Source: Verrucomicrobiota bacterium
GTDB taxonomy: Bacteria; Verrucomicrobiota; Verrucomicrobiia; Opitutales; Opitutaceae
Direction: 5' to 3'
DNA: 40,477 nt
NCBI GenBank assembly: GCA_030605125.1
Contig: JAUWBD010000020.1
Location: 1-40,477, forward strand
Position 1 is the stretch's first letter; the number at the start of each line of letters is the position of its first letter. The notes beneath the pieces are model-generated. The model was given only the letters and a program-made list of their open reading frames with translations. It was not told where the DNA came from and ran no database searches. The translations under genes were made by a program, and so were the position numbers. Below, piece after piece: positions 1-40,477 of the stretch.

Positions 1-348
1 CTCGCCGAAGCGCAGGGTCATCCACTCCGCGGTGGTCATCACGCCGGCGCGCCGGTGCCACTTGCCCATGAAGGCGAGGAAGACCGCGATCGGCAGCACC
101 ACGCCGCCGCGAAACTCGATGAAGAAACCCTGCAGACCGTAAACCGTGAGCAGCGTGACAATCGTCATCGTGCCCGCGACGTCGAGATTGCTCGACATGC
201 CCGAGGCGCCCAGCGCCCACCACGGCAGTTTTCGGCCGCCGAGGAAGTAGTGCTCGCTACTCGCCCCCGCCCTTCGCGCGAGCCAGAAGCCCGCCACCGC
301 CAGCCCGACCAGATACACGGAAACCACAAGGTAATCAACGGGGTGCAT
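1..348 (-). CDS. Sodium:solute symporter (SSS family), N-terminal part
   Basis: The reverse strand starts with ATG at 348 and reads 116 codons without a stop to the window edge, so the C-terminal three quarters are missing. The N-terminus has a hydrophobic segment (VDYLVVSVYLVGLAVAGFWL), then an SSS-type motif FLGGRKLPWWALGASGMSSN (about residues 39-58) and a second membrane segment. The FLGGR-LPWW pattern followed by a glycine/serine-rich unwound helix is typical of Na+-coupled sugar and other solute transporters of the inner membrane. The substrate cannot be told from this fragment. It is transcribed away from the sucrose-type phosphatase/invertase gene at 583, so a sugar substrate is possible but only inferred. 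Confidence 0.85.
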   Translation of the reverse strand, partial: MHPVDYLVVSVYLVGLAVAGFWLARRAGASSEHYFLGGRKLPWWALGASGMSSNLDVAGTMTIVTLLTVYGLQGFFIEFRGGVVLPIAVFLAFMGKWHRRAGVMTTAEWMTLRFGE

Positions 349-426
349 CCTCGCACCGTAGCATGGCTGTCAACCCGTGTATTCAGACTGTCGCTACGAC
401 TTCCCGACCACACCCCGCCGCCTGCT

Positions 427-520
427 CGTTCTCGTTCTCTTACTCGTTCTCGTTCTCAACTCCGTTACCTTCGGTTCCGCCTGCGGCGGGAGAACGAGTA
501 AGATTAAGAGAACGAGAACG
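427..520. repeat. Palindromic intergenic element, copy 1
   Basis: The 16-base arm CGTTCTCGTTCTCTTA (427-442) is repeated as a perfect inverted copy at 505-520, and an inner arm CTCGTTCTC (443-451) pairs with 490-498. The centre contains a CCGCCTGCGGCGG partial palindrome. A second element with identical outer arms lies at 2687-2774. The 234-base gap 349-582 holds this element and no recognisable gene. It resembles a REP/MITE-like hairpin rather than a terminator, because no gene ends into it and there is no T-run of terminator type. Confidence 0.8.
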
Positions 521-582
521 ATTAGAAGCCCCAGCTCCCTCACTCCCTTTCACTCACTCCCTCATTCCCCTCCCCTCCGCCC

Positions 583-2676
583 ATGCCCGCCATCCGACTT
601 TTCAGCGCCGACCTCGACGGCACGCTCCTCGGCAATCCCGAGGCCACCCGCCGTTTCGCCACCGCCTGGACCTCGCTGCCGCCCGCGCGCCGCCCGCTCC
701 TCGCCTACAACAGCGGCCGCCTCGTGGACGACATGCGCGGGCTCGTCGCCGACGGGCTCCTCCCCGAGCCCGACTTCTACCTCGGCGGCGTCGGCACCCA
801 AATCCACGACGCCCGCGCCGGCAAGGACCTCGAGGAGTTCTCCAAGCACCTCTCCTCCGGCTGGGACCGCGCGCTCGCCGAGTCCATCATCGCCGCCATC
901 CCCGGCGCGCACCCGCAGCCCGCGGAGTTTCAACACGCCTTCAAGTCCAGCTGGTTTCTCCACCACGCTACGCCCGAGGTCATCCAGGAAATCCGCGCCC
1001 GGCTCGGCGGCGCCGGGCTCGCCGTGCAAGTCGTGTATTCAAGTTCTCGCGACCTCGACATCCTCCCCGCCGCCGCGACCAAGGGCGGCGCCCTCCGCTG
1101 GCTCTCGCGCCGCCTCGGCATCGAGTTCTCGCAGATCCTCGTCGCGGGCGACACCGGCAACGACGCCTCGATGTTTCTCCTCCCCGGCGTGAAGGGCATC
1201 ATCGTCGAAAACGCCCTCCCCGAGCTCTTCGCCGCGACGGTGGACATCCCCATCTACACCTCGCGCCGCGTCATGGCCGACGGCGTGCTCGACGGCCTCC
1301 GCCACCACGGCGTGCTCACCGATCTCCCCGGCGCCGCGCAGACCGAGATCTCGGCCGCGCAGATGGCTCCCGGCTTTCGCCTGCTCTTCACCGGCGCCCG
1401 CCTCGGCGCGCTCAACGACGACGAAAAGGCCTTCCTCCTCACCGCCCACGAAAAGGCCCTCGTCGCACTCCGAAAAAACCTCACCCCGCGCGGTTTCTCC
1501 GCCTGCTCGCTCGACGACAACACCGTCACCGGCACCGACGCCAACTACCGCTCCGTCTGGGCGCGCGACGGCGCCATCACCCTCATCAATACCCTCCATC
1601 TCAAGGATCCCGACATCTGCGCCGCCCGCCTCGCCACCCTCGAGACGCTCCTTGGCGCCATCTCCCCCGCGGGCCAGATCCCCGCCAACGTCCGCATCGA
1701 CGACGGCTGCCCCGACTACTCCGGCGTGGGCAACATCTGCTCCATCGACAGCGGCCTCTGGGTCATCATCGCGGTGTATAACTACGTCTCCCAGACCGGC
1801 GACATCGAGTTCCTCCGCCGCCACGCGCTCGACCTCCAGCGCGCCATGGACTGGCTCTCCGCGCACGACAGCAACAACGACGGCCTGCTCGAGATCCCCG
1901 AGGCCGGCGACTGGACCGATCTCTTCGGCCGTTCCTACAACGTCCTCTACGACGAAGTCCTCTGGTTCCGCGCCAACGTCTGCTACGGTCGCATCCTCGA
2001 GCTCCTCGGCGAGTTCACCCGCGCCGCCGACTACCTGCGCTGGTCGCAGCGCATCCGCGGCCGCCTGCTCGACGCTTTCTGGCCCAGCACCTCGGCCAAG
2101 CCCTCCGACCCGCATTCCGTGCACCGCTTCGCCGACCGCCAGCACGGTCTCGGCGACACCCAATACCTCCTCGCCGAAATCACCCCCTTCTCCTTCAACT
2201 GGCGCTGCGACGTCTTCGGCAACATCCTCGCCTTCCTCATGCACGTCCTCGACGTGGACCGCGCTCGCGTCGCCTTCCGCTTCATGTGGGGCGCCGGCGT
2301 GAACAACCCCTGGCCCGTGGCCAACCTCTACCCGGTCGTGCAGGCCGGCGATCCCGACTGGCGCGCCTACTACACGGTCAACCTGCTCAACCTCCCGCAC
2401 CACTACCACAACGGCGGCGTCTGGCCCTTCGTCGGCGGCATGTGGGTGCGCTTCATCCACCGGCTCGGCTTCCACGAGGTCGCCGCGCGCGAACTGCTCA
2501 AGCTCGCCAAGCTCAACCAGCTCGGCCGCGACCAGGAGTGGGAGTTCAACGAGTGGGCCCACGGCCAGACCGGCCGCCCCATGGGCAAGGCCTTCCAGGC
2601 TTGGTCCGCCGCCACCTTCCTCCGCGCCTGCCACGAGATCGAGGCCGACCCGAAGCACCTCGCGGGGGACGACTGA
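583..2676 (+). CDS. HAD-family (sucrose-phosphatase-like) / GH100-like invertase fusion protein
   Basis: 697 residues in two parts. Residues 1-250 are a HAD-IIB phosphatase: motif I DLDGTLLG with D10 and D12, motif III lysine in TKGGAL (K167), motif IV GDTGND (189-194), as in sucrose-6-phosphate phosphatase. Residues 290-690 form an alpha/alpha-barrel hydrolase. RSVWARDG (323-330), SIDSGLW (387-393), HYHNGGVWPF (607-616) and NEWAHGQTG (656-664) match the order and wording of neutral invertase (GH100) motifs. D389 and E657 are candidate catalytic residues by analogy. Such proteins are often auto-annotated as amylo-alpha-1,6-glucosidase, which is the main alternative. No signal peptide, so cytoplasmic. 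A PfkB kinase follows at 2813, which fits release and phosphorylation of fructose. The fusion itself is read directly from one uninterrupted frame; the sucrose substrate is inferred. Confidence 0.85.
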   Translation: MPAIRLFSADLDGTLLGNPEATRRFATAWTSLPPARRPLLAYNSGRLVDDMRGLVADGLLPEPDFYLGGVGTQIHDARAGKDLEEFSKHLSSGWDRALAESIIAAIPGAHPQPAEFQHAFKSSWFLHHATPEVIQEIRARLGGAGLAVQVVYSSSRDLDILPAAATKGGALRWLSRRLGIEFSQILVAGDTGNDASMFLLPGVKGIIVENALPELFAATVDIPIYTSRRVMADGVLDGLRHHGVLTDLPGAAQTEISAAQMAPGFRLLFTGARLGALNDDEKAFLLTAHEKALVALRKNLTPRGFSACSLDDNTVTGTDANYRSVWARDGAITLINTLHLKDPDICAARLATLETLLGAISPAGQIPANVRIDDGCPDYSGVGNICSIDSGLWVIIAVYNYVSQTGDIEFLRRHALDLQRAMDWLSAHDSNNDGLLEIPEAGDWTDLFGRSYNVLYDEVLWFRANVCYGRILELLGEFTRAADYLRWSQRIRGRLLDAFWPSTSAKPSDPHSVHRFADRQHGLGDTQYLLAEITPFSFNWRCDVFGNILAFLMHVLDVDRARVAFRFMWGAGVNNPWPVANLYPVVQAGDPDWRAYYTVNLLNLPHHYHNGGVWPFVGGMWVRFIHRLGFHEVAARELLKLAKLNQLGRDQEWEFNEWAHGQTGRPMGKAFQAWSAATFLRACHEIEADPKHLAGDD

Positions 2677-2686
2677 AACCCGACCT

Positions 2687-2774
2687 CGTTCTCGTTCTCT
2701 TACTCTTGCTCGTTCTCCCGCCGTAGGCGGGACCAGATGTGACGGAGTCGAGAACGAGTAAGAGAACGAGAACG
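2687..2774. repeat. Palindromic intergenic element, copy 2
   Basis: Outer arms CGTTCTCGTTCTCTTA (2687-2702) and its exact reverse complement (2759-2774) are identical to those of the element at 427-520. An inner hairpin CCCGCC-GTA-GGCGGG spans 2717-2731. The loop sequence differs from copy 1 while the arms are conserved, which suggests that the arms are under structural or mobility constraint. It begins 10 bases after the stop codon of the phosphatase/invertase gene. Confidence 0.8.
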
Positions 2775-2812
2775 ATTCAATCAGCCACCTCACACCCGCA
2801 CGCCTTCTGCCC

Positions 2813-3697
2813 ATGCCCACCCGCCCTCTCCTCTGCTACGGCGAAATCCTCTGGGACTTCCTCCCCGAAGGGCTCTTCGCCGGCGGCGCGCCGGCCAACG
2901 TCGCCTACCACCTCGCCCGCCACGGGCGCGACGTGCGACTCGTCTCCGCCGTGGGGCGAGACGCGCTCGGCGATGAGCTGCTGCGCCGCCTCCGTCATTG
3001 GGAGCTGGATACGGCGCTTGTCGCCCGCCACGCCGGCCTGCCCACCGGCTCGGTCATCGCCGAGCTCGGCGCCTCCGGCGACGCCCGCTACGAGATCGTG
3101 CAGTCCGTCGCCTGGGACCAGATCCCCGCTGGGCCCGACGCCCTCCAGCTCGCCACCACCGCCGCCGCGCTCGTCTTCGGCACCCTCGCCCTCCGCTCCT
3201 CCTTCAACCGCGCCGCGCTCGACCGCCTCCTCGCCACCCTGCCCGCCGAGGCCGTGCGCGTCTTCGACGTCAATCTCCGCGCCCCGCACGACGACCTCGA
3301 TCTAGCCCGCGCCATCGCCCCGCGCGCCACGCTCCTCAAGGTCAACTCCGCCGAGGCCGCCCGCCTCGCCGATGACGCGCAAGGCGAGCGCCCCGGCGCC
3401 GAGGAGGGCCACGCCCGCGCCCTCTTCGCCCGCCACGGCTGCCCGCTCATCCTCGTCACCGCCGGCCAGCGCGGCGCCGGCCTACTCCGCGACGGCCTGC
3501 TCTGGACCTGGGAGCCCGGCCGCGAGGTCGAGGTGGCCGACACCATCGGCGCCGGCGACGGCTTTCTGGCCTGCTTTTTGCACCACCTCCTTTCCGGCCG
3601 GAGCTCCGACGGCGAGCTCCTCACCCGCGCCTGCCGCCACGGCGAATGGATCGCCACGCGGCGCGGCGCCACCCCGGCCTACCCACCGCCGTCCTAG
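2813..3697 (+). CDS. PfkB-family carbohydrate kinase (fructokinase-like)
   Basis: 294 residues, normal length for a ribokinase/PfkB sugar kinase. The N-terminus has GEILWDFLPEG (10-20) and the substrate-binding GGAPANVAYHLARHG (24-38), the wording usual for fructokinases. The C-terminal PfkB signature is DTIGAGDGFLACF (243-255) with the anion hole GAGD and D249 as catalytic base. It would phosphorylate a free sugar, most likely fructose to fructose-6-phosphate with ATP, in the cytoplasm. It follows the phosphatase/invertase gene by 136 bases, separated only by a palindromic element, so the two probably act on the same sugar. Substrate specificity is inferred from motif similarity and context. 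Confidence 0.9.
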   Translation: MPTRPLLCYGEILWDFLPEGLFAGGAPANVAYHLARHGRDVRLVSAVGRDALGDELLRRLRHWELDTALVARHAGLPTGSVIAELGASGDARYEIVQSVAWDQIPAGPDALQLATTAAALVFGTLALRSSFNRAALDRLLATLPAEAVRVFDVNLRAPHDDLDLARAIAPRATLLKVNSAEAARLADDAQGERPGAEEGHARALFARHGCPLILVTAGQRGAGLLRDGLLWTWEPGREVEVADTIGAGDGFLACFLHHLLSGRSSDGELLTRACRHGEWIATRRGATPAYPPPS

Positions 3698-3745
3698 AAA
3701 ACTGAATACACACGCCAAAAACACCCGCACCACACCCGCCATACA

Positions 3746-4396
3746 ATGGACACCTCCTACCTTCCCGACCTCCACGCGCTCACCCGCGCCGCCTTCACCG
3801 CCCTGCCGCTCGCCCTCCTCGTGCTCGTCGGCGCCGCCATCGTCCAGGTCCTCATCGTCCGCGGTCTCAACCTGATCGCCGACCGCGCGCACCTCGCGCC
3901 CACGGATCTGCTGCCCGTCCGCAAGGTCCTCAAGGCGCTGCTCTACGTCGTCACCGCCATTCTCATCCTCACCGTCTTCGGCGTAAACCTCGGCGGTCTC
4001 TGGGCCATCCTCTCCACCGTCCTCGCCATGGTCGCGATCGGCTTCGTGGCCGTGTGGAGCCTTCTGAGCAACGTCTCCAGCACGGTGATCATCCTGCTCT
4101 TCCGCCCCTTCGCCGTCGGCGACGAGCTCGAGTTCGCGGGCGAGCCCGTGAAGGGCAAAGTCGTGGACCTCAATTTCCTCTACACCACGCTCCAAGCCGC
4201 GGACGGCGCCCTGTTTCAAATCCCGAACAACCTCTTCTTCCAAAAATCGCTCAAGCGCCGTCGCAGCCTGGTTCCCGTCAGCCTCGCCGAGCAACTCAAC
4301 CGCCGCGAGGCCGCACCCGCCGCCATCGACCCCGGCTCGGTGATGGCGAAACCCGCCGACTCTGGCGCCTCCGCCAAGTCGATGGACGCGGAGTGA
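3746..4396 (+). CDS. Small MscS-family mechanosensitive channel
   Basis: 216 residues. Membrane segments lie near 16-38, 50-72 and 76-95. The last continues into the pore-lining helix and the MscS hallmark FRPFAVGDELEF at about 119-130 leading to the beta domain (VKGKVVDLNFLYTTL, then FQIPNN). The protein stops soon after the beta domain with a KRRR-rich, low-complexity tail, so the alpha/beta part of the cytoplasmic vestibule found in E. coli MscS (286 residues) is missing. It sits in the inner membrane and should release solutes on osmotic downshift. It starts 48 bases after the kinase, same strand, and may be co-transcribed with the sugar genes. Confidence 0.88.
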   Translation: MDTSYLPDLHALTRAAFTALPLALLVLVGAAIVQVLIVRGLNLIADRAHLAPTDLLPVRKVLKALLYVVTAILILTVFGVNLGGLWAILSTVLAMVAIGFVAVWSLLSNVSSTVIILLFRPFAVGDELEFAGEPVKGKVVDLNFLYTTLQAADGALFQIPNNLFFQKSLKRRRSLVPVSLAEQLNRREAAPAAIDPGSVMAKPADSGASAKSMDAE

Positions 4397-4436
4397 GACC
4401 GCCTGGCCCTGGGCCGCTCCGGCCGCCTGACATTTG

Positions 4437-4506
4437 CCGCGGATTTCGCCGATTCCGCGGATAGGCAGCCGCCTGCCTCATCCGCGCCCATCCGCGCAAT
4501 CCGCGG
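4437..4506. repeat. Imperfect inverted repeat, CCGCGGATT type
   Basis: Outer arms CCGCGGATT (4437-4445) and AATCCGCGG (4498-4506) are exact reverse complements. The centre is a perfect AGGCAG-CCGC-CTGCCT hairpin (4463-4478), and the sequence between is imperfectly complementary with repeated ATCCGCG words. It lies in the 162-base gap between the convergent mscS gene (stop 4396) and the 140-aa gene (stop 4559). It may act as a bidirectional terminator or be a dispersed repeat. Confidence 0.65.
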
Positions 4507-4558
4507 TTATAAATCCGAATGATCGCGTATCTGGGATGACTCCCCCGCCCGCCCCGCC

Positions 4559-4981
4559 TCAGCCGAGGACGGGATCCGCGCGAAACTTCTCCGCGAGGTC
4601 GAACCACGCCACCTGCGCCTGCCGCCAGCGCGGCTCGCGCCGGATGTCGGCCATCGCCATGCCGGTGTGGTTGCACACCAGATAGGCCGCCGGGCCCGCG
4701 CGCAGAAACGCGTCGAGCCCCGGCCCGGCCTCCTCGTGCACGAACTCGAAGTCGCCCACGTGGTAGTCGCGCCGGGCCTGCGCCTCGCGCAACGCCGCGG
4801 CGTCGCCCGGCAGCTCCTCGACAAAACTCTCCGCGCGCGGCCCCTCGTAGCCGAGCACCGAGGCCGCGCCGCGGGCGTCGAGGCCGATCAGCGCCCATTC
4901 GTCGAAGACGGGGCGACCGTAGAGCGCGTTCATGCGCTGCATGTGGGAGCGGATGTGCACGAGGGCGGCGTCGGTGGTCAT
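4559..4981 (-). CDS. Unrecognised 140-residue protein
   Basis: ATG at 4981, TGA at 4559-4561. I do not recognise a family. The product is soluble (no signal peptide or membrane helix) and rich in charged and aromatic residues, with FDEWALIGLD (25-34), LGYEGPRAESFVEELPGD and YLVCNHTGMAMADIR in the C-terminal third. Real-gene evidence: codon third positions are strongly G/C like its neighbours, and the ORF fills the space between mscS (convergent) and metW (divergent) exactly. The fold may be a small ligand-binding or enzyme-accessory domain, but no function can be assigned. Confidence 0.7.
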   Translation of the reverse strand: MTTDAALVHIRSHMQRMNALYGRPVFDEWALIGLDARGAASVLGYEGPRAESFVEELPGDAAALREAQARRDYHVGDFEFVHEEAGPGLDAFLRAGPAAYLVCNHTGMAMADIRREPRWRQAQVAWFDLAEKFRADPVLG

Positions 4982-5143
4982 GGGGAGGCGAAGGGTAGGC
5001 GGGCGGGCGTCAGCAAGCCGCCCCGCCGAGGCCGCGCAAGCCCGCGGCGCATGCGACGCGCGTTTTCACCAATCCGCCTGATTTCGCCGCCCGCCTTGCC
5101 TCCCGGCCCGCTCCGCCTCATTACCCTGCCCTCCCAACGCCAG

Positions 5144-5749
5144 ATGTCCGCCCCCGCCGCCAAGCGCACCGTAGATATGCAGATCCTCGCCGACTGGATC
5201 GAGCCGGAGGCGCGCGTGCTCGACCTCGGCTGCGGCCGCGGCGTGCTGCTGGAGTTTCTCGCCCAGACCCGCAAGGCCCGAGCCTTCGGGGTGGACCTCG
5301 ATTTCAACAAGATCTCCGCCTGCGTGCGCCGCGGCCTCTCCGCCTACCAGGGCGACATGCTCGGCTACATGCGCGCCTTGCCGGAGGGCCACTTCGACCA
5401 CGTGATCTGCTCGCGCACGCTCGAGGAGGTGCCCGATCCCGCGGCCGTGATCGCCGAGGCCCTGCGCGTCGGCCGCGCCGTGACCGTGGGCTTCGCCAAC
5501 TACGGCTATTGGAAAAACCGCCACGCCTCGCTGCTGCGCGGACGCAAGCCGCAGAATCCGGTCTATCCCGCCGCCTGGCACGAAAGCCGCCCGGTCAATC
5601 CCGCCACGATCGCCGACTTCGAGGCCTTTTGCGACGCCAAGGGCTACCGCATCGCCCGCCGCGCCCACCTGCGGGGAGACTGGAAAACACCGACGACGTT
5701 TTGGCCCAACCTGCTCGCGGGCTACGCGCTCTACCAGCTGGCGCGGTAG
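5144..5749 (+). CDS. metW: MetW-like class I methyltransferase
   Basis: 201 residues from ATG at 5144; an open frame continues upstream, but that part is translation of the divergent gene's opposite strand. The protein has the MetW layout: MQILADWIEPEARVLDLGCG at the N-terminus, motif I LDLGCGRGVLLEF for S-adenosylmethionine, the acidic FGVDLDFNKISACVRRG after strand 2, then FDHVICSRTLEEV, VGFANYGYWKNR and a FWPNLLAGYALYQL tail. MetW accompanies MetX homoserine O-acyltransferase in methionine biosynthesis in many bacteria. Here no metX is adjacent, so a partner elsewhere in the genome or another role is possible. Confidence 0.88.
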   Translation: MSAPAAKRTVDMQILADWIEPEARVLDLGCGRGVLLEFLAQTRKARAFGVDLDFNKISACVRRGLSAYQGDMLGYMRALPEGHFDHVICSRTLEEVPDPAAVIAEALRVGRAVTVGFANYGYWKNRHASLLRGRKPQNPVYPAAWHESRPVNPATIADFEAFCDAKGYRIARRAHLRGDWKTPTTFWPNLLAGYALYQLAR

Positions 5750-5794
5750 CGCGGCGGCCGGTCTTTCGACCGAACCGGTGCGCCTCCCGCGCGC

Positions 5795-7498
5795 TCACCG
5801 CCGCACGCGGCTGTCGGCGGGCCGGCGCAGCTTTTTCGGGTAGTCGGCGATCGAGTGCAGGCCGCGGCTCTCCTTGCGCTGGAGGGCGCAGGCCACGACC
5901 AGCTCGGCCACCTGGATCAGGTTGCGCAGCTCGAGCAGGCGCGGATCCACGGAGAAATTCCAGTAATACTCCTGCGTCTCGCGCGCGAGCGTGGCGATGC
6001 GGGTGCGGGCGCGCTCGAGGCGCTTGGTCGTGCGCTGGATGCTCACGTAGTCCCACATCGTGCGACGCAGCTCGTCCCAGTTGTGCTCGATGACCACGCG
6101 CTCGTCCTGGTCGTTGCCGCCGAGGTCGCGCCAGGGCGGGATGACGGGCGCGGGCGCATCCAGTTTTTCGATACGCCGGAGGTATTTGTCCACGGCGAGC
6201 GCGCCGCGGTGGGCGACGACGACGGCCTCGAGCAGCGAGTTCGACGCTAGGCGGTTGGCGCCGTGCAGGCCGGTGCAGGCCACCTCGCCGCAGGCGTAGA
6301 GGCCGGGGAGCGTGGTCTCGCCGGCGAGCGTGGTGGCCACGCCGCCGCAGGTGTAGTGGGCGGCGGGCACGACCGGGATCATCTGCTTGGCGATGTCGAT
6401 CCCCTGCTCGGCGCAGGCCTTGTAGATGAGAGGGAAACGCGAGCGGAGGAAGGCGGCGTTGCGGTGCGTGATGTCGAGCCAGACGTGCGGCGCGCCGGTG
6501 CGCTTCATCTCGGCGTCGATGGCGCGGGCCACGATGTCGCGCGGGGCGAGGTCGGCGAGCTTATGGTAGCGTGCCATGAAGGCCTCGCCGGCGGCGTTGC
6601 GCAGGATGGCGCCCTCGCCGCGCACGGCCTCGCTGACGAGGAAACGCTTGCCCGAGGTGGAGTAGAGCGCGGTGGGGTGAAACTGGATAAACTCCATGTT
6701 CCGCACCTCGACGCCGGCGCGGTAGGCCATGGCGATGCCGTCGCCCGTGGCGATGTCAGGATTGGTGGTGTAGAGGTAAACCTGCCCGGCGCCGCCGGTG
6801 CTGAGCATGACCACCGGCGCGTGAAACTCGACCACGCGCTGCCCCTGCACATCGAGCGCGTAAACGCCGGCCACGCGGTCCGGCGGCTCGGCGGCGGTCC
6901 GGGCGGAGGCGGCGCGCGCCTTCGCGCCGCGGCGGCGCTGGGCGAGCTTGCCGGTGGTGACGAGGTCGATGGCGAAGAAGTGTTCGAAGAGCGCGATGCG
7001 CGGCTCGCGGGCGATGGCCTTGTTGAGCGCCTCCTCGATGGCTTTGCCGGTCATGTCCTTCACGTGAAGGATGCGGCGCTCGCTGTGCCCGCCCTCGCGG
7101 CCGAGGTCGTAGCCGCCGTCGCCGTCGCGCGAGAACTTGAGGCCGAGGTCGATCAGCTCCTGCACGCGGGAGGGGCCGTCGGCGACGATCTGTTTCACGA
7201 CCTTGCGATCGCAGAGGCCGTCGCCGGCGACGAGGGTGTCGGCGACGTGTTTGGCGAAATCGTCGGTCTGGGCGGTGACGACCGCGATGCCGCCCTGGGC
7301 CCAATTGGTGTTGGAGTCGGCGCGGTTTTTCTTGGTGAGGATCGCGACCGAGCGCCCCTCGCGGGCGACCTTGAGCGCGAAGCTGAGGCCGGCGATGCCG
7401 GAGCCGATGACAAGGACGTCGTAGCGGCGCGCCGCGGCAGGGTCGGCGGCCGCGGCGAGTTCGGGGGCGCCGGAGGGCGCGGGGGCGGGAGCGGTCAC
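5795..7498 (-). CDS. nadB: L-aspartate oxidase
   Basis: Flavoprotein that oxidises L-aspartate to iminoaspartate, the first step of de novo NAD synthesis. With the GTG start at 7498 it has 567 residues. FAD dinucleotide fold YDVLVIGSGIAGLSFAL (26-42, GxGxxG), then SNTNWAQGGIAVV, which is characteristic of NadB/succinate dehydrogenase flavoproteins, and the C-terminal GEVACTGLHGANRLASNSLL. A TTG at 7546 would add 16 residues without similarity to family members, so GTG is preferred; neither has a good ribosome-binding site. It is 81 bases downstream of panC on the same strand. No nadA or nadC lies in the window. Confidence 0.93.
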   Translation of the reverse strand: MTAPAPAPSGAPELAAAADPAAARRYDVLVIGSGIAGLSFALKVAREGRSVAILTKKNRADSNTNWAQGGIAVVTAQTDDFAKHVADTLVAGDGLCDRKVVKQIVADGPSRVQELIDLGLKFSRDGDGGYDLGREGGHSERRILHVKDMTGKAIEEALNKAIAREPRIALFEHFFAIDLVTTGKLAQRRRGAKARAASARTAAEPPDRVAGVYALDVQGQRVVEFHAPVVMLSTGGAGQVYLYTTNPDIATGDGIAMAYRAGVEVRNMEFIQFHPTALYSTSGKRFLVSEAVRGEGAILRNAAGEAFMARYHKLADLAPRDIVARAIDAEMKRTGAPHVWLDITHRNAAFLRSRFPLIYKACAEQGIDIAKQMIPVVPAAHYTCGGVATTLAGETTLPGLYACGEVACTGLHGANRLASNSLLEAVVVAHRGALAVDKYLRRIEKLDAPAPVIPPWRDLGGNDQDERVVIEHNWDELRRTMWDYVSIQRTTKRLERARTRIATLARETQEYYWNFSVDPRLLELRNLIQVAELVVACALQRKESRGLHSIADYPKKLRRPADSRVRR

Positions 7499-7531
7499 GA
7501 GAAGGGCGAAGCGGAAGCGGGAGGAGGGTGG

Positions 7532-7552
7532 AACGCGTTGTCCCAACGCGTT
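7532..7552. promoter_or_regulatory. Perfect 9-bp inverted repeat between panC and nadB
   Basis: AACGCGTTG (7532-7540) and CAACGCGTT (7544-7552) are exact reverse complements separated by TCC. It lies between the panC stop and the chosen nadB start, which could mean an operator or an mRNA hairpin. There is no T-run, so a Rho-independent terminator is unlikely. Confidence 0.4.
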
Positions 7553-7579
7553 GACGCGGCCGCGCCGCGCCGAGACGGT

Positions 7580-8422
7580 TCACAGCACGATATTGTCGAT
7601 CAGGCGGACCTCGTCCACCCAGGCGGCGATGGCGATCAAGGAGCGGCCGGGCTCGACCTCGCGCATGGGCTCCATCGTGTGGCGATCCACCAGCGCGACG
7701 TAGATCACGCGCACGCGGCGGTGTTGGCTGAGGATGTGCGTGGCCTCGGCGATCAGGCGGTCGGAGCGGCGTTCGCCGGCCGCCACCATGTCGCGGGCCT
7801 TGAAGAGCGCCTGGCTGAGCGCGAGCGCCTCGGTGCGCTGGGTGTTGGTGAGGTAGCGGTTGCGCGAGCTCATCGCGAGGCCATCGGGCTCGCGCAGGGT
7901 CGGCGCCACGACCACGTCCACGGGAAAGTTGAGGTCGGTGACCATCTTCTGAATCACCGCGACCTGCTGCGCGTCCTTTTGGCCGAAGACCGCGAGGTCG
8001 GGCCGGCAGATGTTGAACAACTTCGCCACGACGGTGGTCACGCCGCGGAAGTGGGTGGGGCGCGACACGCCTTCGAGGGGTTTGGCGATGCGCTCTTCGG
8101 TGAGGTAGGTCGAGTAGCCCTTCGGGTAGATCTCGTCGGGCGGCGGGGCGAAAACGTAGTCGGCGCCGGCGGCCTCGCACTTCGCGACGTCGGCCTCGAG
8201 CTCGCGCGGGTATTTGGTAAAGTCCTCGTTGGGCGCGAACTGGGTGGGGTTGACGAAGATCGACACGATCACCTTGTCCGCGCGCTCGGCGGCGAGGCGC
8301 ACGAGGGCGAGGTGGCCCTCGTGGAGGGCGCCCATGGTCGGCACGAGCCCGGTGATGAGGTCCTGCGAGCGCAGCTCGTGGGCGAGGGCCTGCATGTCGG
8401 CGACGGTGGAGATGATTTGCAT
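7580..8422 (-). CDS. panC: Pantothenate synthetase
   Basis: Condenses pantoate with beta-alanine using ATP, the last step of pantothenate (vitamin B5, CoA precursor) synthesis, in the cytoplasm. 280 residues, the usual length. It has the nucleotidyltransferase HIGH-type motif [10 protein letters not shown] (28-37), FVNPTQF (56-62), FGQKDAQQ (146-153) and the KMSKS-like region MSSRNRYL (184-191). ATG at 8422. The gene is divergent from dapL with a 121-base intergenic region containing a strong palindrome, and lies upstream of nadB, so the two cofactor genes are probably co-transcribed. Confidence 0.96.
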
Positions 8423-8476
8423 GGGCGGGGGATGTGGCGGACCGGCCGGTGCGGAGGCGGCGGCGGGCGACGCGGG

Positions 8477-8512
8477 GCTTGAACAAAGGCGGGGCGCCTC
8501 TCTTGTTCAAGC
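8477..8512. promoter_or_regulatory. Palindrome in the divergent panC/dapL control region
   Basis: GCTTGAACAA (8477-8486) pairs exactly with TTGTTCAAGC (8503-8512). An inner AGGC/GCCT stem (8487-8490 with 8496-8499) encloses GGGGC. It lies 54 bases from the panC start and 31 bases from the dapL start, where both promoters must lie. It could be a repressor operator or a shared transcript hairpin. The regulator is unknown. Confidence 0.45.
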
Positions 8513-8543
8513 GTTTCACCCAACGCTTACCGCCCTCCACGCC

Positions 8544-9770
8544 ATGATCCGCATCAACGAGAACTACCTGAAGCTGAAGGCCAGCTACCTCTTTTCCGAC
8601 ATCGCCAAGCGCGTCGGCGCCTACACCGCCGCCAATCCCGACAAGCCCGTCATCCGCCTCGGCATCGGCGACGTCACCGAGCCCCTGCCCCAGGTCTGCA
8701 TCGAGGCGCTGAAGAGCGGCGCCGACGAGATGGCGAACCGCGCCACCTTCAAGGGCTACGGCCCCGAACAGGGCTACGCCTTCCTCCGTGAGGCCATCGC
8801 GGCCAACGACTACGCCGCCCGCGGCTGCCCGATCTCGGCCGACGAGATCTTCGTCTCCGACGGCTCCAAGTGCGACTGCGGCAACATCCAGGAAATCTTC
8901 GCCACCGAGGGCCTCCAACTCGCGATCCCGGACCCGGTTTACCCCGTTTACGTGGACACCAACGTCATGGCCGGCCGCACCGGCGCCAACCTCGAGGGCC
9001 GCTACCAGGGCATCACCTACCTCGAGTGCACGCCGACCAACGGCTACGTGCCCGCCATCCCGTCGGGCGCCAGCGACCTCATCTACCTCTGCTTCCCCAA
9101 CAACCCCACCGGTGCCGTCGCCACCCGCGAGCAGCTCGCCGCCTGGGTCGCCTACGCGAAGCAGCACAAGGCCATCATCCTTTTTGACAGCGCCTACGAG
9201 GCCTACATCCGCGACCCGCAGATCCCGCACTCGATCTACGAGATCCCCGGCGCCGACGAGATCGCGATCGAGTTCCGCAGCTTCTCCAAGACCGCCGGCT
9301 TCACCGGCACCCGCTGCGCTTACACCGTAGTGCCCAAGAAACTACAGGCCTACGACCAGGCCGGCAACGCGCACGGCGTGCACGCCCTCTGGAACCGCCG
9401 CCACACCACGAAGTTCAACGGCGTCTCCTACCCCGTGCAGAAGGCCGCCGCCGCGATCTACAGCGAGGCCGGCAAGGCGCAGGTGAAGGCCATGACCGAC
9501 TACTACCTGGGCAACGCCGCGCTCATCCGCGAGGCCGTCACCAAGCTCGGCCTGAAATGCGTCGGCGGGGACAACGCGCCCTACATCTGGATCAACACCG
9601 GCACCGATTCCTGGGCCTTCTTCGACAAGCTGCTCAACGAGGCGCAAGTGGTCTGCACGCCCGGCGCCGGCTTCGGCAAGTGCGGCGAAGGCCATGTGCG
9701 CATCAGCGCCTTCAACTCGCGCGAAAACGTCGAGAAGGCCCTCGCCCGCATCGCCGCCGCGCTGAAGTAA
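8544..9770 (+). CDS. dapL: LL-diaminopimelate aminotransferase
   Basis: PLP enzyme that converts tetrahydrodipicolinate directly to LL-diaminopimelate for lysine and peptidoglycan synthesis. 408 residues from ATG at 8544, the usual length. It has the DapL N-terminus [33 protein letters not shown] (37-49), [17 protein letters not shown] (103-119), FPNNPTG (184-190) and [13 protein letters not shown] (246-258) with K249 as the PLP lysine. DapL is known from plants, Chlamydiae and several Verrucomicrobiota, which supports the taxonomic guess. An intrinsic terminator follows at 9832. Confidence 0.95.
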
Positions 9771-9831
9771 ACCGTGGCTGGGAGTGGCATCCCGCGACCG
9801 CGGGACCCGTGAGCCTCCCCCGCCCCGCCCC

Positions 9832-9870
9832 GAAGCACAGGCCCGCCCGCCTGTGCTTCCTGCTTTTTTA
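9832..9870 (+). terminator. Rho-independent terminator after dapL
   Basis: Stem GAAGCACAGGC (9832-9842) / GCCTGTGCTTC (9849-9859), 11 exact pairs with loop CCGCCC, followed by CTGCTTTTTTA. It begins 62 bases after the dapL stop and ends about 42 bases before purE. A smaller TCCCGCG/CGCGGGA hairpin precedes it in the same gap. Confidence 0.85.
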
Positions 9871-9911
9871 GCTTTTTCCGCGCCCGCGGCGCGTCCCATC
9901 CTGCCGCCCTT

Positions 9912-10397
9912 ATGTCGCAGCCACTTGTCGGCCTCATCATGGGCAGCACCTCGGATTGGGAAACCATGCAGCACGCCGCCGCCACGCTCACCAAGCTCGG
10001 CGTGCCCTTCGAGAAGGACGTCGTCAGCGCGCACCGCACGCCCGACAAGATGGCCGACTACGCCAAGACCGCCGAGTCGCGCGGCCTGCGCGTCATCATC
10101 GCCGGCGCGGGCGGGGCAGCCCACCTCCCGGGCATGACGGCCGCCTTCACCGCCCTGCCCGTCCTCGGCGTGCCGGTCGAGAGCCACAGCCTCAAGGGCC
10201 AGGACAGCCTGCTCTCCATCGTGCAGATGCCCGGCGGCGTGCCGGTGGCCACCTTTGCGATCGGCAAGGCCGGCGCGATCAACGCCGCCCTCTTCGCCGC
10301 CGCCATCCTCGCCGGCACCGACGCCAAGATCCGCGCCGCCCTGCACGCCTTCCGCAGCGAGCAAACCGCCACCGTCCTCGCCGCCAAGCTGCCCTGA
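9912..10397 (+). CDS. purE: N5-carboxyaminoimidazole ribonucleotide mutase
   Basis: Class I PurE of purine synthesis, moving the carboxylate from N5-CAIR to C4 to give CAIR. 161 residues with [11 protein letters not shown] (9-19), [13 protein letters not shown] with the catalytic histidine, and [13 protein letters not shown]. It is followed by purK, which makes its substrate, so the pair forms the usual two-step PurK/PurE route. The 148-base gap to purK is longer than usual and is filled by a palindromic element. No other pur genes are in the window. Confidence 0.96.
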
Positions 10398-10424
10398 AAC
10401 TACCAGAGCTGGAGAACGACAGAA

Positions 10425-10521
10425 GACAGAGCGACAGAACAGCCACCCCGCAGTCATCACTCCGTTCTCTGTCGCTCCGCAGTTCAGTCGCTCTGTAATT
10501 CCGTCGCTCTGTCGCTCTGTC
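10425..10521. repeat. Palindromic intergenic element between purE and purK
   Basis: GACAGAGCGACAG (10425-10437) pairs exactly with CTGTCGCTCTGTC (10509-10521). The right side also repeats GTCGCTCTGT-like words in tandem (GTTCTCTGTCGCTC, CAGTCGCTCTGTAA, CCGTCGCTCTGTC). The design (low-complexity outer arms, about 70-base middle, between co-directional genes) resembles the elements at 427 and 2687, but the arm sequence is different. Confidence 0.7.
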
Positions 10522-10545
10522 GATCCAGCCCTCTTCCTCCTCTCC

Positions 10546-11694
10546 ATGCTCTCACCCGGCAAAACCCTCGGTGTCCTCGGCGGCGGCCAGCTCGGTCGCA
10601 TGTTCGCCCACTCCGCCGAGCGCCTCGGCTACCGCGTCCACATCTACGAGCCCTCCGCCGACTCGCCCGCCGCCGAGGTCAGCGCCCACGCCGTCCACGC
10701 ACCCTACACCGACCTCGCCCAGCTCGAGGCCTTCGTGCGCGGCTGCGACGTCGTCACCTACGAGTTCGAAAACATCCCCTGCGAGCCGCTCTGGCGCCTC
10801 GAACACGCGGGCGTGTTTCACCCCAAGTGGCAGATCCTCGAGGTCGCGCAAAACCGCCTCCGCGAGAAAACCTGGCTGCGCAAAAACGAGTTCCCGCACG
10901 TGCGCTTCGCCGAATGCGAAGTCGGGGGCGACCTCGACGCCGCCATCCGCTCCATCGGCCTGCCCGGCGTCGTCAAGACCGCCGACTTCGGCTACGACGG
11001 CAAAGGCCAGCTCAAGGTCACCGACGAGGCCTCGCTCGCCCGCGCCGTCTCGTCCTTCGCCGGCCAGCGCGCCGTCGTCGAGCAGTGGGTGGACTTCAAG
11101 TGCGAGCTCTCCGTCCTCGTCGCCCGCTCCTCCGCCGGCGAGACGCGCTGCTTCCCCGTCGCCGAAAACATCCACACCAAGCACATCCTCGACTTCTCGA
11201 TCCTGCCCGCGCGCGTCGCGCCCGAGCTCCTGGAGAAAGCCCGCGCCCTCGCCGAGGCCATCGCCGCCCGACTAGAGCTCGTCGGCCTGCTCGCCGTGGA
11301 GCTCTTCCTCACCGACCGCGGCGAGATCCTCGTCAACGAGATGGCGCCCCGCCCGCACAACAGCGGCCACTGGTCGATGGACGCCTGCGCGACCTCGCAA
11401 TTTGAGCAACACGTCCGCGCCGTCACCGGCCTCCCGCTCGGCGACGTGTCCATGACCGCGCCCGCCGCCGTGATGGTAAACATCCTCGGCGACGCTTGGA
11501 AGTGGTCCGGCGACCAGTGCGTCGGCGAGCCCGCCTGGGCCGCGATCCTCCGCGAGCCCCGCGCCCACCTGCACCTCTACGGGAAAAAAGAGCCGCGCCC
11601 CGGCCGCAAGATGGGCCACTTCACCGTCACCGGCACCGACCTCGCCGAGACCTTCGAGCGCGCCCGCCGCCTCAAGGCCGCCCTGCACGCCTGA
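10546..11694 (+). CDS. purK: N5-carboxyaminoimidazole ribonucleotide synthase
   Basis: ATP-grasp enzyme that carboxylates aminoimidazole ribonucleotide with bicarbonate. 382 residues. N-terminal LGVLGGGQLGRMFAHSAERL, VTYEFENIP, then the ATP-grasp segments VVKTADFGYDGKGQ and VNEMAPRPHNSGHWSMDA with the metal-binding acidic residue. ATG at 10546 is the first start that gives the canonical N-terminus. It converges on the EamA gene, with a GC hairpin between the two stops. Confidence 0.95.
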   Translation: MLSPGKTLGVLGGGQLGRMFAHSAERLGYRVHIYEPSADSPAAEVSAHAVHAPYTDLAQLEAFVRGCDVVTYEFENIPCEPLWRLEHAGVFHPKWQILEVAQNRLREKTWLRKNEFPHVRFAECEVGGDLDAAIRSIGLPGVVKTADFGYDGKGQLKVTDEASLARAVSSFAGQRAVVEQWVDFKCELSVLVARSSAGETRCFPVAENIHTKHILDFSILPARVAPELLEKARALAEAIAARLELVGLLAVELFLTDRGEILVNEMAPRPHNSGHWSMDACATSQFEQHVRAVTGLPLGDVSMTAPAAVMVNILGDAWKWSGDQCVGEPAWAAILREPRAHLHLYGKKEPRPGRKMGHFTVTGTDLAETFERARRLKAALHA

Positions 11695-11698
11695 CGGA

Positions 11699-11720
11699 GA
11701 GGGCGTGCCCCCACGCCCTC
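11699..11720. terminator. Hairpin between convergent purK and eamA-type gene
   Basis: GAGGGCGTG (11699-11707) / CACGCCCTC (11712-11720) with loop CCCC, starting 5 bases after the purK stop and overlapping the stop codon of the opposing transporter gene. There is no T-run, so its role as a bidirectional terminator is inferred from position. Confidence 0.5.
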
Positions 11721-12642
11721 AGCGTCGCCCCTCAACGTTACCTCCGCTCCCCACGCCCGCCCCTCTCCGCGCCCCCGCCCCCAGCCACACCGCCAGCGCG
11801 ATCAACACACAGGCCGGCACGAACACCAGCGGCGGCCGTTCGGCAAAAAGCATCCACGCCAGCGGCGCCGCGAAGACGAACTGCCCGAGGTTCGCGAGGC
11901 TCACCAGTTGCCCCGGCAACGCGCGCATCGCGCGGTTGAGCAGCGAGTGCCCCACCAGCGTGGGCAGCGCCGCCAGCCCCGCCACCAGCAGCCACTCGCG
12001 TCCCGAGCCCAGTCCCGGATCACCCGCCCACGGGATCGCGAAAAGCGCGCAGAGCAGCCCCGCCTGCCAATACACCGGCACCACGTAGAGCCAGAGCGAG
12101 GGCACCGCCCGGTGCCGCCGCCCGAGCACGAGGTAGAGCGTGAACATCAACATCGACCCGAGGCACACCAGGTTGCCCAGCGGCGCCGCGTCGGCCGCCA
12201 GCGCATCGCGCGCCGTCAGCAGCATCACCGCGCCCAGCGCCAGCCCCGTCGCCACCAACTCCCGCCGCGCCGCCCCCTCGCGCAAAAACGCGTGGAGCAA
12301 AAACGGCATCGCCAGCGGCGCGAGGTTCACGATCAGCGTCGCCTGCGCCGTCGGCGTGATCCGCGCCCCCCAGGCCCAACTCGCGAAGTGCGCCGCCAAC
12401 GCCAGCGCCGGCAACCGCGCCGCCCGCCAATCCGCCCCCGCCGCGCGCCCCGCGTGCGCCCGCCGCGCCGCCAGATAGACCGGCGTGAGCAGCGCCGCCG
12501 CCAGCAGCAGCCGCAGCGCCGAGAGCAGCACCGGGTGCAGCGTGCTGGCCTTGATCATCACCGCCGCCGTCGCGCAGGTCGCCACGCCCGCGATGAGCGA
12601 GGCGAGCGAAGCAAACGAAACAGGACCGTGACCGTGCGACAT
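11719..12642 (-). CDS. DMT-superfamily transporter (EamA domains)
   Basis: 307 residues, about ten hydrophobic helices and two EamA repeats. It begins SFASLASLIAGVATCATAAVM and has the signature ALRLLLAAALLTPVYL in repeat 1 and a second repeat from about residue 160 (NLVCLGSMLMFTLYLVLGRR, PTLVGHSLLNRAMRAL, VFAAPLAWMLFAERPP). Inner-membrane exporter of amino acids, nucleotides or other metabolites; the substrate cannot be predicted. The ATG at 12642 is divergent from dnaB with a 165-base gap in which I see no distinct signal. Confidence 0.88.
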   Translation of the reverse strand: MSHGHGPVSFASLASLIAGVATCATAAVMIKASTLHPVLLSALRLLLAAALLTPVYLAARRAHAGRAAGADWRAARLPALALAAHFASWAWGARITPTAQATLIVNLAPLAMPFLLHAFLREGAARRELVATGLALGAVMLLTARDALAADAAPLGNLVCLGSMLMFTLYLVLGRRHRAVPSLWLYVVPVYWQAGLLCALFAIPWAGDPGLGSGREWLLVAGLAALPTLVGHSLLNRAMRALPGQLVSLANLGQFVFAAPLAWMLFAERPPLVFVPACVLIALAVWLGAGARRGAGVGSGGNVEGRR

Positions 12643-12807
12643 ACCCGAAACCCGTCATCAGCGCCCATCCCCCCGCCACGCGTAAACCGTTTTCCCCCGT
12701 TTCCGTATCGTCGCGCCTCCCGACCGCCTTTCCCCGGTGAATAAAAGCCAGCAAGCTCTCCTTGCCGCCGCCCCGCCTCCCGCCTTGCCTCTTCGGCTTC
12801 GTCCTTG

Positions 12808-14235
12808 ATGTCCGAATCCGACCGCCCTTCCTCCGCCGCCTTTGCGCGCGGCCCCCGCCGCCCCCGCGGCGCCGACGCCAACCAGGCCCCCGCCGCCGCC
12901 CCCGGCCGCGTGCCGCCGCACTCCGTCGAGGCCGAGGAACAGCTCCTCTCCGCCTGCCTTCTCGACGGCGGCGACGTCGTGGCGCGCTGCCTCGAGGGCA
13001 AGATCCTGCCCGCCTCCTTCTACGTCCCGGCCAACCGCCTCATCTACGAAAAGCTCCTCGAGCTCTACAACGCCGGCAAACCCCTCGACCTCGCCATCCT
13101 CGCCGAGGAGCTCAAGACCACCAAGCAGCTCGACGAGATCGGCGGCTACGCCTACCTAACGCGCATCAGCGGGCGCATCCCCACCACCGCCGGCGCCGCC
13201 TACTTCATCGAAAAAGTCCGCGAGCTCGCCCTCCTGCGCGACATCATCCGCGCCGCCACCGGCGCCGTGGAAAACTGCTACAACTACACCGGCGGCATCC
13301 AGGAGTTCGTGGACAAGGTCGAGCAGGACCTCTTCAAGGTCACGCAGGAGCGCGTGGGCGACGGCGCCAAGAAGATGAGCGAGCCCACCAAGGAGGCCAT
13401 GAGCGTCATCCAGAAGATGCTCATGAAGAAGGGCGAGCTCACCGGCGTGAGCACCGGCTACAAGGACATCGATCGCTACCTCTTCGGCCTCCAAAAGTCC
13501 GAAATGATCGTCCTCGCCGGCCGCCCCTCCTGCGGAAAGACCTCGCTCGCGATGAACTTCGCCGAGCACGCCGCCCTCCCCCTCCGCGGCCAGGGCGTCA
13601 ACACCCTCGTGTTCTCGCTCGAAATGAGCGCCGCCCAGCTCGCCCTCCGTCTGCTCTGCTCGCGCTCGCGCGTGAACATGAAGCTCCTGCGCGACGGCCT
13701 CCTCTCCAAAAACGGCGAGGAACAACAAAACCTGCTCCAGGCCGCGGACGAGTTCTCCAAATCCCCCCTCTACATCGACGACTCCAGCTCCCTCTCCGTC
13801 ATGGAGCTGCGCGCCAAGGCCCGCCGCCTCCACGCCAAGGCCCCCCTCGGGCTCATCGTCGTGGACTACCTCCAGCTCATCAGCCCCACCGACGCCACCG
13901 TCCCCCGCGAACAACAGGTCGCCGAGGCCTCTCGCGGTCTCAAGGCGCTTGCAAAAGAGCTCGAGGTCCCGGTCCTCGTCCTCGCCCAGCTCAACCGCTC
14001 CGCCGAAAAGGAAAACCGCGCCCCGCGTCTGTCCGACTTGCGCGAGTCCGGCTCGATCGAGCAGGACGCCGACGTCGTGCTCATGCTCAACCGCCCCAAG
14101 GAGGAGAATGATAAATTCCAAGTCGCCAGCGGCACGATGGAACTCTTTATCTCGAAAAACCGTAACGGTGAGGTGGGCGATCTAAAGCTCACCTTCCTCA
14201 ACGCCATCACCCGCTTTGAAAACTACACGCAGTAA
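12808..14235 (+). CDS. dnaB: Replicative DNA helicase DnaB
   Basis: 475 residues. The N-terminal DnaB domain starts at VPPHSVEAEEQLLSACLLD after an R/P/A-rich leader of about 34 residues. The C-terminal RecA-type ATPase has Walker A GRPSCGKT (238-245), FSLEMS (269-274), Walker B LIVVDYLQL (349-357), QLNRSAE and DLRESGSIEQDAD (410-422). The usual methionine of Walker A (PSMGKT) is cysteine here. There is no intein insertion. ATG at 12808 is preferred over TTG three bases upstream. Its 3' end overlaps the likely TTG start of bamA by 20 bases, suggesting translational coupling to the envelope cluster. Confidence 0.96.
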   Translation: MSESDRPSSAAFARGPRRPRGADANQAPAAAPGRVPPHSVEAEEQLLSACLLDGGDVVARCLEGKILPASFYVPANRLIYEKLLELYNAGKPLDLAILAEELKTTKQLDEIGGYAYLTRISGRIPTTAGAAYFIEKVRELALLRDIIRAATGAVENCYNYTGGIQEFVDKVEQDLFKVTQERVGDGAKKMSEPTKEAMSVIQKMLMKKGELTGVSTGYKDIDRYLFGLQKSEMIVLAGRPSCGKTSLAMNFAEHAALPLRGQGVNTLVFSLEMSAAQLALRLLCSRSRVNMKLLRDGLLSKNGEEQQNLLQAADEFSKSPLYIDDSSSLSVMELRAKARRLHAKAPLGLIVVDYLQLISPTDATVPREQQVAEASRGLKALAKELEVPVLVLAQLNRSAEKENRAPRLSDLRESGSIEQDADVVLMLNRPKEENDKFQVASGTMELFISKNRNGEVGDLKLTFLNAITRFENYTQ

Positions 14236-16642
14236 CCTCGTCGCCCGCCTCGGCGCCCGTTTCACCGTCGCCGCCACCCTCGCTTTCGCCGCGGCCTTCG
14301 CCCCCGCGTCGCTGCCCGCCCAGCCCGTCGCCGGCGGCGCCGTGCCCGTCGCCCCCTCCGCCGTCGCCGCACCCCAGGTCCGCGTCGGCCAGATCACCGT
14401 CCGCTTCAACGGCCCGGCCAACGTCTCCGAGCAGATCGTGCGCGCCAACATGCAGCTCCAGGAGGGCTCCGCCCTCGAGGACGCGCTCATCGACCGCGAC
14501 ATCCGCTCCCTCTACCGCACCGGCCAGTTCGAGTTCATCGAGTTCAAGCGCGGCGCCCTCGTGGACGGCCGCGTGGACCTCGTCGTCGAGGTCACGCCCA
14601 AGTTTCGCGTCTCCGCCATCACCTTCGACGGCAACCAGAAGGTGAAGGCCCGCCGCCTCCTCAAGGAGGCCAAGACCAAGGAAAACCTCCCCCTCGACGA
14701 GCGCCAGGTGAAGGAGGACGCCGAGAAGATCCGCGAGTTCTACCAAAAGTCCGGCTACAACCAGGCCAAGGTCGAATACCGCATCGAGCGCGACCGCGCC
14801 ACCGGCCTCGGCCGCGTGTATTTCACCATCCAGGAGGGCGCCAAGGTCCGCATCCGCAAGGTCGAGTTCGAGGGCAACCAGACCTTCTCCGACCGCAAGC
14901 TCCGCAAGGTCGTCGAGACCCGCAAGTGGAACATCTTCTCCTGGCTCACCGACACCGGCCGCTTCCGCGACGACCGCTACGAGACCGACTTCGACAAGCT
15001 CCGCGACTTCTACCGCGACAACGGCTTCCTCGACGTCGAGATCGATCCCGCCAAGGTCCGCTTCTCCTACCCCAAGTCCAACCGCCTCGTCCTCACCTTC
15101 GTCATCAACGAAGGCCGCCGCTACCGCCTCGGCGAGGTGACCATCACCGGCAACACCCTCTACCCCACCGAAAAACTGCTCCCCGTCCTCCGCCTCAAGC
15201 CCGGCGCCGTCTTCTCCCCCTCCGCCATCGAGCGCGACCAGAAGGCCTTGGAAGACTACGTCGGCAAGGACGGCTACGTGGACGCCCGCGTGCGCGTGGT
15301 CCGCAAGCCCAACCTCGAAACCGGCGCCATCGACGTCGAATACCAATACACCGAAGGCGAGAAGTTCTACGTCGAGTCCATCCGCCTCGAAGGCAACACC
15401 AAGACCAAGAGCATCGTCATCCTCCGCGAACTCGCCCTCGGGCCCGGAGAGGTCTTCAACACCGTCCGCATGCAGACCTCCAAGCTGCGCCTCGAAAACA
15501 CCCGCTTCTTCGAGGAGGTCAACATGAGCCCCGAGAGCACCAACCTCCCCGGCCGCCGCAACCTCCGCATCGCCGTCAAGGAAGGCCGCACCGGCAATCT
15601 CACCTTCGGCGCCGGCTTCAGCTCCCTTGAGCGCGCCATCGTCTTCGCCGAGATCAGCCAGTCGAATTTCGACCTCTTCAACCGCAAGAGCTTCTTCCAG
15701 GGCGACGGCCAGAAGTTCCGCCTCCGCCTCCAGGTCGGCTCCCGCTCCAGCGAGGCCATCCTCAGCTTCGAGGAGCCTTGGTTCCTCGAGCGCGAACTCG
15801 CCCTCGGCTTCAACCTCTACCGCACCTCGTCCGACTACTACGGCCGCCTCTATGAGGAAACCCGCACCGGCGCCGAGGTTTACCTCCGCAAGCGCCTCTT
15901 CGAACTCGTCGAAGGCCGCCTCGGCTACACCATCGAGATCGTCGAGATCAGCGACGTGGACCGCCCCAACGCCCCCTTCCTCATCGACGAGGAAGGCGAG
16001 CGCACCGTCTCCAAGCTCACCTTCAAGCTGCTCCGCGACACCCGCGACCGCATCTTCAACACCACCCGCGGCAACCGCGTCGAACTCGGCACCGAGCTCG
16101 CCGGCGGCGCCCTCGGCGGCGAGACGGACTACTACCGCGTCGAGTTCCGCGGCTCCCAATACTTCAACACCTTCGAGACCCTCAACCAGGTCCTCTCCCT
16201 CATCGGCCGCGCCGGCGTGATCGACTCCTACGGCGACAGCGACCGCGTGCCCTACTTCGACCGCCTCTTCCTCGGCGGCCCCAGCACCCTCCGCGGCTTC
16301 GAGTTCCGCCAGGTCGGCCCCAAGGACACCAACCCCCTCGACACGCCCGCCTACGCCCCCTCCAACGAGCCGATCGGCGGCAGCAGCTACGCCATGGGTA
16401 GCATCGAATACACCTTCGAGGTCGTGAACCCCCTCCGCCTCGCCGTCTTCTACGACGTCGGCTTCGTCAACGTGGATGCCTGGGACTTCAATCCCTCCAA
16501 CTACAACGACAACTTCGGCTTCGGCATCCGCCTCATGGTCGGCGGCGCCCCCCTCAGCCTCGACTTCGGTATCCCCATCACCTCCGACCGCTTCAACGAC
16601 GACGGCCTCCAGTTCAACTTTTCCTTTGGCACCCGCTTCTAA
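14216..16642 (+). CDS. bamA: Outer membrane protein assembly factor BamA (Omp85)
   Basis: 808 residues, about the E. coli length. A TTG start at 14216, inside the end of dnaB, is the only one that gives a signal peptide: MKTTRSNLVARLGARF, then a hydrophobic AATLAFAAAFAPASLPAQ. Repeated POTRA domains follow (residues about 55-430, with recurring GN-x-K/F and YRxxGY-like turns), then a C-terminal barrel with the conserved loop 6 motif STLRGFEFRQVGP and a terminal phenylalanine (FNFSFGTRF). It inserts beta-barrel proteins into the outer membrane. The downstream genes ompH and lpxD match the conserved Gram-negative order. Confidence 0.95.
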   Translation: MKTTRSNLVARLGARFTVAATLAFAAAFAPASLPAQPVAGGAVPVAPSAVAAPQVRVGQITVRFNGPANVSEQIVRANMQLQEGSALEDALIDRDIRSLYRTGQFEFIEFKRGALVDGRVDLVVEVTPKFRVSAITFDGNQKVKARRLLKEAKTKENLPLDERQVKEDAEKIREFYQKSGYNQAKVEYRIERDRATGLGRVYFTIQEGAKVRIRKVEFEGNQTFSDRKLRKVVETRKWNIFSWLTDTGRFRDDRYETDFDKLRDFYRDNGFLDVEIDPAKVRFSYPKSNRLVLTFVINEGRRYRLGEVTITGNTLYPTEKLLPVLRLKPGAVFSPSAIERDQKALEDYVGKDGYVDARVRVVRKPNLETGAIDVEYQYTEGEKFYVESIRLEGNTKTKSIVILRELALGPGEVFNTVRMQTSKLRLENTRFFEEVNMSPESTNLPGRRNLRIAVKEGRTGNLTFGAGFSSLERAIVFAEISQSNFDLFNRKSFFQGDGQKFRLRLQVGSRSSEAILSFEEPWFLERELALGFNLYRTSSDYYGRLYEETRTGAEVYLRKRLFELVEGRLGYTIEIVEISDVDRPNAPFLIDEEGERTVSKLTFKLLRDTRDRIFNTTRGNRVELGTELAGGALGGETDYYRVEFRGSQYFNTFETLNQVLSLIGRAGVIDSYGDSDRVPYFDRLFLGGPSTLRGFEFRQVGPKDTNPLDTPAYAPSNEPIGGSSYAMGSIEYTFEVVNPLRLAVFYDVGFVNVDAWDFNPSNYNDNFGFGIRLMVGGAPLSLDFGIPITSDRFNDDGLQFNFSFGTRF

Positions 16643-16700
16643 AACGCGTGTCGTCATTCTCCCCGTCTAGCACCCCCTCATCGCTTCCGATACCTATCGC

Positions 16701-17366
16701 ATGAACAAATTCATCGCCTCCCTCTGCGCCTTGGTCGCCCTCGTCGGCCTCGCCGCATCGCCCGTGTCCGCCCAGCCCGCCCCCAAGATCGTCGTGGTGG
16801 ACATGGCCAAGCTCCTCGACTCCCACCACAAGACGGAGGAGCAAAACACCAAGCTCAAGGGCGACGAAGCCCGGGCCAACGACGAGCTCGAGAAGATCAA
16901 CAAGGAGGGCCAGGTGCTCGTCGATCAGCTCAAGAAGATGGAGGAAGACTCCAAGAACCCCGCCCTCTCCACCTCCGCCCGCGAGCAGCTCCAGGCCGAC
17001 ATGCGCGTCAAGATCGAGGAGATCCAGAAGAAGCAAAACGAGGTCCAGTCCTTCCGGAACAACACCCAGCGCTCCCTCCAGCAGCGCATCCAAAACTTCC
17101 GCAAGCTGATGTTTGAAGAGATCTCCGGCACCGTGACCGAGGTCGCCAAGAAGAAAGGCGCCACCCTTGTCCTCGACAAGTCCGGCCCCTCCCTCATCGG
17201 CATCAACCCCATCGTCTATGCCGACGCCGCCTACGACATCACCGAGGAGGTCCAGAAGGAGCTCAACCGCGGCCGTCCCGCCGGAGCCGCCGCCACGCCC
17301 GGCGCCGCCCGTCCCGCCGCCGCCGCTGCCTCCGACGCGCAGGTGACCTTCCCCGGCGCCCGCTAA
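16701..17366 (+). CDS. OmpH/Skp-family periplasmic chaperone
   Basis: 221 residues. Signal peptide [24 protein letters not shown] ending in an AxA-type site, then the OmpH opening [19 protein letters not shown], a long charged coiled coil (about residues 45-150, many E/K/Q repeats) and an ALVLDKSG-like segment ([15 protein letters not shown]). An alanine/proline-rich tail follows. By analogy with Skp it holds unfolded outer-membrane proteins in the periplasm for BamA, which is encoded 58 bases upstream. A strong terminator lies just after it, so lpxD may need its own promoter. Confidence 0.92.
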
Positions 17367-17393
17367 ACCGGCCCCCGCCCGCGCCTTTCCCCC

Positions 17394-17426
17394 GCCCGAT
17401 GCGCCCCGCGCGCATCGGGCTTTTTT
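17394..17426 (+). terminator. Rho-independent terminator after ompH/skp
   Basis: Stem GCCCGATGCGC (17394-17404) / GCGCATCGGGC (17410-17420), 11 exact pairs with loop CCCGC, directly followed by six T (17421-17426). It starts 27 bases after the ompH stop. A second palindrome, CGGCGAGC/GCTCGCCG (17468-17487), lies between it and lpxD. Confidence 0.9.
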
Positions 17427-17575
17427 GCGCCCCGATCTGGAGTGCGAAGCCTCGGCGTCGCTTTCGACGGCGAGCCTCGGCTCGCCGCCCCTCGTCCGGC
17501 CACCTCTTCACCCGGGAAATCCCCGTTCGACATTCGCCGCGCATCTTTCGTCACTCCTCGCTCGTCCCTCGTCCC

Positions 17576-18625
17576 ATGACTCTCGCCTTCAGCGCCGCCG
17601 AACTCGTCTCGATCCTCGCCCCCCGCGCCACCCGCGGCGCCACCACCGCGACCATCCAGGGCATCGCCGCGCTCAAGGACGCGCAGCCCGGCGACCTCTC
17701 CTTCCTCGGCAACCCCAAATACAAACCCGAGGTCGCCGCCACCCGCGCCTCCGTCGTCCTCCTCCCCGCCGACTTCGAGGGCGAGCCGCCCGCCGACCAG
17801 CTCTGGCTCCTCGTCGAAAACCCCTCCGCCGCCCTCGCCACCCTTTGCGCCCGCCTCGAGGCCGCCCTCTGGCCCCGCCCCGCCGCCGGCGTCCACCCGA
17901 GCGCCGTCGTCGATCCCTCCGCCCGGATCGATCCCACCGCCACCGTCGGCCCCCTCTGCGTGATCGAGGCCGGCGCGACCGTCGGCCCCCGCACCATCCT
18001 CCACGCCCAGGTCTTCCTCGGCCGCGCCGCCCGCGTCGGCGCCGAGTGCTGGCTCATGCCCGGCGCGCACGTCGCCACCGAATGCGTGATCGGCGACCGC
18101 GTGCGCCTGCACGCCGGCGTGGTCGTCGGCGCCGACGGCTTCGGCTACGAATTCCAGGGCGGCCGCCACGTGAAGGTGCCGCAGGTCGGCATCGTGGAGA
18201 TCCAGGACGACGTCGAGATCGGCGCCAACACCACCTTCGACCGCGCCCGCTTCAGCCGCACCCTCGTCGGCCAGGGCACCAAAATCGACAACCTCGTGCA
18301 GATCGGGCACAACGTCGTCATCGGCCGCCACTGCATCATCTGCGCCCAGGTCGGTATCAGCGGCAGCACTACGCTGGAGGACTACGTGATCCTCGGCGGC
18401 CAGGCCGGCGTCGCCGGCCACCTCACCATCGGCAAGGGCGCCAAGGCCGACGGCCAGACCGGCATCAACACCACCCTCGCCCCCGGCACCTTCTGGAAGG
18501 GCTCGCCCTGCCTGCCCTACCAGCTCGAGCAGCGCATCAACGTCCTCCGCCAGCGCCTCCCCGACCTCTTCCGCAAGGTGGACACCCTCGCCGCCGAGCT
18601 CGCCGAACTGAAGAGCCGCGCCTGA
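17576..18625 (+). CDS. lpxD: UDP-3-O-acylglucosamine N-acyltransferase
   Basis: Third step of lipid A synthesis: transfers a 3-hydroxyacyl chain from acyl carrier protein to the 2-amino group of UDP-3-O-acyl-glucosamine. 349 residues from ATG at 17576. N-terminal uridine-binding domain (about 1-100), then a left-handed beta helix of hexapeptide repeats (107-320) with GADGFGY (185-191) and the catalytic histidine H245 in [16 protein letters not shown]. The C-terminal helix has [12 protein letters not shown]. It shows that the organism probably makes lipid A. It converges with the TonB receptor with 22 bases between stops. Confidence 0.95.
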
Positions 18626-18647
18626 TCGCGAGCCCCAGCCGCGCCGC

Positions 18648-20786
18648 CTACCACGCGTAGCTCAGCTCCGCGCGCGCCCAGCGCGGCGGCGCCACGTTGA
18701 CCACGCCGGCCGCGTTTCGGCCCGTCTCGATCTCGGCGTCGAAGACGTTCTCCACCGCCACGCCCAGCCGCAGCCGCGGCGTGAACGCGTAGCGCGCCGC
18801 CACATCCACGCGCGTCGCCGAGGCCAGCGTGAGCGTGTTCAGATCGTCCTCGAACTGCGCCTCGACCCACCGCGCCCGCGCATCGAGCGTCAGCGCCCGC
18901 GTCGCCCGCCACACCGCCCCCGCCGACACCGTGTGCCGCGGCACCTGCGCCAGCCGCCGCCCGTCGAGATCCTCCGCCCCCGCTCCGCCCGAGCGCACCC
19001 GCGCGTCGCTCAGCAAATAGTCGGCCTCCAGCCGCAGCGTCTCCAGCGCCTGCCAATGCCCGCCCAGCTCCAGCCCGCGCACCCGCACCGAGTCCAGGTT
19101 GCGCCGCTGCCGCGTCGTCGCGTCGAGTGTCACGTTGGCCACCGCGTCCGAAAGCGCGTTTTCAAACACCGTCGCGCGCAGCCCGCCGCGCGCGCCCGGA
19201 GCGGCCCAGGCCAGCCCGAGCTCGCCGCCCACCAAGGTCTCCGGATCGAGATCGGGATTCGCGTTGGTGGTGATCGCCCCCACCCGGAACGGCCGGTAAA
19301 GCTCGTTGAGCGTCGGCGTGCGGTAGGCCGAGTAAACCGCCGCCCGCGCGGTGACGCTCTCCGTCGCCCGCCACGCCAGCCCCGCCGAGGGCGAGAACGC
19401 CACGTCGTCGCGATCTTCGTAGCGCTCGGCCAGCACCTCCGCGCCCGTGGCTCGCACCGTCTCGCGGCGGAAGCCCCCGCTCCTCCACGTGGAGTCGAGG
19501 CGCGCGCCGAGCGTGAGCGTGAGCTCCGGCGCCAGCGGCCGGGCGTGCGTGACGAAAGCCCCCGCGACCACCTGCTCGCCGCCCGCCCGCCGCTCGCGCG
19601 TGAACTCGGAGCCGTTGTAGAGAAACCACTCGCGCGTCTCGCCCTCCACGCGTCGCGCGTCCACGCCGACCGTCGTCACCGCGCTCTCGTCCGTGAGCTC
19701 GCCGAAGGTCGCCTGCGCCGAGAAGCCCGCCGCCGTGGCCGGCACCGAATACTGGTCGCTCGCCGGCGTCTCCGCGTCGCGCGCCGCGTTCACCGCCGAG
19801 AAGGTGCTGCGATAATCCTGGTCCTGCGCGTGGAGCGTCACCGACCAGGCCGAGACCGCCGCCTCGCGCGGCCTGCCCTCGAGCGTCAGCGAGCCGAACA
19901 GCTCCTCCGAGCCGTTGCCCTGGTAGGGCGTGCCGTTTCCGCGGTCCTCGCGCCAGGCGCGAAAGGCGGTGGTGAGCGTAGTGGTCTCGCTGATACGCCG
20001 GGCCCAGGCGAACTGGCCGCGGTGCGTTTCCAAATCCGCCGCGCGATCGATCAGTCCGGGCTCGCGCACGAGGCGCACGCCGTCGGTCGCGAGCGTGGCC
20101 GCGGTTACCCGGAAGGCATCCCGCCCTCCCGCCGCGACGGCGCTCGCCGCGAGTTCCGCGCCCCGGGTCCGAAAATCACCCGCGGTGACCGTGGCCGTGG
20201 TGGTGAAAAGTGTCACCAGATTGGTGACACTTTCGCCCTCCCCGCCGGCGCCCGCGGGCGGGATCAGGGGCGCCGACACGAGGTGCACCACGCCGCCGAG
20301 CGAGCTGGCACCCCAGGCGGCCGAGCCGCCGCCGCGCACGATCTCCACGCGCTCGAGCGAGGCGACGGGCAGTTTTGTCCACGCGATCCAGCCGCCGAAG
20401 GGATCGTTGACTGGCACGCCGTCGAGGAGCACGAGCGCGCGGCTCGCCCCGCTCGGCCCGATGCCGCGCAGCGACACGCCTTGCGCGGTGGGATTGGCCG
20501 TGAGCGATCCGCTGCGCCGGAAAAGCGAAAACGCGCCCGATCCCCGCAGGGTGTCGTCAAGCGCGAGCGTCGGCGCCTCGCGCAGCGTCTCCGCCTCCAT
20601 CACGTCCACCGTGAGCGGCAGCGTGGCGGCCTCCTGCGGGGCGCGCGTCGCGGTGACGATCAGCGGGGGCAGGGCGACCGGCTCGGCGGCACCGCCCTCG
20701 GCGGCCGCGAGACGGGCGACTAGAAGAATGGGAAACAAAGCGAAGCGGCGGGCACGCACGCGCCGATGCTGCGCGGGCCGCGGCAC
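18648..20786 (-). CDS. TonB-dependent outer-membrane receptor
   Basis: 712 residues from a GTG at 20786; another GTG at 20759 would begin at RARRFALFPILL and give a more typical signal peptide (cleavage near ARLAAA). The plug domain starts PLIVTATRAPQEAATLPLTV and includes GVSLRGIGPSGASRALVLLDG, NDPFGGWIAW and VEIVRGGGSAAWGASSLGGVV. The 22-strand barrel follows, ending LSYAW with the aromatic last residue. It resembles BtuB-like vitamin or siderophore receptors, but the ligand is unknown, and no TonB/ExbBD or binding-protein transporter is adjacent. No riboswitch fits in the 33-base upstream gap. An internal palindrome is listed separately. Confidence 0.9.
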   Translation of the reverse strand: MPRPAQHRRVRARRFALFPILLVARLAAAEGGAAEPVALPPLIVTATRAPQEAATLPLTVDVMEAETLREAPTLALDDTLRGSGAFSLFRRSGSLTANPTAQGVSLRGIGPSGASRALVLLDGVPVNDPFGGWIAWTKLPVASLERVEIVRGGGSAAWGASSLGGVVHLVSAPLIPPAGAGGEGESVTNLVTLFTTTATVTAGDFRTRGAELAASAVAAGGRDAFRVTAATLATDGVRLVREPGLIDRAADLETHRGQFAWARRISETTTLTTAFRAWREDRGNGTPYQGNGSEELFGSLTLEGRPREAAVSAWSVTLHAQDQDYRSTFSAVNAARDAETPASDQYSVPATAAGFSAQATFGELTDESAVTTVGVDARRVEGETREWFLYNGSEFTRERRAGGEQVVAGAFVTHARPLAPELTLTLGARLDSTWRSGGFRRETVRATGAEVLAERYEDRDDVAFSPSAGLAWRATESVTARAAVYSAYRTPTLNELYRPFRVGAITTNANPDLDPETLVGGELGLAWAAPGARGGLRATVFENALSDAVANVTLDATTRQRRNLDSVRVRGLELGGHWQALETLRLEADYLLSDARVRSGGAGAEDLDGRRLAQVPRHTVSAGAVWRATRALTLDARARWVEAQFEDDLNTLTLASATRVDVAARYAFTPRLRLGVAVENVFDAEIETGRNAAGVVNVAPPRWARAELSYAW
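20207..20233. repeat. Perfect 12-bp inverted repeat inside the TonB receptor gene
   Basis: AAAGTGTCACCA (20207-20218), loop GAT, TGGTGACACTTT (20222-20233). It encodes part of a poorly conserved insertion (GESVTNLVTLFTT) in the receptor between two conserved strands and is less GC-rich than the surrounding gene. Confidence 0.7.
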
Positions 20787-20819
20787 CGCGCAAGAGGCGC
20801 GGCCAAAATCCGGCCGGGA

Positions 20820-21569
20820 TCAGGCCCCGGGCGGCTTCCCGAGCAGCGCGTGGAGAAGCACCGCCGCCGCCACCGAGACGTTGAGCGATTCCACCTTGCC
20901 CGAGCCGGAGAGCGTGACGAGCGCGGTGCAGGCCTTGGCGACCTCGGGCGCAAGACCTTGCTCCTCGTTGCCCATCACCAAGGCCAAAGGCTTCGCCGTC
21001 GCCGCGCGCGCGACCGGCGCGCCGCCGCGCGTGGCCGCGCCGACCACGTCGTAGCCCGCGGCGGCGAGCGCCCCGAGAAAAGCCGGCAGCGCCGGCACGC
21101 GCCACACGCGGATGTGCTCCAGGCCGCCCTCGGCCACGCGGTGCGCCGACTCGCCCGGCAGCGCCGCCGACGGGTGCGTGGGGATCACGATGTGTCCGGC
21201 GCCAAAAAACGCCGCCGAGCGGGCGATCGCGCCGAGGTTGTGCGGATTGCCGATCCGATCGAGGACCACGACCGGCGTCTTCGCCGCCGCCCAGGCTGCG
21301 AGGTCTTTGGCGAGCGGGGCGCCGAGCGGCGGCGCGGCCACCACGCAGACCACACCGCCGTGGTGAACGGTGCCGGAGATTTTCTCCAGCTCGGCGGGCG
21401 TCACGCAGCGATAGACTTTTTTCGCGGCGGCGAGCGCCTTGCAGTAGGCGCCGAGCTTGCGGCTGGTGGGCTCGTCGAAAAAAAGCCGCTTCACCGACTC
21501 CGGATCGCGCGAGAAGCGGGCCTGGACCGCGGCAAGGCCGCACAGCGTGAGTTCGTTGGCGTTGGGCAT
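20820..21569 (-). CDS. TrmH/SpoU-family RNA 2'-O-methyltransferase
   Basis: 249 residues from ATG at 21569. N-terminal substrate-binding domain (NELTLCGLAAVQARF, VKRLFFDEP), then the knotted SPOUT domain with the three SpoU motifs: LDRIGNPHNLGAIARSA (103-119), ALVMGNEEQGL (196-206) and ESLNVSVAAAVLLHALL (227-243). It would methylate a ribose in tRNA or rRNA using S-adenosylmethionine; the target site is not predictable. It lies 33 bases upstream of the TonB receptor on the same strand. Confidence 0.92.
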   Translation of the reverse strand: MPNANELTLCGLAAVQARFSRDPESVKRLFFDEPTSRKLGAYCKALAAAKKVYRCVTPAELEKISGTVHHGGVVCVVAAPPLGAPLAKDLAAWAAAKTPVVVLDRIGNPHNLGAIARSAAFFGAGHIVIPTHPSAALPGESAHRVAEGGLEHIRVWRVPALPAFLGALAAAGYDVVGAATRGGAPVARAATAKPLALVMGNEEQGLAPEVAKACTALVTLSGSGKVESLNVSVAAAVLLHALLGKPPGA

Positions 21570-21766
21570 GGAATCGTCCTGCCAACATCGGGGCGCCCGC
21601 GGAGCCTGCGATGAAAAACTCCGCATCCTTGGCGCAGTTCGGTGTAAAGGCCCAACCAAATATGTCATTCGGTGAAATAATTATTGCTCGCCGTATGCCT
21701 CTGCGAGATAGGTCCAAGACGGTCGCGCCAGATTTCGGTAAGAACCGGCCCCGTTCCCTCCTCGCC

Positions 21767-23359
21767 ATGCCCTCTACTCCGTTTACCCGCACTGGTCTGC
21801 ATCTCGATCTGCGCATCCAGGTGATGCCCATGCCAGCGCTGCGCGCGCTCGCAACCGAGGTGGCGGGCCTGGGGCTAGACACGCTGATGATCGAGTGGGA
21901 GGCCTCCTACCCCTTCGGAAAACATCCGCTCGTCGCCAATGATCGCGCCTACACGCCGGCCGAGCTCGACGGCTTCCTGCGCCATTGCTCGCGCCTAGGG
22001 CTGGAAGTCATCCCGCTGCAGCAGTGTTTTGGCCACATCGAATACATCCTGCGCCACGAACGCTACGCGCATCTGCGCGAGAGCCCATCGGATCTCTGCC
22101 AGCTCTGCCCCTGCCGCGCGGGCGAGGCGCTCGACGTCTTCGGCGATCTCTTCGCCGAACTGGCCGCGACACACCCGTCGCCGTTTCTACATATCGGCGG
22201 CGACGAAACCTACCTGCTCGGGCATTGCCCGGAGTGCCGCGCCAAGGCGGAGAAGCACGGCAAGTCACGCCTCTACGTGGACTACTTCAAGCGCGTGGCG
22301 GAGGCCGTGGCGCGGCTCGGCAAGCGCCCCCTCCTCTGGGCCGACATGCTGCTCAAGAACCCGGAGGCGGCGACGGAGATGCCACGCGAGTGCGTGTTCG
22401 TGGACTGGAACTACGGCTGGGAGGCGAACCACTTCGGCGACCTGGAAAAACTGCGCGCCACGGGGATCGAGTTCTGGGGCGCGGTCGCGATGCGCAGCCA
22501 TCCCGACAACCACTCGCTCACCTGCTGGGAAACGCACTTCAACAACCTGCGCGACTTCATCCCCTTCGCCCGCCGCTCCGAATACCGCGGCATGATCCTC
22601 ACCTCCTGGTCCACCTCGGGCCTCTACGGCCACCACTGGGACAAGCCCGGCGAGATCCTCAATCTCCTGCCCATGCGCCGCGTGTATCCGATTTCCGGGT
22701 TCACGGTTCTCCTCCACGCTTTCCGCGAGGCGCTCGATCCGTCCCGCCCCTTCGACCCCAAGGCCTTCGTGATCGCCTACGCCCGCGATCGCTTCGGCCT
22801 GGACGCTCGCGGCGGCGCAGACCTTTGGCGCGCCCTCTCCTCCGACGCCACCCTGCTCGAGCCCGGGGTGAAAACCGGCCCGGTGGCCGCCTCCGCTCGG
22901 CGCGCGAAAAACATCTTCGCCACGCTCCGCCCCGCCCGCAACCACGAGGAGTTCGCCCACCTCCGCCTGATGGCCGACCTCCGCGAATTCCACGTGCGCT
23001 TCAAGATCCTCGAGGAGCGGCTCAACTCCCCCTGGCTCACGTCCGCGCGCCGGTCCCGCGCCGTGCGCGAACTCGCGGCGCTGTTGCGCGAGTCGGCCGA
23101 GCTGGACCTGCGATTTTCCCGTCTCAACGGAGACGTGCTGCACCCCGCCGAACTGCTCGAGGAAAACGAATACCGTTCGAAAAAACTCCGCGTCCTCCAC
23201 GACCGCCTCACGCGACAAGGCCGTGCCGCCGCCCAACCCTCCTCCGGAGCGGGGCCGCTTCATGTCGATGTCACCACGTTTGCCGAGCCGCGTCTGATCC
23301 CGCGCCACCAAGAGCCCGCCCGCTTGCTTGTCCCCGCTATCTCCGCCGCGGGCGGCTAG
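21767..23359 (+). CDS. GH20-type beta-N-acetylhexosaminidase, cytoplasmic
   Basis: 530 residues from ATG at 21767. An earlier in-frame ATG exists near 21694 but adds a basic stretch without family likeness. The TIM-barrel starts directly (LHLDLRIQVMPMPALRALA), with VIPLQQCFGHIEYILRH and the GH20 catalytic pair in LHIGGDETYLLGHC (D146, E147; HxGGDE motif), then LLWADMLLK and WSTSGLYGHHWD. There is no signal peptide, so it would act on imported oligosaccharides. The usual N-terminal non-catalytic domain is missing and the last about 180 residues form a helical C-terminal region. The 197-base divergent gap to the methyltransferase contains an AT-rich stretch (21660-21690) suited to a promoter. 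Confidence 0.85.
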   Translation: MPSTPFTRTGLHLDLRIQVMPMPALRALATEVAGLGLDTLMIEWEASYPFGKHPLVANDRAYTPAELDGFLRHCSRLGLEVIPLQQCFGHIEYILRHERYAHLRESPSDLCQLCPCRAGEALDVFGDLFAELAATHPSPFLHIGGDETYLLGHCPECRAKAEKHGKSRLYVDYFKRVAEAVARLGKRPLLWADMLLKNPEAATEMPRECVFVDWNYGWEANHFGDLEKLRATGIEFWGAVAMRSHPDNHSLTCWETHFNNLRDFIPFARRSEYRGMILTSWSTSGLYGHHWDKPGEILNLLPMRRVYPISGFTVLLHAFREALDPSRPFDPKAFVIAYARDRFGLDARGGADLWRALSSDATLLEPGVKTGPVAASARRAKNIFATLRPARNHEEFAHLRLMADLREFHVRFKILEERLNSPWLTSARRSRAVRELAALLRESAELDLRFSRLNGDVLHPAELLEENEYRSKKLRVLHDRLTRQGRAAAQPSSGAGPLHVDVTTFAEPRLIPRHQEPARLLVPAISAAGG

Positions 23360-23398
23360 GCTGCGAAAAGCGCAACGATTGCCGGCGACGCCGCCACC

Positions 23399-24643
23399 AT
23401 GATCACCGTCGAGAGACTTTCCCCGGCATGGCGCTCACCGTTTCTGCAAAGTCGCAACTCCCTGTTCGTCCCTATCGACGCCGCGTATCTGGAGCGCACC
23501 GAAGCCCCGGACTCGGCGTTCCCCGTCACGACCTACATCGCCCGGGATGAAAGCCGGGTTCTGTCTTGGGCCGGCTTTTATTCGCGACGCCTCATGATCG
23601 GCGCTCCTCAAGCCCCCTCGCTCCGGCTCGCTCATGCCTTCGCGATCGGCACGTTGCCGGAACATCGCCGCCAAGGCTTGGGGAGAAAGGTGTGGCAGGC
23701 GGCCGAAAGACATCTCGTGGCCGATACGGACGGCATCCTGATCTACACCAACGAAGGCGGCGATGGATACCCGTTCTACCGCTCGCTCGGCTATCTGCCC
23801 TTGGCTTTCCCGCCCCGCCTTCGGCTGACGTTCGAAGCGTCTCCCCAAATTTCGGCGCACCCGGCGGGGGCGCTCGTGCGAACCGCGACCTTCTCGGAGA
23901 CAGGCCATGCGGACGACGAACGCGGGCAGGTGTTTTCCGCCTGCTACCGAGGCCACGTCGGCTTTCTGGCAGAGCGCCCCCGCTCGCTGGATCTCTGGTC
24001 CCGGGCCTCATTTTTCTACGAGCCAAGGCTCATGGGCTACACCCCGAAAATCTCCTGGATCGAGCGCCCGAACGGGCACTGGAAAGCCTACGCGATCTGG
24101 GCCGGCCCCATGGACAGGATCGAGTGGAAAAAGGGCGCGGTGGAGATCTGGGAGATAGCCTGCGCCGAAGACAGCGATCCCGAGTCGCTTCGCGCCTTGC
24201 TCCAGCCGGCCGTCGTGGCGGGCCGCGCCGGCCGCGCCGACGGATCCCCGCACTGGTGGGCGGTCCCCGGACATCGCATCACCCGACAAATGATGGCCCT
24301 CGGAGCCGAGGAGTCGCCACGGGCTCTCTGCGTTCTCGGAAGAATTTTTGATCCCGCCGCCCGCCTCGCAGAGCGGCTTCGCGCGACCATCCCGTCGGCG
24401 CGCGGCGTGGACTGCGCGATCGCAGCGGGAGGCCGAGTCGAGCTGCGCCTAAACGACGTGGCGGTGCAAATCGAGCGCGACTCCGCGCTGCGGCTGCTCT
24501 TCGGTCGCACCACGGCGACCATCGAGCATCAGCACGGAGTGCTCTCCGTGCAGCCCGCCGCGAAGACCCGCGACGTGCTCCACCTGCTCGACCGGGCGTT
24601 TCCATGCGCCCCCTGGGCCTACTTCGCCTCGGAGTTCATATGA
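23399..24643 (+). CDS. GNAT-family N-acetyltransferase with C-terminal extension
   Basis: 414 residues. The N-terminal GNAT fold has the acetyl-CoA loop LPEHRRQGLGRKVW (RRQGLG at 90-95) followed by ILIYTNEGGDGYPFYRSLGYLPL. The second half is an extra domain, about residues 140-414. Total length and a C-terminal region reminiscent of an SCP2-like fold (GVDCAIAAGGRVELRLND) recall the Eis-type acetyltransferases. Substrate unknown; an amine or amino sugar is possible because it follows the GH20 gene by 39 bases on the same strand. It converges with the LamG gene. Confidence 0.82.
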   Translation: MITVERLSPAWRSPFLQSRNSLFVPIDAAYLERTEAPDSAFPVTTYIARDESRVLSWAGFYSRRLMIGAPQAPSLRLAHAFAIGTLPEHRRQGLGRKVWQAAERHLVADTDGILIYTNEGGDGYPFYRSLGYLPLAFPPRLRLTFEASPQISAHPAGALVRTATFSETGHADDERGQVFSACYRGHVGFLAERPRSLDLWSRASFFYEPRLMGYTPKISWIERPNGHWKAYAIWAGPMDRIEWKKGAVEIWEIACAEDSDPESLRALLQPAVVAGRAGRADGSPHWWAVPGHRITRQMMALGAEESPRALCVLGRIFDPAARLAERLRATIPSARGVDCAIAAGGRVELRLNDVAVQIERDSALRLLFGRTTATIEHQHGVLSVQPAAKTRDVLHLLDRAFPCAPWAYFASEFI

Positions 24644-24683
24644 TCCGCGGCTCGGCTAAAGGTGACGCCCCCGGTCACCGCCG

Positions 24684-24935
24684 CTACTCCGCGACGAGAA
24701 CAGCCCGGTAAAAGGCGCGAGTGCCGGCGGGAAAAGGAAAGGTCCATGAAGGATCGGCCCCGCCGTCAAATGATCGCGTGGAGCCAGAGACGCCGGTCCA
24801 ATCGGCGAGCGTGGCGCTCGTTTCCAAACGATAGGCGCGACCAGCTTCGGCTCCGGCGAGAATGATTTGAAGCTGGTCGGCGACGCGACCGATTTTGACG
24901 GCGACAGGCCCATGCGGGGTTCTTCCGCTCGGCAG
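24684..24935 (-). pseudogene. C-terminal domain of the LamG protein, cut off by an in-frame TGA
   Basis: Directly after the TGA at 24936-24938, the same reading frame continues 83 codons to a TAG (24684-24686). The translation contains VAVKIGRVADQLQIILAG, YRLETSATLADWTGVSGS and ends FYRAVLVAE, a short beta-sandwich-like module of the kind (YRLE-S-L-W-V ... FYR) that often closes secreted verrucomicrobial LamG proteins. This suggests that one base change removed the last domain, or that the stop is read through. A sequencing error cannot be excluded. Confidence 0.7.
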
Positions 24936-27338
24936 TCACGGATTCGTGTAGAGCTGCAAAATTTCCGCCGCCGAGAGCACTCGCGCATAAAGGCGCGCGT
25001 CGTCGATTCCGCCGTGGAAGAAGTAGGTGGCCGCGCCCTCGTTCGCCCCGGCCCCGATGCGAAACGGCCTCGCCGTGTTTGGCTGATACGAAGTCACGGT
25101 CTGCGTGCCATGGAGCACCCCGTTCACATAAAGCCGCTTTGTCGTCCCATCACACGTGCCGGCGAGATGGGTCCACGTGTTCATGGCAACCGCCGGACCT
25201 TGCAGCGAGGGCCATTGCGTGCCGGTCCCGGTCCAAAACTGCCAGGTGTTGTTCGGCCCGGCATACAAGATGTAGCCGCGATAACCGCTGTCCCTGCTGC
25301 TCAAAACCGCACGATAAGCGTTCGTGTTACCCGTCACCCGAACCCATGCCGAGAACGTGAAGGGGGTCGCGTTCAGCTCCGGAGAATAGGGGACTTGCAC
25401 ATGCCCGCTCGTGCCATCGAGAGACAATGCGTTGCCCACTTGGCCGGCGATCAGGGACGCCCCTCCCGAGATAACGCCACCATGGCCCTTGTCGCTTGCA
25501 TCCACCGCCGTCGAGTCGGCCACGCTGTCCAGCGTCCAGCGAGCCGCCGCACCAACATATAGGGACGACACCTCGGAGGCCGAAAGCGCCCGGGAGAAAA
25601 TGCGCACGTCATCGATGCCGCCGTGGAAGAAGAAATTGGCGTTGGTTTCGTTCGCGCCGGCACCAATCCGCAGCGGACGCGCGGTGTTGGGCGAGTAGGA
25701 CGACATCGCCTGCGTTCCATAAAGCGCTCCGTTCACGTAGAGCCTCTTCGTGGTTCCATCAAAAGTCCCCGCCAGATGCGTCCAGGAATTCATCGTGATC
25801 GCCGGCCCCTGCAGAGACGGCCACTGCGATCCGTTCCCCGTCCAGAACTGCCAGGTGTCGTTCGGCCCGGCATACAAGATGTAGCCGCGATAGGCGGTGT
25901 CCCTGCTGCTGACCACGGCACGATACGAACCGGCGTTGCCCGTCACGCGAACCCACGCGGAGAACGTGAAGGAGGCGGCATTCAAGCTGGCCGCGTGGGG
26001 GATCTCCACATGGCCCGTCGTCCCGTTGAACTCGCGCGCCCTGCCCATGACACCGCCCCCCACGACCGGCGCACCCACCATCGCGCCGTTGTTTCCGCGC
26101 GCGCTCGAATCGATCGCCACCGTCCCGCTCGTTTCATCGAAGCGCCACCAGCCGGCGACGCCTCGCACCGGATGAGGATAGAGGTAAGGCGCATACCCCG
26201 GTTTCTGGGCGTAATGAAAATCACGCCCGTTCTGAAAAAACGGAATCAGGTCCTGCTGCAACTGAGGATCGCCGTAGCCCAGGTGCACGGCGTTATAGCT
26301 CCCGCCGTTGAGCGTGTTTCCCCACAACCACAGGTCCGTGGTCTGATCGGGCGCGGGATAGGCGGGGTTCGACAGCCCGTATAAATTCTCCACCATCAAA
26401 AACAGCGGCGCGGTGGACCCGGTGAAGGTATTGTTGAAAATGACTCCATCGCCTCCACGTATGCCGCCGGCCCAGGTGGCTTGCGGCGTGTTGTGCGGCC
26501 AAGCCACGCCCCCGCCAATGCTATTGTTATAAACCTCGAAGCTCCGCGATCCCGGGCTGGTCGTCGTCCGCCCGTGCGCATCCACCGCCGGTGCCGGAGC
26601 GTAATTTTGGGTCACCGTGTTGTGCCGAAAAACATACCTGCTCCCGAAGTTGGAGGCGACACAATGCCGATTCCTTTGAAATACATTCCCCTCGATAAAC
26701 ACCGCGTTGCCGGTCCCGAGTTCCAACGCCCCCCAACTCGAGTCCCCATAGACCCCGACGCCATACCCGAGCGACCCGGAACTTGTTGAATAGTAGATAT
26801 CCAAAAACTCGTTGCCGTGAATGACTCCGCGTGGCGCCCCAAGCAACGGGGCGCCCGAACTGCCATTGATGTAGATTCCGTTGCCCGTGAATCGCCGGAA
26901 GCGACAGTTGAAGATTTCAAACCCGCTGGCTTTTCCCAAGATACGGATGCCCGTGTCCACCACCGTCGAGGATGGATCGGCGATGAACAGATCCAACCCG
27001 CGTCCGCTGAAGGTGATGTCCGAAACCTTGAACGGAGCACCCGTCACCGCCTGAAGGCTGAAAATCGGGATGCTAGCGGAATCCAAGCGGTTGAGTATGG
27101 TGGAATCGCGACCGGCACCTCTGACATGTATCCCCTCTTTGAGGACAACCGTCCCCTGCACATTCCATACGCCGGCAGGGATGAAGACGACGTCTCCCGG
27201 CTGGGCCGCATTTACGGCAGCTTGTATCGCGGCTTGCGAGCCGCTGGTCGCGGTCACAACGGCTGAACGAACCGGCGACGATACCAGCGACGCAAGCATC
27301 ATGAAAAGCGGTGCATGATAAAAGCGAAAGACACTCAT
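24936..27338 (-). CDS. Secreted beta-helix / double LamG-domain protein
   Basis: 800 residues up to TGA at 24936-24938. Signal peptide MSVFRFYHAPLFMMLASLVS, cleavage probably near VRSA. Residues about 30-400 form a right-handed parallel beta-helix (pectate-lyase-like): it opens AIQAAVNAAQPGDVVFIPAG with repeated N-G-I and GNVFQRN/HNTVTQN turns. Two concanavalin-like LamG domains follow (about 400-590 and 600-800), each with WRFDETSG or WTLDSVAD openings, FTFSAWVRVTGN and GGIDD-R-(F/Y)-(S/A)R-LSA endings. A polysaccharide-binding or -cleaving surface role is likely; no catalytic residues could be assigned. A LacI-type operator-like site lies about 34 bases upstream of the start. The last domain seems lost to the TGA. 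Confidence 0.85.
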   Translation of the reverse strand: MSVFRFYHAPLFMMLASLVSSPVRSAVVTATSGSQAAIQAAVNAAQPGDVVFIPAGVWNVQGTVVLKEGIHVRGAGRDSTILNRLDSASIPIFSLQAVTGAPFKVSDITFSGRGLDLFIADPSSTVVDTGIRILGKASGFEIFNCRFRRFTGNGIYINGSSGAPLLGAPRGVIHGNEFLDIYYSTSSGSLGYGVGVYGDSSWGALELGTGNAVFIEGNVFQRNRHCVASNFGSRYVFRHNTVTQNYAPAPAVDAHGRTTTSPGSRSFEVYNNSIGGGVAWPHNTPQATWAGGIRGGDGVIFNNTFTGSTAPLFLMVENLYGLSNPAYPAPDQTTDLWLWGNTLNGGSYNAVHLGYGDPQLQQDLIPFFQNGRDFHYAQKPGYAPYLYPHPVRGVAGWWRFDETSGTVAIDSSARGNNGAMVGAPVVGGGVMGRAREFNGTTGHVEIPHAASLNAASFTFSAWVRVTGNAGSYRAVVSSRDTAYRGYILYAGPNDTWQFWTGNGSQWPSLQGPAITMNSWTHLAGTFDGTTKRLYVNGALYGTQAMSSYSPNTARPLRIGAGANETNANFFFHGGIDDVRIFSRALSASEVSSLYVGAAARWTLDSVADSTAVDASDKGHGGVISGGASLIAGQVGNALSLDGTSGHVQVPYSPELNATPFTFSAWVRVTGNTNAYRAVLSSRDSGYRGYILYAGPNNTWQFWTGTGTQWPSLQGPAVAMNTWTHLAGTCDGTTKRLYVNGVLHGTQTVTSYQPNTARPFRIGAGANEGAATYFFHGGIDDARLYARVLSAAEILQLYTNP

Positions 27339-27371
27339 GGGGTAAAATGGGGTAAGGGTTTGGGAAAACGA

Positions 27372-27381
27372 GAAGCGCTAC
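27372..27381. promoter_or_regulatory. LacI-family operator-like site upstream of the LamG gene
   Basis: GAAGCGCTAC has the AGCGCT core typical of LacI/GalR-family operators and resembles GAAAGCGCTAAC at 29742. It lies 34-43 bases upstream of the LamG gene start at 27338, a position suited to repression. The rest of the 157-base gap shows nothing else clear. Confidence 0.35.
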
Positions 27382-27495
27382 ACGCACTACAAAGAACGAA
27401 CGGACAACGACCCGGGCCGACGAGGGGCGCCGGAAAGCACGAGTCGGCAAGGCCACGGTGCCCGCGGAGCCACGAGCACCGGACAGGGAAAAAAA

Positions 27496-28185
27496 CTAGG
27501 GCTTTTTCGGCGTCGATCCGGAGGCGGCGACGCTCACGCTCAAATCAGCCAGGTAGAGTCTGCCGGCATAGGAAAATCCCGTGCCGCTTGTTCCTGCGTT
27601 GATCAGCAGCGCGCCGCGCGCTCCACCCTTGCCGGCCGGAATCGAAAAGCTGCCGACCACGTCGGTCCAGCGGCTGCCGTCATCGGCGAAGGAAAAATGC
27701 TGCGCCGTCTCCGTGTAGTTCACGCCCGCCGCCTCGGAATTGGTGTTAAGCGCATACTTCACGGCCCATCCGATGGGGTTGATCGTGTCGCTGGGATCGC
27801 TGGCAAGGATGCGGAATCGATAAGACACAACGACATCCCGCCCCTTCTCGACATCCCGAAAATCCAGATTCAAAAGATGAAATCCAAAATCTCGGTGGCC
27901 CCCGTTTAGCGTGATCAGCTCATACGCGTTCACCTTGCCATGATTATAAAGGGCGTGATCCGAAGAGCTGCTTTGCCCGCGCACAACCAACAGGGGAGCC
28001 GGCAAACCCGCCAGAGGCGGATTATACTCGATGCTTTCCGTATAGTTCCAATTGGACACGTCCTCCGCCAATATTGTCGGCGATGGTGAGAACGAGGGAA
28101 ACACGATCTCATAATTCCGGGTCTGGGCATACGCCAACACGGAGGCGCCGAGGCTCAAAATCGCCAGACTTATTCTAATATTCAT
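27496..28185 (-). CDS. Secreted protein, paralogue of the PEP-CTERM protein upstream
   Basis: 229 residues, no family recognised. Signal peptide MNIRISLAILSLGASVLAYA with cleavage before QTRNYEIVF. The mature part is a beta-rich single domain: SNWNYTESIEY, LLVVRGQSSSSDHALYNH, FGFHLLNLDFRDVEKGRDVV, INPIGWAVKYALNT, RWTDVVGSFSIPAG, RLYLADLSVSVAAS. These segments align in order with the neighbouring gene at 28277-29022, so the two arose by duplication. Unlike the paralogue it ends in GSTPKKP and has no PEP-CTERM anchor, so it should be released rather than anchored. A carbohydrate-binding-like role is only a guess. Confidence 0.8.
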   Translation of the reverse strand: MNIRISLAILSLGASVLAYAQTRNYEIVFPSFSPSPTILAEDVSNWNYTESIEYNPPLAGLPAPLLVVRGQSSSSDHALYNHGKVNAYELITLNGGHRDFGFHLLNLDFRDVEKGRDVVVSYRFRILASDPSDTINPIGWAVKYALNTNSEAAGVNYTETAQHFSFADDGSRWTDVVGSFSIPAGKGGARGALLINAGTSGTGFSYAGRLYLADLSVSVAASGSTPKKP

Positions 28186-28276
28186 GTGGTTTCTATTTTC
28201 TGTCGGATTTTCGGGGTTTTTCGCTCGCTCGAAGGCGGCGCCGATCGCCTCGACGCCGCACGCGATCAGGCTCGGG

Positions 28277-29022
28277 TCAGGAGCGGCGACGACGGACTTG
28301 CGCGCCCACGAGACACATCACGCCGGCGACCAGCGCGAAGGCGCTCGGCTCCGGGACGGCCGCCACCGTCACTCGAAGATCCGCCAAATAGAGAGACTTA
28401 CCGCTTGAGAAATCGGTCGCACTGGAACCATCGTTGATAAAGATCGCTCCGTTCGAGAGACCGGTGCCCGCAGGAATCACGAACGAGCCGGATACGGTCG
28501 TCCACGTGGTATTGTTGTCGGCGAAATTAAAACTGCCCGCCGTATGGGTGAAGGAGGCGTTCGACGCCCAGCTGTTGCCGAGCGTGTATTTCACCGCCCA
28601 ATTCGTGGGGTCGATGGTGGCGATGCCAACAGTATCATTGGCCAAGATCTTGAACTGATAGGAGACCGAAACATCCTGACCCAGGACCACGTCGGTAAAG
28701 TTTAGATTCAACAGGTAGAACCCGAAGTCGGCGTTCAAGCCGTGGAAGGTCTCCAGCCGATATGCATTCTCCCCGGCGTGGGTGACAATGGAGTGATTGG
28801 AGCTGCCGCTTTGCCCGCGCACAATGAACATCGGGCTCGGCGTGGTCGGGGCGGGTCCGGTATAGACACCATTGAGCGTATAATTCCAATTCGAAGTGGA
28901 TGTCGCGAGCGTCGCGGGGGTCAAGGAAACGTGATATCATACTGGCGTGTCTGAGCGTTCGCCATCACGGAAAGGCCGAGGCAAAGAAGCATCGCGCCGA
29001 TTGAGGTAGTTGGTGTATTCAT
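28277..29022 (-). pseudogene. PEP-CTERM secreted protein with frameshift after the signal peptide
   Basis: ATG at 29022 opens a clear signal peptide (MNTPTTSIGAMLLCLGLSVM, cleavage near ANA) and QTRQYDITFP, equivalent to QTRNYEIVFP of the paralogue, then hits TGA at 28921-28923. The rest of the protein continues in another frame from 28924: SNWNYTLNGVY, MFIVRGQSGSSNHSIVTH, FGFYLLNLNFTDVVLGQDV, TNWAVKYTLG, SLYLADLRVTVA, to 28277. One inserted base near 28924-28926 would join both halves in line with the paralogue, so a one-base deletion is the simplest explanation. The C-terminus VPEPSAFALVAGVMCLVGAQ plus RRRRS is a PEP-CTERM signal for exosortase-dependent surface sorting. No exosortase gene is in the window. 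Sequencing error is the main alternative. Confidence 0.8.
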
Positions 29023-29103
29023 GTTTTGCTGGAGCTCCCCCGCGGCAATCCGCGGGAGGGCAAAGTTGGAAGGGCCGCGAGATCAGACCACCACACGTGG
29101 CGG

Positions 29104-29721
29104 TCACGGGATATTGAAAACCTGCCGGTATGTCGGATTGGCGACGAAGGCCACGTGGCCATCCCAGTAGGCGATGTTCACCCCGGCTCCATGCCGCCAC
29201 TCCGTCAGAGTCCCCTTCACCCGTTGCTCAAATCTCTCGTCGCTACGATAATCGTTGGTGAAGGGAACCTCCGCATCCATTAACAACGGGGACCGCGAGG
29301 GCGCGGGCAGCTGACTGTAGCGCTGGTATTCAAGCCGCTCCTTTACATATAGGTAGGAAATGGAGAGCCAGGCGCCGGACGGAGAGTTATTTGAGAACGA
29401 CTCGACCGCGGACAAGTGGGCCGGACACTGAAACATCGCGGTGGGCTTGTTGGTATTGTCCGACTTCAGATAGGGATAGATCTCCTCAAACCAGAAAACG
29501 ACGAACGGCGGAGACAAGAGGCGTCCGTTGTTCTCGCTTTGGAACATTTGCGCCGCCATGGCCAGTTGGCGCAGATTGCTGGCGCAAACCGACTTCCTGG
29601 CCGTCGCCCGAACCTTGCCGAGGGTCGGAATCAGGATGGCGGCAAGAATCCCGATGACGGCGATGACGGTGAGCAGCTCGATCAGGGTAAATCCCAGCCT
29701 GCCCTTTTTGTTTGTTTTCAT
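29104..29721 (-). CDS. Prepilin-type pseudopilin with H-X9-DG motif
   Basis: 205 residues. Type III (prepilin) signal: MKTNKKGRLG, cleavage before F, then FTLIELLTVIAVIGILAAIL with the invariant Glu at mature position 5. The N-terminal helix spans the membrane; the rest is a small globular pseudopilin domain with ASNLRQLAMAAQMFQSENNG and a C-terminal H-X9-DG box (WRHGAGVNIAYWDGHV). Such proteins are numerous in Verrucomicrobiota, Planctomycetota and Lentisphaerota and often sit beside glycan-degradation genes. No secretion ATPase or prepilin peptidase is nearby. It is 27 bases downstream of GH16 with an operator-like site between. Confidence 0.92.
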   Translation of the reverse strand: MKTNKKGRLGFTLIELLTVIAVIGILAAILIPTLGKVRATARKSVCASNLRQLAMAAQMFQSENNGRLLSPPFVVFWFEEIYPYLKSDNTNKPTAMFQCPAHLSAVESFSNNSPSGAWLSISYLYVKERLEYQRYSQLPAPSRSPLLMDAEVPFTNDYRSDERFEQRVKGTLTEWRHGAGVNIAYWDGHVAFVANPTYRQVFNIP

Positions 29722-29741
29722 AACGCGGGGTATTTTCGTTC

Positions 29742-29753
29742 GAAAGCGCTAAC
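29742..29753. promoter_or_regulatory. LacI-family operator-like site before the pseudopilin gene
   Basis: GAAAGCGCTAAC with the AGCGCT core, inside the larger inverted repeat TTCGTT (29735-29740) / AACGAA (29751-29756). It overlaps the GH16 stop codon (29749-29751) and lies 20-31 bases upstream of the pseudopilin ATG at 29721. It resembles the site at 27372. Confidence 0.4.
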
Positions 29754-31077
29754 GAATGATAATCGACTTCAACGGGAGGGGCGCGTCGCCATCCGGCCGA
29801 ATGATGGACAGCGCCTCGATATCCTTGGCGCGGGCGTCATAGAAAGGGAGATAGACGCCAATGCGCTCTTCGTTCACGTAAATATCATATTTCTTGGCCG
29901 CCAGATCGAGCACCAGCATAATGCGCTGATCCTCGTCGTCCTTCAGCGTAGCGAGCTTCACCGATGGGCTGCCCAAGGCATGAAAGTAATGGAGATCAAG
30001 CCCTTGGATATCCAATTTTACGGCCGGCCGGCCGGCCCCCTCCAGAAGCAAGGTCGTCACGGATTCAGGACTCTTCGCGGCGGCGGACCATTGCGTGGAC
30101 ATATCCACCACCAAGCAATCCTGGGGCGCCTGAAACCGCCTCTTGAGCGTCACCTCTTTCGCATCCGCCTTATTTCGGCGCCATCCGGACGCCTGCAGCG
30201 TCTCGGCCGAGGGTGAATCGCCGTAGTCCTCCTTGATAATCGTCTTCGGCAGATAATAACGCACCCAATCAACAACCAAGACGGGATTCCGCTCGTCGCC
30301 CTTCGCGCCAAATCCGTTTGCCGGGATTTCGCCGATTCCACCGCCCCAGCCCTTGTGCTGCACCTCCTTGCTCAGAATCACATATTGAGGGCGCCAAGAG
30401 ATGGCCGACTCCAGCTCTCCCGAAGAGGGTTTCTCGGCGAACGTCGTGATGAGCTCCCCATTGATGTAGAATTTGCAATAGCCCGGCATCCACTCCCAGC
30501 CATAAACATGAAAGCCCTCATTGAGCTTTTTCCCAACGGGGCCCGAGCTGGCTTTGTCGTCGGCGCCCCCGAAGGCGTTGTAATTCCAGTGTATGGTTGC
30601 GAAAACCTGCTCATTGTTCCGGTGCAGGTGCTCCATGATATCCATCTCGGTCCCGGCGACGCGAGGGCGCCCCATGAATCCGCGGTCAAAGCCGATATCG
30701 GGAGATTGATACCAAAAGGCCGACCAGACCCCGGGTGGGTCATAAACGCGGATACGGGCCTCGATATACCCGAAAAGGGGCTCGAATTTCCCACGAGTCG
30801 ATATCATCGACGTGTAGTGAACGCCCTTCTCGGTGTAGTTGCGAATGGTCATGTGCCCGTCGGCGACTTCCACCGCTCGAACAGTGTTGTAGGCGTCGCG
30901 CCTCTTCGCATCGGCGTCATCCGGACCAAGGCCTCGATAGCTCCACCTCGAGCGATCCAGCGACACTCCGTCGAACTCATCCGCCCAGTAGGGAGTAGGT
31001 TCGCAGGACTCGGGCGGCGTCGTCGCGAGAACGAGCAGCGGCAGGCACAGAAAAGGAAGCGGCGCGAAACGGAGCAT
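29749..31077 (-). CDS. Secreted GH16-family endo-glycosidase
   Basis: 442 residues from ATG at 31077. The N-terminus MLRFAPLPFLCLPLLVLA is a signal peptide; the open frame continues upstream but without similarity. The GH16 jelly-roll starts YWADEFDGVSLDRSRWSY (30-47) and has the catalytic motif EMDIMEH (E144 nucleophile, D146, E149 acid/base), with ISTRGKFEPLFGYIEARI, WSAFWYQSPDIG and FHVYGWEW in the expected order, ending near residue 280 with VVDWVRYYLP. A C-terminal extension of about 160 residues looks like a second beta-sandwich and may bind carbohydrate. GH16 enzymes cut beta-1,3/1,4-glucans or galactans (laminarin, agar, carrageenan, keratan); this one's substrate is open. No promoter could be picked confidently in the 346-base divergent gap (31078-31423). 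Confidence 0.92.
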   Translation of the reverse strand: MLRFAPLPFLCLPLLVLATTPPESCEPTPYWADEFDGVSLDRSRWSYRGLGPDDADAKRRDAYNTVRAVEVADGHMTIRNYTEKGVHYTSMISTRGKFEPLFGYIEARIRVYDPPGVWSAFWYQSPDIGFDRGFMGRPRVAGTEMDIMEHLHRNNEQVFATIHWNYNAFGGADDKASSGPVGKKLNEGFHVYGWEWMPGYCKFYINGELITTFAEKPSSGELESAISWRPQYVILSKEVQHKGWGGGIGEIPANGFGAKGDERNPVLVVDWVRYYLPKTIIKEDYGDSPSAETLQASGWRRNKADAKEVTLKRRFQAPQDCLVVDMSTQWSAAAKSPESVTTLLLEGAGRPAVKLDIQGLDLHYFHALGSPSVKLATLKDDEDQRIMLVLDLAAKKYDIYVNEERIGVYLPFYDARAKDIEALSIIRPDGDAPLPLKSIIIR

Positions 31078-31423
31078 GGCGGGGTAGATCGGGTGATGTC
31101 GAACGGGGCAGATTGAGTGCGCGCAGGAACCGACGAAAAGTGACTTCAGCCAGTGACGCCCCCAATATTTCATCTCATGAAACAATAGAACATCTTGCCC
31201 CTCGACAAGCATTTTCTGCTGAGACTTCCAATTTTCGCCACGCTCGCCGCCTTTAGGCATTAATCGGTTCACTCGATGCACTTTTGAATACCCCCTCTTC
31301 AGCTTCTCGCTCCAATGCAAGAAAGGAGCTGCGGCGGCAGCCGGCGGCACCAAGATCCCAAAGCGCAATCGCCTTCAATTTTTCTGTCGTCGCAAGGACG
31401 ACCCGGATCCATTGGTTTCAGTG

Positions 31424-32608
31424 ATGGAGCTATTCGAAAAGGCTTGGCCCTTCGCAGAGTCTGGCGACGACGCATTCACACAGAAGGCGGCGGCCAGCAA
31501 AAACCGCTTGCGCATCCTCGGCCTCATCGCGCGCCGCCGCTGCCTCTCGCAACGCCAGCTGGTGCTCGCGACCGGACTCCAAGCCTCGACGGTTTCCAAC
31601 ATCGTCCGCGCCTTCAAGGACCAGTGCCTCCTTCGCGATGGCGCCGCGATCGAGGCCGAGCGCGTGGGCCCCAAGGAGACTGAAATCGAACTGGTGCCGG
31701 AGAGTCTCTGGTGCGCGGGCGTCTCGCTCGACGTCCTCGGCCATCGGCTCGTTCTCGTAAACGCCGCCGGCCATATGCTCGCACAGGAAACCCTCCCGTC
31801 CGGCATCGTCGCGGACCAGATCATCCACTGCATCGCCGAACAACTCCCCGCATGCGCCGCCAGGGTGGGCCTCGACCCCGCCCGCTTCGGCGGTCTCGGC
31901 ATCAGCGTGCCCGGCGTCGTGGACGCGGAAAGCGGCACCGTGCTCATGTCGCGTTCGCTCAATCTCAAGGACTTCCCCCTCCGCGCCCCCCTGGAGCGCG
32001 CCCTCGGCCGCCCCGTCTGGGTGGAGCGCAACGTCACCTGCGGCGCCTATGCCGAGCACCACTCCGGCGCCTCTCGCCGACGCGACTCCTTCATCTACTT
32101 CCTGCTGCGCACGGCGCCGGACAACACGATCCACTTCGGCCTCTCCCTCGTCATCGGCGAGAAGATTTTTCATGGCTGCAACTCCGCCGCGGGCGAGGTC
32201 GATTACCACCTGCTCCCCTCCGCTCATCCATCGATCCGACCCGGCGGCGGCACGACTCCGGCCGATGCGGACGCCTTCTACGCCGCCTTCGCCGACACCC
32301 TCGCCAGCATCGTCAACCTGCTCGACATCAGCTGCGTCGTCCTCAGCAGCAACGACGACTGGCTCACCCCCGCCCGCTTCCAACGCCTGCAAGAGGTCGT
32401 CGCCACCCGCCTGATCCCGGTGCCCCACCGCCGCTTCGATCTCCTCCGCTCCACCATGGGCATCGACGGCGTCATCGTCGGCAGCGCCCAGCTCGCCCTC
32501 CACCGCGGCCTCGCCGCCCGCGTGGCCCAGCCCCTCGACAACACCAACCCATCACTCCCCGCGCCTCGCGCACCCAAGCGCGGCCGGCGGCGCCAAGCAA
32601 TTTCGTAG
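31424..32608 (+). CDS. ROK-family transcriptional regulator
   Basis: 394 residues from ATG at 31424 (TTG at 31412 and GTG at 31421 are also in frame). N-terminal winged helix-turn-helix at about 26-72 (NRLRILGLIARRRCLSQRQL, GLQASTVSNIVRAF). The ROK domain follows: FGGLGISVPGVVDAESGTVL, VWVERNVTCGAYAEHHSG, TIHFGLSLVIGEKIFHG. The sugar-kinase DxGGT loop is changed (SLDVLGHRLVLV) and the Cys-rich zinc motif of active ROK kinases is absent, so it is a regulator, not a kinase. It should sense an N-acetylhexosamine or its phosphate and control the downstream GH20-nagB-nagA operon, by analogy with NagC. The C-terminus is proline/arginine-rich. Confidence 0.88.
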   Translation: MELFEKAWPFAESGDDAFTQKAAASKNRLRILGLIARRRCLSQRQLVLATGLQASTVSNIVRAFKDQCLLRDGAAIEAERVGPKETEIELVPESLWCAGVSLDVLGHRLVLVNAAGHMLAQETLPSGIVADQIIHCIAEQLPACAARVGLDPARFGGLGISVPGVVDAESGTVLMSRSLNLKDFPLRAPLERALGRPVWVERNVTCGAYAEHHSGASRRRDSFIYFLLRTAPDNTIHFGLSLVIGEKIFHGCNSAAGEVDYHLLPSAHPSIRPGGGTTPADADAFYAAFADTLASIVNLLDISCVVLSSNDDWLTPARFQRLQEVVATRLIPVPHRRFDLLRSTMGIDGVIVGSAQLALHRGLAARVAQPLDNTNPSLPAPRAPKRGRRRQAIS

Positions 32609-32637
32609 ATCAATGCGCATCCTCAATGCGCATTGAT
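32609..32637. promoter_or_regulatory. Tandem palindromic operator-like site
   Basis: TCAATGCGCAT occurs at 32610-32620 and again at 32623-32633, start-to-start spacing 13 bases. The second copy is part of a perfect palindrome CAATGCGCATTG (32624-32635). Together ATCAATGCGCAT (32609-32620) and ATGCGCATTGAT (32626-32637) form a 12-bp inverted repeat. It starts at the ROK stop codon and precedes the GH20 operon by about 360 bases. There is no T-run, so an operator bound by the ROK protein is more likely than a terminator. Confidence 0.55.
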
Positions 32638-32999
32638 AATTCCATCGCGTGAATTAATTCAATTGACAGCGCTCCCTCTGCGGCGCCGAATTGCTTCATA
32701 CGGTGGATTATCCTTGCCCCAACCCTATCCAGAACCGCCCGCACCTGCGGCGCCAGTTCCTCCCACATGGCCCCACCCGCTCCGACATCGCGGCGGAAGC
32801 GCCCGAGCGGAGTGGCGCCCTAAGGCCTGCCCCGACCGATCGCTCATCATCGCCCGCCTGAAGGCCCCCCAATCTTCACGACGCCAGCCCGCCGGCTGCT
32901 CGAAAGCGCAACACCTCCCCTCCCGCAGACTGAGCCGACATCCCAGGTGCATCGCGCGGCCACCTCCCCCCGCCCTTTGACGCGACCATCCCCTTCTCC
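32638..32999 (+). promoter_or_regulatory. Probable promoter and leader of the GH20-nagBA operon
   Basis: Non-coding stretch between the ROK gene and GH20. It starts AT-rich with the perfect palindrome GAATTAATTC (32651-32660) and a consensus -35-like TTGACA (32663-32668); no equally good -10 box lies 16-18 bases on. The rest (32700-32999) is GC-rich with no convincing reading frame, riboswitch or terminator, so the leader would be long. Confidence 0.4.
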
Positions 33000-34946
33000 A
33001 TGCCCTCGCCCTTGCTCGATCAATCACGCCAAAGCTCCACCGCCCGCGCGATCGCGCCACTTCGCCTCGTCGGCCCGGCCGACACGATGCTCCGCCAAGG
33101 GCTCGACGAGATCGTGCGCGCCTTCCCCCGTCGCTTCGCCGGCCCGGACAAGGCCCGCTCGGTTCGCTTTCAACGCGTCGCCGACACCCGCCGGCTCGCC
33201 CTCCGCGTCGAGTCCTCCGAGTCCGTCGTCATCGAATACTCCCGCCCCGCCGAGGCCTTCCGCGCGCTCGGCATCCTGATGGGCCGCGTCGAGAGCGGCC
33301 TGCCCCTCCGGGTGCACGAGGAGCGCTGCGCCTTCGATTCGCTCGGCGTCATGCTCGACGTCTCGCGCAACGGCGTCCTCCGCATCGACTCCGTCCAAAA
33401 GCTCGTCCGCCACCTCGCGCTCATGGGCGTCAACCAGCTCATGCTCTACACCGAGGACACCTACGAGGTCCCCGGCGAGCCGCTCTTCGGGTATTTCCGT
33501 GGCGGATACAGCCAGGCCGAGCTGCGGGCCATCGACGACTACGCGTTCCTCTTCGGGATCGAGGTCGTGCCCTGCATCCAGACCCTCGGCCACCTCGAAC
33601 AGGTGCTCCAGTGGCCGCCGTATCAGAAAATGCAGGACACCGCCGGCGTCATCATGGCGGGCGACGAGGCCTCCGACGCCTTCGTCGAGAAAATGATCGC
33701 CGCCGCGTCCGCGCCCTTCCGCTCGCGCCGCATCCACATCGGCATGGACGAGGCCCACGGCATCGGCTCCGGCCAATACCGCCTGCGCAACGGCGTCCGC
33801 CCGCCCTTCGAGATTCTCACCGAACACCTCGGCCGCACCACCGCGACCTGCCGCCGCCTCGGCCTGCAACCGATGATCTGGAGCGACATGTTCTTCCGCC
33901 TCGGCTCGAAGACCAACAACTACTACGATCGCGAATCCGTTGTTTCGCCCGAGGTCGCCGCGCGCGTGCCCGCCGACGTCGATCTCGTTTACTGGGACTA
34001 CTACCACACCGACCGCGCCTTCTACGACGAGTGGATCGCCCGCCACCGCGCCATGGGCAAGGAGCCGATCTTCGCCGGCGGCGTCTGGACATGGAACCGC
34101 TGGTGGGCCCAGCTCCCCCACTCGTTCGCCACCCTGCGCGCCGGCATGACCGCGGCGCGTGAAAACGGGCTCAAGGAAGCGTTCGTGACCATGTGGGGCG
34201 ACGACGGCATGGAGTGCGACGTCTTCTCCGCGCTCGCCGGCATCCAGTTTTTCGCCGAGCTCGGCTACGGTGCCGCCGAGGCCGCCGACGACAATCTCGC
34301 CGCCCATTTCCTCGGCAGCAGCGACGCCAGCGCATCCGCTTGGATCGCCGCCAGCGAGCTCGACCTCGTGCCCGGTCAGGGCGACGCCGCTTTCGTCCAC
34401 GCCAACCCCGCCAAATGGCTGCTCTGGCACGACCCCCTCCTCGGCTTCCTCGATCCACTCGTCCCCGCGTCCTTCTCCGGCCACTACGCCCGCATCGCCT
34501 CCCGCTGCGCCGAATGGACCACCGACGCCACCGAGGACGCCCGCCTCGATCTCGTCGGCCAGGTCGCCACCGTTCTCGCGCTCAAGACCGACCTCCACCA
34601 CCGCCTCCGCCCCGCCTACCTGGCCGCCGACCACGCCACCCTCCACCGGCTCCTCGACGACACCGTGCCCGCCATCCACCGCGAGGTGTCCAGCCTCCGC
34701 GCGCTGCACGAGAAACGCTGGCACGCCATCTACCGGCCCTTCGGCTGGGAGGTTGTCGAGCGCCGCTACGCCGGTCTCCTCTCCCGCCTCGACACCCTCG
34801 CGCGCAAGCTCCGCTCGCACCTCGCCGACCCCGCTCTCCGCATCGAGGAGCTGGACTGCCCCACCCACCCCGTCTGGCCGGCGGACTCGCTCTACTCCGT
34901 GACCCTCTCCCACCACCAGGCCGCCACGCCGAGCCGCATCTTCTGA
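33000..34946 (+). CDS. GH20-family beta-N-acetylhexosaminidase, cytoplasmic
   Basis: 648 residues from ATG at 33000. Residues 1-110 form the small alpha/beta domain found before GH20 barrels. The TIM-barrel starts FDSLGVMLDVSRNGVLRIDS (112-131), with NQLMLYTEDTYEV, GIEVVPCIQTLGHLEQVL (186-203) and the catalytic pair in RRIHIGMDEAHGIGSG (D250, E251), where the common HxGGDE is HIGMDE. WSDMFFR and TMWGDDGMECD complete the pocket. There is no signal peptide, so it acts on imported substrates. It is the first gene of an operon with nagB (18-base gap), nagA and an SSS symporter, so it should release GlcNAc (or GalNAc) from short glycans. Confidence 0.9.
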   Translation: MPSPLLDQSRQSSTARAIAPLRLVGPADTMLRQGLDEIVRAFPRRFAGPDKARSVRFQRVADTRRLALRVESSESVVIEYSRPAEAFRALGILMGRVESGLPLRVHEERCAFDSLGVMLDVSRNGVLRIDSVQKLVRHLALMGVNQLMLYTEDTYEVPGEPLFGYFRGGYSQAELRAIDDYAFLFGIEVVPCIQTLGHLEQVLQWPPYQKMQDTAGVIMAGDEASDAFVEKMIAAASAPFRSRRIHIGMDEAHGIGSGQYRLRNGVRPPFEILTEHLGRTTATCRRLGLQPMIWSDMFFRLGSKTNNYYDRESVVSPEVAARVPADVDLVYWDYYHTDRAFYDEWIARHRAMGKEPIFAGGVWTWNRWWAQLPHSFATLRAGMTAARENGLKEAFVTMWGDDGMECDVFSALAGIQFFAELGYGAAEAADDNLAAHFLGSSDASASAWIAASELDLVPGQGDAAFVHANPAKWLLWHDPLLGFLDPLVPASFSGHYARIASRCAEWTTDATEDARLDLVGQVATVLALKTDLHHRLRPAYLAADHATLHRLLDDTVPAIHREVSSLRALHEKRWHAIYRPFGWEVVERRYAGLLSRLDTLARKLRSHLADPALRIEELDCPTHPVWPADSLYSVTLSHHQAATPSRIF

Positions 34947-34963
34947 TCCACGCCCCCTCCGCG

Positions 34964-35770
34964 ATGAACGCCCCCTCCGCCCGGTCCTCCCTTCGCCTCT
35001 CCATCCACGCCGATCGCGCGTCGATGGGCGCCGCCGCCGCGCGCGTAATCCAGACCGAGGTCGCCCGTGTCGTCGCCGAGCGCGGCCGCGCCCGCGTCGT
35101 CATGGCCTGCGCCCCTTCGCAAGACGACTACTTCGCCGCACTCGTGCCGCTCGCCCGCTCCACGCCCAAGATCTGGCGCCGCGTGGACGTATATCACATG
35201 GACGACTACGTCGGCCTCGCCGCCGAGCACCCGCAGAGCTTCCGCCATTATCTCCGCCGCCACTTCCTCGACCATGTGGCGGTCGCGTCCTTCAACCCGA
35301 TCCGGGGAGAGGCCGCCGATCCCCACGCCGAGGCACATCGCTACGGCGAGCTCCTCACCGCCGCCCCGATCGACGTCATCAGCCTCGGCATCGGAGAAAA
35401 CGGCCACATCGCCTTCAACGATCCCCCCGTCGCCGACTTCGACGACCCCGTGCCGGTGAAAGTCGTCGAGATGGACCCGGTCTGCCGCCAGCAACAGGTC
35501 AACGACGGCTGCTTCCCCACCATCGCCGACGTCCCCCGCCTCGCGCTCAGCGTCACCCTGCCCGTCTTCGCCTCCGCCGGCCTGCTCTGCTGCATCGTCC
35601 CCACCGCGCGCAAGGCCGCCGCCGTGCACGACACCCTCGCCGCTCCCGCCTGGACCGCCTGCCCCGCCACGCTGCTCCGGGCCCACCCGCGCGCCTCCCT
35701 CTTCATCGACGAGGCCGCCGCCTCCCGGCTCACGCCCGAGCTGCGCGCCCGCTTCTCCGCCGCGTCGTGA
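34964..35770 (+). CDS. nagB: Glucosamine-6-phosphate deaminase
   Basis: Converts glucosamine-6-phosphate to fructose-6-phosphate and ammonia. 268 residues. It has the NagB motifs VYHMDDYVGL (76-85, with catalytic Asp) and SLGIGENGHIAFNDP (140-154). The GTGA overlap with nagA (nagA start 35767, nagB stop 35770) indicates translational coupling. It is preceded by GH20 and follows the pathway order: oligosaccharide to GlcNAc, GlcNAc-6-P to GlcN-6-P (NagA), then NagB into glycolysis. The start ATG at 34964 is 18 bases from the GH20 stop. Confidence 0.94.
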   Translation: MNAPSARSSLRLSIHADRASMGAAAARVIQTEVARVVAERGRARVVMACAPSQDDYFAALVPLARSTPKIWRRVDVYHMDDYVGLAAEHPQSFRHYLRRHFLDHVAVASFNPIRGEAADPHAEAHRYGELLTAAPIDVISLGIGENGHIAFNDPPVADFDDPVPVKVVEMDPVCRQQQVNDGCFPTIADVPRLALSVTLPVFASAGLLCCIVPTARKAAAVHDTLAAPAWTACPATLLRAHPRASLFIDEAAASRLTPELRARFSAAS

Positions 35771-36786
35771 GCTCGCCCGCTCCAGTCTTCCCCGGCGACG
35801 GCCTCTTCGACCTTCAGGTCAACGGCTTCGCCGGTGTCGATTTCCAGCAGGACCACGTCTCCCCCGCCGCGCTCGAGCACGCCCTGCGCGGCCTCCGCGC
35901 GCACCGCACCTCGCGCATCCTCTATACGCTCATCACCGACCGCATCGACGCGCTCTGCCGCAGGCTTGAGCATGTGGAGAACCTCCGCCGCCGCTCGCCG
36001 CTCGCGCGCGACACCATCGCCGGCTACCACCTCGAGGGCCCTTGGCTCCTGCCCGAGCCGGGCTACCACGGCGCCCACGACCCCGCGCTCATGCGCGCCC
36101 CCACCGTCGCCGACGCCGACCGCCTCCTCGCCGCCTCCGGCGGCCACCTGCGCCTCGTCACCCTCGCTCCCGAGCTCCCCGGCGCGCCCGAGGTCATCGC
36201 CCACCTCGTCTCCCGCGGCGTCCGCGTAGCCATCGGCCACTCCAACGCATCCGAGCCCGATCTCGACCGCGCCATCTCCGCCGGCCTCTCCCTCTGCACC
36301 CACCTCGGCAACGCCGTGCCCGCCCGCCTCCCCCGCCACGACAACATCCTCAAACGCCTCCTCGCCCGCGACGAGTTGACCGCCGTCTTCATCCCCGACG
36401 GCCTCCATCTTCCCCCGTCCGTCCTCCGTAATTTCGTCCGCGCCAAACCCCGCGACAAAGTCCTCTTCACCACCGACTGCATGGCCGCCGCCGGCGCCCC
36501 TCCCGGCCGCCACACCCTCCGCCACGTCGTCACCGAGGTCGGCCCCGACGGTGTCGTCCGCGAGCCCGGCAAACCCAACTTCGCCGGCTCCTCCCTCACC
36601 CTCGACCGCGCCGTGGACAACATCTCCCGCTTCCTCGGCTGGCCCCTCGACGACGCCTCCGCCGCCTGCTCCGTCCTCGTCGCCTCCTCCCTCGGGCTGC
36701 ACCCGCCGCCCGTTTTGGCATCCCACTCCACGGAGCCCGAACCCGCTGGTTTCGCCTCGACCGCCTCCACCGCCCTCCGCGCGTAA
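35767..36786 (+). CDS. nagA: N-acetylglucosamine-6-phosphate deacetylase
   Basis: Amidohydrolase that removes acetate from GlcNAc-6-phosphate. GTG start at 35767 overlapping nagB by 4 bases; 339 residues. Motifs: DLQVNGFAGVDF (15-26; Gln and Asn in place of the usual HxH metal site, as in E. coli NagA), HLEGPW with metal Glu90, GHSNAS with H158, THLGNAV with H179, IPDGLH and the catalytic Asp237 in TTDCMAAAG. It is shorter than the roughly 380-residue family norm: most of the N-terminal beta-sandwich strands are absent. The tail after about residue 310 is low in complexity. Confidence 0.93.
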   Translation: MSSPAPVFPGDGLFDLQVNGFAGVDFQQDHVSPAALEHALRGLRAHRTSRILYTLITDRIDALCRRLEHVENLRRRSPLARDTIAGYHLEGPWLLPEPGYHGAHDPALMRAPTVADADRLLAASGGHLRLVTLAPELPGAPEVIAHLVSRGVRVAIGHSNASEPDLDRAISAGLSLCTHLGNAVPARLPRHDNILKRLLARDELTAVFIPDGLHLPPSVLRNFVRAKPRDKVLFTTDCMAAAGAPPGRHTLRHVVTEVGPDGVVREPGKPNFAGSSLTLDRAVDNISRFLGWPLDDASAACSVLVASSLGLHPPPVLASHSTEPEPAGFASTASTALRA

Positions 36787-36851
36787 GCCGCCGCGCCCCG
36801 CGCCCTTCGTCCGGCCCGGCCGCCTTCGCGGCCGGCGCCGGCTCCCGCTTC

Positions 36852-38903
36852 ATGTCGCCGTTTCCCGTCCTCCTCGCCAACCTGCACGCCCTCGATGTCG
36901 GCATCATCCTGCTGATCGTCGCCATAATCGGCGGCTTCGCCCTGCACACGCGCCGCTACACGCGCAGCGTCGCCGATTTCCTCTCGGCCAACCGCTGCGC
37001 CGGCCGCTACCTGCTCACCATCGCGAGCGGCATGTCCGGCATCGGCGCGATCTCCATCGTCGCGCTTTGGGAACAGTTCCACCAAGCCGGCTTCACCGCC
37101 GTCTTCTGGGGCCAGATGCTCGCGCCCATCGGCATGTTGATGGCGCTCTCCGGCTGGATCATCTACCGCTACCGCGAGACGCGCGCCCTCACCCTCGCGC
37201 AGTTTTTGGAGATGCGCTACAGCCGCCGCTTCCGCGTCTTCGCCGGCTCGCTCTGCTGGCTCAGTGGCGTGCTCAACTACGGCATCTTCCCCGCCGTCAC
37301 CGCGCGCTTCATGATCTATTTCCTCGGCCTGCCGGTCCACCACTGGACGATGCCCGGCCTCGGCCTTGAGCTGAACCTCACGCTCGGCGCGGTCATGGCC
37401 GTGCTCCTCGGCGGCGCGGTCTTCATCACGCTCACCGGCGGGCAGATCTCGGTCATGGTGACCGACTTTATCCAGGGCCAGCTAAGCAACATCGCCTTCC
37501 TCGTGCTCATGGGCGTGCTGCTCGTGCTCTTCCCCTGGTCGCTGATCGTCGAGACGCTCGCGCAGGCCCCCGCCGGCGAGTCGAAGCTCAACCCCTTCGA
37601 CGCGAAATCGCTGCCCGATTTCAACCCGTGGTTCTTCCTCATCCTCACCTTCCTCTCCGTCTATAACTACATGGTTTGGCAAGGCAGCCAGGGCTACAAC
37701 AGCTCCGCCACCAGCCCCCACGAGGCGCGCATGGCCGGCATCCTCGGCCAGTTCCGCAGCGGCGTCACCTACATGCTCATCCCCCTCGCCGCCGTCTGCG
37801 CCTACGTGCTCCTGCACGCCCCTTCGCACCAGGCCGCGACCGAGGCCACCCGCGCCACGCTCGACGCCATCGGCGACCCGCAGCTCGCCAAGCAGATGAC
37901 GACCACCGTGGCGCTCTCGCAGATCCTGCCCGTCGGCGTCATGGGTCTCTTCGCCGCCGTGATGCTCATGGCCGCCTTGAGCACCGACACCACCTACCTC
38001 CACTCCTGGGGCAGCATCTTCGTGCAGGACGTCTATTCGCCGATCCGACGGCTGCGAGACGCGGAGCACCGGCTCGCGCCCGCCACCCACCTCCGCCTGC
38101 TACGCTGCTCCATCGTCGGCGTCGCCGTCTTCGCCTGGGCCTTCAGCATGGTTTTCCCGCTGAAGGAATTTATCTTCATGTATTTTCAGGCCACCGGCGC
38201 GATCTTCACCGGCGGCGCCGGCGCCGTGCTCATCGGCGGCCTCTACTGGAAACGCGGCACCACCTCCGGCGCATGGGCCTCCATGCTCGTCGGCTCCACC
38301 CTCGCCGTCGGCGGCGTGCTGCTCATCAACCTCGTCTGGCCCAACGTCGTGCCCGCGCTGCGCGAGGTCTGCCCCGACGTCGCGTGGATCGGCGCGCTGC
38401 CGGAGAAATTTTGGCTCAACGGCATCCAGATGGCCTTCGTCGCCTCCTCCTGCGCCGCGCTCTCCTACGTCGTCGTCAGCCTGCTCTCGCCCGATCCGCG
38501 CATCGAGATGGACAAGCTGCTCCACCGAGGCCGCCACGAGGCGCGCGCGGCCGAGGGCGCCGACCACGTCGCGCCGCCCGCCACCGGCTGGCGCGCGCTG
38601 CTCCCGCACGGGGCCGAGTTCACGCGCGGCGACCGCGTCATCTATTACCTGAAGCTGGGCTGGTCCGGTTTCTTCTTCCTCTCCTTCCTCGCCATCATCC
38701 TCTGGCACTCCATCAGCCCCTGGCCGGACAGCCGGTGGGCCGACTGGTGGTTCTTCAACGTGGTCTTCGCCGCCGCGGTCGGCACCATCACCACCGTCTG
38801 GTTTCTCATCGGCGGCTTCCGCGATCTGCGCGCCCTCTTCCGCCGCCTCGCCGCCATCCGACGCGACACGCACGACGACGGCAGCGTCGAGCGCGCCCCT
38901 TGA
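36852..38903 (+). CDS. Sodium:solute symporter (SSS family), extended
   Basis: 683 residues, longer than typical SSS proteins (500-550). The core has VADFLSANRCAGRYLLTIAS (40-59) with the SSS unwound helix, MLAPIGMLMALSGWIIYRYR, ARALTLAQFLEMRYSRRFR-type TM3, and MAALSTDTTYLHSWGSIFVQ. The last 150 residues add a hydrophilic linker and two or three further membrane helices (YLKLGWSGFFFLSFLAIILW, FFNVVFAAAVGTITTVWFLI). Na+-driven uptake in the inner membrane. As the fourth gene of the GH20-nagB-nagA cluster it probably imports GlcNAc-containing sugars. A GC hairpin (36817-36834) lies in the 65-base gap before it. Confidence 0.92.
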   Translation: MSPFPVLLANLHALDVGIILLIVAIIGGFALHTRRYTRSVADFLSANRCAGRYLLTIASGMSGIGAISIVALWEQFHQAGFTAVFWGQMLAPIGMLMALSGWIIYRYRETRALTLAQFLEMRYSRRFRVFAGSLCWLSGVLNYGIFPAVTARFMIYFLGLPVHHWTMPGLGLELNLTLGAVMAVLLGGAVFITLTGGQISVMVTDFIQGQLSNIAFLVLMGVLLVLFPWSLIVETLAQAPAGESKLNPFDAKSLPDFNPWFFLILTFLSVYNYMVWQGSQGYNSSATSPHEARMAGILGQFRSGVTYMLIPLAAVCAYVLLHAPSHQAATEATRATLDAIGDPQLAKQMTTTVALSQILPVGVMGLFAAVMLMAALSTDTTYLHSWGSIFVQDVYSPIRRLRDAEHRLAPATHLRLLRCSIVGVAVFAWAFSMVFPLKEFIFMYFQATGAIFTGGAGAVLIGGLYWKRGTTSGAWASMLVGSTLAVGGVLLINLVWPNVVPALREVCPDVAWIGALPEKFWLNGIQMAFVASSCAALSYVVVSLLSPDPRIEMDKLLHRGRHEARAAEGADHVAPPATGWRALLPHGAEFTRGDRVIYYLKLGWSGFFFLSFLAIILWHSISPWPDSRWADWWFFNVVFAAAVGTITTVWFLIGGFRDLRALFRRLAAIRRDTHDDGSVERAP

Positions 38904-38907
38904 ATCC

Positions 38908-39604
38908 ATGAAGCTCCTGCGCCTGCTCGCCCTCGCGCTCGCAGCGCTCCCCGCCGCCACGCGGGCCGATCCGCTCGCGGTGCCGCCCCTCGGCGCTCCC
39001 GCGTCGCGGCCGGCGGCCCGCCTCGTCTTCGCGCAATCGTGGCTGCGCGAGCCCGAAGCCGCCTTTCGCCCCGCAGAGGTCGTCCTCGGCTGGACGCCCG
39101 CCGCGCTCCACGTGCGCGCCAGGCTCGCCGACGACGAGATCCTCAGCGCCGCCTCGGCGGACAACCAGCGCCTCTGGCAACTCGGCGACGTCTTCGAGAT
39201 GTTTATCCTCGTCGAAGGCCGCGAGGACTACCTCGAGCTGCACGTCTCGCCCAACAACAAGCGCATGCACCAGCGCTTCCCCCGCGCCCCGTCCGCGCCC
39301 CTCGCCGACGCCTCCGCGCGGCCGACCACGTTCGCGGAAAGGCTCGTGCATCCCGTCGGCTTCGAGAGCGAGGTCACGCGCGTGCCGGATGGCTGGACGG
39401 TCGCCGCCACGATCCCGGCGGACGCGCTGGGGCTCGATTCGCTACGCGCCGGTCTGCGCCTGCGCGCCGCCTTCGCCCGCTACGATGTCGCGAGCGATCG
39501 CGCCGAGGTGCTCTCAAGCACGGCGCCCCACCCCGAGCCCGCCTTTCACCGCCCGCACGAGTGGACCGCGCTCCGGCTGGCGACCGCTCACGCCGGCCTC
39601 GCGG

Positions 39605-39624
<20 letters not shown>
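38908..39624 (+). CDS. Secreted CBM9-like (carbohydrate-binding) domain protein
   Basis: 238 residues starting 5 bases after the symporter stop. Signal peptide [20 protein letters not shown]. The mature part is one beta-sandwich resembling the DOMON/CBM9-like family: [67 protein letters not shown] and [11 protein letters not shown], the usual order. These modules bind sugars or report cell-surface glycans; here it stands alone with no catalytic domain. Co-transcription with the symporter suggests a role in capturing or presenting the substrate in the periplasm. Its 3' end overlaps the opposing RNase Y gene by 20 bases. Confidence 0.8.

Positions 39625-40477
<853 letters not shown>

Follow-up and report, generated by a model that had tools for sequence, protein, structure and literature searches.

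The window analyzed here, 40,477 nucleotides of contig JAUWBD010000020.1 from a Verrucomicrobiota bacterium, carries a gene that joins a sucrose-phosphate phosphatase (SPP) domain to a glycosidase domain resembling those of family GH100. The gene is one ATG-to-stop frame on the plus strand (positions 583 to 2676, 697 amino acids), bearing out an earlier reading, made from the sequence alone, that placed both domains on a single frame. The S6PP (HAD-IIB sucrose-phosphate phosphatase) domain spans residues 5 to 243 (positions 595 to 1311, plus strand). An interdomain linker of approximately residues 244 to 278 (1312 to 1416, plus strand) follows, with bounds judged from the predicted structure, in which it is a stretch of lower confidence and the next long helix begins at residue 279. 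The GH100-like (alpha/alpha)6 glycosidase domain occupies approximately residues 279 to 697 (1417 to 2673, plus strand), an assignment supported by Pfam, profile search, Foldseek, and VIA. Downstream on the same strand lie a PfkB-family kinase of 294 amino acids (2813 to 3697), probably a fructokinase, and then a short MscS-family mechanosensitive channel of 216 amino acids (3746 to 4396). Because the fusion recurs on a single frame in 39 of 71 related loci, chance read-through or misassembly is not a credible origin, and the SPP-glycosidase fusion is real.

Identity of the two domains

Family, structure, and context together identify the N-terminal half as a predicted sucrose-phosphate phosphatase. 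Its Pfam match to S6PP (PF05116) scored 203.5 bits against a cut-off of 20.3 (E value, 5.1e-60), and its nearest solved structure was Synechocystis SPP. The residues D10/D12 and K167 and the motif GDTGND (189 to 194) were located where the sequence-only reading had put them, and D10, D12, T14, K167, G189, D190, N193, and D194 are invariant in 39/39 aligned rows (the window plus 38 relatives). The half fell below the equivalog cut-off of NCBIfam TIGR01485 (141.2 versus 183.65 bits) and below those of TIGR02471 (117.5 versus 209.75) and TIGR01482 (78.1 versus 107.15), so the SPP label comes from family, structure, and context rather than from an equivalog assignment.

The glycosidase domain is closest to the GH100 alkaline/neutral invertases. 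In Pfam, Glyco_hydro_100 matched the fusion at 1.8e-16 (60.4 bits versus a cut-off of 23.6), with the best stretch confined to residues 526 to 684, or profile positions 274 to 430 of 435. The GH133-type family GDE_C was also above its cut-off (1.5e-11, 44.3 versus 21 bits), and both profiles matched all 23 family members, with best E values of 5.5e-20 for GDE_C and 2.1e-19 for GH100. A profile search of solved structures returned InvB (3e-20), InvA (4e-19), and plant CINV1 (3e-15), compared with 0.012 for the GH133 enzyme 7vma. When Foldseek was given the glycosidase domain alone, the best 28 of the 50 matches listed were GH100 structures, at 18 to 22% identity, and GH63-type matches were also among those listed. 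VIA with the domain model alone put GH100 in rows 1 to 7 (Z, 34.1 to 36.8), followed by 33.2 for the next row and 30.8 for GH133; with the full-length model, GH100 was not separated from other (alpha/alpha)6 families. Pfam, the solved-structure profile search, and Foldseek thus uphold the assignment of an SPP plus a GH100-like domain, and the possibility raised at the outset, that GH133 or GH15 would fit the second domain better, was not borne out by the profile search or Foldseek, although Pfam was less clear. A plain glycogen-debranching domain, with which Pfam alone is compatible, is not favored, given that the solved-structure search and Foldseek both favor GH100.

In the profile alignment, D446 (codon at 1918 to 1920, plus strand) and E657 (2551 to 2553, plus strand), which are D184 and E395 of the domain, align with Asp188 and Glu414 of InvA and are invariant in 39/39 and 45/45 rows. 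The structure model is poor around D446 (pLDDT, <50), and its low-confidence loops comprise residues 441 to 451, 502 to 538, and 588 to 604. The available excerpts of PMC10661998 give Asp188 and Glu414 as catalytic residues of InvA, with Arg430 as a third; by count, the InvA chain numbers in our profile alignment run one above the numbering of that source. Arg430 itself was not located in the alignment; the Arg nearest to that number in the aligned InvA lies, again by count, within a three-residue stretch that is missing from the fusion family. Inverting phosphorylases of the GH94 kind, which appear in the VIA lists, are not known to have the GH100-type base Glu. A phosphorylase of this sort is not favored here because the residue aligned with that Glu is kept.

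Conservation and genomic neighborhood

The fusion is conserved in relatives, occurring in Verrucomicrobiota and in records labeled Bacteroidota, Chloroflexota, Planctomycetota, and Acidobacteriota. Among the related loci is one (L114) from a cultured relative, Lewinella cohaerens. The count of 39 fusions among the 71 related loci leaves out a locus whose SPP and GH parts are out of frame with each other, probably because of a frameshift (L124), five fragments (L125, L136, L143, L147, and L153), five loci with unfused close GH relatives (L118, L119, L121, L122, and L123), five with distant GH relatives (L128 to L131 and L151), and 16 SPP-only loci. One fusion cut by a contig end (L115) is among the 39 and lies outside alignment A1 and the domain tree; alignment A3 holds 34 of the 38 remaining fusions. 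The tree, whose 56 rows comprise the window, these 38 fusions, 5 other fusions, 7 unfused close GH domains, and 5 distant GH domains, is compatible with a single change between the fused and unfused states. A simple gene caller, which misassigned the strand in some loci of high G+C content, was used only for genes sent to Pfam, several of which were unmatched.

Sucrose-phosphate synthase (SPS) accompanies the fusion closely. Both halves were found in 37 of 150 same-family genomes, every one of which also has SPS, and SPS was present in 39 of the 150; neither gene occurs in the five same-genus genomes listed. SPS is encoded on the fusion's strand, no more than approximately 2 kb away, in 36 of the 39 fusion loci; in 33 of these, 300 bases or fewer separate the two genes. 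Unfused close GH relatives are grouped with SPP and SPS in all five such loci of the 71-locus set, and at both of two further loci of this kind the SPP, SPS, and GH genes are consecutive. Distant relatives of the GH domain (37 to 40%) have no SPS nearby, and two of them adjoin sugar importers and other glycosidase genes (GH35 and GH78).

The surroundings of those distant relatives, the low identity to GH100 structures, the GDE_C and GH63-type matches, and the lack of a mapped position for Arg430 of InvA would all suit a second domain that acts on another glycoside, such as glucosylglycerate, a sucrose derivative, or an alpha-glucan, thereby coupling the sucrose pathway to another sugar. We regard such a substrate as unlikely, as GH100 enzymes are the closest among solved structures and the close relatives, fused and unfused alike, travel with SPS and SPP. 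A further alternative is that the second domain is an inactive sucrose sensor regulating the phosphatase. There is precedent for inactive partner domains in related solute enzymes: according to the portions available, most cyanobacterial SPS proteins bear a phosphohydrolase domain that is inactive (PMC6753628), and certain TPS/TPP fusions serve regulation only (PMC1769515). However, the Asp and Glu aligned with catalytic residues are invariant, and in 39/39 loci the GH half is more strongly conserved than the SPP half (mean, 71% versus 57% identity to the window); we consider an inactive sensor very unlikely.

The neighboring genes are less constant than SPS. The kinase matched PF00294 at 1e-35, and its nearest solved structure was 2qhp, annotated "Fructokinase" (1e-47), in keeping with the fructokinase-like neighbor first noticed; it scored 68.6 bits against the 450-bit cut-off of NCBIfam fructokinase NF006957, and slightly higher, 72.8 bits, with a ribokinase model whose cut-off is 299.65. 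The channel carries the MS_channel beta-domain (PF00924, 6.7e-13, 49 bits versus a cut-off of 20.2). Either gene was scored as present on a BLAST match to the window proteins at an E value of 1e-8, and in some loci the sequence stops shortly past the fusion. By this measure, a kinase homologue is present in 16 of the 39 fusion loci and missing in 23, and an MscS homologue is present in 10, at varied positions in the cluster, and missing in 29, with contig ends cutting some loci in both cases. None of the 16 SPP-only loci has an MscS homologue; its recurrence with the fusion lends weight to the adjacent channel as part of the neighborhood.

A predicted sucrose synthesis and turnover module

An SPS search of the host genome, proposed along with the sequence-only reading, succeeded in part: another contig ends with the N-terminal half of an SPS, which is thus not adjacent to the fusion, but the second half was not found in the genome, where the best match (37%) was taken to represent other GT4 enzymes. 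Two candidates for the continuation, L007 and L003, were rejected as other glycosyltransferases by eye. GH32 had no match in the host genome.

That first reading had held that a hydrolase fused to the last step of sucrose synthesis would be futile for making sucrose, and that the protein therefore serves disposal, degrading sucrose-6-phosphate and sucrose at osmotic downshift with no synthetic part. A hydrolase on the phosphatase's own chain would indeed remove its product, and an MscS-type channel does adjoin the fusion. Yet SPS is part of the module, both in the same-family genomes with the two halves and beside the fusion in nearly all loci, and the host genome has no S6PP match other than the fusion; disposal is therefore not supported, and we consider it highly unlikely.

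We think it likely instead that the protein is a bifunctional SPP and sucrose hydrolase within an osmotic module that both synthesizes and turns over sucrose. SPS, adjacent in relatives and on another contig in the host genome, would make sucrose-6-phosphate, and the N-terminal HAD domain would dephosphorylate it, yielding sucrose. Cleavage of sucrose into glucose and fructose would fall to the GH100-like domain at the C terminus, in which Asp446 is the putative acid and Glu657 the putative base; the neighboring kinase would convert fructose back to fructose-6-phosphate. The module should therefore make sucrose and probably also cleaves it; with the MscS channel, it would form a system for turnover of sucrose as an osmolyte. 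By analogy with a Synechocystis invertase, sucrose might accumulate while cleavage is restrained, for example by high internal ion levels, and be removed once the restraint lifts; ion control of a neutral invertase is described for Synechocystis in the available part of PMC6753628.

As the fusion sits in a conserved sucrose cluster, sometimes with a channel, it may help set the cellular level of this protective sugar. A more tentative extension, possible though less than an even bet, is a one-chain osmostat in which the SPP and hydrolase domains are gated oppositely by ionic strength or by sucrose and sucrose-6-phosphate, with MscS as a fast release valve. A single polypeptide would then set steady-state sucrose by switching between finishing synthesis and cleavage, much as bifunctional kinase/phosphatase enzymes set the level of a metabolite.

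Comparison with known systems

No SPP-invertase fusion was described among the open-access literature matches listed, as far as their available text goes. For osmolytes of Verrucomicrobiota, the accessible part of PMC13274419 names glycine betaine, and the word "sucrose" is absent from the main text of PMC6920513 as available. SPP-type domains are known fused to SPS (PMC9971976 and PMC6753628, in excerpt), and the SPP domain of such two-domain proteins, like that of Synechocystis SPP, has the HAD catalytic residues found in the fusion; here, in contrast, the partner of SPP is a glycosidase, probably for the pathway's own product. InvA, InvB, and CINV1 have in common with the fusion the GH100 fold and the aligned catalytic Asp and Glu, but they are stand-alone enzymes with little sequence identity to its glycosidase.

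The spsA-sppA-frkA-amsA operon of Synechococcus PCC 7002 likewise clusters sucrose synthesis, phosphatase, fructokinase, and a sucrose-cleaving enzyme (PMC11046441, in the portion available). It encodes four separate proteins, with amylosucrase as the cleaving enzyme, whereas here an invertase-like enzyme is fused to the phosphatase. The msc-gt-tpsp operon of Thermoproteus tenax also combines a fused enzyme for a disaccharide solute with a mechanosensitive channel, in a make-and-release stress model, but its solute is trehalose, its fusion is a synthase-phosphatase, and the available part of its description (PMC3634074) includes no degrading enzyme.

In the systems compared, separate proteins make a compatible solute and break it down; on one chain, the opposing steps would be fixed at 1:1. 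The fusion would therefore be a simple system in which to test how cells maintain a solute pool and still escape futile cycling. Alkaline/neutral invertases are called limited to cyanobacteria and plants in the excerpted text of PMC6753628, and the fusion points to GH100-like intracellular invertases well beyond those groups.

A phosphatase and a GH100-like glycosidase in one frame

The gene at 583-2676 (+) encodes 697 residues in one frame, in which, as the sequence-only reading had claimed, a sugar phosphatase is joined to a GH100-like domain. The N-terminal sucrose-phosphate phosphatase (SPP) half matches Pfam S6PP over residues 5-243 (5.1e-60), and the Synechocystis sucrose-phosphatase is both its nearest solved sequence (3e-29) and the top structural match of the whole fusion model (Foldseek 1.6e-17; VIA Z 29.9, rmsd 2.9 over 239 residues). 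Its HAD catalytic residues are invariant in 39/39 aligned rows; against the assignment, its score lies below the NCBIfam SPP equivalog cut-offs (TIGR01485, 141.2 versus 183.65 bits required). The fusion is the sole S6PP match in its genome (one match, eight candidates scored).

For the C-terminal glycosidase (GH) half, Pfam returned Glyco_hydro_100 (1.8e-16), GDE_C (1.5e-11), and MGH1-like (3.6e-7), a weaker form of support for GH100, since GDE_C and GH100 both match 23/23 family members. A profile built from 23 GH domains placed the invertases InvB (3e-20), InvA (4e-19), and plant CINV1 (3e-15) on top among solved sequences, with the GH133 enzyme 7vma at 0.012. When the domain was modelled alone (mean pLDDT 80.6), Foldseek rows 1 to 28 were GH100 chains (4e-12 to 7e-11; 18-22% identity), followed by glucosylglycerate hydrolase (2e-9), among the matches listed. 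VIA with the same domain gave GH100 in rows 1 to 7 (Z 34.1-36.8), 33.2 in row eight, and 30.8 for the GH133 enzyme; on the full-length fusion model it did not separate GH100 from other families.

The InvA study names D188, E414, and a third residue, Arg430, together as catalytic (PMC10661998). Fusion residues D446 and E657 align with D188 and E414 in the profile alignment, where chain numbers are one higher by our count. Both are invariant in 39/39 fusion rows and, as D184/E395 of the domain alignment, in 45/45 rows that include distant ones. Arg430 did not map onto the fusion: the InvA arginine nearest to that number falls in a three-residue stretch missing from the fusion's GH family. With pLDDT below 50 around D446, the modelled geometry there is of low confidence. 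By sequence, the GH half is GH100-like and perhaps its own subfamily or a sister family. At E 1e-6, 25/288 sampled genomes of the phylum had a GH100 match, and all 25 also matched the window protein.

Genomic setting and linkage to sucrose-phosphate synthase

The draft genome comprises 271 contigs (4.88 Mb), the window being C56, and Opitutaceae are the closest named rows in the domain tree. Downstream on the fusion's strand lie a PfkB kinase (2813-3697, +) and a 216-residue MscS-family channel (3746-4396, +). The channel is short, with little past a beta-domain ending near residue 168, and its solved matches also include 171-residue MscS chains. Upstream and divergent is the N-terminal part of a sodium:solute symporter (1-348, -; PF00474, 1.2e-8), truncated by the contig end. 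Sucrose-phosphate synthase (SPS) does not adjoin the fusion here: its N-terminal half (225 residues, 84% identity to the best relative) sits at the edge of C103, and the genome search returned no second half. The genome had no GH32 match and three PF00924 matches.

A dispersed palindromic repeat of GAACGAG/GTTCTCG units flanks the fusion gene in inverted orientation (425-521 and 2685-2775). The element is hairpin-forming (DNA folding z about -8), the inverted arrangement has 90-nt arms that are 86% complementary, and the 26-nt core occurs 38 times in the draft genome at up to three mismatches, versus 0 for a reversed control.

The search of the named collection returned 71 loci, of which 39 encode SPP and GH in a single frame. 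SPS lies on the fusion's strand in 36 of the 39, within 300 bases in 33 of these (median 65.5) and up to 1.9 kb away in the others; it is missing from L087, L094, and L115, the last cut by a contig end. A kinase homologue occurs in 16/39 fusion loci and an MscS homologue in 10/39. The latter follows the kinase in L090, L092, L095, L126, L127, and L152, lies 3 kb downstream in L087, separates SPS from the fusion in L088 and L117, and precedes SPS in L103. SPP-only loci from the same search have SPS in 16/16 and an MscS homologue in 0/16. An SPS with a C-terminal SPP-like domain adjoins the fusion in L112 (10049-12268), L159 (8538-10736), and L160 (4627-7110) and a stand-alone SPP in L156 (7245-9659), which gives certain clusters a pair of SPP-type domains.

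Both halves were found in 37/150 same-family genomes, counts that are not independent of the locus counts because organisms overlap. By our count one match spans both domains in 36 of the 37; G058 has them in two pieces on two contigs. The GH end occurs alone in G126 and G119, and SPP alone in G005. SPS is present in 39/150, namely all 37 plus G126 and G005, and the remaining 110 had no SPP, GH, or SPS at the levels read. The fusion and SPS are both missing from the five same-genus genomes listed. In G126, a 470-residue open frame (C217, 2816-4147) apparently links the N-terminal part of an SPS (query 2-171) with a GH C-terminal part (425-694), resembling the outcome of a deletion or misassembly.

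Unfused relatives

In five loci, a close GH relative (55-61% identity) is a gene of its own, accompanied by SPP and SPS (L118, L119, L121, L122, L123; records labelled Pirellulales, Planctomycetota, and Nealsonbacteria). Four of the five GH genes run opposite in strand to their SPP and SPS. In two Pirellulales-labelled loci, a MarR-family regulator lies directly upstream of SPS (L118, 11439-12068, -; L121, 6389-6979, +). SPP, SPS, and GH are three consecutive genes in two same-class genomes, G380 and G310. The loci of five distant GH genes (37-40%) lack SPS, and two of these genes (L151, L131) have sugar ABC importers as neighbours, together with GH35 or GH78 genes. A single change divides fused from unfused forms in a 56-row GH tree, built by a quick method with SH-aLRT only, in which 15/53 inner branches are open and fusion is indistinguishable from fission. 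The labels on fused rows are Verrucomicrobiota, Bacteroidota (among them the isolate Lewinella cohaerens), Chloroflexota, Planctomycetota, and Acidobacteriota, but the majority of these rows come from metagenome bins and could be mislabelled.

A proposed sucrose cycle and its known parallels

Together, these genes probably form one scheme: SPS would make sucrose-6-phosphate, the SPP half would free sucrose from it, the GH half, by its predicted activity, could split that sucrose, and the neighbouring kinase would recover fructose. The kinase scores below the curated fructokinase cut-off; we call it a fructokinase because of its nearest solved structure (2qhp, 1e-47) and its context. In Synechocystis, ions stimulate the synthesis enzymes and inhibit invertase, which loses almost half its activity at 75 mM NaCl, and a mutant in the invertase contains more sucrose (PMC6753628). 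By analogy, internal ions could switch the single fused protein. Among the matches listed, we found no description of an SPP-invertase fusion in the open-access literature; SPP-type domains fused to SPS are already known (PMC9971976, PMC6753628). In Synechococcus PCC 7002, the spsA-sppA-frkA-amsA operon is a known parallel to the proposed scheme (PMC11046441), and Thermoproteus tenax offers a precedent for a mechanosensitive channel within a disaccharide-solute operon (PMC3634074). The sucrose module itself is of a known kind; its unusual feature is that two steps predicted to oppose each other are fused.
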